From: Roseivirga spongicola
GTDB lineage: Bacteria > Bacteroidota > Bacteroidia > Cytophagales > Cyclobacteriaceae
NCBI RefSeq assembly: GCF_001592965.1
Contig: NZ_LRPC01000029.1
Span: 1 to 64,000 of the forward strand
DNA length: 64,000 nucleotides
Direction: 5' to 3'
Position numbers and translations under genes: made by a program. Shown one piece after another: positions 1 to 64,000 of this stretch. Numbering within the stretch: position 1 is the first letter of the stretch; each line of letters opens with the position of its first letter. Below the pieces are notes generated by a model. It ran no database searches. It was given only the letters and a program-made list of their open reading frames with translations, and had not been told where the DNA came from.

Positions 1-1
1 G

Positions 2-1339
2 GTTTGGAGTGCCGGAACTTCCCTCATTGGCCCTGCGGGAGCCGATGGTGCGGACGGAACTGACGGAACTAATGGTATAGACGGAACCAACGGAGCAGAT
101 GGCCAAGACGGCAACACTGTGCTTAGCGGTAGCTCTAACCCAACCAACGCCACAGGCAATACTGGAGACTTCTACTACAACTTCAACACCTTTACCTTTT
201 TTGGACCAAAAACTGGCACTGGTTGGCCTGCTGGAGTTGTCTTAAAAGGAACTGGGATTTCCTCCACGTTAGACAATCCTGATGGTTCTTTAACCTTCAA
301 CTTCACTGACGGCACAAGTTTTACATCTCAGCCAGATGGAGACTTCAGTGACACTAATGAACTAATAACATCACTTAGCTTATCTGGCTCAAGCTTACAA
401 ATTAGAGAAGGCGGTATAAATCGTTCAGTAGACCTCTCCTCTATCGGTACTTCATCAGAAATAACCGACACCGACAATAACACACTCATTACTGTAGACA
501 ACAGCGGAGCCAATGATGATATCATCAGGTTCAGCATACAGGGCAATGAAACCATGCGACTAAGAAACAGAACTCTCGAACTTCTAGCGAATAGTGGGTC
601 GACCTTTATTGGTGAAAGCGCAGGCATAAGTAGTTCTGGAGCTGGAAATGTAGGCTTAGGTTCAGAGACAATGCTTAACAATTCTTCAGGAAGATTCAAC
701 GTTGCAGTGGGTTACCGCGCACTAAGGCAAAACGCTACTGGACAGGGAAATGTGGCCATTGGCTATAACGCAGGATTCAACGAAACTGGGAGCAACAAAC
801 TCTACATTGCCAATTCAAACACAAACACACCACTAATTTGGGGCGATTTTCAAGCTGGAGTAGCTAACATTAACGGAAAGCTAGGAGTTGGTGTGGCTAA
901 TCCAGCCGCTATGACCAACGAGCTAGAAGTCAATGGACATGCTACCGTAATTACACTTACAGAAACTTCTGATCAACGATTCAAGAAGAATATCCTTCCC
1001 TTGGAAAACAGTCTGAGCAAGCTACTTTCTCTCCGTGGAGTAAGTTACCAATGGAGGATTGATGACTTCCCTAATAGGCGATTCAAAGAAGGCTCTAACA
1101 TTGGCCTTATTGCTCAGGAAGTACAGCAACTTTTCCCTGAACTGGTTTCAACCAATAGTGAAGGTTTCCTGAGTGTATCTTACTCAGGCCTCTCTCCCAT
1201 CATTATTGAAGCCATGAAGGAGCAACAAAAACTGATTGAAGATTTACAATCTGAGCTTAAAGAAGCAGACAACAGATACAAAGCCCTTTTGGAAAGAATC
1301 TCATCCATTGAACAAGCCTTAAAAAAACAAGATCGATAA
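2..1339 (+). CDS. Collagen-like surface fibre protein with C-terminal S74 chaperone domain (5' partial)
   Basis: The reading frame is open from the left edge, so the true start lies outside the window. The GTG at 119 is only an internal codon. Bases 2-118 encode collagen-like Gly-X-Y triplets (GAD, GTD, GTN, GID, GQD). A beta-rich stalk with many Ser, Thr and Asn follows, and the end carries a Peptidase_S74 (endosialidase-type intramolecular chaperone) domain with the TSDQRFKKNI motif. The presumed self-cleavage Ser is at codon 968-970 and Lys at 983-985, five residues apart as in the known Ser/Lys dyad. A predicted coiled coil (KEQQKLIEDLQSELKEADNR) closes the protein. In known S74 proteins the domain trimerises the fibre and then cuts itself off. 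The next gene starts 2 nt downstream, so this is probably the first visible member of a T9SS-linked surface operon. It could also be a phage-derived fibre. Confidence 0.85.
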   Translation, partial: VWSAGTSLIGPAGADGADGTDGTNGIDGTNGADGQDGNTVLSGSSNPTNATGNTGDFYYNFNTFTFFGPKTGTGWPAGVVLKGTGISSTLDNPDGSLTFNFTDGTSFTSQPDGDFSDTNELITSLSLSGSSLQIREGGINRSVDLSSIGTSSEITDTDNNTLITVDNSGANDDIIRFSIQGNETMRLRNRTLELLANSGSTFIGESAGISSSGAGNVGLGSETMLNNSSGRFNVAVGYRALRQNATGQGNVAIGYNAGFNETGSNKLYIANSNTNTPLIWGDFQAGVANINGKLGVGVANPAAMTNELEVNGHATVITLTETSDQRFKKNILPLENSLSKLLSLRGVSYQWRIDDFPNRRFKEGSNIGLIAQEVQQLFPELVSTNSEGFLSVSYSGLSPIIIEAMKEQQKLIEDLQSELKEADNRYKALLERISSIEQALKKQDR

Positions 1340-1340
1340 A

Positions 1341-2432
1341 ATGCGTTTTGCCCTACTATATGGTCTGTTAATCTGGCTTCCGCAAAACTTAGCGGCTCAG
1401 GGGCAATTAGCCATTTCTGAAGGAACATTTTTTCAAAGTTTCGATAACGTTTCACTCAATATAGATGATACCGAATTGCTTACAGATGGAGAGTTAATAG
1501 GAACCAATTCCAATATTTTCATCTCTTCCAACTTCGCTCAGACCAATTTGGGAGGCGAAGGAAATAACCATTTTGGCCGACTTTACCTCTACTCTCCGAA
1601 TGGAGAATTCCTTCTGGTCAACTCAATAGAAATCAATGATTTATTGGAATTAAATAAATCTAGCCTAAACCTAGGCTCAGCAGATTTAATCTTCCCGAGT
1701 GAAGGTGGCTATTTAGAGGGCGAAACGAATGAATTCAGGGTTTACAGCAAAAATGGAGGTAAAATCATCAAAACAACCACTTTAAATAAACCACAAAATG
1801 TTAGCCCCGGAAACCTAGGTTTTATCATAAGCAGCAACGAAAATCTAGGTCTAACCGAAATCTATAGAACTCACTCTTCCACCACCCTACCGTCTGGCGA
1901 AGGCATCTCTAAAACCTTTGAATTATACACCGATATAAACCCATCATCTCCTTTGAATATCAGTATTTCCTACTTCGATACTGAGGCTAAAAACATGGAC
2001 TATGAGCCTCAAATTTGGATGCTTGAAAACACAGGCGAATGGACCCACGTGCGCACTTCTTCCGAAAGAAACAGTGACACTCAAAGCAATAGAGTAAGTG
2101 CAAACATATCTGAGCCCACCTTAACCTATACAGTGGGTCCAGAAAAGGTCTACCCAGTAGATATCTCTTCCATTCCAACAGCCTTTACACCTAATGGCGA
2201 TGGCACCAATGACACCTTCCTCATCCCATTCATCGATGAGGATTTCAATGGCAGGGTAACCATCATTAGCAGATGGGGCGATGTAATTTACTCCAGCGAC
2301 AATTACTATTACGCACCATGGGATGGGCATTACAAAGGCAAGCTAATGCCTACAGCCACCTACTATTATGTAGTGAGTTTTGGAAGCGATCAGCGAAACG
2401 AAATCAAGGGTAACATTTCAATTGTCAGGTAA
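1341..2432 (+). CDS. Secreted protein with gliding motility-associated C-terminal (T9SS type B sorting) domain
   Basis: This 363-aa protein starts with a signal peptide (MRFALLYGLLIWLPQNLAAQ) and has an unrecognised beta-rich middle. Its end is a CHU_C-type domain (gliding motility-associated C-terminal, TIGR04131-like), with the typical IPTAFTPNGDGTNDTF opening at about residue 276, then ISRWGDVIY, a Y.PWDG core and a final beta strand. Proteins with this tail are known to be exported across the outer membrane by the type IX secretion system and anchored or released at the surface. The stop codon overlaps the ATG of the PorP/SprF gene (TAATG), the usual partner of such tails. The role of the N-terminal part is unknown. 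Confidence 0.88.
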   Translation: MRFALLYGLLIWLPQNLAAQGQLAISEGTFFQSFDNVSLNIDDTELLTDGELIGTNSNIFISSNFAQTNLGGEGNNHFGRLYLYSPNGEFLLVNSIEINDLLELNKSSLNLGSADLIFPSEGGYLEGETNEFRVYSKNGGKIIKTTTLNKPQNVSPGNLGFIISSNENLGLTEIYRTHSSTTLPSGEGISKTFELYTDINPSSPLNISISYFDTEAKNMDYEPQIWMLENTGEWTHVRTSSERNSDTQSNRVSANISEPTLTYTVGPEKVYPVDISSIPTAFTPNGDGTNDTFLIPFIDEDFNGRVTIISRWGDVIYSSDNYYYAPWDGHYKGKLMPTATYYYVVSFGSDQRNEIKGNISIVR

Positions 2433-3418
2433 TGAAAGGACACACCATACTCTTGTTGTCTCTTTTTTGTTGCTCTTTACAGGCGCAACAACTCTCTCAA
2501 TTCAGTCAATACCTAGATAATAATTATCTAATTAATCCGGCAGCCACAGACCTTCAAAACAACATCAAATTCGGCATGGGCTTCAGGCAACAATGGGGCG
2601 ATATTCCTGGCAACCCGAGAACTCTCTACCTCACAGCATATGCCCCTATTTCAAAGCCAGAAGAGTCTCAGTATATGAGAGCATCCATGAGGATGAACGG
2701 CCAAATACAATCTAGACCCCGTAATGAACTAAAAAAGTCGAGCATTAGCCATGTTTTAGGTACTGTAATAATGAGCGATGACTTCGGATTATTCAACAAA
2801 ACCACGGTACACTTCAGCTATGGAATACACCTGCCACTGACCAAAAAACTGAGCGTTTCTGCAGCGCCAAAAATTGGGGTAGTGAACCTTAACCTAAATG
2901 ATGATTTATGGGTGCTTGATAAAAATGACGACCCGTTTAAGCACTTTCTAAGCGCTTACAGTTCAAAAACCCTTTTAGACATTGGCTTTGGCCTTTGGCT
3001 TTACTCTGACAAATTTTTCATGGGATACTCCCTTGAACAAATGGGTGGAAAAAACCCAGATCAGCTAGGCGAAACTACAGGTTACGAATCTGTAGCCCAT
3101 CACTTTATGTCATTAGGGTATTCTTTTAGCATCAACCCTTACTTGCGAATTGTACCAAGTAGTATGATTAGATACTCTCCTACCGGACCTATCAGTATTG
3201 ATTACAGCTTAAGATTTGAATACCAAAGTAGAATATGGTTAGGGCTTTCTTTAAGAAAATCCAACGCCCTAGTAGGCATTTTTGGGCTTTTCCTGAACTC
3301 CAACATTAGGTTCAATTACACCTATGACCATGGCATGGGCTCTGGTGATAGAGATGGACTCAATGCCCACGAGTTTTCTCTTAATCTCAGTGCATTCCAA
3401 AACCTCTACAAAGAATGA
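2432..3418 (+). CDS. PorP/SprF family type IX secretion outer membrane protein
   Basis: The 328-aa product has a signal peptide ending at LQAQ and the conserved start of the PorP/SprF family: QLSQFSQYLDNNYLINPAA followed by a GFRQQW motif. The rest alternates short beta strands, as expected of an outer membrane barrel of about this length. In Flavobacterium, SprF is needed for secretion of the adhesin SprB, and paralogues sit beside individual T9SS cargo genes. Here the gene overlaps the CHU_C cargo upstream by one base and the OmpA-like gene downstream by four bases (ATGA), so the three are probably translated together and this barrel probably serves the upstream cargo. Confidence 0.92.
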   Translation: MKGHTILLLSLFCCSLQAQQLSQFSQYLDNNYLINPAATDLQNNIKFGMGFRQQWGDIPGNPRTLYLTAYAPISKPEESQYMRASMRMNGQIQSRPRNELKKSSISHVLGTVIMSDDFGLFNKTTVHFSYGIHLPLTKKLSVSAAPKIGVVNLNLNDDLWVLDKNDDPFKHFLSAYSSKTLLDIGFGLWLYSDKFFMGYSLEQMGGKNPDQLGETTGYESVAHHFMSLGYSFSINPYLRIVPSSMIRYSPTGPISIDYSLRFEYQSRIWLGLSLRKSNALVGIFGLFLNSNIRFNYTYDHGMGSGDRDGLNAHEFSLNLSAFQNLYKE

Positions 3419-4773
3419 AAACTGCACAACTTATTATATTAATCCTCCTGACCTACGGAACAGCAAATCCATTGTTGGGTCAGCATTTCAATACGTATAG
3501 TTTCGATCGGCCTGTACCAGTAAAGCCTGTCAACTCGGTAGAAGAGGAAGAAGCCGCTCCACTAATTAGTCCCAAAGGAGATAGAATATATTTTACCCGA
3601 ACCGCCAACGTAGTTCAATTCGACAAAAAGGTCAGCATTCATGAAATATGGTTTTCTGACTTTTTGGAAGAAGGTTGGACCAAGGCTGTCAAGGCGTTTC
3701 ATCCACTCAACGATAACCAGAACACCGCTGTAATTGGCTTTAAAAATAATGGACTATACCTGTTTGGTGATTATTCAGGTGGCTTCAAAAACAAGAATGG
3801 AGCTTCTGAAACACATATTGAAAATGGTGCTTACACCAAACCACAATCATTAGAAATCCCCGACCTGAAGATCAAAGGTGGCTATTACGGCTTAAGCATG
3901 CACAGCTCAGAAAAAATTCTCTTGGTCTCTAAAGGAGACTCAGGTAACGAAGACCTATTTGTGACCCTATTGACACCAGAAGGCCAATGGTCTGAGTTGA
4001 TAAACCTTGGCCCAACCATCAATAGCAAAGGCTATGAAATTGCTCCATTTTTATCATACGACTCTATTCACCTGTTTTTTAGCCGAGGCAACCAGACCAA
4101 AGACGCAGACATATATGTTTCAAAAAGGTTAGATGACACTTGGAGAAACTGGACTGAGCCAGAGCGCCTACCTGAACCAATCAACTCAAACTTGTTCGAT
4201 GCCTATTTTTCAATAAGCTCAGACAGCACGGTTCTTTTCTCTAGTGATAGAATGGGTTCAAATGATATTTATAAATCCAAATTGAGGGTATTCAAAAATC
4301 TACCAGAAGAAGTTGAAATAAGCAGTATTGAACCCATCGCACTGACAGAAGAAGAACCTATAGAGCAAAAACTTGAATTAACAGCGATTACAGAAACTAC
4401 TCAACATATACCAGAACTACAAAACAAGAGCAGTGCTGATGGCTATGCTTTCTTCGACTTTAATAAATCTACCCTGACCAACACAGCTAAGACAAAACTC
4501 AACGCTATTCTAGAAAGACTAAAATCTGACCCAAGCTTAAATATCGAATTGGTAGGTCATGCTGATTATATTGATGAAGAGGACTTCAACCAACAATTGT
4601 CGGAAAAGAGAGCAGCATCGGCAGCTAAATACCTTACCTCTAATGGCATAGCAAGTCACAGAATCACAACCTCAGGATTTGGCGAACTACTTCCTATTTC
4701 CAACAATGAATCTGATATAGGCAGAAGGCTTAATAGAAGGGTAGAAATTTATTTTATAAGTCAATCACAATAA
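3415..4773 (+). CDS. OmpA family protein with PD40-like beta-propeller
   Basis: The 452-aa protein has a signal peptide (cut near LLGQ), a central region of WD40/PD40-type repeats (segments such as GDRIYFTR, HLFFSRG and TVLFSSDRMGSNDIY, about residues 50-290), an acidic linker, and a C-terminal OmpA domain from about residue 345 (YAFFDFNKSTL, VGHADYIDEEDFNQQLSEKR, INRRVEI-type ending read as LNRRVEIYF). OmpA domains bind peptidoglycan, so the protein probably ties the outer membrane machinery to the wall. The layout recalls PorE-type T9SS accessory proteins, but the TPR part of PorE is not apparent. It overlaps the PorP/SprF gene by four bases and ends convergently, 3 nt from the dehydrogenase stop. 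Confidence 0.88.
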   Translation: MKTAQLIILILLTYGTANPLLGQHFNTYSFDRPVPVKPVNSVEEEEAAPLISPKGDRIYFTRTANVVQFDKKVSIHEIWFSDFLEEGWTKAVKAFHPLNDNQNTAVIGFKNNGLYLFGDYSGGFKNKNGASETHIENGAYTKPQSLEIPDLKIKGGYYGLSMHSSEKILLVSKGDSGNEDLFVTLLTPEGQWSELINLGPTINSKGYEIAPFLSYDSIHLFFSRGNQTKDADIYVSKRLDDTWRNWTEPERLPEPINSNLFDAYFSISSDSTVLFSSDRMGSNDIYKSKLRVFKNLPEEVEISSIEPIALTEEEPIEQKLELTAITETTQHIPELQNKSSADGYAFFDFNKSTLTNTAKTKLNAILERLKSDPSLNIELVGHADYIDEEDFNQQLSEKRAASAAKYLTSNGIASHRITTSGFGELLPISNNESDIGRRLNRRVEIYFISQSQ

Positions 4774-4776
4774 GGA

Positions 4777-5772
4777 TCAATCAAGGGTTAAAACCAACTT
4801 CCCAAATTGCTTACCTGCCTTCATTTCATCAAATGCTGAGATAGCCTCATCAAATGGTCTAGCAGAATCTATTATGGGCCTAAGCTGATGTTTATTGATG
4901 AAATCAACCATCTGTACAAACTCCTCATCATTACCCATGGTACTCCCCTGAAGAGTGATCTGATTCCAAAACATTCTATGCAAGTCTAGCTTTGAAGGTA
5001 CTCCTGTTGTTGCACCGTAGAATACTATTCTTCCAGCAGGCTTCATTAACTTAATGAAGTCATTGAGTTGATCTCCACCTGCGCTATCCACTACCAAATC
5101 GAAACCTCTAACAGCCTTTGCTTCTTTTATCCAGTTTTCAGATCTGTAGTTGAACCCGCCTTTAGCGCCTAATGACTTACACTGCTCAATCTTTTCTTCA
5201 CTACTAGAAGTAACCCAAACATTGGCTCCGGCATGTTGAGCAAAAAGAAAGGCAAACTGAGCCACTCCTCCTCCTACACCAGAGATTAAGACATTCTTAC
5301 CTTCTTGGCATTGGCCATGAAAAAACGTTGCTCGAAAAGCAGTTAGCCCTCCTAAAGGCAAGGCCGATGCTTCTTGAAATGAAAGGTGATCAGGTTTTTG
5401 GACTAATCTATCGGCTTCGATTAAAACGTATTCTGCTAAAGTGCCATCTTTTGGCATACCAAACACCTGATATTCTGCCGACTGAACTGCTAGGTTTGGC
5501 CCCCAATTTCTATTAGGGTTAATGATTACTTCCTTGCTTAACCATTCCACATCTACGTCTTCTCCAACTGATGTAACCACTCCTGCTCCATCAGAACCAA
5601 GTGTAGTTCCGAACTTAATTCCAGGATACATTCCTTCTCGAATCCACTGGTCGCGGTGATTTAAAGAAGCTGCTTTAAGCTTCACCAGAACCTCACCGGC
5701 TTTGGGTTCAGGAATGGGTTTATCTATAAACTGAAGGGGTTCTTTTTGGTCTGTAATGCAAAGTGCTTTCAT
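4777..5772 (-). CDS. Zinc-independent medium-chain dehydrogenase / quinone oxidoreductase-like protein
   Basis: The 331-aa protein has the two-part MDR fold: an N-terminal GroES-like half (ASLNHRDQWIREGMYPG, then GTTLGSDGAGVV) and a Rossmann half with a glycine-rich NAD(P) loop (LISGVGGGVAQFAFLFAQ, about residue 163). The Cys/His zinc ligands seen in alcohol dehydrogenases are not evident, which fits the quinone reductase/enoyl reductase branch that uses NADPH on unsaturated carbonyls or quinones. The exact substrate cannot be read from the sequence. It is transcribed toward the OmpA-like gene and lies 82 bp from the end of dnaB on the same strand, so it may be read with dnaB or alone. Confidence 0.85.
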   Translation of the reverse strand: MKALCITDQKEPLQFIDKPIPEPKAGEVLVKLKAASLNHRDQWIREGMYPGIKFGTTLGSDGAGVVTSVGEDVDVEWLSKEVIINPNRNWGPNLAVQSAEYQVFGMPKDGTLAEYVLIEADRLVQKPDHLSFQEASALPLGGLTAFRATFFHGQCQEGKNVLISGVGGGVAQFAFLFAQHAGANVWVTSSSEEKIEQCKSLGAKGGFNYRSENWIKEAKAVRGFDLVVDSAGGDQLNDFIKLMKPAGRIVFYGATTGVPSKLDLHRMFWNQITLQGSTMGNDEEFVQMVDFINKHQLRPIIDSARPFDEAISAFDEMKAGKQFGKLVLTLD

Positions 5773-5854
5773 AGGTTCTCAAAGTTAAAGAAATTAGGTT
5801 GTGGGTTAAACTAAATTAACCGAACATGAATTTCTTTACTCGCACCCTAAGCTG

Positions 5855-7426
5855 TTAGAAAGGAGCTTCCTCATCGTTAGTAGGCAAATTAGGCTTATCA
5901 CCACTATTGGCCTTACTTTGGAAAGTCATAGTATTTCCGCCTCCCGACTCAAAATTACTTCCTCCTCCTGAAGGGAAGGTATTTCCGTAAGTTGCGGTAC
6001 CGCCATAATTCATATCTAGATCACAGAATTTGGTGTACTGACCAATAAACTTCAACTGTACATTTTCTAATGAACCATTTCTGTGCTTGGCAATAATCAC
6101 CTCACCAGTTCCTTGAGTTGGCATGCCACTTTCATCTTCCGTAATACCATAGTACTCAGGTCGATAAAGGAACATTACCATATCGGCATCCTGCTCAATT
6201 GAACCGGATTCCCTGAGGTCGGAAAGCTGGGGACGCTTATCTCCGCCTCGGGTTTCTACGGCACGGCTTAACTGCGAAAGTGCAATTACGGGAACGTTAA
6301 GTTCCTTAGCCAAGTTCTTCAAAGCTCTGGAGATTGACGCGATTTCCTGTTCACGGTTACCGCTTCCTCCTCCACTTTTTGAAGAGTCGCCCGACATCAG
6401 CTGGAGGTAATCAATTACCACTAGCTGAATATCGTGCTGTTGTTTCAACCTTCGGCATTTCGCCCTCAATTCGAGGATTGAAAGACCTGGGGTATCATCT
6501 ATAAATATGGGGGCTTTAGTCAAATTAGCCGTTTTGTGCACCAACTGAGCCCATTCGTGCTCGGCTAGTGTACCTTTCTTAATCTTTTCACTACCTAGTT
6601 CAGCTTCTGCAGAAATCAATCTGTTAACCAACTGAACCGATGACATCTCTAGCGAGAATATGGCGCAACCCTGTCCGTGATCTACTGCCGCATTTCTCAA
6701 GGCTGAAACCACAAAGGCAGTTTTACCCATACCCGGACGAGCCGCGATAATAACCAAGTCAGATCGTTGCCATCCAGAAGTCACTCTATCTAGAGCAGTA
6801 AAGCCTGAAGGCACACCTGTTAGACCATCTTGATGGTCTTTTCTCGCCTGAATTTCTTCTAGGGCTGTGGCCATAATGTTCTTCATGCTGTCATACTCCT
6901 TACGAATATTCGCTTCAGAAACCTCAAAGAGCGACTGCTCCATGCGGTCTAACAACTGAAAAACATCGGTAGTATCTTCATAGGCATCTTTCTGAATCTC
7001 AGAAGAGATTCTAATGAGCTCACGCTTAATCGATTGTTCAACAATAATTCTGGCGTGGTACTCAATATTGGCTGCCGAAGAAACTCGGTTGGTAAGTTGA
7101 GTAATGTAGTAAGGACCACCTGCTATCTCCAGCTTACCTGCCTTTCTTAAATGACTGGTTACTGTTAAAATATCGATAGGCTCTGAGGCCTGGAAAAGAT
7201 CATAAATAGCCTGATAAATTTCTTTATGGCTGTCTTTGTAAAAAGAGTTTGGACTAAGAATATCAATTACATTGGTAAGCGCATCTTTTTCCAACATCAA
7301 CGCACCCAAAACCGCCTCTTCCAAGTCCGTTGCCTGAGGTGGTAGTTTACCCAATTGGGCTCCTTCCACAGACATGTTTTTAGACTTGTATCCGAGTCGA
7401 AGTGCTGCTGATTTCCCTTTTTCCAT
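5855..7426 (-). CDS. dnaB: Replicative DNA helicase DnaB
   Basis: The 523-aa protein has the DnaB N-terminal domain (KLPPQATDLEEAVLGALML, about residues 27-45) and the RecA-like ATPase domain with Walker A (ARPGMGKTAF), the hydrophobic Walker B strand ending VVIDYLQLM, and an arginine-rich C-terminal core (SDLRESGSIEQDADMV). It unwinds DNA at the replication fork as a hexamer. A Gly/Ser/Asn-rich tail follows the core, as is common in Bacteroidota. The start is uncertain: a -7 promoter box ends only 4 nt upstream of the ATG at 7426, so either the mRNA is almost leaderless or translation begins at the second Met (codon top base 7375, MSVEGAQLG). Confidence 0.96.
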   Translation of the reverse strand: MEKGKSAALRLGYKSKNMSVEGAQLGKLPPQATDLEEAVLGALMLEKDALTNVIDILSPNSFYKDSHKEIYQAIYDLFQASEPIDILTVTSHLRKAGKLEIAGGPYYITQLTNRVSSAANIEYHARIIVEQSIKRELIRISSEIQKDAYEDTTDVFQLLDRMEQSLFEVSEANIRKEYDSMKNIMATALEEIQARKDHQDGLTGVPSGFTALDRVTSGWQRSDLVIIAARPGMGKTAFVVSALRNAAVDHGQGCAIFSLEMSSVQLVNRLISAEAELGSEKIKKGTLAEHEWAQLVHKTANLTKAPIFIDDTPGLSILELRAKCRRLKQQHDIQLVVIDYLQLMSGDSSKSGGGSGNREQEIASISRALKNLAKELNVPVIALSQLSRAVETRGGDKRPQLSDLRESGSIEQDADMVMFLYRPEYYGITEDESGMPTQGTGEVIIAKHRNGSLENVQLKFIGQYTKFCDLDMNYGGTATYGNTFPSGGGSNFESGGGNTMTFQSKANSGDKPNLPTNDEEAPF

Positions 7427-7430
7427 TTTA

Positions 7431-7462
7431 CAAAACTATCTCTATCAACCTCATAAATTCAA
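7431..7462 (-). promoter_or_regulatory. Predicted promoter of dnaB (TTG / TAnnTTTG type)
   Basis: On the minus strand, a TAGTTTTG box (plus-strand 7431-7438) matches the Bacteroidota -7 consensus TAnnTTTG. A TTG (7460-7462) lies 21 nt upstream, within the usual -33 spacing. The predicted transcription start falls on or beside the annotated ATG. The call rests on consensus only. Confidence 0.5.
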
Positions 7463-7580
7463 GCAGATGAGCACCTTTATTTTTCAACCATCTCATAGAC
7501 AGTGATTAAACATTGGCAATCAACTTTTTGGCAGTTGTCCACATCATTATCCACTTTTACCAACAAGGAGCGTTCAACAT

Positions 7581-7610
7581 TTGAACGACCCGTCATTTCC
7601 TTTATTTTTG
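7581..7610 (+). promoter_or_regulatory. Predicted promoter of the Mpl-like ligase run (TTG-N19-TATTTTTG)
   Basis: A TTG at 7581-7583 and TATTTTTG at 7603-7610 are separated by 19 nt, an exact fit to the Bacteroidota housekeeping promoter pattern. Transcription would start near 7615, leaving a leader of about 20 nt before the ATG at 7634. It would serve the following three genes, which are 0-2 nt apart. Confidence 0.6.
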
Positions 7611-7633
7611 AATCGTTCTTCAGAATATAATTC

Positions 7634-9004
7634 ATGCTAAAAAATCAGAAAATTCACTTTATCGCTATTGGCGGAAGTGTAATGCACAACTTGGCTATTT
7701 GCCTTAAACTTCTTGATAATCAAGTAACTGGATCGGACGATATGTTCTTCGACCCATCAAAATCCAACCTAAAAAGACATGGCCTACTACCAGACAATGA
7801 AGGTTGGCATCCAGAGCGAGTGCATAGCCAACTTGACTATGTAATACTTGGCATGCATGCTAAAAATGACAACCCTGAATTACTCAAGGCCAAGGACTTA
7901 GGATTGAAGATTTACTCCTTCCCTGAGTTTATCCACGAGGTTTCAAAAGAGAAAATCAGATTGGTGGTAGCAGGTTCCCATGGCAAAACCAGCATCACCT
8001 CAATGATTCTTCACGTGCTCAATAAGGCTGGAAAATCGTTCGATTATCTAGTGGGTGCCCAACTAGAAGGCTTCGATACTATGGTGAAGATTTCCGATGC
8101 ACCTATGATGATCATTGAAGGCGATGAATACACCACAAGCCCGCTAGACCTAACCCCAAAATTCTTACACTACAACCATCATTTTGCTTGTATTACCGGC
8201 ATAGCATGGGACCACTTCAATGTATTCCCTACCCTAGATATTTATGAAGAACAATTCCTAAAGTTCATCAACCAAACGCCTAATAACGGTAAGGTCTTTT
8301 ATGCCGAAGTAGATCAGGCACTTTGTAAGATTGTAGAACGTGCCGAACCCAACGAGGAGCAACTCATTCCGTACAACGCGTTCGAATCGAAAATTGAAGA
8401 CAATCAGACCATTGTACTTTGGGAAGGAAGAGAAATTCCACTTCAAGTTTTCGGAGATCATAACCTCCAGAACCTCAATGCTGCCAGGCTACTATTGAAC
8501 CAAGTTGGCATTTCGGACGATGAGTTCTTCGAACATATTCAGTCTTTCACAGGTGCTTCAAAAAGACTTGAGTTGATCGGTCAAAATGACTTTTCTACCA
8601 TTTACAAAGACTTTGCACATGCGCCATCTAAGCTAAAGGCTACTTCTGAGGCTGTAACCAAGCAATTCAAAGACAGAAAACTAACTTCAGTACTTGAGTT
8701 GCATACTTTTAGTAGCCTCAATAAGCAATTCATTCATCAATATGAGGGCTGTTATGACCTACCCCAGCAGGCCATAGTGTTTATCAACCCTGAAGCGGTA
8801 AAAGCCAAAAAGTTGGAAATGATTTCTGAAGATGAACTGGTTGACGCTTTCAAGCGCAAGGATCTCAAATTATTTACCGATGCGGAGAAGCTTGAGCAGT
8901 TTATTCTGAGCCAAGACTGGAATAATAGAAACCTTCTTTTGATGAGCTCAGGAAATTTCGGAGGTTTGGACATAGAAAAAATCAAAGACACAATTCTTAG
9001 CTAA
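7634..9004 (+). CDS. Mur ligase family protein, Mpl-like (UDP-MurNAc:tripeptide ligase)
   Basis: The 456-aa protein has the three-domain Mur ligase plan. It starts with a UDP-binding Rossmann domain (IHFIAIGGSVMHNLAICL), then the ATP loop AGSHGKTSIT near residue 113, the EGDEYTTSPLD motif, ITGIAWDHFNVFPT, and a C-terminal domain opening near GDHNLQNLNAA and KRLELIG. The GDEYTT segment and the NHHFACITGIAWDH segment resemble Mpl, which reattaches recycled tripeptide to UDP-MurNAc, more than MurC. A MurC-like role cannot be excluded. It shares its stop with the start of the exonuclease gene (TAATG) and follows a well-matched promoter. Confidence 0.82.
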   Translation: MLKNQKIHFIAIGGSVMHNLAICLKLLDNQVTGSDDMFFDPSKSNLKRHGLLPDNEGWHPERVHSQLDYVILGMHAKNDNPELLKAKDLGLKIYSFPEFIHEVSKEKIRLVVAGSHGKTSITSMILHVLNKAGKSFDYLVGAQLEGFDTMVKISDAPMMIIEGDEYTTSPLDLTPKFLHYNHHFACITGIAWDHFNVFPTLDIYEEQFLKFINQTPNNGKVFYAEVDQALCKIVERAEPNEEQLIPYNAFESKIEDNQTIVLWEGREIPLQVFGDHNLQNLNAARLLLNQVGISDDEFFEHIQSFTGASKRLELIGQNDFSTIYKDFAHAPSKLKATSEAVTKQFKDRKLTSVLELHTFSSLNKQFIHQYEGCYDLPQQAIVFINPEAVKAKKLEMISEDELVDAFKRKDLKLFTDAEKLEQFILSQDWNNRNLLLMSSGNFGGLDIEKIKDTILS

Positions 9005-9807
9005 TGCAACTCAACCTTAAAAACCCGCTGGTATTTTTTGACCTTGAAACTACCGGAATCAACATTGCTCAAGATCGAATCGTAGAACTGGCCTTTTTAA
9101 AGGTGATGCCTAATGGCGAAACGGAGAAGAAAGTGCACTTGGTGAACCCAACCATTCCAATCCCTGAAGAATCTGCCATGATTCACGGCATTAGAGATGA
9201 AGATGTAGCTGATAAACCCACCTTCAAAGAACTAGCAAAAAACCTAGCTAAGTTCCTCGAAGGCTGCGATTTAGGCGGATTCAATATTGTTCGATTTGAC
9301 GTTCCGCTTTTAGTGGAAGAATTTTTAAGAGCTGGGGTAGATTTTGAAGTAAGCCAACGCAAGTTGATCGATGCGCAGAAGGTATTCTTCCTGATGGAAC
9401 AACGCACGCTGACAGCCGCTTATAAGTTCTATTGCGGAAAAGAATTGGAAGGTGCTCATGGTGCTGAAGCCGATAACGATGCCACTTACGAAGTATTCAA
9501 AGCGCAAATTGAGAAATACAATGGCCAAGCGGTGACTGATGCTTCAGGTAGAGACTTGGGTAAAATTGAAAATAACATGGCTTCTATTCATCATTTGGTG
9601 GCCAGTAACATGGTAGATTTGGCGGGAAGAATGGTTTTCAATGACAAAGGCGTTGAAGTATTCAACTTTGGTAAGAACAAAGGCAAACCAGTGGCAGATG
9701 TACTCAAAAGAGAACCAGGTTATTACGACTGGATGATGCAAGGCGACTTCCCTCTGGACACTAAGCGCAAACTGACTCAAATTAAGTTGAGAGGTTTTCA
9801 GATGTAA
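9004..9807 (+). CDS. DnaQ-like 3'-5' exonuclease
   Basis: The 267-aa protein belongs to the DEDDh exonuclease family. Exo I is FFDLETTG (Asp13, Glu15), Exo II is seen in LGGFNIVRFDVPLL, and Exo III is HGAEADNDATYEVF with the His-Asp pair. Family members proofread DNA or degrade single strands or RNA. After the nuclease core (about residues 8-175), the remaining 90 residues form a short domain with FGKNKGKPVADVLKREPGYYDWM, a C-terminal module often seen in Bacteroidota exonucleases of this type. It overlaps the ligase gene by one base and is followed 2 nt later by a secreted protein gene. DnaE further along (37071) has its own fused exonuclease, so this one is probably not the main replicative proofreader. 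Confidence 0.88.
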   Translation: MQLNLKNPLVFFDLETTGINIAQDRIVELAFLKVMPNGETEKKVHLVNPTIPIPEESAMIHGIRDEDVADKPTFKELAKNLAKFLEGCDLGGFNIVRFDVPLLVEEFLRAGVDFEVSQRKLIDAQKVFFLMEQRTLTAAYKFYCGKELEGAHGAEADNDATYEVFKAQIEKYNGQAVTDASGRDLGKIENNMASIHHLVASNMVDLAGRMVFNDKGVEVFNFGKNKGKPVADVLKREPGYYDWMMQGDFPLDTKRKLTQIKLRGFQM

Positions 9808-9809
9808 TT

Positions 9810-10337
9810 ATGAAAAGGTACTTATTTACATTTTTTGCTCTTTTAGTAATGACTGTGCTTTGGAGCAACAACCTCAATGCTCAAACAAAAGAATATAAAT
9901 CCAAGACTGGGAAGTTCAGTTTCAAATACTTTGAAGATTGGAGTATAGAGGAAAGCGATGGAAGAGTAACTATATTTGCTCCAAAAGATGGCTCCAGGGA
10001 TATACACAGGGAGAATTGGGGTATATCTATGGCTCCTGCCAACTATTTAAGTCTTGAAGAATGTTACAAAAAATATATTCTAGATGCATTCCCGGATACT
10101 TTCAACAAGTTTAAGATAATTGATGAAGGTAATGACGACCATAATGGCATTCCCAGTCAATGGATCAAATATTCTTTCCAAGAGAATGATCAAGAAATTT
10201 CGAATCTTACGACTTTGCTGGTCCATAAGGACCAACTCTTTATTCTAATTGGCTATTCGCTCTCCGATGATTTTAATTCAAAATATGCAAAGCTATTTTC
10301 TGATATGATGATCACATTTAGAGTACATAAGGATTAA
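9810..10337 (+). CDS. Small secreted PsbP/DcrB-like protein
   Basis: The 175-aa product has an N-terminal signal peptide (hydrophobic run then NNLNAQ) and a single compact domain: YKSKTGKFSFKYFEDWSIEE, a central WGISMAP strand, IPSQWIKYSF, and a final helix with FSDMMITFRV. The pattern of a short profile of the form K.G.FSF.YP..W and a closing helix recalls the PsbP / DUF1795 fold seen in small periplasmic proteins of many bacteria. No catalytic residues are apparent and no function is known. It is the last gene of the run that starts at 7634. Confidence 0.6.
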   Translation: MKRYLFTFFALLVMTVLWSNNLNAQTKEYKSKTGKFSFKYFEDWSIEESDGRVTIFAPKDGSRDIHRENWGISMAPANYLSLEECYKKYILDAFPDTFNKFKIIDEGNDDHNGIPSQWIKYSFQENDQEISNLTTLLVHKDQLFILIGYSLSDDFNSKYAKLFSDMMITFRVHKD

Positions 10338-10423
10338 CTCAAAAAACCTCATAGTCAACGGTATTTAGGGTGGTCACATTTTCGACTCAATGGCGGTTGC
10401 GGGCTTTCTGGCTTCCAGCCCCC

Positions 10424-10444
10424 GTCTTCGGTCTTCCGTCCTCC
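10424..10444 (+). repeat. Three tandem imperfect heptamers
   Basis: The heptamers GTCTTCG, GTCTTCC and GTCCTCC are contiguous in a GC- and pyrimidine-rich patch between the secreted protein and the exchanger. The patch stands out from the AT-rich surroundings. Confidence 0.5.
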
Positions 10445-10513
10445 CTCTTTGACCCGAACATTAAACATCTCCCTATTCCGTGACCTCTTTGCAGCTTTCC
10501 GTCTAAGGAGCAA

Positions 10514-11458
10514 ATGCTTTCACAAATACTATTAATCCTCCTTGGGTTTGGTTTACTAATTAAAGGAGCAGACTGGTTGGTCTCTGGTGCTACAAAACTT
10601 GCCAAGAAGTATGGCATTTCCGATTTGGCCATTGGCCTCACCATAGTAGCCTTTGGCACTTCGGCCCCTGAGCTAATTGTCAATGCGGTGGCCTCATATC
10701 AAGGCCATGCAGAAATCGTATTTGGCAACATTATAGGTAGCAATAATTTCAACCTGTTTGTTATTCTAGGTATTGTGGGAATCATCTCTCCTATTGCCGT
10801 ACAATCTAGCACCATTTGGAAGGAAATCCCCTTATCATTCATAGCTGCAGGGCTATTACTAATTCTCGCCAATACTTGGTTGTTTGGAAGCACTGCAGAG
10901 ATCAGTAGACTAGAAGCTACAGCATTAATCGCCATTTTTGGTGCTTTCCTATTCTATGTTTTCAAACAGATGAAAACCGATGAGACTACAAGCCATGTTC
11001 AACCAATTGGAAGTTTTAAATGGGTTTGGCTACTAATTTTAGCAGGACTTGCCGGCCTAATTATCGGTGGAAAGCTTGTTGTAGATCAAGCCACGCTCTT
11101 GGCACAAAGTTTTGGAATTAGCGAAAGAGTGATTGGCCTTACCATTGTGGCTGCAGGCACATCTTTACCGGAGTTAGTAACCTCTGTTGTGGCAGCCTTT
11201 AAAAGGAACAGCGATATAGCCATAGGTAACGTTATAGGCTCCAATATTTTCAATATCCTTTTAATCCTTTCAATTAGTGGCCTTATAAGACCAATTCCTT
11301 ATGACCACGCATTTAACCGAGAAATCTACGTCTTATTAATTGGTACAATTTTTCTTTTTACTGCCATGTTTTCGGGAGGAAAGAAGAAACTCGATAGATG
11401 GGAAGCCGCTATACTTCTTATAAGCTTTATCGGCTACTCTGTTTGGCTGATTGGATAA
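10514..11458 (+). CDS. Calcium/sodium antiporter (YrbG-type)
   Basis: The 314-aa integral membrane protein has two inverted alpha-repeats typical of the CaCA exchangers. The first contains AFGTSAPELIVNAVASYQG and GNIIGSNNFNLF (about residues 44-80). The second contains GTSLPELVTSVVAAFK and GNVIGSNIFNILLIL (about residues 215-255). The conserved Glu and Asn residues of both repeats, which hold the cations, are present. It probably exports Ca2+ in exchange for Na+ across the inner membrane. The ATG at 10514 is preceded by a good AAGGAG ribosome site (10505-10510), which fixes the start. There is no obvious -7 box in the upstream gap. Confidence 0.93.
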   Translation: MLSQILLILLGFGLLIKGADWLVSGATKLAKKYGISDLAIGLTIVAFGTSAPELIVNAVASYQGHAEIVFGNIIGSNNFNLFVILGIVGIISPIAVQSSTIWKEIPLSFIAAGLLLILANTWLFGSTAEISRLEATALIAIFGAFLFYVFKQMKTDETTSHVQPIGSFKWVWLLILAGLAGLIIGGKLVVDQATLLAQSFGISERVIGLTIVAAGTSLPELVTSVVAAFKRNSDIAIGNVIGSNIFNILLILSISGLIRPIPYDHAFNREIYVLLIGTIFLFTAMFSGGKKKLDRWEAAILLISFIGYSVWLIG

Positions 11459-11605
11459 AACGACAACCATTCACCTGAGGTAAAATTAAGGCTATTGGGT
11501 ATATCTTCTTAATGATCAATTTGAAGCTATTGTTGAAGTGCTCAAGTGGGGAAACCCTGGAAAGAAACCGAGATATACCTCGCGACAAATCTTGGCGAGA
11601 GACAA

Positions 11606-11731
11606 GCCAACTGATGCTTTATAAAGTTAGAAAGCCTTAGATTTATTGCTTGGTAAAAACTTAAAAAGCACGGATAGCATGCTATATTGGATGGCTAGCG
11701 CTTACTTTTATAAGCGTTAGCATACGTTGGT
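11606..11731 (+). repeat. attC-like imperfect palindrome A
   Basis: The element begins with GCCAAC (11606-11611) and ends with CGTTGGT (11725-11731), complementary outer ends like the R''/R' boxes of attC sites. Just inside the right end is a hairpin with 10 of 11 pairs (11694-11704 GCTAGCGCTTA with 11711-11721). It sits 9 nt upstream of the DUF2971 start. The preceding stretch 11459-11605 has no whole gene; frame 11490-11624 is open without a start codon. Confidence 0.45.
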
Positions 11732-11740
11732 TTTAATTGA

Positions 11741-12436
11741 ATGAAAGAATTAGATAGAAATCAAATTATATGGAGGTATATGAGCTTAGATAAGTTTATA
11801 GACTTTCTCTTGAATAAAAGATTGATTTTTAGTCCAATTGAAATAATGTCTGACCAAAACGAGGTTAGGTGGATTCTAGACACGATAGATGATAGCAATG
11901 AAAATCATCGTGAGGGAGTTGAAAAATTTGTTGAATCTCATTTGAAAAACAACTTTATCAGCTGTTGGACTAAAAATCCCGATGAAAAAATTTCTCTTTG
12001 GAGACATTACCTTGGTAAAGATGGAATTGGAGTCGCAATTCAGTCTACGGTGGATAGCATTTATAAACACGTAAATTGGGATGAAAAATCTTTTTCTATC
12101 CACGAAGTGATCTATAAAAAAGAACTAAAGTTTGAGGATATCGAAAAAGGTCAACTCAACTTTACTAAGAGCATAGCCTATAAAGACGAAGAAGAATTGA
12201 GAATTTTCACCCACTTCAACTTCATGAAATTTGATGAGGAAAAGAGACAACCTGTTTTCTTCAAACCTCCTAATCTTATGTCGATTGAAATTGATTTAGA
12301 AAATTTTATAGATAGTATTATGATTTCACCATTCTGTGCGAATTGGCAAATTGATGTTATCAAGCAATTGACTAAGGAAATTGCCCCAAGTCTTTCCGGA
12401 AAATTCATTACATCAATGATTAAAGAAAAAAACTAA
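11741..12436 (+). CDS. DUF2971 family protein
   Basis: The 231-aa protein matches DUF2971 by its ordered motifs: an opening WRYMSLDKFIDFLLNKRLIFS, a middle FISCWTKNPDEKISLWRHYLGKDGIGVAI, and a late IAYKDEEELRIF near residue 145. The family is widespread in accessory regions and often found near defence or mobile genes, but its biochemical role is not known to me. There is no signal peptide or membrane segment, so it is probably cytoplasmic. The gene is visibly more AT-rich than the exchanger upstream and is bracketed by two attC-like palindromes, which suggests acquisition as a single-gene unit. Confidence 0.85.
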   Translation: MKELDRNQIIWRYMSLDKFIDFLLNKRLIFSPIEIMSDQNEVRWILDTIDDSNENHREGVEKFVESHLKNNFISCWTKNPDEKISLWRHYLGKDGIGVAIQSTVDSIYKHVNWDEKSFSIHEVIYKKELKFEDIEKGQLNFTKSIAYKDEEELRIFTHFNFMKFDEEKRQPVFFKPPNLMSIEIDLENFIDSIMISPFCANWQIDVIKQLTKEIAPSLSGKFITSMIKEKN

Positions 12437-12437
12437 A

Positions 12438-12504
12438 GCCAACAAAACCTATACGCAATAGCACCCTACGGTATGCTACTGCGCATACCCAAACCGTTGT
12501 GAGC
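12438..12504 (+). repeat. attC-like imperfect palindrome B
   Basis: It starts 1 nt after the DUF2971 stop with GCCAAC (12438-12443) and ends with CGTTGTGAGC (12495-12504). The core is a hairpin with 12 of 14 pairs: TATACGCAATAGCA with TGCTACTGCGCATA. The next gene starts 10 nt later. Size and arrangement recall integron attC sites, but no integrase gene is in the window. Confidence 0.5.
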
Positions 12505-12514
12505 AATTACAAAA

Positions 12515-13246
12515 ATGAAAATAATTCAGTACATATTTTTAATCGGACTACTGTCAAGTTGTAAGTCTCATAGCAAAAATGATAGTACTAAATCAACTCA
12601 AAACATTCAAAATTCATCAATTGAAAATCAAGAGAGTATGACCATAGAAGCCCAAATTAAAGTATTTAAGACTTTAGGGTATGAATTCTCTAACGGAGTG
12701 ACTAAAGATTTGATATTACGAGATGTCTATGAAATGACTTGGGAAGAAGAAACGGAGAAGCACCTTGAACAAAACCCTTATTCAGTTTTATATTATTTCT
12801 ATGGCTGGCGAGACTCTCAAGTTGAAGGGTACAACTATACAGATGACTGTATCTGGTTTGACTTAGAATTTTTTGACCATAATTCACAATATAAATGGTT
12901 CATGGAAAGAATGGGAACAATAACACATGGTGAAATTGAATTCTCTGAAATAACAATTGAGACTGATTCTGAAAACTGGGAATGGATTTCTTTCAAAGTG
13001 AACGGGCAACCAAAAAAGTGGAAACTTGAAAAAACTGGATATATAGCCGACCACTTTGTCCAAAGGTTTTCATATCTACCAAAGGAGTTAAATACAAAAG
13101 GTAAATACACATACTACGATAATGGTGGTCAGCAATGGGTAATTGATTATGCTACAGAAAAAGAGCAATCAATCTTTAACGAAAAAACTGGATTGAACAG
13201 AGAATGGTTAGGAGATGGAGATCACTTCAGCGAACCAAGAGATTAA
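12515..13246 (+). CDS. Hypothetical lipoprotein
   Basis: The 243-aa protein starts with a lipoprotein signal peptide (MKIIQYIFLIGLLSSC, lipobox LSSC, Cys16), then a Ser/Asn/Gln-rich linker. The mature domain is rich in aromatic and acidic residues (YNYTDDCIWFDLEFFD, ENWEWISFKVNGQPKKWKL, YYDNGGQQWVIDY). I do not recognise the family. It is AT-rich and lies between attC-like elements B and C with no partner gene, in the same pattern as the DUF2971 gene before it. The lipobox has no Asp at +2 (Lys follows), so outer membrane location is likely. Confidence 0.7.
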   Translation: MKIIQYIFLIGLLSSCKSHSKNDSTKSTQNIQNSSIENQESMTIEAQIKVFKTLGYEFSNGVTKDLILRDVYEMTWEEETEKHLEQNPYSVLYYFYGWRDSQVEGYNYTDDCIWFDLEFFDHNSQYKWFMERMGTITHGEIEFSEITIETDSENWEWISFKVNGQPKKWKLEKTGYIADHFVQRFSYLPKELNTKGKYTYYDNGGQQWVIDYATEKEQSIFNEKTGLNREWLGDGDHFSEPRD

Positions 13247-13253
13247 AAAACTA

Positions 13254-13323
13254 CCTACAACACGGTATATAACAAATAGTGCGTTCGGTGATTCACGAAA
13301 GTTCGGTGCTATTTACTGACACC
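13254..13323 (+). repeat. attC-like palindromic element C (weaker)
   Basis: The stretch starts with CCTACAACACGG, 8 nt after the lipoprotein stop, and contains the arms AAATAGTGC and GGTGCTATTT around a short loop. It resembles elements A and B in place and outline, but no clear right-hand GTTG box is present, so the match is weaker. Confidence 0.3.
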
Positions 13324-13346
13324 GCCAAATCGTTGATTTGGCTTTT
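13324..13346 (+). terminator. Rho-independent terminator
   Basis: A perfect 8-bp stem, GCCAAATC/GATTTGGC, has a 3-nt loop (GTT) and is followed directly by TTTT. It would end transcription of the lipoprotein gene at the edge of the cassette-like island. Confidence 0.65.
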
Positions 13347-13680
13347 AAGAATGAATAAATTAAAAACAAAATAAAACGTTTGACTCAGTGCAAACTTGAG
13401 AGTTTATCGCTTTCTTCTGCCCTACTTACCATACACAAAACCGTTAATCAAACTTCCTACTTCTCGCTCTATTACCTCATCACACTCCTCTCATAGAACT
13501 CTAAAGCCTCAGAATTCAGATCGTCTTTTAGTTAACCCCATTTTACTGTCATTTTATGCCAATGACAGCGGTTATTTTAGTAAGCTGAAAGCCTAAGGAA
13601 CTAATCACTAAGCTGAAAAGTTGGTCAATAAAATCTAAAATACTCATAACTCACATTATCTAAACAACACCTCTACATTC
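13347..13680. other. Intergenic stretch without a credible gene
   Basis: This stretch is AT-rich. A short open frame at 13396-13596 is rich in Ser, Leu and Pro with no recognisable motif, and I do not accept it as a gene. One 8-bp inverted repeat, CTGTCATT (13546-13553) with AATGACAG (13561-13568), could form a hairpin. No -7 box is clear upstream of the hydrolase at 13681. Confidence 0.5.
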
Positions 13681-14622
13681 ATGAACAAAGCACTAAGAAT
13701 TTTAAAGAAGGCCGTACTATGGACTCTCGCTTTTATACTATTGCTCGTTGTTACTGGTTTGGTCTATCTATATGTTCTACCAAAAGGACCAGAAGTAACT
13801 GAGCAAACTGAGTTAAGCACTGGAAAAGGTTCTTTTGTTATGTATGCTTATGAAAACAGTAAGCGAAAATCAATTAGAGTATGGACCTACAAACCAGCAA
13901 ACTGGAAAGACCAAGATAAAATTGTCTTTGTAATGCATGGTGGCGGTAGAAACGCAGATGACTACCGAGATGCCTGGGTTGAATTAGCTGAGGATAACAA
14001 CTTGCTTATTATTGCGCCTGAGTTTGAGAATAAATTCTCCCACCTTACCACTAACGATTATCAAGAGGGCAACCTCTTCACCTTTTTCAAAACGAAAAAC
14101 TCGAAAAGCCAATGGGCATATACGGTAGTTGAAAACATTTTTGACCATATCAAGTCGGTCAATAGCATTACGAACGAGCAGTACGATATTTTCGGTCATT
14201 CAGCTGGCGGGCAGTTCGTTCACCGAATGATCATGCTTATGCCCGAATCGCGAATTGGAACAGCGGTAGCAGCGAACGCTGGTTTTTACAGCTTTCCAGA
14301 TGAAACACTTCAATTTCCTTATGGACTCAAAAATACGGAGGTGAAACTCCAGCCAAACGTCAAACAGGCTTACAATAAAAGACTAGTGGTACTTTTGGGC
14401 GAAATGGATAACGACCCAAGTTTAGGAACCTTTAGAACTACTAAGCTGGCCATGGAGCAAGGAAAGCATAGGCTCGAACGTGGCTCTAACTTTTTCCGTG
14501 CCAATAAGAGCTTGAGCGAAAAGAATGATTGGTCATTCAACTGGTCAATCGACACAGTAAAGAATGTAGGGCACGATTATCGGAAAATGTCTGAAAATTC
14601 AGTGAAGTGGATCAATCACTAA
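13681..14622 (+). CDS. Membrane-anchored alpha/beta hydrolase
   Basis: The 313-aa protein begins with a single hydrophobic helix (about residues 12-33) that acts as an uncleaved anchor or signal peptide. A catalytic alpha/beta hydrolase domain follows, with an oxyanion-side motif VFVMHGGGRNADDYRD, the nucleophile elbow FGHSAGGQF (Ser near residue 179) and a late GHDY His. The layout is close to poly(3-hydroxybutyrate) depolymerase or esterase-type hydrolases of the periplasm. The substrate is unknown. Its last codons form one arm of the downstream terminator. It converges with the M48 protease gene. Confidence 0.82.
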   Translation: MNKALRILKKAVLWTLAFILLLVVTGLVYLYVLPKGPEVTEQTELSTGKGSFVMYAYENSKRKSIRVWTYKPANWKDQDKIVFVMHGGGRNADDYRDAWVELAEDNNLLIIAPEFENKFSHLTTNDYQEGNLFTFFKTKNSKSQWAYTVVENIFDHIKSVNSITNEQYDIFGHSAGGQFVHRMIMLMPESRIGTAVAANAGFYSFPDETLQFPYGLKNTEVKLQPNVKQAYNKRLVVLLGEMDNDPSLGTFRTTKLAMEQGKHRLERGSNFFRANKSLSEKNDWSFNWSIDTVKNVGHDYRKMSENSVKWINH

Positions 14623-14647
14623 AGTTATTCAGTGATTGATCCATTTT
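14608..14647 (+). terminator. Rho-independent terminator overlapping the hydrolase 3' end
   Basis: A perfect 13-bp stem (TGGATCAATCACT, 14608-14620, with 14631-14643) has a 10-nt loop and is followed by TTTT. The left arm encodes the last residues and reaches into the stop codon. Confidence 0.75.
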
Positions 14648-14664
14648 CCAGATCTGAACTTAAT

Positions 14665-15489
14665 TTATCTCATTTTGCTGTTCTGGTAATACTCTACAGC
14701 TTTGGCCATTTGAGCATTGAGATCACTAATTCTTGTTGAGTGAGAAGGGTGAGTAGAAAGAAACTCTGGTGGTGCTCCACCGCCATTGCTAGACATTCTT
14801 TGCCAGAACTTTGGAGCCTCTCTTGGGTCGTAACCAGCAATAGCCATAAAGATCAACCCTAGTTCATCAGCTTCCGACTCATGTTTACGTGAGAAAGCTA
14901 GCATTCCCAACTGAGAGCCTAAGCCAACTGCCTGAAATACCAGTTGCTGAGCCATGGTTGGGTCCTGCCCTAATGCTACAGAGCCTAGCGAAAGCCCTAT
15001 TTGTTGGGCATAGGCTGTGTTCATACGCTCTTGGCCATGTTTTGCCACAGCGTGAGCTACCTCGTGCCCCATTACAACAGCTACTCCAAGTTCATCTTGG
15101 CATACTGGCAAAATACCAGTGTAGAAGGCTACTTTCCCTCCGGGCATAGCCCATGCATTTATCATAGTATCATTCTCGATCAGATTAAACTCCCAATCGA
15201 AACCATCTAAAAGGCTACTCTGGCCATTATTACTCAAATACTCTTCAATAGCATCCTTAATTCTGAACCCCACTCGCCTAACCATGGCGGTTTGTTCTTC
15301 ATTATTAGATATTCTAACCGAATCTATAACATCTCTATAAGCTTCGGCACTCATGGCCACCACCTGCTGGTCTCCAATAAGGCCTGTTAGTTGAGATCTA
15401 CCAGTAATAGGTACTGTAGTACATGCCCAAACGGCAACCGCTGAAAGAAAAATGAGAAGCGCAACGCGCCATTTATATATTGTTTTCAT
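14665..15489 (-). CDS. M48 family zinc metalloprotease lipoprotein
   Basis: The 274-aa protein has a lipoprotein signal peptide (hydrophobic run then VAVWAC), followed by TTVPITGRSQL, which is typical for the start of LoiP/YcaL-type M48 proteases. The zinc site GHEVAHAVAKHGQERMN holds HExxH, and the third ligand Glu lies in SRKHESEADELGL. A late THPSHSTRI motif completes the family pattern. Such enzymes degrade misfolded envelope proteins from the inner face of the outer membrane. It is transcribed alone, convergent with the hydrolase gene and divergent from the FAH-family gene. Confidence 0.92.
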   Translation of the reverse strand: MKTIYKWRVALLIFLSAVAVWACTTVPITGRSQLTGLIGDQQVVAMSAEAYRDVIDSVRISNNEEQTAMVRRVGFRIKDAIEEYLSNNGQSSLLDGFDWEFNLIENDTMINAWAMPGGKVAFYTGILPVCQDELGVAVVMGHEVAHAVAKHGQERMNTAYAQQIGLSLGSVALGQDPTMAQQLVFQAVGLGSQLGMLAFSRKHESEADELGLIFMAIAGYDPREAPKFWQRMSSNGGGAPPEFLSTHPSHSTRISDLNAQMAKAVEYYQNSKMR

Positions 15490-15586
15490 GCTTGTTCTTA
15501 ACTTTATCTTATCAATTGAAACAGAGGTCCGTTGAAATTTGTTGTGAATTTAAGGTCCTTTAAGCTTCCGATACTAAAACTACTCT

Positions 15587-16195
15587 ATGAAAATTATTGC
15601 TATTGGCAGAAATTACGCTGCCCATATTGCCGAACTCAACAATGAGAAACCCGCTCAGCCAGTTGTATTCATGAAGCCAGACACGGCTATTCTTAGAAAC
15701 AACGCACCATTTTACTATCCTGAATTCTCAAAAGACATTCACTTTGAGGTAGAAATCCTCTTAAAAATCAATAGAGAAGGCAAGTATATCGACCAAAAAT
15801 TTGCTCATAAGTACTACGAAGAAATTGGCATTGGAGTAGATTTTACGGCAAGAGATTTGCAAAGTCAGTGTAAAGAAAAGGGCCTACCATGGGAAATTGC
15901 CAAAGGATTTAATGGCTCTGCTCCTATATCGGGATTCAAGCCTAAAACAGCATATGACTTGAATAATTTAAACTTTTCGTTAAAGCAAAATGGTGAACTA
16001 AAGCAAGAAGGAAACACAAGCCTAATGCTCTTTTCTTTCGATGAAATCGTGGCTTACGTTTCGCAGTACTTTACTTTAAAGAAAGGCGATATTATATTCA
16101 CAGGTACACCAGCGGGTGTTGGTTCGGTAGCCATAGGAGATAAATTGGAGGCGTATATTGAAGAAGAAAAACTATTGGAATTTGAGATTAAGTAG
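15587..16195 (+). CDS. Fumarylacetoacetate hydrolase (FAH) family protein
   Basis: The 202-aa protein is a short, single-domain FAH family member: AIGRNYAAHIAE at the start, the metal-site motif HFEVEILLKI, then GVDFTARDLQ, the GLPWEIAKGFNGSAP segment and FTGTPAGVG near the end. Family enzymes cleave or decarboxylate 2-oxo acids or acylpyruvates with a divalent metal. This size class is closest to acylpyruvate hydrolase / oxaloacetate decarboxylase (FAHD1-like). The substrate is not certain. It heads a run of five same-strand genes; the next gene starts inside its last 38 bases. Confidence 0.88.
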   Translation: MKIIAIGRNYAAHIAELNNEKPAQPVVFMKPDTAILRNNAPFYYPEFSKDIHFEVEILLKINREGKYIDQKFAHKYYEEIGIGVDFTARDLQSQCKEKGLPWEIAKGFNGSAPISGFKPKTAYDLNNLNFSLKQNGELKQEGNTSLMLFSFDEIVAYVSQYFTLKKGDIIFTGTPAGVGSVAIGDKLEAYIEEEKLLEFEIK

Positions 16196-18089
16196 AAAGA
16201 GTTCAATCTGGTTTTTGCTCGTTTTAATGTCTGCTTCGCTGCAGGCTCAGTACGACAATATTGACAAAGATTATTACAGTTTCCCTATTCAACCTGAAAG
16301 CGAGAATTTTCTCAGTGGCAATATGGGTGAACTTAGGTCTAGTCATTTTCATGCTGGGCTAGACATCAAAACTAATGGTGTAGAAGGTCTTGAAGTGTAC
16401 TCCGCTGCCGATGGTTACGTAAGCCGAATTAGAGTAGGAACTGGTGGCTATGGCAATTGCATCTACATTCAACACCCTAATGGTACTTCAACAGTTTATG
16501 CGCATTTAAAAAACTTCAATGAGGTTTTAGCCCAATACACGCTAGAAGAGCAGTATAAACGAAAATCATTCGCTGTTAATATTTTCCCAAAGAGAAACGA
16601 ATTGCCTGTGAAAAAAGGCGAGGTTATCGGCTTAAGCGGAAACAGTGGTTCTTCAACTGGCCCACATCTTCACTTTGAAATCAGAAGTAGCGACCATAAA
16701 GTGTTAGACCCACTTAGAATTGGTTTTAACCAGGTGAAAGATAACATTCCTCCTGCTCTGGAAAGACTTGCCGTAAAAAGCATGGACATTCATGCAAGAG
16801 TTAACGATCAATTTGGTCGCTTTGAATTCGACATTAGAAGGAAAAATTCTGATGGATTAAACACAGACACTATTGCCGTTAACGGCAAGGTTGGCTTAGA
16901 ACTTTATGCTTATGATCAACTGAATGGGGCTCCCAACAAAAACGGGGTTCCTTTATTCGATGTCTTTGTGGACGATGAGCTTTACTTCAGCCAAAACATT
17001 GATAGCATAGATTTTTCTCTTCAGAAAAACATACTCATTCACACCAACTATCAGGCTACTTTAGAAACCAGAAAGCGCTTCAGCAAGCTCTATATAGACG
17101 ATGGCAACCCACTCAATTTCTACGGAAAAAAGAAGAACAGCGGCCTCATTAATATCAAACCAAATGAAGTAAAGCATATTCGCATTGAGGCAAGAGATGC
17201 TTATGGTAACCAAACAACGGTGAACTTTGTGCTAAAGGGAAAAGAGAAAATTGCTTGTATATCCGAGCCTATAGAGGTAAAAAAAGACAGCTATACGCTC
17301 GATAACACCTTAATGCTCTTTCAGCCTAGAGATTCTACAAACAACAAAATCACAGTTTATAATAAAGAAGGTTCAAAGATTTATGAACCAGCCTATTTCA
17401 ACGATGAGAACAACGTTTACCTAATCGACTTAAGAAATACACTGCCTAGAGAAGTGGTTTATGCCGATGGTAGCGAACAGCATCTACTCTATTCAGATCG
17501 AGTACCTGCGGCTAGTGAGCACTCTTTCCTTGCAGACACGTACTCTTTAAAGTTTTCGAAAACCACATTATTCGACACCATCTATTTCCGAGCAAGACAT
17601 TATGTAGATGAGCAGTCTAAACGAGACGTTTTTGAAATATCAGAAAACATTTACCCATTGAAAGGTGGCATAACCGCTCAGCTCCAATTATTGGGCGAAT
17701 ATGATTCTCTAGACCAGTATCATCTATATGCGGTAAACAACTCCAGATTCCCCTCATTTGTGGGTGGATCTATTGAGAACGGAAAGCTTAACTTCAGCCT
17801 GTACAGTTTTGGAAAGTATACTCTTCTGAAAGACCTTAAGCCACCGACAATTAAAAAAAGAAGTGTTCAGAATAATATTATTAGTGTAACTATTAGTGAT
17901 GAACTTTCAGGGATTAATAACTTTGAAGCCAAGCTAAATGGTGAGTGGTTGCTCATGAATTATGAGCCAAAAAGGAACCTACTCTGGTCTGAAAGACTTG
18001 ATAAAAACAAACCATTAAAAGGACAGTTTGAATTGAAAGTGGCAGACAATGCCGGAAATGAATCAATTCTAAAACTAAATATTGAATAA
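16158..18089 (+). CDS. M23 family metallopeptidase (LytM-type)
   Basis: The 643-aa protein has a signal peptide ending in SASLQAQ and an M23 peptidase domain at about residues 45-190: zinc motifs SSHFHAGLDIKT (HxxxD) and GPHLHFEIRS (HxH). It would cut peptidoglycan cross-links or, as a domain of this type often does, regulate amidases. The remaining 450 residues are beta-rich, Ig-like domains of unknown role. No ATG exists before the signal peptide core; the best start is TTG at 16158, 6 nt after GGAGG (16147-16151), giving a 38-bp overlap with the FAH gene. TTG at 16182 is an alternative. It is followed 3 nt later by bcp. Confidence 0.88.
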   Translation: MKKKNYWNLRLSRKSSIWFLLVLMSASLQAQYDNIDKDYYSFPIQPESENFLSGNMGELRSSHFHAGLDIKTNGVEGLEVYSAADGYVSRIRVGTGGYGNCIYIQHPNGTSTVYAHLKNFNEVLAQYTLEEQYKRKSFAVNIFPKRNELPVKKGEVIGLSGNSGSSTGPHLHFEIRSSDHKVLDPLRIGFNQVKDNIPPALERLAVKSMDIHARVNDQFGRFEFDIRRKNSDGLNTDTIAVNGKVGLELYAYDQLNGAPNKNGVPLFDVFVDDELYFSQNIDSIDFSLQKNILIHTNYQATLETRKRFSKLYIDDGNPLNFYGKKKNSGLINIKPNEVKHIRIEARDAYGNQTTVNFVLKGKEKIACISEPIEVKKDSYTLDNTLMLFQPRDSTNNKITVYNKEGSKIYEPAYFNDENNVYLIDLRNTLPREVVYADGSEQHLLYSDRVPAASEHSFLADTYSLKFSKTTLFDTIYFRARHYVDEQSKRDVFEISENIYPLKGGITAQLQLLGEYDSLDQYHLYAVNNSRFPSFVGGSIENGKLNFSLYSFGKYTLLKDLKPPTIKKRSVQNNIISVTISDELSGINNFEAKLNGEWLLMNYEPKRNLLWSERLDKNKPLKGQFELKVADNAGNESILKLNIE

Positions 18090-18092
18090 AGC

Positions 18093-18542
18093 ATGAGCTT
18101 AAAAGAAGGAGACAAAGCACCAGCCTTTGAAGGAATAGACCAAGATGGTAATCCGATTAAACTATCAGATTTTTCAGGTAAAAAACTAGTTCTGTATTTT
18201 TACCCTAAAGACAATACTCCTGGTTGTACAGCACAAGCTTGTAATCTCAGAGATAATTATCAGGCACTCTTAGATGCTGGCTATGCCGTAGTGGGAATCA
18301 GCTCTGATTCACCAAAGAAACACACTAACTTTATCAATAAATTCGAGCTACCTTTCCCTCTTATTGCAGATGAAGACAAAAGTATTCACGAGCAATTCGG
18401 AACTTGGGTAGAGAAGCAAATGTATGGTAGAAATTATATGGGTACTGCCCGAACTACTTTCATCATAGATGAAAATGGCGTTATTGAAGAAATCATCTCA
18501 AAGGTGAAGACTAAAGAGCACGCCAATCAGATTATTAAATAG
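18093..18542 (+). CDS. bcp: Thioredoxin-dependent thiol peroxidase (Bcp/PrxQ)
   Basis: The 149-aa protein is a peroxiredoxin of the BCP/PrxQ type. It has the peroxidatic site YPKDNTPGCTAQACNLRD, with peroxidatic Cys and a second Cys five residues later as resolving residue, and the family end GTARTTFIIDENGVI. It reduces hydrogen peroxide and organic hydroperoxides using thioredoxin. The length matches the family (about 150 aa) and there is no signal peptide, so it is cytoplasmic. It lies 3 nt after the M23 gene and 28 nt before transketolase. Confidence 0.94.
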   Translation: MSLKEGDKAPAFEGIDQDGNPIKLSDFSGKKLVLYFYPKDNTPGCTAQACNLRDNYQALLDAGYAVVGISSDSPKKHTNFINKFELPFPLIADEDKSIHEQFGTWVEKQMYGRNYMGTARTTFIIDENGVIEEIISKVKTKEHANQIIK

Positions 18543-18570
18543 TATTCAACAACCATAAACTTATTTTAAG

Positions 18571-19419
18571 GTGAGCAAATCAAACATTGAAGAACTTGAG
18601 CGCATAGCTTCTCAGGTTAGAAGAGACATCGTGCGAATGGTGCATGGTGCAAGCTCAGGTCACCCAGGTGGCTCTTTGGGCTGTGCCGACTTTTTAGTAG
18701 CACTATATTTTAACGCTATGAACCGCAAAGATGGCTTCGACATGGACGGAAAAAACGAAGATCTATTCTTCCTTTCTAACGGTCACATCTCTCCGGTTTG
18801 GTATAGTGTATTAGCTCGAGCAGGATATTTCGATGTAAATGAGCTTGCTACCTTTAGAAAAATCGATTCGCGTCTTCAAGGCCACCCTGCCACAGAAGAA
18901 GGCTTGCCAGGTATTCGTGTGGCCTCTGGTTCTTTAGGACAAGGGCTTTCAGTAGCCTGTGGTGCCGCTCAGGCCAAAAAGTTGAATAAAGAAGACAACT
19001 TGGTATTCGCACTAATGGGCGATGGCGAATTGGAAGAAGGTCAGGTATGGGAAGCAGCTATGTATGCGGCCCATCATAAAATTGACAACCTAATTGCTAC
19101 GGTAGATTTAAACGGCCAACAGATTGATGGCCCTACTGAAGAGGTAATGTCATTAGGCGATCTTAGAGCCAAATGGGAAGCATTCGGTTGGCATGTAATT
19201 GAGAGCAAAGGAAACGACATGGATAGCTTGGTTGCGAGCTTGGAAGAAGCTAGGTCATTGACTGGCCAAGGCAAACCAATCATGAACCTTATGCATACTG
19301 AAATGGGCTATGGAGTAGACTTTATGGTTGGTACTCACAAATGGCATGGCGTTGCTCCAAACGATGAGCAATTGGCCTCTGCCCTATCTCAATTGGAAGA
19401 AACTTTAGGCGATTACTAA
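18571..19419 (+). CDS. Transketolase, N-terminal (TPP-binding) subunit
   Basis: The 282-aa protein covers only the first half of a normal transketolase. It has RRDIVRMVHGASSGHPGGSLG, the SLGQGLSVACG segment, and the thiamine diphosphate motif GDGELEEGQVWEAAMYA ending in the conserved Asn of TVDLN. With the next gene it forms the two-subunit transketolase used in the non-oxidative pentose phosphate pathway, an arrangement common in Bacteroidota and archaea. The start is GTG at 18571; no ATG is better placed, and the Ser-Lys-Ser-Asn opening fits. The C subunit starts 9 nt after its stop. Confidence 0.93.
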   Translation: MSKSNIEELERIASQVRRDIVRMVHGASSGHPGGSLGCADFLVALYFNAMNRKDGFDMDGKNEDLFFLSNGHISPVWYSVLARAGYFDVNELATFRKIDSRLQGHPATEEGLPGIRVASGSLGQGLSVACGAAQAKKLNKEDNLVFALMGDGELEEGQVWEAAMYAAHHKIDNLIATVDLNGQQIDGPTEEVMSLGDLRAKWEAFGWHVIESKGNDMDSLVASLEEARSLTGQGKPIMNLMHTEMGYGVDFMVGTHKWHGVAPNDEQLASALSQLEETLGDY

Positions 19420-19428
19420 TTCAACATC

Positions 19429-20382
19429 ATGGCAAAATTCACTTATACAAAAACACAAGACACTAGATCTGGCTTTGGTGCTGGTTTGGCAGAATTGGGC
19501 AGAACTAACCCTGATGTTGTAGCACTTTGTGCCGACTTAGTAGGCTCGCTTAAAATGCAAGACTTCATCAATGAAAATCCTGATAGATTCTTTCAGGTTG
19601 GTATTGCTGAAGCGAACATGATGGGCCTTGCAGCAGGTATGACTATCGGTGGAAAAATTCCATTCACTGGAACATTCGCCAACTTCTCTACAGGTAGAGT
19701 TTACGACCAAATCCGACAGTCTATCGCTTATTCTGGCAAAAACGTAAAAATTTGTGCTTCGCACGCTGGTCTTACACTAGGAGAAGATGGTGCTACACAC
19801 CAAATTCTGGAAGACATTGGCATGATGAAGATGCTACCTCATATGACTGTTATTAATCCGTGCGATTATAATCAGACTAAGGCAGCTACTTTGGCTATTG
19901 CAGAACATGACGGACCGGTTTACCTTCGTTTTGGTAGACCAAAGGTGCCAATTTTCACTCCTGAAGATCAAAAGTTCAAGATTGGCAAAGCCCTTCACCT
20001 TATTGAAGGTTCTGACGTTACCATTTTCGCTACAGGTCATTTAGTTTGGGAGGCTATTTTAGCAGAAGAGGCTTTAGAAAAAGAAGGCATCAGTGCAGAA
20101 GTAATCAATATTCATACGATTAAACCTCTAGACGTAGAAGCTATTTTAAAGTCAGTAGCCAAAACCGGTTGTGTAGTAACAGCCGAGGAGCATCAAATGA
20201 ATGGTGGCTTGGGAGACAGCGTAGCTCAAACCTTAGCACTTAACCATCCGGCACCACTAGAAATGGTGGCAGTGAACGACTCTTTTGGAGAAAGCGGTAT
20301 TCCTGATGAATTGATGAAAAAGTATGGAATAGACGCTGAAAACATTGTAAAAGCAGCGAAAAGAGTGATAAAGAGAAAGTAA
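19429..20382 (+). CDS. Transketolase, C-terminal (pyrimidine-binding) subunit
   Basis: The 317-aa protein is the second half of transketolase. The pyrimidine-binding domain has [12 protein letters not shown], then [21 protein letters not shown] with the Glu that activates the thiamine cofactor, and [16 protein letters not shown]. The C-terminal domain runs from about residue 185 ([24 protein letters not shown]). It pairs with the gene upstream. A strong terminator 20 nt after the stop closes the transcript that began with the FAH gene. Confidence 0.93.
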
Positions 20383-20401
20383 TCTCACTAAATCACAGCA
20401 A

Positions 20402-20431
20402 AGCCCTGATTCACTAATCAGGGCTTTTTTT
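20402..20431 (+). terminator. Rho-independent terminator after transketolase
   Basis: A perfect 10-bp stem (AGCCCTGATT/AATCAGGGCT, 20402-20411 with 20416-20425) has a CACT loop and is followed by a run of T. It closes the five-gene run 15587-20382. Confidence 0.9.
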
Positions 20432-20515
20432 GTGCTTATCGAAGAAAAGGAACAGCTCATCGATAATCTCACCAATAAGTACTCGTTAAGAGCATCTTTG
20501 ATTGAAAATACAGAC

Positions 20516-20875
20516 ATGGAGAAGAGAAGGGTACTTTTGGTAGAAGATGATTCATTATCGGTGAAGCTGTATGTGAAACTCTTGAGTAAATGGGGGTATG
20601 ACGTAAGCTATGCTAACAACGGCATGCTAGCCCTAGAGATGCTTGAAGAGGAATCTTATGACTTATTGTTAACTGACAATCAACTACCATTGATGACAGG
20701 CAGCGAGCTGGTTGAAAAAGTGATGAAAACAAGGCCTACGCTTAAGACTCTTATTGTCACTGGTGACAGTGCTAGTTTATTTGCCTCTCTAACAAAGACC
20801 ACTGTTCTCCGCAAACCAATAATCCCAGATTATCTGAAGTTCAGAATTAATCAAATACTTGTCAGCAATACCTAA
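20516..20875 (+). CDS. Single-domain response regulator (receiver protein)
   Basis: The 119-aa product is a stand-alone CheY-like receiver: acidic pair Asp11-Asp12 (VLLVEDD), phospho-acceptor Asp54 (LLTDNQLP), Thr82 (IVTGDS) and Lys100 (LRKPI). There is no output domain. I start it at the ATG at 20516; the frame also opens at a GTG at 20432, but that lies right against the T-run of the terminator and would add 28 residues not seen in receivers. No histidine kinase is nearby. Its stop overlaps the stop of the convergent glycosyltransferase by 4 nt. Confidence 0.85.
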   Translation: MEKRRVLLVEDDSLSVKLYVKLLSKWGYDVSYANNGMLALEMLEEESYDLLLTDNQLPLMTGSELVEKVMKTRPTLKTLIVTGDSASLFASLTKTTVLRKPIIPDYLKFRINQILVSNT

Positions 20876-22437
20876 GGATTGTAGTCAATTAAAAATATTG
20901 GTTCTCCACGATAATCAAATTCTCTAATTACTTTATGAGACTCTGGTAAATCACTAGCATAACACAAATAGAACCCTTCTTTAAAGTTATTCACCTGATT
21001 TAGCACAGATCCTCTCTCCCGCTCAAGATAAAAAACAACGGTAAGCGAGATTCTAACATCTCCCAACCTTCTTAATCGCTCACCTTTAGTTAGTTCTGCC
21101 AGTTCAATTCCTAAAGCTTTATCTCTTGCTGCTCCTGTAGTCTTCTCTCTAGATTGTGGTACAATAGCCGAAAAACCTAACCTTAGAACTACTAACAACC
21201 CAAGAATCACCAAGTAAGGCCTAACAAGCTGTCTACTCAAACAGACTATTAAGACTGCCAGTAGAAGCACCCCTACAATACTAATCACCCAAAGCCTATC
21301 AATTTCTTCTAAACCTCCTATAAAGGGAATTGCCGCAAAACCCAGAGTAAGTATTCCTAGTAAAATAAAGGCCGCATACTTCAAATATTTCTGCTTCCAT
21401 GCCTTATCAGACTGTAGGTAAACGGCCATTAACACCACACAAGCAAATGGAAAAATTGGATAGACATACCTTGACCTGCCTTCGGTTGAAAACCAATAGA
21501 TCAAAAAATTGAATATGAAAATAAGAAGGGCAAACCAGACCAACCTATTACCCTTTAACTCTCTGAGAGTCTTTTTAGAAAACAATAATGGCAGCACTAA
21601 TGTGGCAGGTATCAGGTTTTTAAGGGTATCTAAAGGGAAAGAAATCAAGTGGTTTAACCACGCGACAATTCCACCCCCAGCGGCTTTATCTGCCGATTCT
21701 GAATACAGAGTATTCCACCAACCCGACACATCTTCATACTGACTATACTTGTAGAAATAGCTAAAAAGCAAGGCAGAGAAAACCAAAATACCTGAGAAAT
21801 GAGCTAGAGATAAGAGCCTTTTAAAGTCCCTTTTCCAAATAAAATAGACCAATAAACTGATGGCTGTAAAGGGTAGTGAACTGAGTCCTTTGGTAAGAAA
21901 GCCAAGTGCTGTGAGCACGTACACAGTAATGAACAGCGTATAAAATCTTCCTTTTTCACCACAATGGAAAATCAGAAAAATAGAACTACTCGTGATGAGT
22001 GCATAAAACAAATCTATTTCTCCTAAAGCACTAAAGTAGACCAGAATATCTACACTCAACAAATAACTCAGCGCTACCAAAATAGCCGCTTGTTTAGTTA
22101 AATACTTCCTAGAGAATAAGTAAGTAACTCCACCTAGCAGAGTATGGCTCAGAACTGAAAAAAAACGAGTAGCAAATTCTGTTACTCCAAAAACCTTATA
22201 CGCGGCAACAAGTGCCCAATTATAAAGAGGTGGTTTCCTAAAATAAAGATCTCCCGTTTGTGTTGGAACCCACAAGTTATCTTGAAGCATCATTTCTAGT
22301 GCAATAAGACCACGCCTTGGCTCTTCTAAAAACAAAGGGTAAATACCCAGTTGATAGAAAAACGCGAACATAAGCCCCCCAATTAAGAGCCATAAATAGT
22401 TCTTTTCAAACTTAGAAAACTCAGCTTCTGCCAGCAT
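20872..22437 (-). CDS. GT39/ArnT-like membrane glycosyltransferase
   Basis: The 521-aa protein is a multi-pass membrane protein with about 11-12 hydrophobic segments. Near the N-terminus it has the early periplasmic loop motif seen in ArnT/PMT-type enzymes (EEPRRGLIALEMM, then TGDLYFRKPPLYNWALVAAYKVFG), where an acidic/Arg pair and the KPPL.. segment are hallmark features. Such enzymes move a sugar from a polyprenyl phosphate donor to lipid A, protein or other acceptors on the periplasmic side. The acceptor cannot be told. It is divergent from the aminotransferase gene. Confidence 0.85.
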   Translation of the reverse strand: MLAEAEFSKFEKNYLWLLIGGLMFAFFYQLGIYPLFLEEPRRGLIALEMMLQDNLWVPTQTGDLYFRKPPLYNWALVAAYKVFGVTEFATRFFSVLSHTLLGGVTYLFSRKYLTKQAAILVALSYLLSVDILVYFSALGEIDLFYALITSSSIFLIFHCGEKGRFYTLFITVYVLTALGFLTKGLSSLPFTAISLLVYFIWKRDFKRLLSLAHFSGILVFSALLFSYFYKYSQYEDVSGWWNTLYSESADKAAGGGIVAWLNHLISFPLDTLKNLIPATLVLPLLFSKKTLRELKGNRLVWFALLIFIFNFLIYWFSTEGRSRYVYPIFPFACVVLMAVYLQSDKAWKQKYLKYAAFILLGILTLGFAAIPFIGGLEEIDRLWVISIVGVLLLAVLIVCLSRQLVRPYLVILGLLVVLRLGFSAIVPQSREKTTGAARDKALGIELAELTKGERLRRLGDVRISLTVVFYLERERGSVLNQVNNFKEGFYLCYASDLPESHKVIREFDYRGEPIFLIDYNP

Positions 22438-22494
22438 GCATCAAAACTAATAGATAAGCACAATTCAGTAAGCAGAACTTGATTAATTTCGCAT

Positions 22495-23679
22495 ATGGAT
22501 TCAAAGGATGTGTTCATTAAACATGTAGCTCAGACCTCGCCTTTTCCGCTTAAAATTGAAGTTGAAAAAGCTGAGGGTACGTATATTTTCGATAAAGAAG
22601 GAAAAAAATACTTCGACCTCATCTCTGGAATTGCAGTGACTAATATTGGTCATCGGCATCCTAAAGTTGTAGCTGCCATCAAAGAGCAAGTAGATAAATA
22701 CCTCCACGTGATGGCCTACGGAGAGTTTGTTCAAGACTCTCAGAATGGTTTGGCTAAGGAGTTGGCTAAGCTTCTTCCCTCAACTTTAGACTGTTGCTAT
22801 TTTGTCAATAGTGGCACTGAAGCCATAGAAGGTGCGCTAAAACTAGCTAAAAGAGTAACAGAAAGAACGGAAATCATCTCGTGCCATAAATCATACCATG
22901 GAAGCACCCATGGCTCATTAAGTGTTTCAGGAAATGAAACCAAGAAGTACCGATACAGGCCTTTATTGCCAGATGTCAAGTTCATGCACTTTAACAAATT
23001 GGAAGACCTTGAGTTGGTTACGGAAAAAACAGCCGCGGTTTTAGTTGAACCTATTCAGGGAGATGCCGGGGTTAGAATAGGTTCTCAAGAATTCCTAGAA
23101 GCTCTTAGACTCAAATGCACAGAGACTGGCGCTCAATTGATCTTTGATGAAATTCAAACTGGAATAGGAAGAACAGGTAAAATGTTTGCCTTTGAGCATT
23201 ACGGTGTTGTTCCTGATATTTTAGCCTTAGCCAAAGGACTTGGCGGTGGAATGCCTATCGGATCCTTTATTTCATCTCATGAGAAAATGAACCTGTTTAC
23301 TCATGACCCCATCCTTGGCCATATCACAACTTTTGGAGGGCACCCTGTTGTTTGTGCATCAGCCTGGGCAAACCTAAAGGCTATTCAGGAAGAGAACATG
23401 CTAGAACATGTGGAACAAAAGGGACAATTACTAGAAGAAACCATTGCACACCCTGCTGTTAAAGAAATTAGGAGGAAAGGCTTAATGTTAGCAGTTGAGT
23501 TCGAAAACGCTGATCTTGTTCAAAAGATAGTCCATGCCTGTCTCGATAAGGGCATCATCACTTTCTGGTTTCTCTCTTGCCCTGAGAGCTTTAGACTAGC
23601 CCCTCCTATTAACATTTCGGATGAAGATATACTGGAAGCTGGTAAAAGGATAAAAGAGGCAATAATGGCTTCATGCTAA
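22495..23679 (+). CDS. Class III aminotransferase (acetylornithine/GABA type)
   Basis: The 394-aa protein is a fold-type I PLP enzyme of aminotransferase class III: NSGTEAIEGALKLAKR near residue 105, the cofactor-contacting Asp218 in LIFDEIQTGIGRTG, and the Schiff-base Lys247 in LALAKGLGGGMPIG. Acetylornithine aminotransferase, GABA aminotransferase and related enzymes all have this layout, and the length fits the acetylornithine branch. With no arg or gab genes nearby, the substrate remains open. A TAATTTCG sequence at 22484-22491, one base off a -7 box, lies just 3 nt upstream of the ATG. A terminator follows. Confidence 0.9.
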   Translation: MDSKDVFIKHVAQTSPFPLKIEVEKAEGTYIFDKEGKKYFDLISGIAVTNIGHRHPKVVAAIKEQVDKYLHVMAYGEFVQDSQNGLAKELAKLLPSTLDCCYFVNSGTEAIEGALKLAKRVTERTEIISCHKSYHGSTHGSLSVSGNETKKYRYRPLLPDVKFMHFNKLEDLELVTEKTAAVLVEPIQGDAGVRIGSQEFLEALRLKCTETGAQLIFDEIQTGIGRTGKMFAFEHYGVVPDILALAKGLGGGMPIGSFISSHEKMNLFTHDPILGHITTFGGHPVVCASAWANLKAIQEENMLEHVEQKGQLLEETIAHPAVKEIRRKGLMLAVEFENADLVQKIVHACLDKGIITFWFLSCPESFRLAPPINISDEDILEAGKRIKEAIMASC

Positions 23680-23682
23680 AAC

Positions 23683-23715
23683 AAAAAGCCGCTATGAAAT
23701 CACAGCGGCCTTTTA
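23683..23715. terminator. Bidirectional terminator between convergent genes
   Basis: AAAAAGCCGCT (23683-23693) pairs with AGCGGCCTTTT (23704-23714) with one bulged base. A- and T-runs flank the stem, so it can work for both the aminotransferase and the lipoprotein gene on the other strand. Confidence 0.75.
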
Positions 23716-23737
23716 TGTAATTGATCAGACTGTTTTC

Positions 23738-24262
23738 TTATTGATTAGGCCCTATGGCCATTCCGTAATCGCTTTGCCTTAAAATCTTCACCTTCTCAGA
23801 GCCCATTACTACATAGTCTACTCTGAATTTGGTCATATCCTCAATACTTCCGTAGCAGATGAGTAGCTGAGCTTCACAACCTATAGTTATGCATCTTTCT
23901 ACTTCTCTATCTCGAATTGCGATATTGATAGGTTCAGCATCTGCTCTAGCTAATACAATCCCTGAATTACCTCTATCGATCTTCTTGAAAGGGTAAATAT
24001 GGTATTGCCCTCCTAAGCGATCTACCTGAAATTTCCTCAGGTCTAGTTGATCTAACGCATCTTCAGCCAAAAGAGTAACGTAACCGTCTTTAACTCCTAA
24101 GGCGGCATTTTCAACTATTTCGCCATTGCCAAGGTGAACATTAGCTCCTAAGAGCAGTCTACCTTCGGTTGCCTCTTGATAATTAACCAATGGAGACTCC
24201 GCGCAAGACGAAGCAAATAACAGTAAGCTTAAAAGGATTGATAATTTACCTATCAGTTTCAT
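23738..24262 (-). CDS. Lipoprotein with amidohydrolase-like N-terminal beta-domain
   Basis: The 174-aa protein has a lipoprotein signal (LLFASSC, Cys20). The mature part opens with LLLGANVHLGNGEIVENAAL and GVKDGYVTLLAED, then a VDRLGGQYHIYPFKKID segment. This order closely resembles the small beta-sandwich that begins metal-dependent amidohydrolases, where the last segment leads into the metal-binding HxH. Here no HxH follows and the protein ends about 100 residues later, with three Cys in the tail half. It is not an active amidohydrolase. The likeness is my reading of pattern only, and the function is unknown. It is transcribed alone. Confidence 0.65.
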   Translation of the reverse strand: MKLIGKLSILLSLLLFASSCAESPLVNYQEATEGRLLLGANVHLGNGEIVENAALGVKDGYVTLLAEDALDQLDLRKFQVDRLGGQYHIYPFKKIDRGNSGIVLARADAEPINIAIRDREVERCITIGCEAQLLICYGSIEDMTKFRVDYVVMGSEKVKILRQSDYGMAIGPNQ

Positions 24263-24379
24263 TTTCTATCTTTTTACAAAAGCCAAAAGCTCTTATATCC
24301 GAGTATTTCCCAGAGTGTTAGAAAATGATAGGTGTTGTTGGTGCGTTAAGAAAAAGTTGTACTTTTCCTTAACACAAAG

Positions 24380-24919
24380 TTAACCAATCTTCTCAATAAT
24401 CAAATTGCTGTTAGTGTAAATACAGATGTCAGCAGCAATTTTTAAGCTTTCTTCTACAATTTCTTTACTGTCAAGTTGAGAAGCATGCTTTGTTAAGGCT
24501 TGAGCTGCAGCTTGAGCGTACATACTACCTGAACCAATTGCCGCAATACCGTTATCTGGCTCCAATACATCTCCTGTTCCAGATAAAATCAGGATATCAT
24601 CTTTATCTACCACAATTAACATTGACTCCAACTTTCTCAAGTAACGATCCATGCGCCAATCTTTGGCTAGCTCTATAGCGGCTCTTTTCATGTTACCGCC
24701 ATATGAATTGAGCTTTTCATCAAACCGCTCTAACAACGTAAAAGCATCGGCTGTAGAGCCTGCAAAACCAGTTACAATCTTTCCATCTTGCAACTTTCTA
24801 ATCTTCTTTACATTGCTTTTAGCAACCGTATTACCCATAGTAGCTTGGCCATCTGCTCCTATTGAAATGGAACCATTGTGCTTAACAGCCAAAACCGTAG
24901 TTGATTTTATTTTTGTCAT
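24380..24919 (-). CDS. hslV: ATP-dependent protease proteolytic subunit HslV
   Basis: The 179-aa protein matches HslV: after a short propeptide (MTKIKS) comes the N-terminal nucleophile Thr of [10 protein letters not shown], then [41 protein letters not shown], and the [17 protein letters not shown] segment. HslV forms the double-ring chamber that degrades proteins fed by the ATPase HslU. HslU is not beside it here, so the pair is split in this genome or hslU lies elsewhere. It lies 56 nt downstream of the E2 gene on the same strand, with a hairpin between them. Confidence 0.95.
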
Positions 24920-24939
24920 TTTGATATGCTTATAAACAA

Positions 24940-24963
24940 ATCGTCCCGCTAGAAGCGGGACGG
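24940..24963 (-). terminator. Hairpin between E2 gene and hslV
   Basis: A perfect 9-bp inverted repeat CGTCCCGCT/AGCGGGACG (24942-24950 with 24954-24962) has a 3-nt loop. On the minus strand it follows the E2 stop and is trailed by ATTTGTTT, a plausible terminator or attenuator. Confidence 0.65.
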
Positions 24964-24975
24964 AAAATTTTCAAT

Positions 24976-26619
24976 TTAAACTAGAATCCTCACCGGGTCT
25001 TCCAACAAACTCTTAAAGGTTTGAAGGAATGCCGATCCTACCGCTCCATCTACTACACGGTGATCGCAAGACAAGGTTACCTTCATAATGTTTCCAACAG
25101 TAAGCTCTCCGTTTTTAACAATGGCAGTTTCCTTGATTCCACCTACAGCCATGATACAAGAATCTGGCGGGTTAATGATTGCTGTAAACTCTTCAATACC
25201 GAACATCCCTAGGTTTGAGATGGTAAAGGTATTACCCTGCATTTCTTCAGGTTGAAGTTTCTTGCTTTTGGCTTTACCTCCTAACTCTTTCACCTCTGCA
25301 GAAATATGCGAAAGTGGCTTGTTATCGGCAAACTTTACAACTGGCACCAACAGACCTTCGTCTACTGCTACTGCTACCCCCACATGTACGTGATGGTTAA
25401 TTCTGATTTTATCGTCTAACCAAGAGGCATTCACCATCTTGTGTTGTCTTAATGAAACTGCAGCAGCTTTGATAACCATGTCATTGAATGAAATTTTCAC
25501 CGGAGAAATCTCATTCATGCTCTTTCTTGCCTCTATAGCCTTATCCATATTTATTTCCATGGTAAGGTAGAAATGAGGAGCAGTAAACTTGCTTTGCGCC
25601 AATCGCTTAGCGATTGTTTTACGCATTTGGCTTACTCTCATTTCTTCAAAACTTTCCTCACCAACTACTTTAGGTAGCTCTATAGCAGGTGCAGACTTAG
25701 CAGATTCCTCTGCCTTTTCTGGTGCTGCAGCTTTCTGAGTTGGAGTAAAGTTCTCTATATCTCTTTTAATGATTCTACCACCATCGCCAGATCCTTTTAC
25801 CTGACCAAGGTCAATACCTTTGTCTTCGGCTAACTTCTTAGCTAATGGTGAAGCTTTTACTCTTCCATTAGAATTTGAAGATTCAGCTGCTGGAGCAGCA
25901 TTGGTAGCTGATGATGCTGATTCTGTTTTTTCCTGAGGTTCTTCAGCAGGCTCTTCAGCTTTTTCTTCCGAACTCCCACCTTGTTGGTCTGCTTTAATCA
26001 ATGCCTCATAATCAGCACCTTCTTCACCAACAATAGCCAGAATACCATCAACCTTTACCGACTCGCCTTCTTTAGCACCTAAGTAAAGCACAGTTCCATC
26101 GTTGTAAGACTCATACTCCATAGTGGCCTTGTCTGTCTCAATCTCAGCCATTAGCTCACCAGACTCAACAGAATCTCCTACTTTCTTTAACCAAGAAGCG
26201 ATAACACCTTCTTCCATGGTGTCGCTCATCTTTGGCATTCTTACAATCTCAGCATTAATGCTGCTAGTATCTATCTTCTCTGCTTTTTCTGCAGGAGCTG
26301 ATTTTTCTTCTTTTGGGGCTTCCTCTTCCTTCTCTTCAGATGTAGATCCATTATCATTCAAGAGCGCCTTATAGTCTTCTCCTTCTTTACCAACAATAGC
26401 CAGAATTCCATCTACTGCTACTGCTTCTCCTTCTTCTGCTCCCAAGTACAGAACTGTACCATCATTGAATGACTCATAGTCCATGGTGGCCTTATCTGTT
26501 TCAATCTCAGCCATTAACTCTCCAGATTCTACTTGATCACCAACTTTTTTATGCCAAACAGCAATGACACCTTCTTCCATGGTGTCACTCATCTTCGGCA
26601 TTCTTACGATTTCAGCCAT
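24976..26619 (-). CDS. Pyruvate dehydrogenase complex E2 (dihydrolipoyl acetyltransferase), two lipoyl domains
   Basis: The 547-aa protein has two lipoyl domains, each with the lipoylation motif ETDKATM (about residues 2-76 and 127-201). They are separated by Ala/Glu/Lys-rich linkers, followed by a peripheral subunit-binding domain (KASPLAKKLAEDKGIDL, near residue 253) and a catalytic acetyltransferase domain with His520 and Asp524 in CDHRVVDGA. E2 passes acetyl groups from the E1 thiamine enzyme to CoA. PdhC-like sequences with two lipoyl domains are typical of Bacteroidota pyruvate dehydrogenase. E1 and E3 genes are not adjacent. The gene is divergent from the SRAP-like gene. Confidence 0.94.
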   Translation of the reverse strand: MAEIVRMPKMSDTMEEGVIAVWHKKVGDQVESGELMAEIETDKATMDYESFNDGTVLYLGAEEGEAVAVDGILAIVGKEGEDYKALLNDNGSTSEEKEEEAPKEEKSAPAEKAEKIDTSSINAEIVRMPKMSDTMEEGVIASWLKKVGDSVESGELMAEIETDKATMEYESYNDGTVLYLGAKEGESVKVDGILAIVGEEGADYEALIKADQQGGSSEEKAEEPAEEPQEKTESASSATNAAPAAESSNSNGRVKASPLAKKLAEDKGIDLGQVKGSGDGGRIIKRDIENFTPTQKAAAPEKAEESAKSAPAIELPKVVGEESFEEMRVSQMRKTIAKRLAQSKFTAPHFYLTMEINMDKAIEARKSMNEISPVKISFNDMVIKAAAVSLRQHKMVNASWLDDKIRINHHVHVGVAVAVDEGLLVPVVKFADNKPLSHISAEVKELGGKAKSKKLQPEEMQGNTFTISNLGMFGIEEFTAIINPPDSCIMAVGGIKETAIVKNGELTVGNIMKVTLSCDHRVVDGAVGSAFLQTFKSLLEDPVRILV

Positions 26620-26807
26620 ATTACTTGTTCAAAATTTGAGCCCCAAAAATAGTTTTAAAACAATGTATATTCAAATTAAAGCACCTAGAATAAACGCCCC
26701 TTATACACTAGTTTAACCTGTACGTGCATTTATTTGTAAACAACATACAGAGTATTTGATTCAAAAGGCATTTTTACCGATCTTGGTTCAATTATTTGAC
26801 CAATTAA

Positions 26808-27506
26808 ATGCTTCCGAACTACTCCATTGCATCTGAGTCGCAACTCATAAAAGAACACTTTGGCATAGAAATTCCTGAGAACCACAAAGGGACCTATAAC
26901 GCTCAACCTACTGACTTACTTCCAATTATTACCAGTGCAGACCCTGATGAACTCAGCTTTTTTCACTGGGGAATTCACCCTTCTTTTACTAAGAGTAAAG
27001 GCGTAAGTCAAAAACTGATTTTCGCTCCGGCCGAAGAAATTCTGAGCAAAGCATCACAAAGAAAAAGTATAAAACAACAAAGGTGCATTATACCTGCCGA
27101 TAGCTTTTATTGCTGGAAGGATGTAGGGAAAAAAGAGCAAGTACCTTATAGATTTTATCTTCAGAACAATAGTCTTTTCAGCATTGCTGGCATTTGGGAT
27201 ACTTTTGAAACGGAAGAAGGTGAACAGGTAAACACTTTTATGATGCTCACTACTATGGCCAATAATGATGTGGCCGATGTGAGTAACAGAATGCCTGCTA
27301 TTTTGAATGATGATTTGCTAGATGAGTGGCTAAATGAAGCCAATACCTCAGAGAGTATTTTAGAGTATGTAAAGCCTTTTAATGATGAACCATTAAAAAG
27401 CTATACGGTAAATCCTAAACTGGCCGATCCGAAGTTTAACAGTATTGATTTATGGGAAAAGGTACCGCCAGCCAATCAGTTTGGCAACTTGACTCTGTTT
27501 AATTAA
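26808..27506 (+). CDS. SRAP (HMCES/YedK) family protein lacking all catalytic residues
   Basis: The 232-aa protein follows the SRAP fold along its whole length: an N-terminal strand, TYNAQPTDLLPI, FFHWGIHPS, CIIPADSFYCW and SNRMPAIL. In active SRAP proteins Cys2 forms a covalent link with abasic sites, and Asn75, Glu105 and His160 (E. coli YedK numbering) help. Here these are Leu2, Phe72, Cys102 and Ser159, and the Gly-Arg after Cys2 is Pro-Asn. The start is secure because an in-frame TAA lies directly before the ATG. Thus it cannot make the usual thiazolidine crosslink. It may still bind DNA or have a different activity. Its stop overlaps the convergent DUF6503 gene. Confidence 0.88.
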   Translation: MLPNYSIASESQLIKEHFGIEIPENHKGTYNAQPTDLLPIITSADPDELSFFHWGIHPSFTKSKGVSQKLIFAPAEEILSKASQRKSIKQQRCIIPADSFYCWKDVGKKEQVPYRFYLQNNSLFSIAGIWDTFETEEGEQVNTFMMLTTMANNDVADVSNRMPAILNDDLLDEWLNEANTSESILEYVKPFNDEPLKSYTVNPKLADPKFNSIDLWEKVPPANQFGNLTLFN

Positions 27507-28264
27507 TCTGGCTGAACAAGGTCTACTTTAATATTTTCCAGCTTAATATCTGATACCAATTGCAATTGCTCAGTAACAAAGGCATAGTCTAGCTCTTGAG
27601 CTGGGAAATCTTTGTCTATAGTATAATTTCTATAGTCTTGAAATAAGATTCCTTCGACCTCTCTTTGATTATAGGCCTCTCTAAACCTTACACCTCCTCC
27701 ATTAATATTAAAAGAGTAGGCCAAATAGTCCATAGTGAACTTCTCTTTATGAATCCAATAGACATAGGCATTTTCAAAGTCTTCCTTTTCACCTCCTCTT
27801 TCGCCATAGGTTATTTCAACCTTATAGTAAGGCTGACCCTTTATGTCTACCGAACGCATTAATTGCCTGTTCACAACAGGGTCGTTCAAATTAAAAGGTA
27901 AAAGCGCGAAGTAGATAACTGAGTTGGTTGATGAACGGTAGGTTCGAAGGTCTTCTCTGTTAAGCTGAATTTCCTTCTCATCTATCATTCGCTTGAATTT
28001 CTTGTTAGACCAAACATCCGTCACCCAACCATTGTCAGACTTGAAAGTACGTTCATAGACATATTCACCATCGCTAACCTTAGCTCTGTAGTGTCTGTTT
28101 CGGAAGTCAAATTGCACCTCCATGTTGTCATAGTTACTCCCTCCGTGCTTTTGCACAGCTTTTTCAATCACTTGATCTGCTGTTAACTCCGATTCTTGAT
28201 GACCACAACTATATGCCGAGAGAATGGCTATTGCCAAAAAATAATAAATACCGCTCTTTTTCAT
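27503..28264 (-). CDS. DUF6503-like lipoprotein
   Basis: The 253-aa protein has a lipoprotein signal peptide (LSAYSC) and then VIEKAVQKHGGSNYDNMEV, a motif at the start of many Bacteroidota outer-membrane-linked proteins, followed by a beta-rich domain (FDFRNRHYRA, GQPYYKVEITY, YVYWIHKEKFTMDYLAYSF). This resembles DUF6503 and, more distantly, the LolA/LolB-type half-barrel. The function is unknown. It ends 4 nt inside the convergent SRAP-like gene and has no close partner on its own strand. Confidence 0.65.
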   Translation of the reverse strand: MKKSGIYYFLAIAILSAYSCGHQESELTADQVIEKAVQKHGGSNYDNMEVQFDFRNRHYRAKVSDGEYVYERTFKSDNGWVTDVWSNKKFKRMIDEKEIQLNREDLRTYRSSTNSVIYFALLPFNLNDPVVNRQLMRSVDIKGQPYYKVEITYGERGGEKEDFENAYVYWIHKEKFTMDYLAYSFNINGGGVRFREAYNQREVEGILFQDYRNYTIDKDFPAQELDYAFVTEQLQLVSDIKLENIKVDLVQPD

Positions 28265-28541
28265 TTCACTCGAACTACTTCCGAACTCTGATACGAATAA
28301 GTGTCTGTGATGTTTCTATTTTTCCAAATATCAATCTTACATCAATTTTTCGGGGTCAGCCAACTATTCATCAAAAATGTTAGTGATTACCTATTTTTCC
28401 GTCCATTCTTTAGGCGTAGAATTCTAACTAAAACATGTAAACATTCTGATTTGACTAAATTATGTAACTTGGAAGCCACCAAAAGGAAATTATCAGCTGA
28501 ACTTCTGGTTTCAGCATGTACTCAAAGTAAACTCATCGCCT

Positions 28542-29537
28542 GTGAAAAAATCTAAAATTGTTGGGCTGGGGCACTACGTTCCAGAAAAGGTTGTCAAGAA
28601 TAGTGACTTGGAGAAAATAATGGATACGAACAACGAGTGGATTGTTGAACGTACTGGAATAGAGGAAAGAAGATGGTTCGACCCTGAAAAAGATACTGTA
28701 TCAAATATGGCAACCCGAGCAACACATGTTGCTTTGGAAAGAGCTGGTTTAGATGTGAAAGAAATAGACTTCATTGTTTTCGCTACCATTACTCCAGACT
28801 ATTTCTTCCCAGGTTCGGGAGTATTACTTCAAAGAGAGCTCGGGCTTCAGGGTATTGGAGCCTTAGACATTAGAAATGCTTGCTCTGGCTTTATTTATGC
28901 ACTTTCTATTGCCGACCAATTTATTAAAACTGGTATGTACAAAACCATACTTGTGGTTGGGGCCGAAATACAGTCATCTGCCTTAGACAAGTCTACCGAA
29001 GGGCGTTCTAGCTCCGTAATATTTGCCGATGGTGCTGGCGCAGCTATTCTTCAAGCCACAGATGAAGATAAAGGCGTTCTTTCTACTCACCTTCATGCCG
29101 ATGGAGATTATGCAGAAGAATTATATGTTAAAGACCCGGGCTCTAGCAGAAAAGTCAGACTTTCTAAAGAATTGCTGGATGGTAAAAGTTTCAACCTAAC
29201 TATGAACGGAAATGCTGTTTTCAAACATGCAGTGGTACGGTTTAGTGAAGTCATTAATGAGGCATTATCGCAGAACGGCCACACCCCAGAAGACATTGAC
29301 TTATTAGTACCACACCAAGCGAACCTGAGAATTAGCAATTTTGTGCAAAAGCAGTTTAATCTGCCAGACAATAAGGTTTTCAACAACATAATGAAGTTTG
29401 GCAATACTACTGCAGCTTCAATTCCTATTGCCATGAGTGAAGCTTGGGAGCAAGGCAAAATCAAAGAAGGTGACTTGATTTGTTTAGCCGCTTTCGGTAG
29501 TGGATTCACTTGGGCTTCGGCACTGATTCGCTGGTAG
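28542..29537 (+). CDS. 3-oxoacyl-ACP synthase III family protein (FabH-like)
   Basis: The 331-aa protein has the FabH active-site triad: Cys114 in DIRNACSGFIYAL, His258 in LVPHQAN and Asn288 in FGNTTAAS. The TNNEWIVERTGIEERRW segment and the AFGSGFTWAS end complete the family pattern. FabH condenses an acyl-CoA starter with malonyl-ACP; close paralogues act in other lipid or pigment pathways. The start is GTG at 28542 and no upstream ATG is available. The next gene starts 3 nt after its stop, so the two are probably one transcript. The preceding 277-nt gap (28265-28541) shows no recognisable element. Confidence 0.9.
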   Translation: MKKSKIVGLGHYVPEKVVKNSDLEKIMDTNNEWIVERTGIEERRWFDPEKDTVSNMATRATHVALERAGLDVKEIDFIVFATITPDYFFPGSGVLLQRELGLQGIGALDIRNACSGFIYALSIADQFIKTGMYKTILVVGAEIQSSALDKSTEGRSSSVIFADGAGAAILQATDEDKGVLSTHLHADGDYAEELYVKDPGSSRKVRLSKELLDGKSFNLTMNGNAVFKHAVVRFSEVINEALSQNGHTPEDIDLLVPHQANLRISNFVQKQFNLPDNKVFNNIMKFGNTTAASIPIAMSEAWEQGKIKEGDLICLAAFGSGFTWASALIRW

Positions 29538-29539
29538 TA

Positions 29540-30115
29540 ATGCTCTCTGAAGAACATATTAACTTCTTGCAGTCCAAAGATTACTTTTTACTAAAGCAAG
29601 AAGTAGATAACCAACTCAATTCCATTCTTTACGCCCTACAGCAAAACATTTTAAATTGCTGGCAGAGCTGTGAGGAATGGAATTTACCAGTTGGCATATC
29701 TAAAACACCTGGTAAAATCATTAAAGGATACAACCACAACAACTTTCCCTATCAGGTTTTTGACTTCCCCTCTATCTTTGAGAAAAAGAACATCTTTACC
29801 TTTAGAGTAGTAGTTTGGTACGGCAACTTCTTTTCCATAAATCTGATTCTCACCAAGAAATTTAAAGACCTATATAAAAATAATCCTGAACGGTTTTTAG
29901 ACTCTCAAACCCAACTTTTAAAGTCTGAAAACATCTGGGAAACAGACACTTCCTCACTCCAGAGCATTCCCATGCACATAGATTATATGAATGAAATTTC
30001 TGCCTATTTCGAAAAAAGCGAATCAATAAGACTCTTTAGAAGGTTTAACATGAACCAAATCAATGACATTCATCGTTTGACACTTGAATATTTTAATGAT
30101 TGGTTTGCAAATTGA
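29540..30115 (+). CDS. Hypothetical cytoplasmic protein coupled to fabH-like gene
   Basis: The 191-aa protein has no signal peptide or membrane segment. It is rich in aromatic residues, Asn and charged residues (NILNCWQSCEEWNLPVGISK, IFTFRVVVWYGNFFSINLIL, IPMHIDYMNEISAYFEKS). I do not recognise the family. I start it at the ATG at 29540, 3 nt after the FabH stop, rather than at an upstream TTG inside that gene. The tight spacing suggests a function tied to the ketoacyl synthase, but no evidence shows which. Confidence 0.7.
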   Translation: MLSEEHINFLQSKDYFLLKQEVDNQLNSILYALQQNILNCWQSCEEWNLPVGISKTPGKIIKGYNHNNFPYQVFDFPSIFEKKNIFTFRVVVWYGNFFSINLILTKKFKDLYKNNPERFLDSQTQLLKSENIWETDTSSLQSIPMHIDYMNEISAYFEKSESIRLFRRFNMNQINDIHRLTLEYFNDWFAN

Positions 30116-30164
30116 ATTGGCTCAATATTTGTTAAAATTAGGCCGTTCTCAACCACCACAATTT

Positions 30165-31691
30165 ATGCGGCAAATAAGAAGCACTTTCATATTCCTTTCT
30201 TTCTTAGTTCCATCACTCCTATTACAAGCTCAAGATAACTTCAATCTTATTTTTCCTTCTACCGACACTGAACTTGCCTATGAAGGCGCTTTCAAAGACG
30301 GCAAACGCAACGGATTATGGGTAGCATACAACGAAGACAGCTCCTACATTCATAGAGGAAACTATTATGAAGGAGTAAAAACAGGATATTGGAACGTTTT
30401 TGTAGACATGGTAGAAAGAGCCAGAGTCAGCTATAAAAACGACAGCCTAAATGGTACCTATTATTTATTCTACCCCAGCAGAGTAATAGCCGTAAAAGCC
30501 AATTTTGCTAGTGATCAGCTAAATGGAGATTGGGAATCATTTCGAGAAGATTCTTCTATGCTTGAGAAAGGCACATTCAAAAATGGAGTCAAAACTGGTA
30601 CTTGGCAAGGTTTTTATAAAAATGGGGCCATTGAATTCATCTCAGACTATCATAATGGTCAGCTGCATGGTGGCTATGTTTCTTATGATGAATACGGGGA
30701 TAAAACGGTAGAAACCTCCTACAAGAATGGCTTGCTAGATGGCTCATGGAGAAAGTTTGACTTCGATGGTTTTGTCATCGAAGAAGGTCAGTTCGTAAAA
30801 GGGGAAAGGGATGGAACCTGGGAATACAGCTATGGACCGAATATGAAGGCTGCGGTAGAATATTACATTGAAGGTAAAAAAACAGGCACTTGGGTAACCT
30901 ATCATCCAAACGGAAGAAAAGCTTCCGAAATCACCTACAAAAACAATGAACCAGTTGGCACAGCCAAAAGCTGGCACCCCAATAGACAACTGGAGTCTAT
31001 TACTCATTACAAGTTCGGTTTAGCCGATAGCCTTTATCAACAGTATTATAGTAATGGAGTTTTAACCATGGAAGGCCTTTTTGAGCTTGGCTTGAAAACT
31101 GGCCCTTGGAAGATTTTTCATGAAAACGGAATGATTTCAGAACTCGGAAGATATGCCAAAGACAAGAGAATAGGCAACTGGAAATCGTTCGACACGCAAG
31201 GCACCCTAATTGCCGAAGGGTCGTACCTAGAAGATAAAGAAGCGGGCCAGTGGTTTTACTACTACAACAATGGAAAACTGGAGTCTATAGGAAGCTTTGT
31301 AAAGGGAGAAAAAGATGGCTTATGGGGATATTTTCATAGAGATGGAGACGGTATGAAGGAAGAAAAATGGAACAATGGAAAACTTCTTTCTCTTACTGAT
31401 TTTACGGATAACAATGGTGACACTCACTCTTCTGGTTCATTAAAAAATGGTAACGGCCTAGTAATTAACTATTATGCCGATGGTGAAGTATTCTCTCAAG
31501 GCGATTACGTGAATGGAATGCCTAATGGAAATTGGACTTTCTATGATGAAAAAGGTAGAAAAGTAACCTCTGGAACTTTAAAAGATGGTGTAAAAGAAGG
31601 CGCATGGCAAATCTTCAGTAGATATGGTCAAGTAATAGAGGTTGAGCTATATGAGAATGGAGAACTTACCCGTAGTAGCAGAAATGACTAA
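30165..31691 (+). CDS. Secreted MORN-repeat (YwqK-like) protein
   Basis: The 508-aa protein has a signal peptide (MRQIRSTFIFLSFLVP, ending SLLLQAQ) and then about 18-20 copies of a 22-24-residue repeat of the form G.W..Y..NG....E..Y.NG...G (for example KTGTWQGFYKNGAIEFISDY and KAGQW-type units). These are MORN_2/YwqK-type repeats that build a long beta-meander. Such proteins are common in Bacteroidota envelopes and are thought to act as binding surfaces. I set the start at the ATG at 30165, which gives a good signal peptide; a frame 81 nt longer would destroy it. Confidence 0.85.
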   Translation: MRQIRSTFIFLSFLVPSLLLQAQDNFNLIFPSTDTELAYEGAFKDGKRNGLWVAYNEDSSYIHRGNYYEGVKTGYWNVFVDMVERARVSYKNDSLNGTYYLFYPSRVIAVKANFASDQLNGDWESFREDSSMLEKGTFKNGVKTGTWQGFYKNGAIEFISDYHNGQLHGGYVSYDEYGDKTVETSYKNGLLDGSWRKFDFDGFVIEEGQFVKGERDGTWEYSYGPNMKAAVEYYIEGKKTGTWVTYHPNGRKASEITYKNNEPVGTAKSWHPNRQLESITHYKFGLADSLYQQYYSNGVLTMEGLFELGLKTGPWKIFHENGMISELGRYAKDKRIGNWKSFDTQGTLIAEGSYLEDKEAGQWFYYYNNGKLESIGSFVKGEKDGLWGYFHRDGDGMKEEKWNNGKLLSLTDFTDNNGDTHSSGSLKNGNGLVINYYADGEVFSQGDYVNGMPNGNWTFYDEKGRKVTSGTLKDGVKEGAWQIFSRYGQVIEVELYENGELTRSSRND

Positions 31692-31724
31692 ACAATAAGT
31701 CTTACCTTCTGTTCCTTAGTCATT

Positions 31725-31886
31725 ATGGGATTATTTAAGAGAAAGTCTGAAAAAGAAAAGCTTCAAAGCAAATACGAAAAGCTCATTGCTGAGTCTTATA
31801 AGTTATCACACACCGACAGAAAAGCCAGCGATTTAAAGGCTGCAGAAGCTGATGAAATTTTAAGAAAGATAGAGTCGCTGAATTAA
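31725..31886 (+). CDS. Lacal_2735 family small protein
   Basis: A 53-residue protein is encoded here, starting MGLFKRKSEKEKLQSKYEKL and continuing with a long amphipathic helix to KIESLN. The opening of FKRKS/EKLQ.KY..L..E...LS.T.R..S...AEAEEIL type is the pattern of the Lacal_2735 family, known only from short Bacteroidota proteins. The function is unknown. It lies 33 nt after the MORN-repeat gene and overlaps the convergent lipoprotein hydrolase by 4 nt. Confidence 0.8.
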   Translation: MGLFKRKSEKEKLQSKYEKLIAESYKLSHTDRKASDLKAAEADEILRKIESLN

Positions 31887-32761
31887 TTTACCGATTTCAA
31901 TCTCTGCAACAATTCCAAGAGTTTGTTTTTGATTAGCACAGATTCATTCCAGGGCAAAAAATGATTCTGCCCCTCTAGCATAATTAGTTCATGAGGTGCA
32001 TTTACCGAAGCACTATCTGCAAATGGACCGTTACCAGGAGCAACCAAGTTGTCTTCAGTTCCTTGAATGGTAATGACATCAGCTTTTACATTTTTCCATA
32101 AAGGCAGCATCAACTCTAACTCCTCTTCCAGAAAAATCAATTCTTCGTTAGATATTCTAAAGATTTTAGGGACAATAGCACCTACAACTGGCCAACGCAT
32201 TGGCACTCTAAACCAATCTTCTTCAGGCTCCAACTTTGGGTCTAAAGCAGGAGCTAACAAAACCAAGCCATCTACTAATTCTGGATAGTCCATAGCCATT
32301 CGCACTGCAATTGGCCCTCCCAAAGAGTGTCCAATCACTATGCGTGGAGCTGCCGCCACTTCAAGCATAGGTTTTAGTAATCTCCCCTGCTCTTCCAATG
32401 AGCGAATAGGTATTCCATAACTCGATTTACCAAAACCTGGCCTATCTGGGGCGTAAATCTGAGCACCGTTATAAAGAGTGCTATCAGCAAAATAATCTAT
32501 GAATGCATCCCAAGCACCGGGTGTTCCATGAATGAATATGAAAGAACCACTATCAGCTCTATTCAACACTTTATAGTGCATCTGATAGCCGTCAACATCG
32601 TAGTAAGTACTTTCAGGTTTTACGGGCTTGTTGGCAAAATAAGCTTCCACCTCCCTTTCCGTTTTAGAGAAGCTAATGCAGCTACTTACAATTTGCGAAA
32701 CCACAATAAAGCCAATAAAGATTACTAGACACCCGACTTTAACTTTCCTTTTCGCTTTCAT
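31883..32761 (-). CDS. Alpha/beta hydrolase, probable lipoprotein
   Basis: The 292-aa protein opens with a hydrophobic segment ending in IVSSC, a lipobox-like Cys near residue 28. A classic alpha/beta hydrolase domain follows: FIFIHGTPGAWDAF (oxyanion His-Gly), YAPDRPGFGKS, the nucleophile elbow VIGHSLGGPIAVR, the acid in IQGTEDNLV and the base His in LEGQNHFLPW. It probably acts on a small ester, lactone or haloalkane-like substrate in the envelope, but the substrate is unknown. It is transcribed in the same direction as glutamine synthetase, after a terminator. Confidence 0.85.
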   Translation of the reverse strand: MKAKRKVKVGCLVIFIGFIVVSQIVSSCISFSKTEREVEAYFANKPVKPESTYYDVDGYQMHYKVLNRADSGSFIFIHGTPGAWDAFIDYFADSTLYNGAQIYAPDRPGFGKSSYGIPIRSLEEQGRLLKPMLEVAAAPRIVIGHSLGGPIAVRMAMDYPELVDGLVLLAPALDPKLEPEEDWFRVPMRWPVVGAIVPKIFRISNEELIFLEEELELMLPLWKNVKADVITIQGTEDNLVAPGNGPFADSASVNAPHELIMLEGQNHFLPWNESVLIKNKLLELLQRLKSVN

Positions 32762-32783
32762 AGTTATTCAACCTGATAAAAAT

Positions 32784-32813
32784 AAAAAACCACTCCCAAA
32801 CGGAAGTGGTTTT
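32784..32813 (-). terminator. Terminator after glutamine synthetase gene
   Basis: A perfect 9-bp stem (AAAACCACT, 32786-32794, with 32805-32813) has a 10-nt loop. A-runs on the plus strand give a T-run after the stem on the minus strand, ending glnN transcription 23 nt after its stop. Confidence 0.8.
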
Positions 32814-32835
32814 AAATATCGCTTCTGTCAGACAA

Positions 32836-34998
32836 TTATCTTAAGAACAACATTTCTCTATACTTCAATAATGGCCAAGATTCATCATCTAGAATTCCTT
32901 CTAGCCTATCAACTGCATCTCTAATCACATCAAAGTATGTCCCCTTAATTTTATCGCAATAACCAATTGCTTTATCCCTAGAGTGCTCAAGGTTGTTAAT
33001 CTCTCCTCTCACATCGTTCATAGCCTGAACATTGTTTTGGATGGTAACAATTTGGGCATTTACCTTTTCAAGGATCGATTTAATGTGGCTATTATCTAAA
33101 CCAAATTCTGCTAAACCTCTTGCGTTTTGCATCAACTTATTCTGATACTGCACCGCGGCAGGAACAACTTGAGCCATTGCAATTTCAGAGATCAATCTGG
33201 CCTCAATCTGAATCTTCAAAATGTAATTCTCGAGCTGAATTTCATTTCTTGCTTCAAGCTCAATGGCAGACATAACGCCAAACTCCTCAAAAGTACTTTT
33301 TGCATCATCAGTAATGTAAGCATCAAGTGCTCTTGGAGTATCTTTCACATTAGGCAAGCCTCTTTGTTCGGCTTCATCGGCCCACTCTTGAGAGTAACCA
33401 TCACCTTCGAACCTTACTCCTTTAGAAGCCTTAATATATTCTCTAAGCACATTAACAATGGCAATTTTCTTGTCTTCGCCTTTGTTAATTCTGTCAGAAA
33501 CAACTTTGTAGAACTCCTTGAGCTGCTTAGCCATAATCAAGTTCAACACTGTCATTGGTTCTGCAACGTTTTGGTTAGAACCTACAGCCCTGAACTCAAA
33601 CTTATTACCTGTAAACGCAAACGGGGAAGTTCTATTTCTATCAGTGTTATCCAGTATAATCTGAGGAATCTTATCGATACCCAGCTTCATATACATGTTA
33701 TCACCCTTGTCTACCTTAATGTTACCGTTATTCTCCAACTCATCTAGAACTGCAGTAAGATCAGAACCAAGGAAAACAGACATAATTGCCGGAGGAGCCT
33801 CATTAGCACCAAGTCTATGGTCGTTACCAGCAGACGCAATACTAGCCCTTAGAAGACCAGCATTTTTATGGATGGCCATTACAGTATTTACCAAGAAAGT
33901 AAGGAACTGAAGGTTTTCACGTGCACTTGAACTTGGTTGGAAAACATTAACCCCGTTAGAAGCAATAAGTGACCAGTTGTTGTGCTTACCACTTCCATTT
34001 AGGCCAGCAAATGGCTTTTCATGGAACAGAATAGCCAAATCATGTCTTTCAGCAACTCTATTCATCACATCCATCATTAAAGAGTTGTGATCTGTAGCCA
34101 CGTTGATATCTTCAAAGATTGGAGCCACCTCAAACTGAGCTGGAGCCACCTCATTGTGGCGTGTAGAAACAGGGATACCTAATTTTAAACACTCAATCTC
34201 AAAGTCTTTCATAAAGTTGTAAACCCTACTCGGAATAGCTCCAAAGTAGTGATCGTCTAACTGCTGACCTCTTGCAGGATGACGCCCGAATACGGTTCTC
34301 CCCGCCATCACCAAGTCAGGTCTTGCGTTGTACAATGCTCTGTCTACAACAAAATATTCTTGCTCACAACCCAAAGAAGCACTTACTCTGTTCACATTCC
34401 TATCGAACAATTGGCAAACCTTGGTTGCGGCCTTATCAACAGCCTCTACCGCTTTCAACAATGGAGCTTTGTAATCTAACGCCTCCCCTGTGTAAGAAAC
34501 GAAGATGGTAGGAATACATAGCGTTCTACCCCAAATGAAGATTGGAGAACTTGGATCCCACGCGGTATATCCTCTAGCCTCGAAAGTTGAGCGAATACCT
34601 CCGTTAGGAAAAGAAGAGGCATCTGGTTCTTGTTGAATCAGCTCACTCCCTTTAAGAACCTCCACTTTTTTGTGGGCATCAAAGAAAGAGTCGTGTTTTT
34701 CTGCTGTAGCTCCAGTAAGTGGCTGAAACCAGTGCGTGTAGTGCGTAGTACCTTTAGAAATAGCCCAAGTTTTAACAGCCGATGCTATTTCGTTGGCAGT
34801 TTCTACATCTATCTTCTTACCTTTCTTTATGGCAGATTCTACTTTTTTGAAAGTATCGGGAGCAAGAGTAGCTTTCATTTTCTCCATGGTGAATACTTCA
34901 TCCGCGAAGAAGTCAGAAATCTTGTCCGAAGGAGCAAAAACACGATCAGTTGTTCTTTGCTGAACGATGTTTAGGGCACGTTGGCGCTGATTCGACAT
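32836..34998 (-). CDS. glnN: Type III glutamine synthetase (GlnN)
   Basis: The 720-aa protein is far longer than GlnA I (about 470 aa) and fits the GSIII family typical of Bacteroidota: THYTHWFQPLTGATAEKHDSF near the N-terminus, ARHNEVAPAQFE-type core read as VSTRHNEVAPAQFEV, HEKPFAGLNGSGKHNNWS, and SAGNDHRLGANEAPPAI. It makes glutamine from glutamate, ammonia and ATP. I start at MSNQRQRALN (top base 34998). The frame continues 67 codons upstream without any family signature and with a composition like noncoding DNA. Nitrogen control elements such as PII or NtrC sites are not evident. Confidence 0.95.
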   Translation of the reverse strand: MSNQRQRALNIVQQRTTDRVFAPSDKISDFFADEVFTMEKMKATLAPDTFKKVESAIKKGKKIDVETANEIASAVKTWAISKGTTHYTHWFQPLTGATAEKHDSFFDAHKKVEVLKGSELIQQEPDASSFPNGGIRSTFEARGYTAWDPSSPIFIWGRTLCIPTIFVSYTGEALDYKAPLLKAVEAVDKAATKVCQLFDRNVNRVSASLGCEQEYFVVDRALYNARPDLVMAGRTVFGRHPARGQQLDDHYFGAIPSRVYNFMKDFEIECLKLGIPVSTRHNEVAPAQFEVAPIFEDINVATDHNSLMMDVMNRVAERHDLAILFHEKPFAGLNGSGKHNNWSLIASNGVNVFQPSSSARENLQFLTFLVNTVMAIHKNAGLLRASIASAGNDHRLGANEAPPAIMSVFLGSDLTAVLDELENNGNIKVDKGDNMYMKLGIDKIPQIILDNTDRNRTSPFAFTGNKFEFRAVGSNQNVAEPMTVLNLIMAKQLKEFYKVVSDRINKGEDKKIAIVNVLREYIKASKGVRFEGDGYSQEWADEAEQRGLPNVKDTPRALDAYITDDAKSTFEEFGVMSAIELEARNEIQLENYILKIQIEARLISEIAMAQVVPAAVQYQNKLMQNARGLAEFGLDNSHIKSILEKVNAQIVTIQNNVQAMNDVRGEINNLEHSRDKAIGYCDKIKGTYFDVIRDAVDRLEGILDDESWPLLKYREMLFLR

Positions 34999-35209
34999 AT
35001 CTATTGATTTTTGTGTTTTAAAATTCGTCTCGAAATTAACATAATTACGTAATCCATGACGAACAACACTCAGAAAATTATCCGTTTTCGGAATGAAAAC
35101 GTTTTCAAATTGAAAATTAGGTCTCGAAAACAACCTAAAACGAAATTTTAAACAAAATTGGATGAAATCGAATTCTACGGGAAATGAACTAAATTGCACT
35201 CATAATTCT

Positions 35210-35217
35210 TACCTTTG
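35210..35217 (+). promoter_or_regulatory. Predicted -7 promoter box of mtaB
   Basis: TACCTTTG matches TAnnTTTG exactly. It lies 18 nt upstream of the ATG at 35236, so the leader would be about 14 nt. The nearest upstream TTG is only 13 nt away, closer than the usual -33 spacing. Confidence 0.5.
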
Positions 35218-35235
35218 CACCCCGTTAAGGAAAGC

Positions 35236-36555
35236 ATGAAGAAAGTTGCCTTTTATACACTAGGATGTAAACTGAATTTCTCTGAGACTTCAACTATCTC
35301 CAGACAGTTTGAAAACAGAGGCTTTCAGAAGGTGGAGTTTTCAGACACTCCAGACGTTTTCATCATTAATACTTGTTCGGTTACTGAAAATGCTGACAAG
35401 AAGTGTAAAAAGATTGTAAAAGAGGCTCAAAAGATCAATCCAGACGGGTTTGTAGCTATAATAGGATGTTACGCTCAGCTCAAGCCCAAAGAAATTTCAG
35501 AAATAGAAGGAGTTGATGCTGTATTAGGAGCAGCAGAAAAGTTCAGGCTATTAGACCTTCTCCCTACGTTTCAAAAGTCTGACGAAGCTCAAGTGCTTGC
35601 TTCAGAAATTAAAGAGGCTCGTGCATTTAACAATGCCTACTCTGTTAATGATAGAACCAGAACCTTTCTTAAAGTTCAAGACGGCTGTAATTACCATTGC
35701 GCTTTCTGTACTATTCCTTTGGCGAGAGGAAAGAGTAGAAGTGATAGCATAGCCAATATTATTAAGTCTGCAGAAGAAATTGCGGCTACCGATACCAAAG
35801 AAGTAGTTCTAACTGGTGTCAATATTGGCGATTTTGGTATTCAAGAGGGTAAACGCGTTGAAAAATTCGTAGACCTTGTCAAGGCGATAGATCAAGTGAA
35901 TGGGATTGATAGAATAAGAATCTCATCTATAGAGCCCAATCTATTAACCAATGAAATAATTGAGTACACATTAACCTCCAATAGGTTTGTGCCTCACTTT
36001 CATATTCCGCTTCAATCTGGAAGCAACAAAATACTCAGGAAGATGCGCAGAAGATATCTTCGTGAGCTTTACGAAGACAGAGTTTCTAAAATCAAAAACA
36101 TTATTCCAGACTCATGTATCGGAGTAGATGTGATTGTGGGCTTCCCTGGCGAAACAGAAGAAGACTTCTTAGACACCTACAACTTCTTGAATGAGCTGAA
36201 TATATCTTACCTTCATGTTTTCACCTATTCTGAAAGAGCCAATACTGCCGCTCCAGACATGGAAGGAACGGTTCCTATGAAGGAGAGAAATAGAAGATCT
36301 AAAATGCTTCGCATTCTGTCAGAAAAGAAGAAGCGTCAGTTTTACGAAAGCCAACTTGGTTCTACTAGAACCGTACTTTTTGAAGATGACGTTCAAGATG
36401 GTATGATGCACGGTTTCACCGAAAACTATGTTCGTGTAGCTGCCAAATATGATCCACTTCTGATAAATGAGCTCAAAACTGTTCAACTCACTCATATTAA
36501 TGACAATGGCGTAGTTGAAGTTGAAGAGCCAGAAATGGTTTTTGAAACTCATTAG
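35236..36555 (+). CDS. mtaB: tRNA threonylcarbamoyladenosine methylthiotransferase MtaB
   Basis: The 439-aa protein is a radical SAM methylthiotransferase. The N-terminal MTTase domain has its three iron-sulfur Cys in YTLGCKLN, INTCSV and IGCYAQL. The radical SAM domain has the CxxxCxxC site in QDGCNYHCAFCTIPLARG, and a TRAM domain closes the protein. The LGCKLN start and the GRGKSRS-like spacing fit MtaB, which adds a methylthio group to t6A37 in tRNAs, better than MiaB or RimO. The ATG at 35236 is preferred; a TTG at 35215 lies inside the -7 box. Confidence 0.93.
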   Translation: MKKVAFYTLGCKLNFSETSTISRQFENRGFQKVEFSDTPDVFIINTCSVTENADKKCKKIVKEAQKINPDGFVAIIGCYAQLKPKEISEIEGVDAVLGAAEKFRLLDLLPTFQKSDEAQVLASEIKEARAFNNAYSVNDRTRTFLKVQDGCNYHCAFCTIPLARGKSRSDSIANIIKSAEEIAATDTKEVVLTGVNIGDFGIQEGKRVEKFVDLVKAIDQVNGIDRIRISSIEPNLLTNEIIEYTLTSNRFVPHFHIPLQSGSNKILRKMRRRYLRELYEDRVSKIKNIIPDSCIGVDVIVGFPGETEEDFLDTYNFLNELNISYLHVFTYSERANTAAPDMEGTVPMKERNRRSKMLRILSEKKKRQFYESQLGSTRTVLFEDDVQDGMMHGFTENYVRVAAKYDPLLINELKTVQLTHINDNGVVEVEEPEMVFETH

Positions 36556-36631
36556 ATACCTTTCAATCTAAGTCTAAGTCCGGTTACCCGTATCTCTTTA
36601 CAAGGCACATAGGTGAGCCGTATATGTTGAT

Positions 36632-36904
36632 ATGTCTAGCGCAGGTCACGTAATGGATTCTATAAAAAGGATGAAAGCCAACAGAGCGTTAACTACGCGA
36701 AGGGACGCTTTCAACATAAAAGAAGCCAATTCATTCAGACCTAAAGCTTCTTCCGAAATCAGAAAGTATAGATTTAAAGAAGCTACCCCTCAATACCTTA
36801 GAAAGCTAAAGGCACAACTTTCTACTGAAAAGAAAAGGGAGCTAATTAAGCAAATCATAGTCCTGATCATATCTATATCTCTTGGGATTATCATCTTCTT
36901 ATAG
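36632..36904 (+). CDS. Small conserved-looking membrane protein
   Basis: The 90-aa protein has a basic, hydrophilic first part (MDSIKRMKANRALTTRRDAF, FRPKASSEIRKYRFK) and one C-terminal transmembrane helix (IIVLIISISLGIIIFL). Size, a clean frame and the tail-anchor pattern suggest a real gene; I recall similar short proteins in Bacteroidota but do not know a function. It lies between mtaB and dnaE on the same strand with no shared promoter apparent. Confidence 0.6.
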   Translation: MSSAGHVMDSIKRMKANRALTTRRDAFNIKEANSFRPKASSEIRKYRFKEATPQYLRKLKAQLSTEKKRELIKQIIVLIISISLGIIIFL

Positions 36905-37070
36905 CCTTCAAAAGCTTCTATTTTCGTTACTCAAGAATAATAAACGGCCCTCCTAAAAACTTGAGTAATTCTGTATCATTTTTTAGCTAAGGAACCTTTC
37001 CACTCGGGTGAGATTTAGTAATTTAGATGTCCAATTTTAGTTTTCCAGCAACCGATCGAACTAAGTCTCT

Positions 37071-40000
37071 ATGTATCTGATATTTGATACCGAAACCACC
37101 GGTTTACCCCAAAATTACAATGCTCCGTTAACGGATTTTGAGAACTGGCCAAGGCTAGTGCAAATAGCATGGCAGTTACATGACATGAGGGGTAACTTGC
37201 TCGTTGCCAGAAACCTCATAGTTAAACCTGAGGGCTTCACCATTCCTTATAACTCGGTTCAAATTCATGGAATTACTACTGAACGAGCTTTAGAAGAAGG
37301 GAAAGACCTGAAAGAAGTGCTAGCCATGTTTGAAGAGGACATGAAAGGTGCCGAATTCGGTATTGGCCATAATATAGAGTTCGATTATAACATTGTAGGA
37401 TCTGAATTCTTAAGAGCCGGACTAACCAATCCGCTGGAGCATTTAGAAGAGTTAGACACCAAATTAGTTTCTACTAATTATTGTGCAATTCCGGGAGGTA
37501 GAGGCGGTCAATTCAAGTGGCCTACCCTAACCGAACTTCATACTAAACTCTTCGGCAAGGCCTTCGCTGAGGCTCACGATGCCGCCTATGATGTAGACGC
37601 TACAGCACGATGTTTCTTCGGCCTAATCAAGGAAAGCGTTGTTCCTCCAGCAAAAGGAATAAAACTACACGAGGTTATTTATGAAGCCCCTGAGTTAGAC
37701 GAAGCAAATTTTGCTAAAACAGACACTACTGGCCCCAAAATAGACCACAATAAAGTAGATAAAGAAGGGCTCACAGAGCTTAAAGAAGTACCATTTTCAC
37801 ACTTACACGTTCATTCACAGTTTTCCATCCTCCAGGCCGTATCGGATATCAATAGTTTAGTTGGGGCTGTAAAAGAAATGGGTATGCCTGCCGTGGCTCT
37901 TACTGACCATGGCAATATGATGGGAGCCTTTCATTTTGTAAGTGCCGCTTTAGCTGCAGACATCAAGCCTATTGTAGGTTGCGAATTCAATGTTTGTGCC
38001 GACCGATCTAATAAAAAAGTTCAAGACAATGGTTTTCAAACGGTTATTCTGGCTAAAAACAGAAACGGGTATCATAACCTTGTAAAGCTTTCATCTATTG
38101 CCTTTACAGAAGGCTTCTACTACGTACCAAGAATTGACAAGGACGACTTAATTAAGTATAAAGAAGACCTAATTATACTTACTGGTGGCCTTTGGGGCGA
38201 AGTTCCTTATAAGATTCTAAACGTTGGAGAAACGCAGGCAGAAGAAGCCTTTGCTTGGTGGAAAGAACAGTTCGGAGACGACTTCTATGCAGAAATAAAC
38301 CGACACGGCATCCCTGAAGAAGACCATGTCAACTCCATTCTACTTCAACTTTGTAAAAAGTATGATGTAAAATATATAGCAGCCAACAACACTTACTACA
38401 CCACCAAAGACCAATCTTCTGCTCACGATGTACTGCTTTGTGTAAAAGATGCCGAATCGGTCAATAAGCCGAAAAAGTACATAGGTAAGCGTGGTAGAGA
38501 GTTTAGGTATGGCTTCCCTAATGACGAGTTCTACATTAAGTCGGAAGACGAGATGAAGAAGCTCTTCTCCGATATTCCAGATGCCATTACCAATACCAAT
38601 GAAATTGTTGAGAAGGTAGAATCATATCAATTAGCGAGAGATGTACTTCTTCCTAAATACGAGATTCCAGAAGAGTTTCAACACCCCGAAGACGATATTG
38701 ACGGAGGCAAGAGAGGAGAAAACGCCTATCTACGACATCTAACTTATGTAGGTGCAGAAGCTCGATACGGAGAAATAACTGATGATATTAGAGAAAGGCT
38801 AGACTTTGAGCTTGCTACCATTGAAAGAACAGGTTACCCTGGCTACTTCCTCATTGTTCAAGATTTTACCAACAAAGCCAAAGAACTAGATGTATCCGTT
38901 GGCCCTGGCCGGGGTTCGGCTGCTGGTTCGGCCGTAGCCTATTGTATAGGAATTACTAACGTAGACCCAATTAAGTACGATCTCCTTTTTGAGCGTTTCC
39001 TAAACCCTGACAGGGTATCACTTCCCGATATTGATATTGATTTTGATGATGAAGGAAGACAAAGAGTAATTGATTATGTGATTGACAAATACGGCAAAAA
39101 TCAAGTTGCTCAGATTATTACATACGGTACAATGGCGGCCAAGTCTTCTATCAGAGATACAGCCAGAGTGCTTGAACTCCCTCTTTCGGAAGCCGACCGA
39201 GTTGCAAAACTGGTTCCTGACACCAAACTGCGAAAACTCTTTGGGTGGTCTGAAAAAGACCTCCGCGACAACCTAAGGTCTGAACAGGTACCACTAGCAC
39301 AAGAACTTAGAAAGATAGCCGAAGGCAACAACCTCGAAGCAAGAACGGTTAACCAAGCACGAGTAATTGAAGGCTCTGTTAGAAACACTGGTATACATGC
39401 TTGTGGAGTAATTATTACGCCTGACGACATCACCAAGTTTGCTCCTGTAGCCACCGCCAAGGACTCTGACATGTGGTGTACTCAGTTCGACAACTCGGTG
39501 GTAGAAAGTGCAGGTCTACTGAAAATGGACTTCTTGGGTCTGAAAACCCTTACCCTTATTAAGGATGCGGTTAAAAACGTAAAAGAGAAACATGATGTAG
39601 ACCTAGTTCCTGATGACTTTCCACTAGATGACCAAAAGACTTATGAGCTCTTTCAGCGAGGAGAAACGGTAGGGATTTTCCAGTACGAATCTGCTGGCAT
39701 GCAGAAGTACATGAAGGAGCTAAAACCTACGGAGTTTGCAGACCTTATTGCCATGAACGCCCTCTATCGCCCGGGGCCTCTTGAATACATCCCTTCCTTT
39801 ATTCGAAGAAAACATGGTGATGAACCAATCACTTATGACTTGGCCGATATGGAAGAATATCTGGCTGAAACATACGGAATTACGGTATATCAAGAGCAGG
39901 TGATGCTTCTTTCGCAAAAGCTGGCCGACTTTACCAAAGGTGAGGCAGACGTTTTGCGTAAGGCCATGGGTAAAAAGCAGAGGGCTGTACTAGACAAAAT

Positions 40001-41360
40001 GAAGCCTAAGTTTGTTGAGCAAGCTAAGGCCAAAGGGCACGATGAAAAGAAGCTTGAAAAAATCTGGCGCGACTGGGAGGCTTTTGCTTCTTACGCCTTC
40101 AATAAGTCGCACTCAACTTGCTATGCCTATGTAGCCTTCCAAACGGCATACCTTAAGGCTCACTACCCTGCTGAATACATGGCTTCTGTACTCAGCAACA
40201 ACATGAACGACATTAAGCAGGTAACCTTCTTTATGGAAGAGTGCAAGCGAATGGGGGTTCCTGTACTCGGTCCAGATGTTAATGAATCGAACTATAAATT
40301 TACTGTAAACCAAAACGGAGAAATACGTTTTGGAATGGGGGCCATTAAAGGTGTAGGCGAAGCAGCTATTGAATCGATAGTGGCAGAAAGGAAAGAAAAT
40401 GGGCCGTATAAGAACATTTTTGATTTTGCCGAACGCGTAAACCTAAGAGCGGTAAATAAGAAAAACTTTGAAGCCCTAGCGCAAGCAGGAGGCTTTGATT
40501 GCTTCGAATACCATAGAAGACAATACTTATGGGCAGAAGACAATGAGCAAACCCTAATTGAAAAGGTTATCAGATATGCCAATGCCATGCAGGCAGAGAA
40601 AGATGCTGCTCAGGTTTCATTGTTTGGCGGAGATAGTAATGTAGCCACTCCCCTACCTAAAGTTCCTGAGGTAGAAACCTTTAGTCAGATGGAAAAACTT
40701 AGGTTAGAGAAAGAGGTCATTGGCTTCTACGTTTCTGGCCATCCTCTCGACCAGTTTGAGATAGAATTAGAATCTTTCTGCAAACCAATTTCAGACATCA
40801 ATAAATTCCCCAATCAAGATATTTCCATTGGTGGAATAGTCAACTCCGTTCGGAATGGGCAGACTAAAACTGGTAAACCCTTCGGTATACTAAACATTGA
40901 AGATTACAACGGGGCCACAGAGCTCTTCTTGATGGGTGAAAAATTCATCAATAATGCCGCCTACTTACGCCCAGGTGAGTTCTTATTCATCCGAGGAAAG
41001 GTTGAATTAAACTGGAGAAAAAAGAAGGAAATTCGAGACAACCCGGCTATTAACCCGAACCCTGAAGACTGGGAACTCCAGACTCAGACCATCTCACTAC
41101 TTAGTGAGCTTCGAGAGAAAATGGGGAAAGGAGTTCATATAAGACTAAATGCAAGAATGGTCGATCAAGATTTAATCGATACCATTATGCAACTTACCGA
41201 AACCTACGAAGGAGAAACCATGTTGAAGATTGAGCTTTTTGACAGGGAAGAAAACATCAAGGTTGAACTTATCTCTAGAAAAGTGAAAATCGATCCAACT
41301 CGTGAGTTAATCAAAACCTTGAATAGCTGTACAGATGGTGCCAGATTAATTACTGCATAA
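37071..41360 (+). CDS. dnaE: DNA polymerase III alpha subunit with fused N-terminal 3'-5' exonuclease
   Basis: The 1429-aa protein starts with a DEDDh exonuclease domain (about residues 1-200: FDTETTG with Asp6/Glu8, GHNIEFDYNIV, AHDAAYDVDATA). It then has a PHP domain from about residue 243 (SHLHVHSQFS, ALTDHGNMMG) and the polymerase core with catalytic acidic residues in LPDIDIDFDDEGRQRV near 652 and GPGRGSAAGSAVAY. A helix-hairpin region and an OB fold near the C-terminus (about 1250-1320) follow. It is the replicative polymerase, with proofreading built into the same chain. DnaE of many Bacteroidota has such an N-terminal exonuclease. The gene stands alone, between a small membrane protein and thioredoxin. 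Confidence 0.95.
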   Translation: MYLIFDTETTGLPQNYNAPLTDFENWPRLVQIAWQLHDMRGNLLVARNLIVKPEGFTIPYNSVQIHGITTERALEEGKDLKEVLAMFEEDMKGAEFGIGHNIEFDYNIVGSEFLRAGLTNPLEHLEELDTKLVSTNYCAIPGGRGGQFKWPTLTELHTKLFGKAFAEAHDAAYDVDATARCFFGLIKESVVPPAKGIKLHEVIYEAPELDEANFAKTDTTGPKIDHNKVDKEGLTELKEVPFSHLHVHSQFSILQAVSDINSLVGAVKEMGMPAVALTDHGNMMGAFHFVSAALAADIKPIVGCEFNVCADRSNKKVQDNGFQTVILAKNRNGYHNLVKLSSIAFTEGFYYVPRIDKDDLIKYKEDLIILTGGLWGEVPYKILNVGETQAEEAFAWWKEQFGDDFYAEINRHGIPEEDHVNSILLQLCKKYDVKYIAANNTYYTTKDQSSAHDVLLCVKDAESVNKPKKYIGKRGREFRYGFPNDEFYIKSEDEMKKLFSDIPDAITNTNEIVEKVESYQLARDVLLPKYEIPEEFQHPEDDIDGGKRGENAYLRHLTYVGAEARYGEITDDIRERLDFELATIERTGYPGYFLIVQDFTNKAKELDVSVGPGRGSAAGSAVAYCIGITNVDPIKYDLLFERFLNPDRVSLPDIDIDFDDEGRQRVIDYVIDKYGKNQVAQIITYGTMAAKSSIRDTARVLELPLSEADRVAKLVPDTKLRKLFGWSEKDLRDNLRSEQVPLAQELRKIAEGNNLEARTVNQARVIEGSVRNTGIHACGVIITPDDITKFAPVATAKDSDMWCTQFDNSVVESAGLLKMDFLGLKTLTLIKDAVKNVKEKHDVDLVPDDFPLDDQKTYELFQRGETVGIFQYESAGMQKYMKELKPTEFADLIAMNALYRPGPLEYIPSFIRRKHGDEPITYDLADMEEYLAETYGITVYQEQVMLLSQKLADFTKGEADVLRKAMGKKQRAVLDKMKPKFVEQAKAKGHDEKKLEKIWRDWEAFASYAFNKSHSTCYAYVAFQTAYLKAHYPAEYMASVLSNNMNDIKQVTFFMEECKRMGVPVLGPDVNESNYKFTVNQNGEIRFGMGAIKGVGEAAIESIVAERKENGPYKNIFDFAERVNLRAVNKKNFEALAQAGGFDCFEYHRRQYLWAEDNEQTLIEKVIRYANAMQAEKDAAQVSLFGGDSNVATPLPKVPEVETFSQMEKLRLEKEVIGFYVSGHPLDQFEIELESFCKPISDINKFPNQDISIGGIVNSVRNGQTKTGKPFGILNIEDYNGATELFLMGEKFINNAAYLRPGEFLFIRGKVELNWRKKKEIRDNPAINPNPEDWELQTQTISLLSELREKMGKGVHIRLNARMVDQDLIDTIMQLTETYEGETMLKIELFDREENIKVELISRKVKIDPTRELIKTLNSCTDGARLITA

Positions 41361-41402
41361 GGCGTGTGTAATTGAGTAAGTTTCCGTTCGGAACTTTTTG
41401 AT

Positions 41403-41410
41403 TACTTTTG
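41403..41410 (+). promoter_or_regulatory. Predicted -7 promoter box of trxA
   Basis: TACTTTTG matches TAnnTTTG exactly, 48 nt upstream of the ATG at 41459. No TTG at the usual -33 distance is evident, so the match is partial. Confidence 0.4.
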
Positions 41411-41458
41411 ATGTCTATTCGGTGTAGCTTAGCATAAGAAAATAACAAACTATATATA

Positions 41459-41794
41459 ATGGGAAAAGCATTAGAAATAAACGATTCAAACTTCGAGGAA
41501 GTGGTGTTGAAGTCTGACAAGCCAGTTTTAGTGGATTTTTGGGCAGCGTGGTGTGGGCCTTGTAGAATGGTTGGTCCAGTGGTGGAAGAAATTGCAGATG
41601 AGTACGGTGATACTGCCGTTGTTGGTAAAATTGATGTAGACAACAACCAAGACATTGCCATCAAATATGGTATCAGATCTATTCCTGCTTTGCTTTTCTT
41701 CAAAGACGGTGAAGTAGTAGACAACGTAGTTGGAGCTGTTCCAAAAGGCGTTTTAACTAACAAACTCGATGCTCAAATTGGCACCGAGGCCTAA
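41459..41794 (+). CDS. trxA: Thioredoxin
   Basis: The 111-aa protein is a standard thioredoxin: WAAWCGPCRMVGP with the redox Cys32 and Cys35, the buried Asp in LVDFWA, the cis-Pro of RSIPALLFF near residue 80, and the length typical of TrxA. It supplies electrons to ribonucleotide reductase, methionine sulfoxide reductases and peroxiredoxins such as the Bcp at 18093. It is transcribed alone, with a strong terminator 27 nt after its stop. It has no signal peptide and is cytoplasmic. Confidence 0.96.
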   Translation: MGKALEINDSNFEEVVLKSDKPVLVDFWAAWCGPCRMVGPVVEEIADEYGDTAVVGKIDVDNNQDIAIKYGIRSIPALLFFKDGEVVDNVVGAVPKGVLTNKLDAQIGTEA

Positions 41795-41821
41795 GCAATA
41801 AAGTAATTTGTATTTACTGAG

Positions 41822-41850
41822 ACCCCAGCAATTGCTGGGGTTTCTTTTTA
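41822..41850 (+). terminator. Rho-independent terminator of trxA
   Basis: A perfect 8-bp stem ACCCCAGC/GCTGGGGT has an AATT loop (41822-41841 is a 20-nt perfect palindrome) and is followed by TTCTTTTTAT. Confidence 0.9.
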
Positions 41851-41870
41851 TACCATTCTTACAACCTATG

Positions 41871-41878
41871 TACTTTTG
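41871..41878 (+). promoter_or_regulatory. Possible -7 promoter box of the porin pseudogene
   Basis: TACTTTTG matches TAnnTTTG, 72 nt upstream of the ATG at 41951. No -33 TTG at the proper distance is seen. Confidence 0.35.
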
Positions 41879-41950
41879 ATAGAGAACAAGGTCATTTTCG
41901 CTCCAGAAACTCCTATTATTGGGCAAGTAAATTGAAGCGAACTATTTTTT

Positions 41951-43255
41951 ATGACTAGATTCTTATCCCTCCTCACCGTATCTCTTTTAACACTTGGCTC
42001 ACTATATGGTCAAAAAAAGGACTTGAGATATAACCTCAACGATGACGGCAGTCAGTACATCAAAGCCACTTTTCTTAACCAGACCTGGGTTCGATGGACT
42101 CAAAATAACCCGGGCGCTTTGGTAGATGGTTATTTAGAAGACAACACTTTTGATATTGGCCTAAGAAGAACCAGAATTCAACTTTTTGGAAAAATATCTG
42201 ATAGAGTATTTGTCTACACACAGTTCGGCACAAACAACCTTAGCTACATTGGCGAAAGAAAGCAGGGTCTGTTCTTTCACGATGCTATTGGAGAAATAGA
42301 ATTGGCCTAAGACAAGCTTTCAGTTGGCACCGGGCTCACTGGCTGGGTGGGCTTTCTTAGGTACTCCTCTCCTTCAATAGGCAGCTTGCTTACTATGGAT
42401 GCTCCACTTTATCAACAAGCAACTAACGATGTAAGCGATCAGTTTGTAAGAAAGTATAGTATCTATGCTAAAGGCAAATTAGGGAAGCTAGATTATAGAG
42501 TTGCCCTATCTAAACCCATGAGCATTTCAGCCTCGTCAGTCCAAAGTGCAGTTATCGGCCCTAATTCACTGTTTTCTAACGAACCAGCAAACCTCCAAAC
42601 ACAAGGATACTTCAAGTATGAATTTTTGGACTCAGAGTCTAACCTTACGCCTTATAATACAGGCTCATACTTAGGGTCTAAAAATGTCTTCAACATTGGT
42701 GCAGGCTTCATTTATCAGAAGGATGCCATGTGGCACACAGAGAACAACGGGGCTGATATTGTAAGAGAAAACTTAGCACTTTTTGGCGTAGATGTATTTT
42801 ACGACCGTGTGCTTGACGCCTCTAAAAACACTGCCATTACAGCATATGCAGCAATCAGTTCGAACGATTATGGGAAAAACTATGTAAGAAACTTAGGGGT
42901 TATGAACCCTGCCAATGGTGGCGGAAGCTCATTTAATGGCTCAGGTAATTCTTTCCCTATCAATGGCACCGGTACACTTAGTTACTTTCAGTTGGGCTAT
43001 CTATTGAAGAATAATTTACTCGGAGAAATGGGAACCCTCCAGCCCTATGTTGCCTCACAAATCGCTAGTTTGGATTTACTTAATGATACCATGACCATGT
43101 ATGAATTTGGCATGAACTGGTTAATAAAGGGGCATGCTACCAAGGTCTCTTTAAACTACCAAAGTAGGCCTGTCTTCAACTTTAACAATACCAACGATTT
43201 AGTTTCTACAGATAGAAGAGGAATGACTGTTCTTCAACTGCAAGTATCTATATAA
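41951..43255 (+). pseudogene. Porin gene interrupted by an in-frame TAA
   Basis: Two open stretches, 41951-42307 and 42311-43252, lie in the same frame and are separated only by TAA at 42308-42310. Together they read as one outer membrane porin of about 434 residues with a signal peptide (LTLGSLYGQ), a typical opening (KATFLNQTWVRW, DIGLRRTRIQLFGKI) and a barrel of beta strands to the end (TVLQLQVSI). The reading continues sensibly across the stop (IGEIELA then DKLSVGTGLTGWVGF), where Tyr (TAT/TAC) would fit. The family recalls phosphate-selective porins O/P. Either the gene is inactivated by one point change, or there is a base error in the sequence. Restart at the GTG or ATG downstream would lack the export signal. 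Confidence 0.82.
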
Positions 43256-43264
43256 TAAAACAAG

Positions 43265-43328
43265 AAAGAGGCTGCTTCAAAGCTTATTCCGTGCACGGTC
43301 TAAACTTTAAAGCAGCCTCTTCATTTTA
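43265..43328. terminator. Bidirectional terminator with palindromic loop
   Basis: AGAGGCTGCTTCAAAG (43267-43282) pairs with CTTTAAAGCAGCCTCT (43305-43320) with one mismatch, and both sides carry A/T runs. The loop itself contains the perfect palindrome CCGTGCACGG. It lies between the convergent porin and M14 peptidase genes. Confidence 0.75.
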
Positions 43329-43342
43329 TAAAAGGCCTAGTC

Positions 43343-45895
43343 TTACCTAGCCATATTCCCTAAGAAAATCGCATTTAGGAATAGCTTATTGGTTCCGTAC
43401 CACATACCTCTGAAGTTTGGGTTATCCGCGAATAGAATCACATTCCCTCTGCCCATTCCACTAGTAATTAAAGAGGCTGTTCCTCCTAGTGCCGCTAGGT
43501 TCTCTTTGTTGACATAGCCACTTAAGAGAGGATTATCCGCATACTTTACTACCGTATTGAAAGGACTGCTACTAGGAGCCATGAAAATGGAGTGGTTTCT
43601 GTAAACCGGCAATTCTCTACTGGTATATCCGAAAGCAAGTGGGTGAGTAATATCCACATCGGTCATGTACATTGAACCACCAATAGCATTTGACCCATAG
43701 AAGTCTCTAGACGTTACGTAGTCCATTCTTTCAGGCGTTTCTCGCTGAGGTCTATCTGCAAACTTTCCATTCACAAACTTGGAAGAAATAGCCCAGCTAG
43801 TAGCATTTCTGAGCGTAATCATAGTGCCTCCGTCTCTCACCCATTGTTTAATTCTATCTATAGTATTTTCTCCTAAAGATGAATAATAACCAGAAGGTAG
43901 AATCAGGGTATTGTAATCGCTCCAGTTAATTCGCCCAACATTATCAGTCCAGACTTTGGTAATAGGCATACCCACCTTAGAATCTAGCAAGTGCCACACT
44001 TCGCCAGCCTCATAACTGCTTGTTCCTGGACCAATAAGCATTAGCAGTTTAGGCTTTCTTATTGTCTGGAAGTTTCCACTCCCTAAATCTATTCCTGAAG
44101 TACTATAGCCTGTAGTGACAGGGTAAGCCAATATACCTGCTAACTCTGTTGCCTCATCTACATAGGCCCTCACCAATTCTGAACTAACCTCTTGTCTTCG
44201 AACCGGAATCATTAATGTACCGTATCCAAATTCTTGAACTCCTTTAGGAGTTTCTATGCTGAAAGGTTTGAATGCTGAATTAACATAAAGCCCTTTTTCT
44301 AGCAAGTAGTTAAGCGCTTTAGGGGCAAAATATTCATCCCATTCAATTAAATAAGCATATTCTGACTTACCTACGCTTTCGTAGCTACCTTTTAAATCGT
44401 CACGTTGGAGTTCTACTCCATTCAATTGATTCTTACCAACATATCTTTCATAAGGCATATTGTAGCTCAGTGCAGCTGTCCAAGCAGAGGCATCATAGAA
44501 AATACTATCATAGAAGGTGGTCACTTTCTCAAACATTGTTCTCACCATTCTGTATTGCTTCTGAGCGTTAGGAACATAGAATGCACTACCAGCTTTAAAG
44601 TTCTTATCACCCAAAGAGATATCTTCATTTAAGGCCAAAGTCTTGATTTTATGGCGAAGCAAAAGGTCTAAAAATGCCTCATTTCTACCGTTATCTGATG
44701 GGTCTCCAAAAACCCAGCCTCCACCAGCTTGAGCGCCTTCACTTTTAGCTGACTCAAAGTAATTTTCCATGTGAGCCAACAAGGTATTCTTCTCTGCTAC
44801 AGCTGCCCTTACCGTGGCCATACTTGAGGTTAAATGATTCTTAATGGTAAAGGCAAAAGCTACTTTACCCATTCTTGAATCTTGCAAATGACCTCTAGAG
44901 CTCGCTTGTTCGAACACCAAACCTAATGCACCATGAATATCAGGATAGGTAGAACCATAGCCAGGATAACTATTGTCATAGCTTTCTTTGGTGAAATAGA
45001 GAGAACCAATTTCGTCTAGAGCTTCATGGAAATAGCCTGCAAAAAGATTATTCAACCCATCATAATTATCTCTCGGTACTACAGGATTCTCCGACCCAAA
45101 AGGTTTTGTGGGTTCAAAGAAGTAAGTAGAGTTGGTTCCCATTTCATGAAAATCTGTCACCACATTAGGATACCACTTGTGATAAAAATCAATTCTGGCC
45201 TGACTTTCTACATGAGCTAATGGTAGCCAGTCGCGATTCAAATCATACCAATAATGGTTTGTTCTACCACCAGGCCACATTTCGTTATGCTCTGCATCTG
45301 TAGGGTCCGAAACTAGAGGGTTAGCTTTGTACGCGTTTGCCCAAGTAGAATGTCTATCCCTTCCGTCTGGATTAAAGTTTGGGTCAATCATTATCACAGC
45401 TTCATCCAACGCGGTGGTTACCTCATTATGTAAGCCTGCTACATAATAGTAAGCCGCTAACAATGCCGCTTCAGAACTTGAAGGCTCATTACCGTGAACA
45501 TTATACCCCAACAACACAACAGACTTATGATCTGCATAATCCCCAACGTGCTTATCTGGGTCTACCAATTGTAGGTGATCTTTTCTAATCGACTCAAGGT
45601 TTTCGATATTGCTAGGAGCAGACACAGTAAGCACCACTAGCTTACGGTGTTCGTAAGTTTCACCAATTATCTCAAACTTGGCTCTTTCAGATTTACTTGC
45701 CAGTTCTTTCATGTACCCTACTATGGCATCGTGCCGAGTATGGAGCGTTCCAATAGGGTAGCCTAAATACTCTTCGGGTGTAGGAATGTTCGGGTCAAAG
45801 CGAGAACCCTCGGGAAAAAAGTAATCAGATTGAGCAGTAGCTTGTGAGAGCATAAGCATCATCAGCAAGCCAGATAAGAGGTGTTTGAATTTCAT
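43343..45895 (-). CDS. M14 family zinc carboxypeptidase, secreted
   Basis: The 850-aa protein has a signal peptide (LLSGLLMMLMLSQATAQ) and an M14 peptidase domain: zinc ligands His134 and Glu137 in YNVHGNEPSSSEAALLA, NFNPDGRDR for substrate binding, and a third ligand His in VVTDFHEMGTN. The second half (about residues 500-850) looks like a glutamine amidotransferase-type flavodoxin fold (LLMLIGPGTSSYEAGEVW, TLILPSGYYSS) with no evident nucleophile. Bacteroidota have many such long M14 proteins that trim secreted peptides or proteins outside the cytoplasm. The exact substrate is unknown. It is transcribed alone. Confidence 0.9.
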   Translation of the reverse strand: MKFKHLLSGLLMMLMLSQATAQSDYFFPEGSRFDPNIPTPEEYLGYPIGTLHTRHDAIVGYMKELASKSERAKFEIIGETYEHRKLVVLTVSAPSNIENLESIRKDHLQLVDPDKHVGDYADHKSVVLLGYNVHGNEPSSSEAALLAAYYYVAGLHNEVTTALDEAVIMIDPNFNPDGRDRHSTWANAYKANPLVSDPTDAEHNEMWPGGRTNHYWYDLNRDWLPLAHVESQARIDFYHKWYPNVVTDFHEMGTNSTYFFEPTKPFGSENPVVPRDNYDGLNNLFAGYFHEALDEIGSLYFTKESYDNSYPGYGSTYPDIHGALGLVFEQASSRGHLQDSRMGKVAFAFTIKNHLTSSMATVRAAVAEKNTLLAHMENYFESAKSEGAQAGGGWVFGDPSDNGRNEAFLDLLLRHKIKTLALNEDISLGDKNFKAGSAFYVPNAQKQYRMVRTMFEKVTTFYDSIFYDASAWTAALSYNMPYERYVGKNQLNGVELQRDDLKGSYESVGKSEYAYLIEWDEYFAPKALNYLLEKGLYVNSAFKPFSIETPKGVQEFGYGTLMIPVRRQEVSSELVRAYVDEATELAGILAYPVTTGYSTSGIDLGSGNFQTIRKPKLLMLIGPGTSSYEAGEVWHLLDSKVGMPITKVWTDNVGRINWSDYNTLILPSGYYSSLGENTIDRIKQWVRDGGTMITLRNATSWAISSKFVNGKFADRPQRETPERMDYVTSRDFYGSNAIGGSMYMTDVDITHPLAFGYTSRELPVYRNHSIFMAPSSSPFNTVVKYADNPLLSGYVNKENLAALGGTASLITSGMGRGNVILFADNPNFRGMWYGTNKLFLNAIFLGNMAR

Positions 45896-45990
45896 AATTA
45901 GTAGTTATCGGTTGAACCGCTATTGGCACATTGTTTTCAGCAAGGAATTGGCCTTCTGAGGCAAAGTAAATTCACCAAATCACATCCTTA

Positions 45991-46920
45991 TCAATCGTCT
46001 ACATGTTTGATAGCGGGCATATTCTTGACTGTTAAGTTAAACAAATCAGGGCGATGATAATGACCAATTGGGTCGAAGTCTAACTTAGCTTGTGTAACAC
46101 GGTCTAAATTGATTTCAGCGGTGATTATTCCCTCCTCATCCCATAGTGGCCCAGCAAGAACTTCACCTAAAGGATCTATAATCACCGAGCCTCCACGGCT
46201 CATTACTTCAGGCTGATCGGAAAGCGCTGCCTGAAGTTCTGCAGGATACATTGACTTTTGTACAAACTGATTGCTGGCTAGAACAAAACATCTACCTTCT
46301 AGTGCAATATGTTTCATGGTGGCTTGCCAGTTTTCTCTGGCATCGGCAGTGGGTGCTAAATATAGCTGAACCCCTTTCTGATACATGGCCATCCGGGCCA
46401 TGGGCATGTAATTCTCCCAACAAATTAGGCCTCCAATATTTCCGTAGACGGTTTTAAAAGTGCTGAGTGTAGAACCATCGTCTTCACCCCAAATCACTCT
46501 CTCCTGACCGGTAGGTTTAGTTTTACGATGTTTCCCTATGAATTCACCATGAGGAGAAAAATAAAAGAGGCTACAATAAAGCGTACCAGAGATAGTATCT
46601 TTTTCATTGACGCCAATGACTAAGAATACTTGTGCCTTTTTAGCTAACTCAGCCAGTCTATTGCATGCTTGGTCTCCTTCAGCAACTGAAGAATCCCAAT
46701 ATTTCTGCCATAGTAACCTACCTTGATCGGTTCTACTCCCTACTACTGTTCCAAAGTTCAACCCCCTAGGGTAAACCGATAAAAAAGCTTCTGGAAAGAG
46801 TACTAACTTAGCACCTCTTTGGGCTGAGTCATTCACCAACGACTCAACCTTCTGAAGTGTGGTTTCTAGATCGAATAATACTGGTGCTGCCTGCACTACT
46901 GCTACTTGATAAGTACTCAT
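45991..46920 (-). CDS. Nitrilase
   Basis: The 309-aa protein belongs to the carbon-nitrogen hydrolases, with the triad Glu44 (FPEAFLSVYPRG), Lys133 (KHRKTKPTGQE) and Cys167 (GLICWENYMP). The YPRG and CWENYMP segments are those of true nitrilases (nitrile to acid plus ammonia), not amidases. The long insert between Lys and Cys fits as well. The substrate is likely an aliphatic or arylacetonitrile but cannot be read. It has no signal peptide. It sits 27 nt upstream of no same-strand partner; a small membrane protein gene precedes it on the same strand. Confidence 0.92.
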   Translation of the reverse strand: MSTYQVAVVQAAPVLFDLETTLQKVESLVNDSAQRGAKLVLFPEAFLSVYPRGLNFGTVVGSRTDQGRLLWQKYWDSSVAEGDQACNRLAELAKKAQVFLVIGVNEKDTISGTLYCSLFYFSPHGEFIGKHRKTKPTGQERVIWGEDDGSTLSTFKTVYGNIGGLICWENYMPMARMAMYQKGVQLYLAPTADARENWQATMKHIALEGRCFVLASNQFVQKSMYPAELQAALSDQPEVMSRGGSVIIDPLGEVLAGPLWDEEGIITAEINLDRVTQAKLDFDPIGHYHRPDLFNLTVKNMPAIKHVDD

Positions 46921-46947
46921 ACAGGAAGGTAAGCAGAATTATGGAAC

Positions 46948-47148
46948 CTACTTCTTCTTAGCTAAAAGTCCGATTAACAAGGCTACTAAGCCAAGACCAA
47001 TAGTGATATATGCATTGTCATTATCCTGTGCCGATGCCTCGGCAATTCCAATGTCTATAGATGCTTCTGGAGTCACTAACAAATACCCTCCATATCCTAA
47101 AAGGGCAACTCCAACAATAATTAAAATGGTTTTAATAAGGCTATTCAT
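46948..47148 (-). CDS. Small two-helix membrane protein
   Basis: The 66-aa product has two hydrophobic helices ([19 protein letters not shown] and [15 protein letters not shown]) separated by an acidic Ala-rich loop ([18 protein letters not shown]) and a basic end (KKK). The structure is that of small DUF3185-type or YtxH-like envelope proteins, but I do not recognise a specific family. It is transcribed in the same direction as nitrilase, 27 nt before it, so the two may be read together. Its start is divergent from rluF. Confidence 0.6.
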
Positions 47149-47269
47149 GGTTCAGTTTATGGTTAAAAAATCTACAGACATATAAACCAACCAATGTGGC
47201 ATTTGTTCTTAATGGAAGGCAAGCCCACACAAGTAACCGTTTCAACAGCACTGATTCCGAAGAGATCAA

Positions 47270-47277
47270 TAACTTTG
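47270..47277 (+). promoter_or_regulatory. Predicted -7 promoter box of rluF
   Basis: TAACTTTG matches TAnnTTTG and ends only 5 nt before the ATG at 47283, so transcription should start at or next to the start codon. No TTG at a standard -33 distance is evident. Confidence 0.5.
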
Positions 47278-47282
47278 CAGTA

Positions 47283-48014
47283 ATGTCAGAATCGAAGACT
47301 GTAAGAATAAACAAATACCTCAGTGAGGTGGGCTATTGCTCTAGGCGTGCTGCCGACAAGCTTCTGGAACAAGGTAGAATTACCATTAACGGAAAAGTAC
47401 CAGAATTAGGCACCAAAATAAGTGAAGGTGATGAAGTTAGGGTTGATGGAAAACTTATTTCTAACCCAGAAGAAGAGCATGTTTACATCGCTTTCAACAA
47501 ACCTGTTGGCATAGTATGTACTACAGATACTCGGGTTGAAAAAGACAATATCATTGATTACATCAACCATGAAAAGCGGATTTTTCCAATAGGCCGATTA
47601 GACAAACCCAGTGAAGGCCTCATTCTGCTTACCAGTGATGGTGACATTGTAAATAAAATACTTCGAGCCCGCAACCATCATGAAAAGGAATACATAGTAG
47701 ATGTGAATAAGCCCATCACTGATGAATTCATTAGAAGGATGAGTAATGGAGTACCTATTTTAGATCAGGTTACACGAAAATGTAAGGTTGAAAGAATCAG
47801 TAAGTTCAAGTTCAAGATTATTCTTACTCAAGGACTTAACCGTCAAATTAGACGTATGTGCGAGTATTTAGGCTACGAGGTTTATAAACTCAAGCGTGTT
47901 CGCATTATGAACATACACTTAGACTTGAAAGTAGGACAATGGCGAGACCTTACTCCAAAGGAGTTACAGCAGATCAATTCTATGGTAGAAAGCTCTGCTA
48001 AAACTCACGATTGA
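47283..48014 (+). CDS. 23S rRNA pseudouridine synthase RluF-like
   Basis: The 243-aa protein has an S4 RNA-binding domain ([22 protein letters not shown]) and a pseudouridine synthase domain of the RsuA/RluB/E/F group: the catalytic Asp in [26 protein letters not shown], and the closing [16 protein letters not shown]. The [10 protein letters not shown] and [16 protein letters not shown] motifs fit RluF (U2604 of 23S rRNA) best. The start is the ATG at 47283; the frame opens 87 nt earlier but crosses the -7 box. It is convergent with the esterase gene. Confidence 0.9.
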
Positions 48015-48023
48015 AATTAAAGC

Positions 48024-49052
48024 TTAGTAAAAGACCTCATTCAGAAACGTAATCATTCTATTTAACGGTTCAATAGCATCTTTCTCAAAGCTATTTCCTA
48101 AAAACTCGTTAGACCCAGAATCTAAATAAGCATGATTTCTGCCCTGATATAACCAGAATTGACCTGGCTGACCTTGTGCCTTCAGCTTGTCAAAATATGC
48201 TTTTACAGCTACAGGAGGCGTGGTTGAATCTTCACTACCAACATGAAAAAACTGAGGTGGTAATTGTCTTTCATCAGCAGAAGGAATAAGGTAAATGGGG
48301 CTTACGGCCCTGTACATTGCGGCATTATCTTCTACGTTAAACTTATTACCAAAAAGCCCTCTTGCCTTAGCTCCCCCCATTTGCCAAAAAAAGTTCGATT
48401 CCTTTTCAAAGCCACCTTGAGCAGCAGCTAGCATGTCAAAGGCTCCATAGCTTGGTATGGCAGCCTGTACCTTTAGGCCTTCATCTTCAGCTACTTGTTC
48501 TGCCGTTTTACCTGCCGGTAAATAGCTCGGGTTGAATCCATAAGGTTCTTGGGCGAATCCAGACGATTTAAGATTATGTCCAGCCAGAACAACCATTTCA
48601 GTCAAATGACCTCCAGCACTATCACCGGTAACGGCTACGCGATTTGGATCACCTCCATATTGCTCAATGTGGTCTTTAACCCATAGTACCGCACCAAATA
48701 CATCTTCTACAATTTCATTAATGGTAACTGTATTGTTCTGATCACCAAGAAGTCTATAGTTAATGTTGGCCACTACATATTCGGCATTACCAGAGACATA
48801 TTCCGACATCTGATTCATGATTGAATTATCGTTAATAAGCCATCCGCCTCCATGAATTATAATTAGAACAGGATAACTATTTCTACCCGTTTGAGGAGTA
48901 TAGATATCCATAGTAAGGTCAAAACCCTCAGGAGAAGCAAACACTACATCCTTATTTACTTCTACCTGATGTTTCTGTGGTGTTTGCCCCATTAACGAGA
49001 CAGTATTGGCCATTACGGCACAAATCACCAGAATAATATAAGCGCGTTTCAT
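48024..49052 (-). CDS. Secreted alpha/beta hydrolase (carboxylesterase-like)
   Basis: The 342-aa protein has a signal peptide (MANTVSLMGQ end) and a hormone-sensitive-lipase/BD-FAE-type hydrolase domain: oxyanion motif IIIHGGGWL, NINYRLL, the nucleophile elbow VTGDSAGGHL, the acid in VGSEDSTTP and the late His in GRNHAYLD. Such enzymes deacetylate xylan or other sugars, or cut small esters, in the periplasm. Its promoter region holds the 25-bp palindrome at 49060-49084, and the gene is divergent from the Nudix-like regulator, so it is the likely target of that regulator. The inducing sugar is unknown. Confidence 0.85.
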   Translation of the reverse strand: MKRAYIILVICAVMANTVSLMGQTPQKHQVEVNKDVVFASPEGFDLTMDIYTPQTGRNSYPVLIIIHGGGWLINDNSIMNQMSEYVSGNAEYVVANINYRLLGDQNNTVTINEIVEDVFGAVLWVKDHIEQYGGDPNRVAVTGDSAGGHLTEMVVLAGHNLKSSGFAQEPYGFNPSYLPAGKTAEQVAEDEGLKVQAAIPSYGAFDMLAAAQGGFEKESNFFWQMGGAKARGLFGNKFNVEDNAAMYRAVSPIYLIPSADERQLPPQFFHVGSEDSTTPPVAVKAYFDKLKAQGQPGQFWLYQGRNHAYLDSGSNEFLGNSFEKDAIEPLNRMITFLNEVFY

Positions 49053-49059
49053 ATAATTT

Positions 49060-49084
49060 TCTTAGTGTCAATAAGACACTAAGA
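49060..49084. promoter_or_regulatory. Perfect 25-bp palindrome, probable operator
   Basis: TCTTAGTGTC and GACACTAAGA form 10-bp perfect arms around AATAA. It lies 7 nt upstream of the esterase start and 45 nt upstream of the regulator start, over the expected promoter area of both. The site is probably bound by the product of the 49130 gene. Confidence 0.7.
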
Positions 49085-49099
49085 TATAATACATTTGAT

Positions 49100-49107
49100 T
49101 AACTTTG
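49100..49107 (+). promoter_or_regulatory. Predicted -7 promoter box of the Nudix-like regulator
   Basis: TAACTTTG matches TAnnTTTG. It lies 22 nt upstream of the ATG at 49130 and 15 nt downstream of the palindrome, so the palindrome covers the -33 area. A protein bound there would block this promoter. Confidence 0.5.
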
Positions 49108-49129
49108 GAATCAGTTCCTAATTTTCTGA

Positions 49130-49879
49130 ATGGCTAACCTAAACACTGACCTCCTAACTCCTTCTGTAGCAATTGATTGTGTGGTTTTCGGGTTTCATGA
49201 AAACGAACTCAAGGTATTGTTGCTAAAGCTCAAGAATATAGATTTATGGGCCTTGCCTGGAGGTTTTGTTCATAAGCATGTAGATATAGAAACGGAGGCT
49301 CACAATGCTCTAGAGCTTCGGACAGGCTTAGACAATATTTTTCTGAAGCAGTTTCACACCTTCGGATCAATTGAGCGCAATGACACTGATCACAATAAAA
49401 TGTTGGTAGACAAAAAAGTTATACCAGAAGAATGGTTTCCTTGGTTTAACCAGCGATTTATTTCCATTGGTTTTTACGCATTGGTTGAATACTCTCAAGT
49501 GAAGGAACCTATTCCCGGGCCAATATCTGAGGCATGCGAGTGGTGCTCAGTCAATGACCTCCCTCCCCTTATGTTAGATCATGAACATATTCTTACCGTA
49601 GCTCATGAAACACTTAAAAAAGAACTCAACAACCAACCTATTGGTCTAAACTTACTTCCAAAACGATTCACTATACCAGAATTACAGTCGTTATACGAAA
49701 CCATTTTGGGCAAAAAATTAGACAGGCGAAACTTCAGAAGAAAGGTGATGAGCTTTGGTATTTTGGTCTGTACCAATGAAAGAAGAACTGGTGTGGCACA
49801 CAAAGCTCCTTTACTCTATGAATTTGATGAGGCCAGTTACATCAAAGCTAATGAAGCTGGCTTAAGTAGCGGTTGGTAG
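49130..49879 (+). CDS. NrtR/AraR-type transcriptional regulator with degenerate Nudix domain
   Basis: The 249-aa protein has an N-terminal Nudix-like domain (about residues 10-145) and a C-terminal winged helix (LPKRFTIPELQSLYETILGK, DRRNFRRKVM). In the Nudix box the catalytic REUXEE motif is replaced: residues 59-64 read NALELR, so no diphosphate hydrolysis is expected. This is the pattern of NrtR family regulators, in which the Nudix part binds an effector (ADP-ribose for NAD control, sugars in Bacteroides AraR). It probably controls the divergent esterase and itself through the palindrome at 49060-49084. The effector is not known. Confidence 0.88.
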   Translation: MANLNTDLLTPSVAIDCVVFGFHENELKVLLLKLKNIDLWALPGGFVHKHVDIETEAHNALELRTGLDNIFLKQFHTFGSIERNDTDHNKMLVDKKVIPEEWFPWFNQRFISIGFYALVEYSQVKEPIPGPISEACEWCSVNDLPPLMLDHEHILTVAHETLKKELNNQPIGLNLLPKRFTIPELQSLYETILGKKLDRRNFRRKVMSFGILVCTNERRTGVAHKAPLLYEFDEASYIKANEAGLSSGW

Positions 49880-49911
49880 TCTTTTAACTTTAATCGTTAA
49901 CTTTTACCCTT

Positions 49912-50433
49912 ATGAAAATCTGGATTGTACTTCTTAGAGGCATTAATGTTGGTGGCTACCACATAGTACCCATGAAAGAACTGAGACAACTCTTAGAAAA
50001 TAATGGTTTTGAAAAAGTGGCTACGTACATTCAAAGCGGAAATATTGTTTGTAGCTACCCAACTAACCCAAGTCACAAAATAAGTACTCTAATAGAGCAA
50101 AAGTTTGGATTTAAACCTTCTATTTTCGCTTTAACAGTTGAGAACCTAATGTCGGTAATTGAAAACAATCCCTACCCGGGAGATGGAGGTAAAATGGTAC
50201 ATTTCTTCTTTTTTCATAGTTCTCCTTCATCTGTCGACTATAATACACTAGATGATGTAAAGGCCAAAAACGAGCATTACCAGTTGATTGATAATGTACT
50301 CTACCTACATGCTCCAGACGGCATTGGCCGATCTAAAATGGTTGACAAAATCCCAAAAGCCTTCGCAAAGGCAGAAATGACAGCCCGAAACCTAAATACA
50401 ATCAATAAGCTGGCCGAAATGGTGGAAGAATAA
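49912..50433 (+). CDS. DUF1697 family protein
   Basis: The 173-aa protein matches DUF1697 by its opening LLRGINVGGYHIVPMKELRQLLENNGF, then VATYIQSGNIVC and a late GIGRSKM / ARNLNTINKL pattern. The family is a common cytoplasmic fold of unknown role. The length is typical (about 175-180 aa). It starts 32 nt after the Nudix-like regulator and could share its transcript, which would make it a candidate member of that regulon, but nothing else links them. Confidence 0.88.
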   Translation: MKIWIVLLRGINVGGYHIVPMKELRQLLENNGFEKVATYIQSGNIVCSYPTNPSHKISTLIEQKFGFKPSIFALTVENLMSVIENNPYPGDGGKMVHFFFFHSSPSSVDYNTLDDVKAKNEHYQLIDNVLYLHAPDGIGRSKMVDKIPKAFAKAEMTARNLNTINKLAEMVEE

Positions 50434-50791
50434 GCCTCATGGCTAAGATCACCTGCTAGAATTTCATAATTGATGTCTTCCATATAGCTGCAATCTCTAC
50501 TAACTCAACTCTTATAGCCCACCATAAGAGACTATGCAAAATGGGAAGAACAGAAGACTATACAGGTTATACAATAGACCAAATCATTCCATAAAAGACA
50601 ACATACGTCTGATCGGTTAGATCTGAAACATAGCGTTGCATCCTCCATTCTCTTATACAGTCCGAACTTTTGCCTTTACACTAACCTGAATTAGAGATTC
50701 TAAGGCAATCCTTAAACCTGTTTGACGCAGCGGTAATAAGCTATATGATACTACTTTTTTATAAGTCATCTCTCTCTTAAGAGTTCCATAA
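50434..50791. other. Intergenic stretch without a credible gene
   Basis: There are only short open frames (under 30 codons) without motifs. No tRNA-like, promoter-like or repeat structure was found apart from the hairpin that follows at 50792. Confidence 0.5.
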
Positions 50792-50832
50792 AAGCAACGT
50801 GCACCTTGGTTTCAAGGTGCACGTTGCTTATT
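50792..50832. terminator. Strong bidirectional terminator hairpin
   Basis: A perfect 17-bp stem (AAGCAACGTGCACCTTG, 50792-50808, with 50813-50829) has a GTTT loop. On the minus strand it is followed by TTTTATGG and lies 28 nt after the DUF1328 stop, so it ends that gene. It could also stop reads from DUF1697. Confidence 0.85.
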
Positions 50833-50856
50833 TATGACTGTATGGTAATATTTTAT

Positions 50857-51021
50857 CTAACTCCTGCTGGCCGCTCCTCTGATCAATGAAATCACTAGAA
50901 GTACAAGGAATACGAAGAAGACAATTTTGGCAATTGATGCCGCACCTGCCGCAATTCCTCCGAATCCTAAAATGGCTGCGATTACTGCTATAATTAAGAA
51001 GGTTAATGTCCAACGTAACAT
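50857..51021 (-). CDS. DUF1328 family small membrane protein
   Basis: The 54-aa protein has the family start [20 protein letters not shown] and a glycine-rich middle ([13 protein letters not shown]) followed by a second helix ([14 protein letters not shown]). Short two-helix proteins of the DUF1328/YtjA type are widespread in bacterial membranes and often induced by stress, with unknown function. I set the start at the ATG (top base 51021) since the family begins exactly there; the frame extends 25 codons upstream without likeness. Confidence 0.88.
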
Positions 51022-51363
51022 GATGATAAATTTTTGGTTAATAATAATTTCATCTGATAATGAGAAAGAACCGTTCCATGAAAACCAGAAATACACAACA
51101 CACTGATTAACAGTTAATTAAAAACAAACAGATTGAACTAAAAAATACTGAATTGAGAAAAACACTCTCAATTAGAAAAAAATCTGGTCAGAACATGAAT
51201 ATTCTTAACTGGATGAACGCATTACTCTACTAAACACAGAGTCAATCGATAGGCAAAATACCTATAACTACCTAACAGTCAATATTTAACGATTACATAA
51301 TTTACGTTTTCATTGAATGAGAGGAGAAAAATATCTACTTTCATCGTACTCAACCTGTGAATT
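51022..51363. other. AT-rich intergenic stretch between divergent genes
   Basis: It should hold the promoters of the DUF1328 gene and the 51364 gene. I see no TAnnTTTG box with a good -33 partner, no hairpin with a T-run and no open frame of note. Confidence 0.5.
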
Positions 51364-51885
51364 ATGAACAATCAGACTGTCAGACAATTCACACACATAA
51401 TTTTGGCCAGTCAGCTAGTTGTTTTCAGCGTCTTATATTGGAACTCCCTTGAGCGCGGAAAAACCCTTGAAGACTTACTACCTAAGGAGATACAAGAAGT
51501 AGCCTTCAATGAAGAGCTTATGCAGTTCATGTCGACTAGGCCTAATGCCGTGGCCCAAGAGGCTGAAAACGGATCACCAAATACGTATCTGGAGCCTATG
51601 CATTCTGAGGATATTACCTCCATCATTTATTATTTTGATGCAGAACAACCCAGAATGCCTCTTTATGAAGTAGTAGTAAACTTTAAAGATGAGGTTTCTA
51701 TGGAATTACATGCCAATATACTTTTAGGATCATCTAACCATACTGGAAAAGACGGTCACTCTAAAGAGTGGACCTTCGACTTGAACGGAGGGCATATACT
51801 CCATTGTTCAACTTTTGAGAATAAGATAGTATACAAAATGCTAATCTCGAACACCGAGAGAAATGCATCTAAAAGCAAACAATAG
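51364..51885 (+). CDS. Hypothetical membrane-anchored protein
   Basis: The 173-aa protein has one N-terminal hydrophobic helix (about residues 10-27, IILASQLVVFSVLYW) and a soluble part of about 140 residues with no motif I recognise (SIIYYFDAEQPRMPLYEVVV, NGGHILHCSTFENKIVYKML). The pattern suggests a periplasmic domain tethered to the inner membrane. There is a single Cys. It ends 1 nt before the end of the convergent DUF3667 gene. I have no functional assignment. Confidence 0.65.
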   Translation: MNNQTVRQFTHIILASQLVVFSVLYWNSLERGKTLEDLLPKEIQEVAFNEELMQFMSTRPNAVAQEAENGSPNTYLEPMHSEDITSIIYYFDAEQPRMPLYEVVVNFKDEVSMELHANILLGSSNHTGKDGHSKEWTFDLNGGHILHCSTFENKIVYKMLISNTERNASKSKQ

Positions 51886-51886
51886 T

Positions 51887-52720
51887 TTAGATAACCAGCA
51901 TTGTCACCAGAAAGAGAATTAACCTGTAAAAGGTAAAAATCACAAAAAATGAAAGGATGATGAAGCTCATCCTTAACAGATGATGCCACCACTTTCGACT
52001 GAACATACTAAGCGTTTTCCATAAGTATACAGCTGAAAAAAGTAATGTTCCACCTGACAGAAACCATTCTGAGAAAACAACCTGGCTAATTGCCCCAAAG
52101 GAGAAAAACCTAGAGTGAATGAGTATGAGCAGCGAAGATGGCAGGATGAACATAATAATGTAAGCCGACCAAAATTGCAGTGCCACATTAAATGCATCGG
52201 AGAGATACATTTGCCGAAAGAACACCCCATAGATTGACAGCCCCAACAACAGGACTAGCAAGATGAGTAAGAGCTTGCTTACCTCAGTAGTTTTCTGATC
52301 ATAGACTACCTCTAATGTCTCAAAGCTTTCGCCTGTAACCGACATGTAACGATCTACGATTCTTTCTACCAAAACACTATACACCTGCTCATTAGCTTGA
52401 ATGCGAAGAGGTGTTTTGAAAGTCTGTAAGCCAGGTATTAAGAAATATAGCAGGTTGGCAATTAAAAACAGGTTGGCCATCTTCAAATATGGCTTTCTAA
52501 TACCTTCCTGATAATTGTTAGACAACCGTGCAGGATGAGCCATCATGGATATGATAGTTCTTATTACTTTACCATCTAACTGAGTGACCTGAGAAAGAGT
52601 ATCCTTGAACCAGTAGCTGACAGACCTGTCTTGGATAGTAAGCCTCTTTTCACCACATAAGTGACAATAAGAACCTTTTAGAGGTGCTCCACAATTCTTA
52701 CAGCAACTGTTTCCTGTCAT
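51887..52720 (-). CDS. DUF3667 family membrane protein with zinc ribbon
   Basis: The 277-aa protein starts with a zinc ribbon (CCKNCGAPLKGSYCHLCGEKR, four Cys in CxxC pairs), then the DUF3667 signature with FKDTLSQVTQLDGKVIRTI and MMAHPARLSNNYQEGIRKPY, and about five membrane helices. Proteins of this type are common in Bacteroidota and have an unknown role. The ribbon lies on the cytoplasmic side. It shares a strand with Tex, 86 nt downstream of that gene's end. Confidence 0.9.
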   Translation of the reverse strand: MTGNSCCKNCGAPLKGSYCHLCGEKRLTIQDRSVSYWFKDTLSQVTQLDGKVIRTIISMMAHPARLSNNYQEGIRKPYLKMANLFLIANLLYFLIPGLQTFKTPLRIQANEQVYSVLVERIVDRYMSVTGESFETLEVVYDQKTTEVSKLLLILLVLLLGLSIYGVFFRQMYLSDAFNVALQFWSAYIIMFILPSSLLILIHSRFFSFGAISQVVFSEWFLSGGTLLFSAVYLWKTLSMFSRKWWHHLLRMSFIILSFFVIFTFYRLILFLVTMLVI

Positions 52721-52806
52721 TGAAGTTAGTTCAACCTAACCTTCAATTTACTACTTATTAGTTAATAAAGTATAGCATCAGAATAGTTGAAAAGTAAGAA
52801 GCTATC

Positions 52807-55035
52807 TTACCTTCCAAACTTACCTTTTAAGGCTGCTAACTTAGCCGCCATATCGGTCTCAGGCTCTCGTTGCCTTTTAGGTTTAGCGCTTTTTTTAGCC
52901 TGTGGTTTAGCTTCACCTTTCATAGATAAAGAGATGCGCTTTCTGGCTACGTCTACCTCAGTAACAGTAACCATTACCTTTTGCTGCACTGCTACCACAT
53001 CTGCTGGGTTACTGATATAATGATCGGCCAATTGGCTAATATGTACCAACCCATCTTGATGCACTCCAACATCTACAAATGCACCAAAATTGGTCACATT
53101 AGTAACAATGCCCGGAATTTTCATGCCTATTCTCAGGTCTTCAATATGATTTACGCCCTCAGCGAAGCTAAATGCTTCAAATTTGTCTCGTGGGTCACGG
53201 CCTGGTTTAGCTAGTTCAGCCAGAATGTCTTTAAGAGTAGGTAAGCCAATAGTATCGGTCACATATTGCTTAAGGTCTATCTTTGCTCTTAGTGATGCAT
53301 CTCTGATAAGGTCTTTAACCTCACAATTAAGGTCTTTAGCCATTTTCTTAACTAGGCTATACGCTTCAGGGTGAACAGCACTATCGTCTAATGGATTTGC
53401 TGCTCCTTTAATTCGCAAGAAACCAGCTGCTTGCTCAAATGCCTTTTCTCCTAGACGTTGAACATTCTTAATAGCTGCCCTATTGGTAAAAGGACCATTT
53501 TGATTTCTGTACTCCACTATATTCTTAGCCAATTGAGGCCCTAGACCAGCTACATAGGTGAGTAATTGCTCTGAAGCAGTATTGACCTCTACTCCAACGG
53601 CATTCACACAACTCATCACCACATCATCTAAAGAGTGCTTTAACGCAGACTGATCTACATCGTGCTGATACTGCCCTACGCCAATCGATTTAGGGTCTAT
53701 TTTCACGAGTTCAGCAAGTGGATCCATCAATCTTCTGCCAATGGACACGGCCCCACGAACTGTTACGTCTTGATCTGGGAATTCATTTCTGGCAATTTCA
53801 GAAGCAGAGTAAATAGAAGCTCCGCTTTCATTGACCATCACAATTGTTACCGAAGAAGGTAAGCCTAAATTTCGAACGAAATCTTCCGTTTCTCTACTGG
53901 CCGTTCCGTTACCTATAGCAATTGCTTCAATATTATGTTTATCAACCAAATGTTTGATAACTGCTCCTGACTCTGCTACTTTCTTCTGAGGTTCGTTAGG
54001 GAAGATAGCCTCAAACTGTAGCAGCTTACCTTGAGCATCTAGACACACTACTTTACAGCCAGTTCTAAAACCAGGGTCAATTGCCAAGACTCTTTTACTT
54101 CCCAGTGGTGCCGCCATGAGGAGCTTATGCAGGTTCTTAGCGAATACATCTATTGCTTCTTCATCAGCTTTCTTTTTAGAAAGCATTCGCATCTCCGTTT
54201 CCATTGAAGTGCTCAACAATCTTTTGTAAGCATCTCTTATTGCCAACTTCACTTGTTCAGCTGCTGCGTTATTAGCAGTTATAAACTGCCGCTCCAATAT
54301 GCCGATGGCTTCTTCTTCTGGAGGCAAAACATCGAGCATAAGGAAAAGCTCCGACTCTCCCCTGCGCATAGCCAAAACTCTATGCGATGGCGCATCTTTC
54401 AAGGCTTCTTCCCACTCAAAATAGTCCTTATATTTCTGACCTTCTTCTTCTTTACCAGTGTAAACCTTAGACTTAATTGTAGCATGTTGCTGAAAATACT
54501 TTCTCATCTTTTCACGAGCCTCAGCATTCTCATTTACCGTTTCAGCAATAATATCCCGAGCACCTTTTAAGGCCTCATCGGCATTAGCCACACCTTTTTC
54601 CTCATTAATATATTTAGAGGCTTCAGCTTCTACATCTAAACTAGACTGCTCTAATATGCATGTAGCCAATGGCTCTAAACCTTTTTCTCGAGCCATTGAA
54701 GCCTTAGTCTTTCTCTTAGGCTTATAGGGCAAATAAATATCTTCTAAAACCGACATGGTTTCTGCCGATTTTATTTTGGACTCAAGTTCATCTGTTAGTT
54801 TGTCTTGCTCTTCTATAGACTTAAGTATTGCATCTCTTCTTTTATCTAGCTCTTTAAGTTGTTGCAGCCTATCTCTGACAGCAGCAATTTGTACTTCATC
54901 TAAACTACCTGTTAACTCTTTTCTATATCGGGCAATGAATGGGACTGTTCCACCTTCTTCCAATAGTTTAATTGTTGCGTCTACTTGCTTATTTGCAACC
55001 GAAAGTTCTTGAGCTATAAGTTGAGAATACATCAT
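52807..55035 (-). CDS. Tex family RNA-binding protein (S1 domain)
   Basis: The 742-aa protein has the full Tex layout: an N-terminal helical region (IAQELSVANKQVDATIKLLEEGGTVPFIARYRKE), a YqgF/RNase H-like core (VLAIDPGFRTGCKVVCLD), a helix-hairpin-helix region (YVAGLGPQLAKNIVEYRNQNG), and a C-terminal S1 domain (GMKIPGIVTNVTNFGAFVDVG) near residue 640. A basic tail follows. Tex binds RNA and associates with transcription. The start is MMYSQLIAQ (top base 55035 or 55032); the frame runs 16 codons upstream but without family likeness. It is divergent from the PNPOx-like gene. Confidence 0.93.
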   Translation of the reverse strand: MMYSQLIAQELSVANKQVDATIKLLEEGGTVPFIARYRKELTGSLDEVQIAAVRDRLQQLKELDKRRDAILKSIEEQDKLTDELESKIKSAETMSVLEDIYLPYKPKRKTKASMAREKGLEPLATCILEQSSLDVEAEASKYINEEKGVANADEALKGARDIIAETVNENAEAREKMRKYFQQHATIKSKVYTGKEEEGQKYKDYFEWEEALKDAPSHRVLAMRRGESELFLMLDVLPPEEEAIGILERQFITANNAAAEQVKLAIRDAYKRLLSTSMETEMRMLSKKKADEEAIDVFAKNLHKLLMAAPLGSKRVLAIDPGFRTGCKVVCLDAQGKLLQFEAIFPNEPQKKVAESGAVIKHLVDKHNIEAIAIGNGTASRETEDFVRNLGLPSSVTIVMVNESGASIYSASEIARNEFPDQDVTVRGAVSIGRRLMDPLAELVKIDPKSIGVGQYQHDVDQSALKHSLDDVVMSCVNAVGVEVNTASEQLLTYVAGLGPQLAKNIVEYRNQNGPFTNRAAIKNVQRLGEKAFEQAAGFLRIKGAANPLDDSAVHPEAYSLVKKMAKDLNCEVKDLIRDASLRAKIDLKQYVTDTIGLPTLKDILAELAKPGRDPRDKFEAFSFAEGVNHIEDLRIGMKIPGIVTNVTNFGAFVDVGVHQDGLVHISQLADHYISNPADVVAVQQKVMVTVTEVDVARKRISLSMKGEAKPQAKKSAKPKRQREPETDMAAKLAALKGKFGR

Positions 55036-55140
55036 AGGTAAAATTTTGAGCGGGCACAAAACTAAGGAAAGATGATTGTTCAAAAAGTAATTAATTTAGA
55101 AATGAAGAACATTTCTTATCCGCTTAACGATTATAAGAGC

Positions 55141-55683
55141 ATGGCAAAATTCTATGAATCTCTAACACCTCAACAAATCGAATTCATTCAAAATCAAAAA
55201 GTGTTCTTTACCGGCACGGCTGCTGCATCAGGCAGGGTTAATATTTCGCCAAAGGGCTTAGATTCGCTCAGGGTTATCTCACCTAGCAAAGTAGTATGGT
55301 TAAACCTGACTGGCAGTGGAAATGAGACGGCTGCACATTTGAAAGAGGTAAACCGAATGACCATAATGTTCTGTGCTTTTGAAGGAAAACCATTGATATT
55401 AAGGCTTTTCGGAACCGCCAAAACCATACATCGACAAGATGCAGAATGGGATGATCTTTACGCTCTGTTCCCAAAAGACAGTGGCGCCAGAAATATTTTT
55501 GAAGTAGAGTTAGATTCTGTTCAAACCTCATGTGGTTTCGCAGTTCCATTAATGGACTTCAAGGAAGAAAGACCAATACTTAAAGAGTGGGCAAAGCAAA
55601 AGGGTGAAGATGGAATTAGAAGTTATTGGGAAGAAAAGAACCAAGTAAGCATTGACGGCTTGCCCACTGGTATTTTTGAATAA
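55141..55683 (+). CDS. Pyridoxamine 5'-phosphate oxidase family protein
   Basis: The 180-aa protein opens MAKFYESLTPQQIEFIQNQK, then VFFTGTAAASGRVNISPKG and VVWLNLTGSGNETAAHLKE, with the beta-barrel pattern of FMN-binding split barrels. The family includes pyridoxamine phosphate oxidases and F420/flavin reductases of unknown substrate; this length and the NISPKG motif fit the general stress protein/PNPOx-like group. I start at the ATG at 55141; the frame extends to 55072 but the first 23 codons have no likeness. It is alone, followed by a long gap. Confidence 0.85.
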   Translation: MAKFYESLTPQQIEFIQNQKVFFTGTAAASGRVNISPKGLDSLRVISPSKVVWLNLTGSGNETAAHLKEVNRMTIMFCAFEGKPLILRLFGTAKTIHRQDAEWDDLYALFPKDSGARNIFEVELDSVQTSCGFAVPLMDFKEERPILKEWAKQKGEDGIRSYWEEKNQVSIDGLPTGIFE

Positions 55684-55764
55684 TTTGGTTTTTTAGTTGA
55701 TTCCATCATAAAGTTTTTTTTTTTGTCATTCAATTATTCTAAGTTGTTTAAGTAAAAAAGAAAC

Positions 55765-55862
55765 GTATAAGACGAATGAATATCAAGAAGATAAAGTAAA
55801 AGCGTTTCGGTGTTCTTTTAGTATCCAGTATAAGACGGATAGCGAAAGTTTCGGTGGTTCTT
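55765..55862 (+). repeat. Two imperfect direct repeats of about 50-60 bp
   Basis: GTATAAGACGAAT (55765-55777) recurs as GTATAAGACGGAT (55828-55840). GTTTCGGTGTTCTT (55804-55817) recurs as GTTTCGGTGGTTCTT (55848-55862). An 11-T run lies just upstream at 55714-55724. The repeats occur in a gene-poor region. Confidence 0.5.
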
Positions 55863-55918
55863 CAAGGACTTTTTATTAATAGTAAGGGAAGAAAACCAAC
55901 CTTACATATAACTATGAC

Positions 55919-56344
55919 ATGGAATCAATTGGCTTTCTAATTCAAAAATATTTGATTCTATTCCTCATTATTGGTATCGAGTTTTATTTATGTGACACTA
56001 ACTCACTTGATTTTGGATTCACTCTTACCAACTGGACCGGTATCCAAAGCGCGTCCTTAAAAATCCGAAATGGATAAGAAATGTCTTTTCAGGAAGTGAA
56101 TTTGTAATTATAGGGTCAGATGGACTGAATTTGCTAAAGAACAGTATCCTCCAAGTACTTAAGCCTAAATGATGGCTATATTAGTACTACTAGAAATAAC
56201 ACAATTGACACATCAACTAATCTAACTATTTTAATTGGCACAGTATACCAACCGATCAGATCAGATGGCTTGATTGGTATCAACATTACATCTAATACCC
56301 GTATACAAATCGACCAGCTTAGAACATGTAATTTTCGACAATAA
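55919..56344 (+). pseudogene. Decayed gene with two compensating frameshifts
   Basis: An ATG at 55919 opens a frame with a membrane helix (MESIGFLIQKYLILFLIIGI) that ends at 56075. A second frame (from 56011 to 56172) reads HSYQLDRYPKRVLKNPKWIR and EFVIIGSDGLNLLKNSI. A third stretch, back in the first frame, runs from about 56140 to TAA at 56342 (KYLSLNDGYIS, LIGTVYQPIRSDGLIGINI). Each piece has the look of real protein and none has a full-length frame. This suggests one membrane protein gene of about 140 codons broken by a +1 and a -1 shift. I do not recognise the family, and two sequence errors would give the same picture. The rest of the gap (55684-55918) holds the T-run and the direct repeats. 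Confidence 0.45.
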
Positions 56345-56370
56345 GCTTATCTCTACATCAAAGCAAAGCG

Positions 56371-56396
56371 AAAAGCCCCCTCTCCAGGGGCCTTTC
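56371..56396 (-). terminator. Probable terminator after AEC permease gene
   Basis: On the minus strand AAAGGCCCC and GGGGGCTTT form a stem with one mismatch and a short loop, followed by TCGCTTT. It lies about 65 nt after the stop of the permease. Confidence 0.5.
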
Positions 56397-56459
56397 AGGT
56401 TGACACTACATAAAACACAATAAATCAACATGACTTTATTGAGGAATTATTTCTTTAAA

Positions 56460-57578
56460 TCATTCTGCCTGTTCAATTAGCTTCTTGTTTTCTTCAACCT
56501 GCCAATTAAACCTGGATGAACTTAGTTTTCTAACTAATTGAACCAGTGCTACTGTACCCAGTAAAATACACCCAGAGGTGGCCGAGACCTCTGGTCTGGC
56601 AAAAAATTCACCACTAGATAGTATACCTAATATCATTAACGTTGAAATGGGCAATGATAACGCCAAAACCAAAATGGCATATTCAGTATCAAAAGTCTTT
56701 GATGAATTTTTCTCGCGCTTGCTGAACACAGACAAATGAGCAAAAGGCCAAAAGCTGCAAGAGCTTAACGGAAAAACCATCATGAGGAGGATGGTACTGG
56801 TATCCTGAACTTCTAGCAATAGAACCAAACCTGTACTTATCAATAGAGTAACTCCCGCTCTGAGCAAAAGAATATTCAAAATAGCCCAAAGACTTTCCTT
56901 TTTAAGCTTAACTGCTAAACCTATAAAGAACAGGACAAGTGGAGTCATAATGAGACTTAACCTACTGAAAGTATCTCCGATGAATACTGGTAGACTATCA
57001 AAGTTAAACCCTAATGACAACAGAGCCATAGCTATTATAATTACGAGATTGATAGGCTCCCTTACTAAAGACATAAGCAGCTCCTTGATCTTCCCTTTGG
57101 AACTTGTTTTAGCCAAAAGATGAATGCTATAAAACATATTCATCGCCATTACATAGAGAAAAATAAGTACAAAGAACTTATTGCCAACATCGGCCAAGGC
57201 AGCATCCGCAAGACTCTTCTCTCCCAGGTATTCAAGTATGAATGGAAAACAAGATAGACCAGGTGCCAAAGAAGGCAACAACAACCTTAAGGTTCTTCCT
57301 TTCGCTGAATCATTATCCACACCTACCACTTTAAGTAGCGGTGGTGTAATGAAGTATATAACAAAGTTAAAGGCTAGAGCCAGTATGGGGAAGACAAGCA
57401 TGCTTGCACTCATTTCAACCCCCATTAAAGCCACAAAAATTGTTGATGGTAAGGCTATTGTTAATATGAATGACTTGATACCATTTACCTGCTCTTTGCT
57501 ATTAAACTTACTCTTCAGTAAAAAGCCTAAGAGAATGAATGATAAAAAAGTGAAAGTCTTTTGTAAAGCTGGATCCAT
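56460..57578 (-). CDS. AEC family transporter (auxin efflux carrier-like permease)
   Basis: The 372-aa protein has about 10 membrane helices in two inverted halves, with the AEC opening FLSFILLGFLLKSKF, a GIKSFILTIALPSTIF segment and repeats around LPSLAPGLSCFPFILEYLG. Bacterial members export or exchange malate, lactate or other organic anions. It is 19 nt downstream of the Tat-exported aminotransferase gene on the same strand, so the two are probably co-transcribed, which raises the possibility that they handle the same amino or keto acid. Confidence 0.85.
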   Translation of the reverse strand: MDPALQKTFTFLSFILLGFLLKSKFNSKEQVNGIKSFILTIALPSTIFVALMGVEMSASMLVFPILALAFNFVIYFITPPLLKVVGVDNDSAKGRTLRLLLPSLAPGLSCFPFILEYLGEKSLADAALADVGNKFFVLIFLYVMAMNMFYSIHLLAKTSSKGKIKELLMSLVREPINLVIIIAMALLSLGFNFDSLPVFIGDTFSRLSLIMTPLVLFFIGLAVKLKKESLWAILNILLLRAGVTLLISTGLVLLLEVQDTSTILLMMVFPLSSCSFWPFAHLSVFSKREKNSSKTFDTEYAILVLALSLPISTLMILGILSSGEFFARPEVSATSGCILLGTVALVQLVRKLSSSRFNWQVEENKKLIEQAE

Positions 57579-57597
57579 TTATCTGCTAGGCTATTAA

Positions 57598-58779
57598 TTA
57601 CTCCATTACTTTACCCAAGGCCGAAGTAAACATTTGCATCTCCTCCATTGTTCCCATACTAACTCTACACCAGGTTTTATCGTAGATCTCAAACGATCTA
57701 ACACCAATACCTTGCTCAGACATTTTAGTTAAGAATGCTTTCCCTTCCATTGTCTCTTGAGGAAAAATCATGAAGCTCGTGTACGATGGGACGGGACTGA
57801 AACCCATGGTTTTCAGGGTCGATGCAGTGTACTCTCTTGCCTGTTTATTCAGATTTTTAGACTTGGCTTGAAAAGCTGTATCATCCATACTAGCTATGGC
57901 AGCATAAATTGAGGTATTGGTGATTCCCATACCGCCTCTTGTAATCTTTTGAATAGACTTTAGTGTCTCCGGCAAAGCAGCAACATAGCCAACTCTCAGA
58001 CCTGCCATTCCATGAATTTTTGAAAAAGTTCTAGCGACAATGACATTCTTACCTTCATTAAGAAGTGACACCATACTTTTACCATTTTCCCCTTCAACAA
58101 AATCAAGATATGCTTCATCTATAAACACAGGCACTTTTTCAGAAACCCTCGAGCAGAAATCATAAAGCTCTTTATATCCTGTAATTGTACCGGTTGGGTT
58201 ATTTGGATTACAGATATAAACCAATTTTGTGTCACTACTGATCGCTGCCTCCATAGCGTCTAAGTCGTGAGACCAGTCTTCTTTTAAGGGAACTCCCTTC
58301 CATTCAGCACCGACAGATCTCGCTACATTCATTAGCGACATATAAGAAGGGTCTGCAGATAGAACAGTACCTCCATTCATAAAAAGGACCAGTGCAAATT
58401 TCTCTAGCAAGTCAGAAGAACCAGGCCCCATCATGAGGTACTCTTTAGGAACACCTTCTTTTTCTGATATTTTGTCCATCAAAACGGAAAGTTGACCCCA
58501 GCCGTACCTATTACCTCCGACAGCAGCAGCTTTGAGAGCCTCTACAGCCTTGGGCGAAGGGCCATAAGGGTTCTCATTGGCATTCAGCTTTGCCACAATT
58601 TCTGTCGCTAATGGTACGGTATGTTCTTTAAACAGAGGTGTATATACTATTCTCTCAGCATTATCAATCAACAATGAGTTTCTTGATTCTCCCCAGCTAA
58701 GTTGAGGTAGTATGGTAGCACCACCTATGGATAGCAAACCGGTTTTTAACCATTTTCTTCTGTTTAATGAATGTGACAT
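57598..58779 (-). CDS. Histidinol-phosphate-type aminotransferase with Tat signal peptide
   Basis: The 393-aa protein starts with a twin-arginine signal peptide (NRRKWLK, Arg7-Arg8, then a hydrophobic run ending near LSWGES). A full fold-type I PLP aminotransferase like HisC follows: NANENPYGPSP, NPNNPTGT, the Asp221/Tyr224 pair in FIDEAYLDF and the Schiff-base Lys254 in RTFSKIHGMAGLRVGY. HisC enzymes are usually cytoplasmic, so export as a folded, cofactor-loaded protein is expected here. The substrate is unknown; the absence of his genes nearby argues against histidine synthesis. It is the first gene of a two-gene unit with the AEC permease. Confidence 0.87.
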   Translation of the reverse strand: MSHSLNRRKWLKTGLLSIGGATILPQLSWGESRNSLLIDNAERIVYTPLFKEHTVPLATEIVAKLNANENPYGPSPKAVEALKAAAVGGNRYGWGQLSVLMDKISEKEGVPKEYLMMGPGSSDLLEKFALVLFMNGGTVLSADPSYMSLMNVARSVGAEWKGVPLKEDWSHDLDAMEAAISSDTKLVYICNPNNPTGTITGYKELYDFCSRVSEKVPVFIDEAYLDFVEGENGKSMVSLLNEGKNVIVARTFSKIHGMAGLRVGYVAALPETLKSIQKITRGGMGITNTSIYAAIASMDDTAFQAKSKNLNKQAREYTASTLKTMGFSPVPSYTSFMIFPQETMEGKAFLTKMSEQGIGVRSFEIYDKTWCRVSMGTMEEMQMFTSALGKVME

Positions 58780-59070
58780 GATGTACTAGTTTTAGTTTGA
58801 GTTGATTCAAGGCTTATATTAAACTCAAGTTAACTAGTAAACACCTCATTTCAATACATTTCTGTACTTATATACATATTTGGTTAAAATTTAAACTGAA
58901 AACGTATGCATTTATGATTATTGGGTAAATAATGGTTCAATTTTAAACCAATTCTCCTTATAAAACAGTTATCAACCAACAGAAGACCTTACCAAACATC
59001 AATTTCAAAAATTATTAAGCTCATCTCGACACAAATACCCCCGCACTATCCGGCAAAACTTATGGACATA
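58780..59070. other. Intergenic region upstream of the aminotransferase
   Basis: It is AT-rich, with no open frame of note. It should contain the promoter of the aminotransferase/permease pair, but no clear TAnnTTTG box is seen. Confidence 0.4.
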
Positions 59071-59097
59071 AAAAAAGCCCCGCAAATGCGAGGCTTT
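59071..59097 (-). terminator. Terminator of the nqrABCDE operon
   Basis: AAAGCCCCGCA (59074-59084) pairs with TGCGAGGCTTT (59087-59097) with one mismatch; the minus strand continues with a T-run. It lies 25 nt after the nqrE stop. Confidence 0.85.
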
Positions 59098-59121
59098 CAA
59101 TATCTATAAGGTGTAAATCTA

Positions 59122-59733
59122 TTAGATAGAGATACCCATAAAACTCATAAAGGCAATACCCATAAGTCCGGTAATAAACATTGTAATACCTAGACCTTTG
59201 AGTCCATCAGGAACATTCGAGTACTTAAGCTTTTCTCTAATTGCAGCAAGAGCAACAATAGCCAAGAAGAAACCAATACCTGAACCGAATCCAAACACAG
59301 TAGCTTCACCAATGCTATAGTCTCTTTGAGCCATGAAAAGGGATGATCCTAAAATAGCACAGTTTACAGCGATTAGCGGAAGGAAGATACCTAGTGAACC
59401 GTAAAGTGAAGGAGAAAACTTCTCGATAGTCATCTCTACTAGCTGTACCATAGCCGCAATAATTGCGATAAACATGATAAAGCGTAAGAACGAAAGATCG
59501 ATAGTTGCGAAGTCAGCACCTAACCAAGCTAAAGCACCTTCTTTCAATACAAACTCATTTAGCAACCAGTTCATCGGTACTGTCATACCCAATACGAATA
59601 CTACAGCTAAACCAAGACCGAAAGCAGTTGATACCTTTTTCGATACCGCTAGAAAAGAACACATACCTAAGAAGTAGGCGAAAACCATGTTCTCAATAAA
59701 GATCGACTTAATACCTAAATTCAATAAATCCAT
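59122..59733 (-). CDS. nqrE: Na+-translocating NADH:quinone reductase subunit NqrE
   Basis: The 203-aa protein has six membrane helices and the family features [31 protein letters not shown]-type helix (read [19 protein letters not shown]) and the conserved Cys residues near residues 26 and 115. NqrE and NqrD are the inverted-topology pair that binds an iron centre in the membrane. It starts 12 nt after nqrD and is the last subunit gene of the operon; a terminator follows. Confidence 0.95.
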
Positions 59734-59745
59734 GATTTTCTAATT

Positions 59746-60411
59746 TTAGTGTTCTACGTAACCAGTTTTAGTTCTCTGAACCCAGATAATGAAACCAAGA
59801 ACAACGAATGCTCCAACTGGTGACACCATCAAACCATTAGTCGCAAAGTTCTCAATTCCGATTGCCTCGAATACAGGGTATCCGAATACATTACCAGAAC
59901 CCCAGATTTCTCTAAAGAAGGCAACTGCTAGGATAATCCACGAGTAACCCAAGCCTGAACCTAAACCATCTAATACTGAATCATAAGGCTTATTACCTAA
60001 AGCAAAAGCTTCAAGTCTACCCATTACAATACAGTTGGTAATAATCAGTCCGATAAATACGGAAAGCTCTTTGTACATATCAAAAGCATACGCTTTCAAC
60101 ACCTCATTAACCAAGGTTACCAAGGTTGCTACTACCGCCAGCTGTACGATAATACGTACCCTTGAAGGAATAGCTGTTCTCATCAATGAAATGATGAGGT
60201 TTGAAAATATCAATACAAAGATTACCGACAAAGCCATTACCAAAGTAGGCTTCATTTGAGTGGTAACCGCAAGTGCAGAACAGATACCTAATACCTGAAT
60301 GGTAATAGGGTTATCATCATTCAGAGGGTCAGTAACGAATTTCTTTCTTCTCTTCGATAGTAAGGCTTCTTTTTCCTTTACTACCGGTGCTTCAACAGTT
60401 TCAGTACTCAT
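59746..60411 (-). CDS. nqrD: Na+-translocating NADH:quinone reductase subunit NqrD
   Basis: The 221-aa membrane protein has the NqrD pattern: LLSKRRKKFVTDPLNDDNPI at the start, LGICSALAVTTQM with the conserved Cys, and FIGLIITNCIVMGRLEAFA. It pairs with NqrE. It starts 5 nt after nqrC and has a slightly longer, charged N-terminal tail than usual. Confidence 0.95.
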   Translation of the reverse strand: MSTETVEAPVVKEKEALLSKRRKKFVTDPLNDDNPITIQVLGICSALAVTTQMKPTLVMALSVIFVLIFSNLIISLMRTAIPSRVRIIVQLAVVATLVTLVNEVLKAYAFDMYKELSVFIGLIITNCIVMGRLEAFALGNKPYDSVLDGLGSGLGYSWIILAVAFFREIWGSGNVFGYPVFEAIGIENFATNGLMVSPVGAFVVLGFIIWVQRTKTGYVEH

Positions 60412-60416
60412 TATAA

Positions 60417-61196
60417 TTACTGGTTATTGTTTTCAACATTCATTGTCATACTCTCGTTTCTGACATTCTTCTCGAAGTAGTTTTGGTAGTAACCAAGGTA
60501 GTTCTCCAACATGGCGTTAACACCATTTGCTGTTAGAGTAGCACCAGCCATACCATCAACCTTATTTGGACCCAATGCAGACTCAGGAGTATTCTCTCCC
60601 TTTACCATTGTTACTGAAACCAAATCTCCTTGATTGTCATACAATTCCTTGCCTCTGTATCTAGCTTGAACATCGTCTGATGTAATTCTAGCACCTAGAC
60701 CTGGAGTTTCTCCTTTGTGGTCGAAGCTTACTCCAATTACAGTTTCCATGTTTGGCGTAATAGCAACGTAACCCCAGATAGCATCCCAAAGACCAGCACC
60801 GAAAGTAGGCAGAATAAATGCCTGCTCACTACCGCCATTGTATTTGAATACTGGGAACAATCTGTTCTCAGGAGTTTTCTTATAATTCTTCTCAATGTTT
60901 ACATTCTCTGCTACAACTGGCTCACCTTTCTCATTGGTAGTAACAATTTCACCTTGGTAATTTGTTACTTCAGAGCTGATCACCTCGCTGTATCTGCTAA
61001 GAATCTCTTCTGGAGTCATTGCTGAAAGCTTTTCTTTTTCAGCAGGAATAGCACCAAGAATTTGCTTCTTAGTATCTAAATCTTGCGCTTTCTTTTGAGC
61101 AGGCCCTAAAACCTGAGATACTCCAGATAGCAACCCTCCCAATACCACTGTTAGTATAAGGGAGAATACAATTATATAACCATTAGACTGTCGCAC
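60417..61196 (-). CDS. nqrC: Na+-translocating NADH:quinone reductase subunit NqrC
   Basis: The 259-aa protein has one N-terminal membrane helix and a periplasmic FMN-binding domain. The covalent flavin site matches the flavin transferase motif as DGMAGATLT, with Thr220 as the FMN attachment residue. ApbE would add the FMN; it is not in the window. The gene overlaps nqrB by 14 bp. Confidence 0.95.
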   Translation of the reverse strand: MRQSNGYIIVFSLILTVVLGGLLSGVSQVLGPAQKKAQDLDTKKQILGAIPAEKEKLSAMTPEEILSRYSEVISSEVTNYQGEIVTTNEKGEPVVAENVNIEKNYKKTPENRLFPVFKYNGGSEQAFILPTFGAGLWDAIWGYVAITPNMETVIGVSFDHKGETPGLGARITSDDVQARYRGKELYDNQGDLVSVTMVKGENTPESALGPNKVDGMAGATLTANGVNAMLENYLGYYQNYFEKNVRNESMTMNVENNNQ

Positions 61197-62403
61197 GGGC
61201 TAACCTCCTTTTCTTGTTTGCTTGTACTACATAGAAATCAATAAGTGGAGCGAATACGTTCATTAGAAGTACCGCCAACATAATACCTTCTGGATATGCT
61301 GGGTTTACTACTCTAATCAATACTGTTAAGGCTCCAATCAAAAGACCGTAAATCCATTTTCCTGTTTCCGTTTGCGAAGCAGATACTGGATCTGTGGCCA
61401 TAAACACGGCTCCAAATGCTAAACCACCCATTACCAAGTGGTATTGAGCAGGCACATTCATAAATTCATTTGCTCCAACCATGTTGAAAACAGTACCCAT
61501 AAGGAAAGCACCTGCAAATGCACTTACAATAATCTTCCAGCTACCTACACCGGTTACCACTAGAATGATAGCTCCCAAAAGAGCCATTAAAGTAGAAGTT
61601 TCTCCGATTGAACCAGGGATACCTCCTATTAACATATTCTCAAAGCTAAAGAAGCTAAAGTCTCCAAATGGGGCAGCTAAAGCACTATTGACATTAGCTA
61701 AACCTGCCGTAACTGCGTTACCAACATTAGAAGAATCATAAGCTACAGAAAGTGCAGTTGCACCACTGTAAGCATCGATTGGGGTTTCTCCAGCTAATTG
61801 AGTCCAAACTTCACCAGAAATTTGTGAAGGATAAGCAAAGTATAAGAATGCTCTGGCTGTCATGGCAACGTTCAATACGTTCATACCTGTACCACCAAAG
61901 ATTTCTTTACCTACTACAACACCAAAAATTGTAGCCAAAGCAACTTGCCATAATGGAATAGTTGGAGGGACAATTAATGGAATAAGCATACCCGTAACAA
62001 GGAAACCTTCGTTAATTGGGTGTTTTCTAACTACAGCGAATACTGCCTCAATGATACCACCAGCAGCATAGGCCACCAATACAATTGGCAATACCCATCT
62101 TGCACCAAACAGCAAATTATCTACGGAGAAGAAAGAAGTTTGCTCTCCAATAGCTACATGATGCTGATAACCAACATTGAATATACCCCAAATCAAACAA
62201 GGGATCATGGCGATGACAACTGTCATCATCATTCTCTTCAAGTCTACTGCATCTCTAATCTGGGCACCTTTGTTCCCTGCAGTACTAGCAGGAGAAAACA
62301 TAAAAGTTTCACCAGCCTCAAACAGGTAGTAAAACTTCTCCAGTTTACCACCCTTCTCGAACATTGGCTTCTGCTTTTCTAAGATATTATGTAAAAACTT
62401 CAT
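61183..62403 (-). CDS. nqrB: Na+-translocating NADH:quinone reductase subunit NqrB
   Basis: The 406-aa membrane subunit has the covalent FMN motif YSGATALS with Thr216, KHPINEGFLVTGMLIPLI, and about 10 helices. It carries FMN and a riboflavin and is the main Na+ channel subunit. It starts 5 nt after nqrA and overlaps nqrC. Confidence 0.96.
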   Translation of the reverse strand: MKFLHNILEKQKPMFEKGGKLEKFYYLFEAGETFMFSPASTAGNKGAQIRDAVDLKRMMMTVVIAMIPCLIWGIFNVGYQHHVAIGEQTSFFSVDNLLFGARWVLPIVLVAYAAGGIIEAVFAVVRKHPINEGFLVTGMLIPLIVPPTIPLWQVALATIFGVVVGKEIFGGTGMNVLNVAMTARAFLYFAYPSQISGEVWTQLAGETPIDAYSGATALSVAYDSSNVGNAVTAGLANVNSALAAPFGDFSFFSFENMLIGGIPGSIGETSTLMALLGAIILVVTGVGSWKIIVSAFAGAFLMGTVFNMVGANEFMNVPAQYHLVMGGLAFGAVFMATDPVSASQTETGKWIYGLLIGALTVLIRVVNPAYPEGIMLAVLLMNVFAPLIDFYVVQANKKRRLARATV

Positions 62404-62408
62404 TCCAA

Positions 62409-63776
62409 TTAACCGTTTTGCATCAATTCAATCCCGTTTCTAACCATCTGTTGAACGTCATGTTTAGAAACATCTACATATTCACACAGTGCCAGATCTT
62501 CTTCAATTACCTCGTAGATACCAAGCGCTTCCATGTTATCATAATCTTCGGCCAAAATAGCTTTTAGTAGATATACAGGATATATATCCATTGGAGTAAC
62601 TTTCTCAAAAACACCTGTCTCTACAAATGCTCTTGGTTCTCCGTTGGTATTAGTATCTAAAACGTACTCTTTGTTCTTTCCATTTAGGAATGAGAATAGT
62701 CCCCATGCTCTGTGGAAACTAAGCACCTCTTTTTTAGGCATTATCCATCCTAGGAAGTCTGCATGGTCTCCTTCAGGAAGAACAGAAAGCAGATTGCTAT
62801 AGTAACCTAAAGCGCCATCTTTCTCTATCTTCTCTCCAGTTAAAGCATTGCCAGAGATGAATCTCACATTCTCGCTCTTCAGATTGCCTTCAACAATTTT
62901 ATTAACACATGCTCCTGTGTAGGTTTTGTAGTATTGCGGCTCAGAAACTTCAGAACCTGCTACTGCTACTACTCTAGAAGCATCGTAAACACCTTTATTG
63001 AATAGTTTACCGATTTGAGCGACACCATATGGAGTTACTGTCCAAACTAAATCACCTTTTCCGATAGGATCTACGTGATGGATTTGAACACCAACATTAC
63101 CTGCTGGGTGCGGGCCACTGAACTTATTATGCTGAACACCTTCAACACCGGAGAAAACAGAAGATACTTCACCGTTCAAATCGTGATTGATATGAATAGT
63201 TCCTTCAGTAAATTTCTTAAGAATTTCTATACCGGTTTTGAAAGCCTCTTCTTCACCTTTTAAGGTAAAGGCGACATCAGCAGCCAAAGGATGGGTATCA
63301 AATGCAGAAATGAAGATAGACTTTGGAGTCTCTTCTTCCTTAGCAATTACACCGTAAGGCCTTTGGATGATGTTCGGCCAAACCCCACCTTTAACCATCT
63401 GAGCAGTAGCCTCTTCTCTAGAAAGGCTCTTGATGTCAGACACGTTATAGGTTTGGAAGGTTTCGTATTGAATTTCTTTGTCGGCCAGAATTTTAATTTC
63501 GAGTAGTTTTCTCTTGGCTCCCCTCTTCACTTCGACTACTTCACCGCTAACTGGAGAGCAGACCATCACGTTTTCCTGCATTTTGTCATACAAAACAGGA
63601 GTTCCAGCCTTCACTACATCGCCTTCAGCCACCAATAGTTTTGGTCTTGTCATTCCGACAAAATCTGTGGGCTTAATAGCAAATGTATCCGAAGGAGGAG
63701 TATTCGCGATTTTCTTCTGCGCCTTCCCGGCAAGGTTGATGTCAAAGCCTTTTTTAAGCTTTACAATTTTAGACAT
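62409..63776 (-). CDS. nqrA: Na+-translocating NADH:quinone reductase subunit NqrA
   Basis: The 455-aa cytoplasmic subunit starts MSKIVKLKKGFDINLAGKAQ, with LLVAEGDVVKAGTPVLYDK, HPAGNVGVQIHHVDPIGKGD and a GNALTG segment, all in the family order and at the normal length. It binds quinone. It is the first gene of the nqr operon here; a -7 box lies 43 nt upstream. Confidence 0.96.
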   Translation of the reverse strand: MSKIVKLKKGFDINLAGKAQKKIANTPPSDTFAIKPTDFVGMTRPKLLVAEGDVVKAGTPVLYDKMQENVMVCSPVSGEVVEVKRGAKRKLLEIKILADKEIQYETFQTYNVSDIKSLSREEATAQMVKGGVWPNIIQRPYGVIAKEEETPKSIFISAFDTHPLAADVAFTLKGEEEAFKTGIEILKKFTEGTIHINHDLNGEVSSVFSGVEGVQHNKFSGPHPAGNVGVQIHHVDPIGKGDLVWTVTPYGVAQIGKLFNKGVYDASRVVAVAGSEVSEPQYYKTYTGACVNKIVEGNLKSENVRFISGNALTGEKIEKDGALGYYSNLLSVLPEGDHADFLGWIMPKKEVLSFHRAWGLFSFLNGKNKEYVLDTNTNGEPRAFVETGVFEKVTPMDIYPVYLLKAILAEDYDNMEALGIYEVIEEDLALCEYVDVSKHDVQQMVRNGIELMQNG

Positions 63777-63819
63777 ACTGTATTGAGTTGCGAATCACTA
63801 AGGTTGATCAAAATCGAGG

Positions 63820-63827
63820 CAAAATTA
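63820..63827 (-). promoter_or_regulatory. Predicted -7 promoter box of nqrABCDE
   Basis: On the minus strand TAATTTTG matches TAnnTTTG. Transcription would start near 63815, giving a leader of about 38 nt before the nqrA start at 63776. The nearest upstream TTG is 13 nt away, shorter than usual. Confidence 0.5.
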
Positions 63828-63916
63828 ACACTTTTGCACTCAAAAGAAAGGTTAATCTTCCCTTTTCGGTGCGCAATTTAGTCCAAAAAACTTGCTATAA
63901 AAAAGTAGATCGAAAT

Positions 63917-64000
63917 TTATATTTCAACGGTTTCCGCAAAGTGATTTTCGATGTATTGGGCCACATTTTGCATTAGCCACATTGGTGTAGAGGTTGCTCC
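63917..64000 (-). CDS. C-terminal end of a minus-strand protein (partial), possibly IspH
   Basis: The last 84 bases encode 27 residues on the minus strand (GATSTPMWLMQNVAQYIENH, then six more) up to TAA. The GATSTP motif followed by a hydrophobic helix resembles the end of IspH (4-hydroxy-3-methylbut-2-enyl diphosphate reductase), where a TSGASTP-type motif lies near the C-terminus. So little is present that the identity is only a suggestion. It would lie upstream of nqrA in the same direction. Confidence 0.3.
   Translation of the reverse strand, partial: GATSTPMWLMQNVAQYIENHFAETVEI

Follow-up and report, generated by a model that had tools for sequence, protein, structure and literature searches.

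SRAP proteins are known for one reaction, the crosslinking of their Cys2 to abasic sites. In the genus of Roseivirga spongicola, a protein with the predicted SRAP fold has lost the residues of this chemistry. The observation and the argument that selection maintains this SRAP across the genus are both solid, and its loss of catalysis is strongly supported. The gene was found in a window of 64,000 nucleotides (the whole stretch of DNA analysed). It occupies a conserved locus and encodes a retained C-terminal tail, through which the protein would act by contact, most likely with the replication sliding clamp.

An SRAP fold without the catalytic residues

The features of the gene are collected in Table 1. 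Its product matches the Pfam SRAP profile PF02586 (E 1.5e-47; 162.4 bits for a cut-off of 27.1), and the motifs TYNAQP, FFHWG, PADSFYCW and SNRMPAIL, quoted in the original prediction as signs of the fold, are all found. The nearest solved sequences (11 phmmer matches) include BT_1218 (2f20), HMCES and YedK. An AlphaFold2 model, computed with the window protein, its named close relative L031 and 27 SRAPs from phage contigs as input, has a mean pLDDT of 86.4 and a pTM of 0.86. All 21 Foldseek matches of this model at E <= 0.001 are SRAP chains. With VIA-align, Z values of 23.9-25.2 were obtained against the YedK and HMCES entries, and of 19.8-26.3 across the 15 entries listed. By its profile match and its fold, the window protein is a member of the SRAP superfamily. 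The whole fold is like that of the canonical PF02586 protein, E. coli YedK (Z 25.0, rmsd 2.4 over 212 residues with 6nuh), and like that of human HMCES (Z 24.8 with 5ko9), which is catalytic. A longer start is excluded because a TAA codon in frame abuts the ATG, as had been pointed out in the original prediction. A mis-called start concealing an MCGR sequence is ruled out by this stop, and Met1 begins all 15 rows of the genus alignment.

Table 1. Coordinates of the SRAP gene and of its features in the window
Feature	Position	Strand	Basis
SRAP-fold pseudoenzyme gene, 232 codons and TAA stop	26808..27506	+	ORF, Pfam, AlphaFold2, Foldseek, structural superposition
TAA stop in frame, abutting the ATG of the SRAP gene	26805..26807	+	sequence
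Codons 2-4, Leu-Pro-Asn replacing Cys2-Gly3-Arg4	26811..26819	+	sequence, alignments
Codon 72, Phe at the YedK Asn75 position (genus: F9 Y8 M2)	27021..27023	+	alignments
Codon 74, Pro at the YedK Arg77 position (Pro in 19/19 of the genus)	27027..27029	+	alignments
Codon 102, Cys at the YedK Glu105 position (Cys in 2/19, unconserved)	27111..27113	+	alignments
Codon 159, Ser at the YedK His160 position (Ser/Thr in 18/19)	27282..27284	+	alignments
Codon 161, Arg at the YedK Arg162 position (Arg in 18/19)	27288..27290	+	alignments
C-terminal tail PPANQFGNLTLFN, predicted disordered, common to canonical relatives, resembling a sliding-clamp motif	27465..27503	+	alignments, AlphaFold2, ORF-end pattern counts

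In the profile alignment, residues C2, N75, R77, E105, H160 and R162 of YedK correspond to L2, F72, P74, C102, S159 and R161 of the window protein; the same alignment and the gap-free genus alignment set G3-R4 against P3-N4. The four replacements and the Pro-Asn pair described in the original prediction were therefore right, numbering included. Among the 19 rows of the genus, position 2 is Pro in nine, Leu in five and Gln in five; position 4 is N14 S4 T1, position 102 is A6 D6 C2 N2 T1 I1 S1, position 159 is T9 S9 A1 and position 161 is R18 E1. C2, N75, E105 and H160 are each absent from all 19 orthologues. The genus has thus lost the nucleophile that removal of Met would expose and the two residues of acid/base catalysis. 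Also missing are the Asn in contact with Cys2 and the arginines of YedK positions 4 and 77. In contrast, positions 2, 4, 72, 74, 102, 159 and 161 are occupied without exception by C, R, N, R/K, E, H and R in the 24 canonical rows that bear the tail. No Cys is placed at the active-site position by the profile, genus or structural alignments. The structural listing gives the first and last aligned residues of each entry, and residue 2 of the model pairs with chain residue 2 at the alignment start in 14 of the 15 entries listed; the hidden active-site cysteine that the original prediction had envisaged as its own refutation did not appear.

According to passages of PMC9436759, Cys2 and Glu105 matter most among YedK mutants, His160 mutants are about ten-fold slower, and the effect of changing Asn75 to Ala is modest. 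In the light of these mutants, a protein without C2, E105 and H160 is very unlikely to crosslink. Loss of crosslinking by the window protein is held with high confidence, and loss of catalysis in the genus is strongly supported.

It may be imagined that the enzyme has been re-wired, with Cys102 or another residue as the nucleophile, or with the free N-terminal amine forming a Schiff base. Cys102, put forward in the original prediction, is present in the window protein and in L031, and the C2A mutant of YedK remains able to form a Schiff base and to act as a slow lyase (passages of PMC9436759). However, position 102 is variable and Cys102 was rejected as a conserved feature; no substitute nucleophile is common to the 19 rows, and the Pro, Leu or Gln found at position 2 means that no N-terminal nucleophile is conserved. 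In addition, the lyase rate constant of YedK C2A, 0.05, falls to 0.002 when E105Q is introduced (same passages). A re-wired enzyme is thus given very little credence.

Conservation and selection in the genus

A Cys2-less orthologue was found in all 19 genomes of the genus (G000-G018), and each has exactly 232 codons; in this count L031 stands for G015, from whose contig it apparently comes. The alignment of 15 orthologues has no gaps. Of nine pairs, four gave a computable dN/dS, with values of 0.040, 0.032, 0.036 and 0.018; three of these ratios are rough because dS, at 1.6-2.3, is near or above 1.6, and near-saturation is avoided only by the value of 0.032 (dS 0.17). In the five other pairs, synonymous sites are saturated and pN is 0.03-0.14. 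The SRAP of the genus is under strong purifying selection. A tree of 108 rows (scores >= 190, plus L047 and L068) was built without the active-site columns. The 19 genus rows form a single clade in it, with a support of 100/100. The 19 outgroup rows form one side of the tree (87/90; L022, L026, L028, L030 and L059 are tail rows, not outgroup), and the backbone is weak, with 17 of 105 inner branches open.

The original prediction had read the intact frame as a sign that selection acts on a function outside the known chemistry, and had left it to a tree to tell whether the residue set belongs to a clade or to one decaying genome. Frame length, selection and tree all bear out the first reading, and the residue set marks one clade. 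Neutral decay of a dispensable gene could be suspected from the disappearance of all four catalytic residues and from family members that resemble intermediate stages of loss. Yet the low dN/dS and the gap-free alignment refute it, as does the identical length in every genome, and hardly any weight is left to it. An assembly error, or decay in a single genome, was rejected on the presence of the orthologue in 19/19 genomes and on the low dN/dS.

Locus and origin of the gene

The PF02586 profile search found one SRAP gene in the genome of the window, and no canonical copy elsewhere in it, although a second copy had been considered in the original prediction. The Cys2-less copy is the sole SRAP found in 11 of the 19 genomes of the genus. 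A second SRAP is present in the other eight, and begins with MC in the seven N-termini read (L067 left out). Neighbourhoods were sampled from 12 of the 18 other genomes of the genus and from eight loci of other genera, the neighbours being named by Pfam (ACP synthase III, 2-oxoacid dehydrogenase acyltransferase, proteasome-type subunit). The order fabH, DUF6503 gene, SRAP, pdhC, hslV is kept in all 12 neighbourhoods of the genus. In L299, a locus from G019 in another genus of the same family, a canonical SRAP (MCGRY, N/E/H; the same copy as L006) lies, like the window gene, beside pdhC and hslV, at 1.1 kb from pdhC with hslV beyond; fabH is about 5 kb away on the opposite side of the SRAP gene. 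In L296 and L300, fabH adjoins SRAP, and in five of the eight loci from other genera none of the ten other query genes was near it. Because the order of the locus is kept and the canonical SRAP of L299 lies near pdhC-hslV, the gene was most likely changed in place, and the window SRAP is most likely a vertical descendant of a canonical SRAP that crosslinked abasic sites. The paralogue suggested in the original prediction fits poorly with a sole SRAP in the genome and a canonical relative beside the same pdhC-hslV genes.

By Pfam, the ten genes that flank SRAP include no replication or repair gene, and two of them have no match at all. No conserved operon partner was found in the 12 genus and eight other-genus loci, and no regulatory palindrome was seen by eye in the pdhC-SRAP intergenic region. 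SRAP-related proteins have been proposed as regulatory subunits of UmuC-like polymerase complexes (passages of PMC12926913), and SRAP genes are enriched to some degree near polB2 (passages of PMC11791011). The SRAP-like group of the former work is defined by association with PolY. In contrast, no PolY is found among the genes flanking the window SRAP, which is on contig C29; the two PolY genes of the genome are on C1 and C28.

Loss of the catalytic residues in the family

SRAP was found in 288 of the 295 genomes searched from the same taxonomic family, and 218 of 395 genomes match the profile at the class level. Forty family loci were hand-picked by score band, the sample not being random. Among 89 sampled tail-bearing rows, whose classes are not frequencies because the sample was partly picked by score band, all four catalytic residues are present in 24, none in 24 and only the Asn in 21; C2 and Asn remain without E and H in six, only C2 is lost in three, and 11 show other mixtures. 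L101, L106, L109, L010 and L127 keep Cys2 (MCERY) but neither Glu105 nor His160, and so resemble intermediate stages in the loss. A parsimony count on the 108-row tree gives at least eight changes at position 2. For a correlated loss of C2 with E105 or H160, only three independent pairs were available; E105 and H160 were lost together in 3.6 of six independent pairs on average (p 0.125).

Degenerate sites are also seen beyond the family, in two rows with the tail that come from other families of the order: L047, which keeps Cys2, and L068, which lacks it. L068, from G043 (1.6 Mb genome), starts with MVDRY, has N/F/T at the other positions, ends in QYGNYSLF and sits on a very long branch. L071 (G022) is a very degenerate SRAP-like ORF of 257 codons from stop to stop, with an LPNYS sequence and gaps around the active-site positions. 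The 21 best-scoring loci outside the family all keep N75, E105 and H160; Cys2 is present in 19, the N-terminus being unaligned in the other two. Viral relatives matching the tailed profile amount to one locus, with a canonical start. In passages of Aravind et al. 2013 (PMC3765255), the His, Glu and Cys of SRAP are called absolutely conserved. Neither a Cys2-less SRAP clade nor an SRAP clamp tail was found in titles and abstracts of the open-access literature, subscription papers being mostly outside this scope, and the SOS response-associated peptidase and the sliding clamp gave no open-access match together.

Charge and DNA contacts

Compared with YedK, the window protein keeps Pro at P40, Trp at W106 and Arg at R162, replaces C2, G3, R4, N75, R77, E105 and H160, is strongly acidic and has a conserved C-terminal tail. 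The net charge of the SRAP is -6 to -13 in the genus (median -9), versus -3 to +4 (median 0) in the canonical rows; in the 29 other Cys2-less rows it is -12 to +7 (median -4). A lineage-wide acid shift was rejected as the cause, since fabH, hslV and pdhC have no clear shift (1-3 non-genus copies per gene). R4 is present in 24/24 canonical and 0/19 genus rows, and so is R/K77. A basic residue is gone at position 17 in 19/19 and at position 91 in 17/19 genus rows; in all, basic residues at positions 4, 9, 11, 17, 29, 74, 90 and 91 are lost or fewer. Passages of PMC3765255 describe two conserved arginines of 1zn6, R86 and R180, thought to touch DNA. If these are taken as the NAR and RMP arginines, the window SRAP has kept one of the two presumed contacts, Arg161, the other being Pro74. 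The loss of R4, R77 and other basic residues, together with the acidic charge, argues that a YedK-like binding of the DNA backbone would also be weakened in the genus. The DNA-binding role suggested in the original prediction thus loses ground, yet an Arg stands at the R162 position in 18/19 rows.

These data bear on a model in which the protein would read abasic sites or single-stranded DNA junctions non-covalently, its cleft binding the lesion and shielding or flagging it without a crosslink. In addition to the Arg at the R162 position, Pro at YedK P40 and Trp at W106 are found in all 108 tree rows, and YedK with a blocked Cys2 and a mutated Glu105 or His160 still bound DNA (passages of PMC9436759). 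However, weakened backbone binding counts against a simple reader in the genus, where R4, R/K77 and the basic residues at 17 and 91 have gone and the charge has fallen without a clear shift in fabH, hslV and pdhC. Such a reader is rather unlikely here. It would better suit the 29 other Cys2-less rows, which may still bind DNA, because R4 is kept in 29 of them, R77 in 14 and R162 in 21.

The C-terminal tail

The tail, overlooked in the original prediction, is among the best-kept stretches of the genus SRAP and is its clearest retained functional feature. In the 19 genus rows, picked by genome and independently of the tail, positions 224-231 are Q19, F19, G19, N15/S4, L12/F7, T19, L19 and F19, giving the pattern QFG(N/S)(L/F)TLF; the mean frequency of the top residue is 0.93 over these positions versus 0.62 at 181-219. 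The pattern G[NS]x[STI]LF ends 85 of the 86 distinct ORFs scoring >= 250, a count in which the clade profile, since it includes the tail, favours such rows; the remaining ORF is cut at a contig end. Because canonical and Cys2-less ORFs alike end so, the tail is common to catalytic relatives and outlives the chemistry. Tail-bearing canonical SRAPs (L003, L006, L008, L077 and others) have the same tail, mostly DQFGN[YL]TLF; unlike the window protein, they keep C/N/E/H (24 rows), have R4 and R/K77 intact and are near-neutral in charge. The canonical, other Cys2-less and "QFGN" groups were selected by tail pattern, and their tail conservation of 0.95 and 0.88 is partly by construction; so is the absence of strict Q..[LIM][FL] ends (0/68).

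Ends of the form [LVIFYM][STND]LF plus 0-2 residues occur in 21 of 292 mechanical ORFs of at least 150 amino acids from the window and 20 neighbourhood loci; all are SRAP, one per source. QFG..LF occurs once in the genome of the window, in the SRAP gene, and a shorter tail pattern has a second match there, inside a long ORF. In the DNA of the 19 genus genomes, QFG..LF has 38 matches, versus 10 for the reversed-pattern control. Thirty matches could be given a locus: 17 are SRAP and 13 other. Most of these 13 lie in frames that are short or interrupted, or within long frames, and the tail was rejected as a motif of other proteins. L322, a non-SRAP ORF of 138 residues, has QFG..LF near its end.

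Human HMCES carries a C-terminal clamp (PCNA) motif, which the literature passages searched do not document. The bacterial sliding-clamp motif has the consensus QxxLF (passages of PMC12926913). The tail of the window protein, NLTLF, departs from the strict consensus because its first position is Asn (15/19) or Ser (4/19) in place of Gln. The remaining positions resemble the clamp-type motifs of the organism itself, QVSLF after the HHH domain of DnaE, QINLF in PolY and QLTLEF at the end of DinB. DnaE has four Q..[LIM][FL] strings, of which QVSLF is the sole QxxLF, and the OB match after it is under the Pfam cut-off. In the AlphaFold2 model, residues 221-232 are predicted disordered (block mean pLDDT 55, then 39), consistent with the exposed flexible segment expected of a clamp motif.

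Two observations concern polymerase genes. A DNA polymerase III alpha subunit of 1429 amino acids is encoded at 37071-41357 (+); an N-terminal RNase_T exonuclease domain precedes its PHP domain, and its HHH domain is followed by the QVSLF motif. In the same genome, two genes (L198 and L200, about C1:165770-168387) lie close together in opposite orientation, one for a Y-family polymerase and the other, of DnaE type, a second and shorter copy; the pair recalls the DnaE2B-PolY-RecA link of Bacteroidetes described in passages of PMC12926913.

QxxLF was found within the last nine residues of 14 of 60 non-redundant other Bacteroidia SRAPs (L005, L013, L017, L018, L032, L038, L054, L055, L057, L061, L065, L118, L185 and L196), where 0.23 were expected and at most four occurred in 2000 shuffles, an excess inflated by common descent, which the test ignores. 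Since most of these 14 keep the catalytic residues, many active Bacteroidia SRAPs may also be clamp-tethered. No such end was found in 25 non-redundant SRAPs from phage contigs.

Considering the sequence data, the chances that the sliding clamp (DnaN) is the partner of the genus tail stand about even. Q224, F225 and G226 are as invariant as L230-F231 and are not needed by a five-residue clamp motif, so that the partner may be another protein. As QFG..LF occurs once in the genome of the window, the complete tail is absent from the known clamp clients of that genome. The lack of a replication or repair gene, by Pfam, among the neighbours examined also speaks against the clamp. In a second possible mechanism, the protein would be an adaptor with a tail that binds some other partner than the clamp, the SRAP body serving as scaffold. 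The length of the conserved tail (eight residues), its invariant QFG, the Asn or Ser at clamp position 1 and its single occurrence in the genome would all suit such an adaptor. However, the last residues of the tail match the organism's own clamp motifs, and QxxLF or xxLF ends are frequent in other SRAP types. This adaptor deserves consideration as a minority possibility.

A proposed clamp-tethered pseudoenzyme

In the preferred model, the ancestor was a canonical crosslinking SRAP that already bore a tail ending in QFGN(Y/L)(S/T)LF. The genus SRAP would be unable to form the thiazolidine crosslink and would work by binding partners instead. Its tail would be an anchor, most likely docking on DnaN. 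At the fork, the SRAP body would serve as an adaptor or regulate access, in either case non-covalently, an example being the exchange of polymerases or repair enzymes, and the contact of the tethered body with DNA would be at most weak. Taken jointly, a SRAP pseudoenzyme tethered to the clamp by its tail, with a body acting by contact as adaptor or access regulator, comes a little short of an even chance.

A broader proposal may be envisaged, more tentatively. The SRAP family would have a conserved non-covalent function based on a clamp-binding tail and separable from crosslinking. In one Bacteroidota family, the chemistry would have been lost repeatedly and the tethered scaffold kept, in some genomes as the sole SRAP and as a pure clamp-associated regulator.

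The SRAP of this genus is a natural separation-of-function experiment, in which the chemistry has been removed and the fold and tail have been kept. This retention suggests a second, non-chemical job for the SRAP family. Binding of the tail to the sliding clamp, if it does occur, would tie bacterial SRAPs to the replication machinery. A role of SRAP that is wholly non-covalent, and difficult to discern in catalytic members, would then be open to direct testing.
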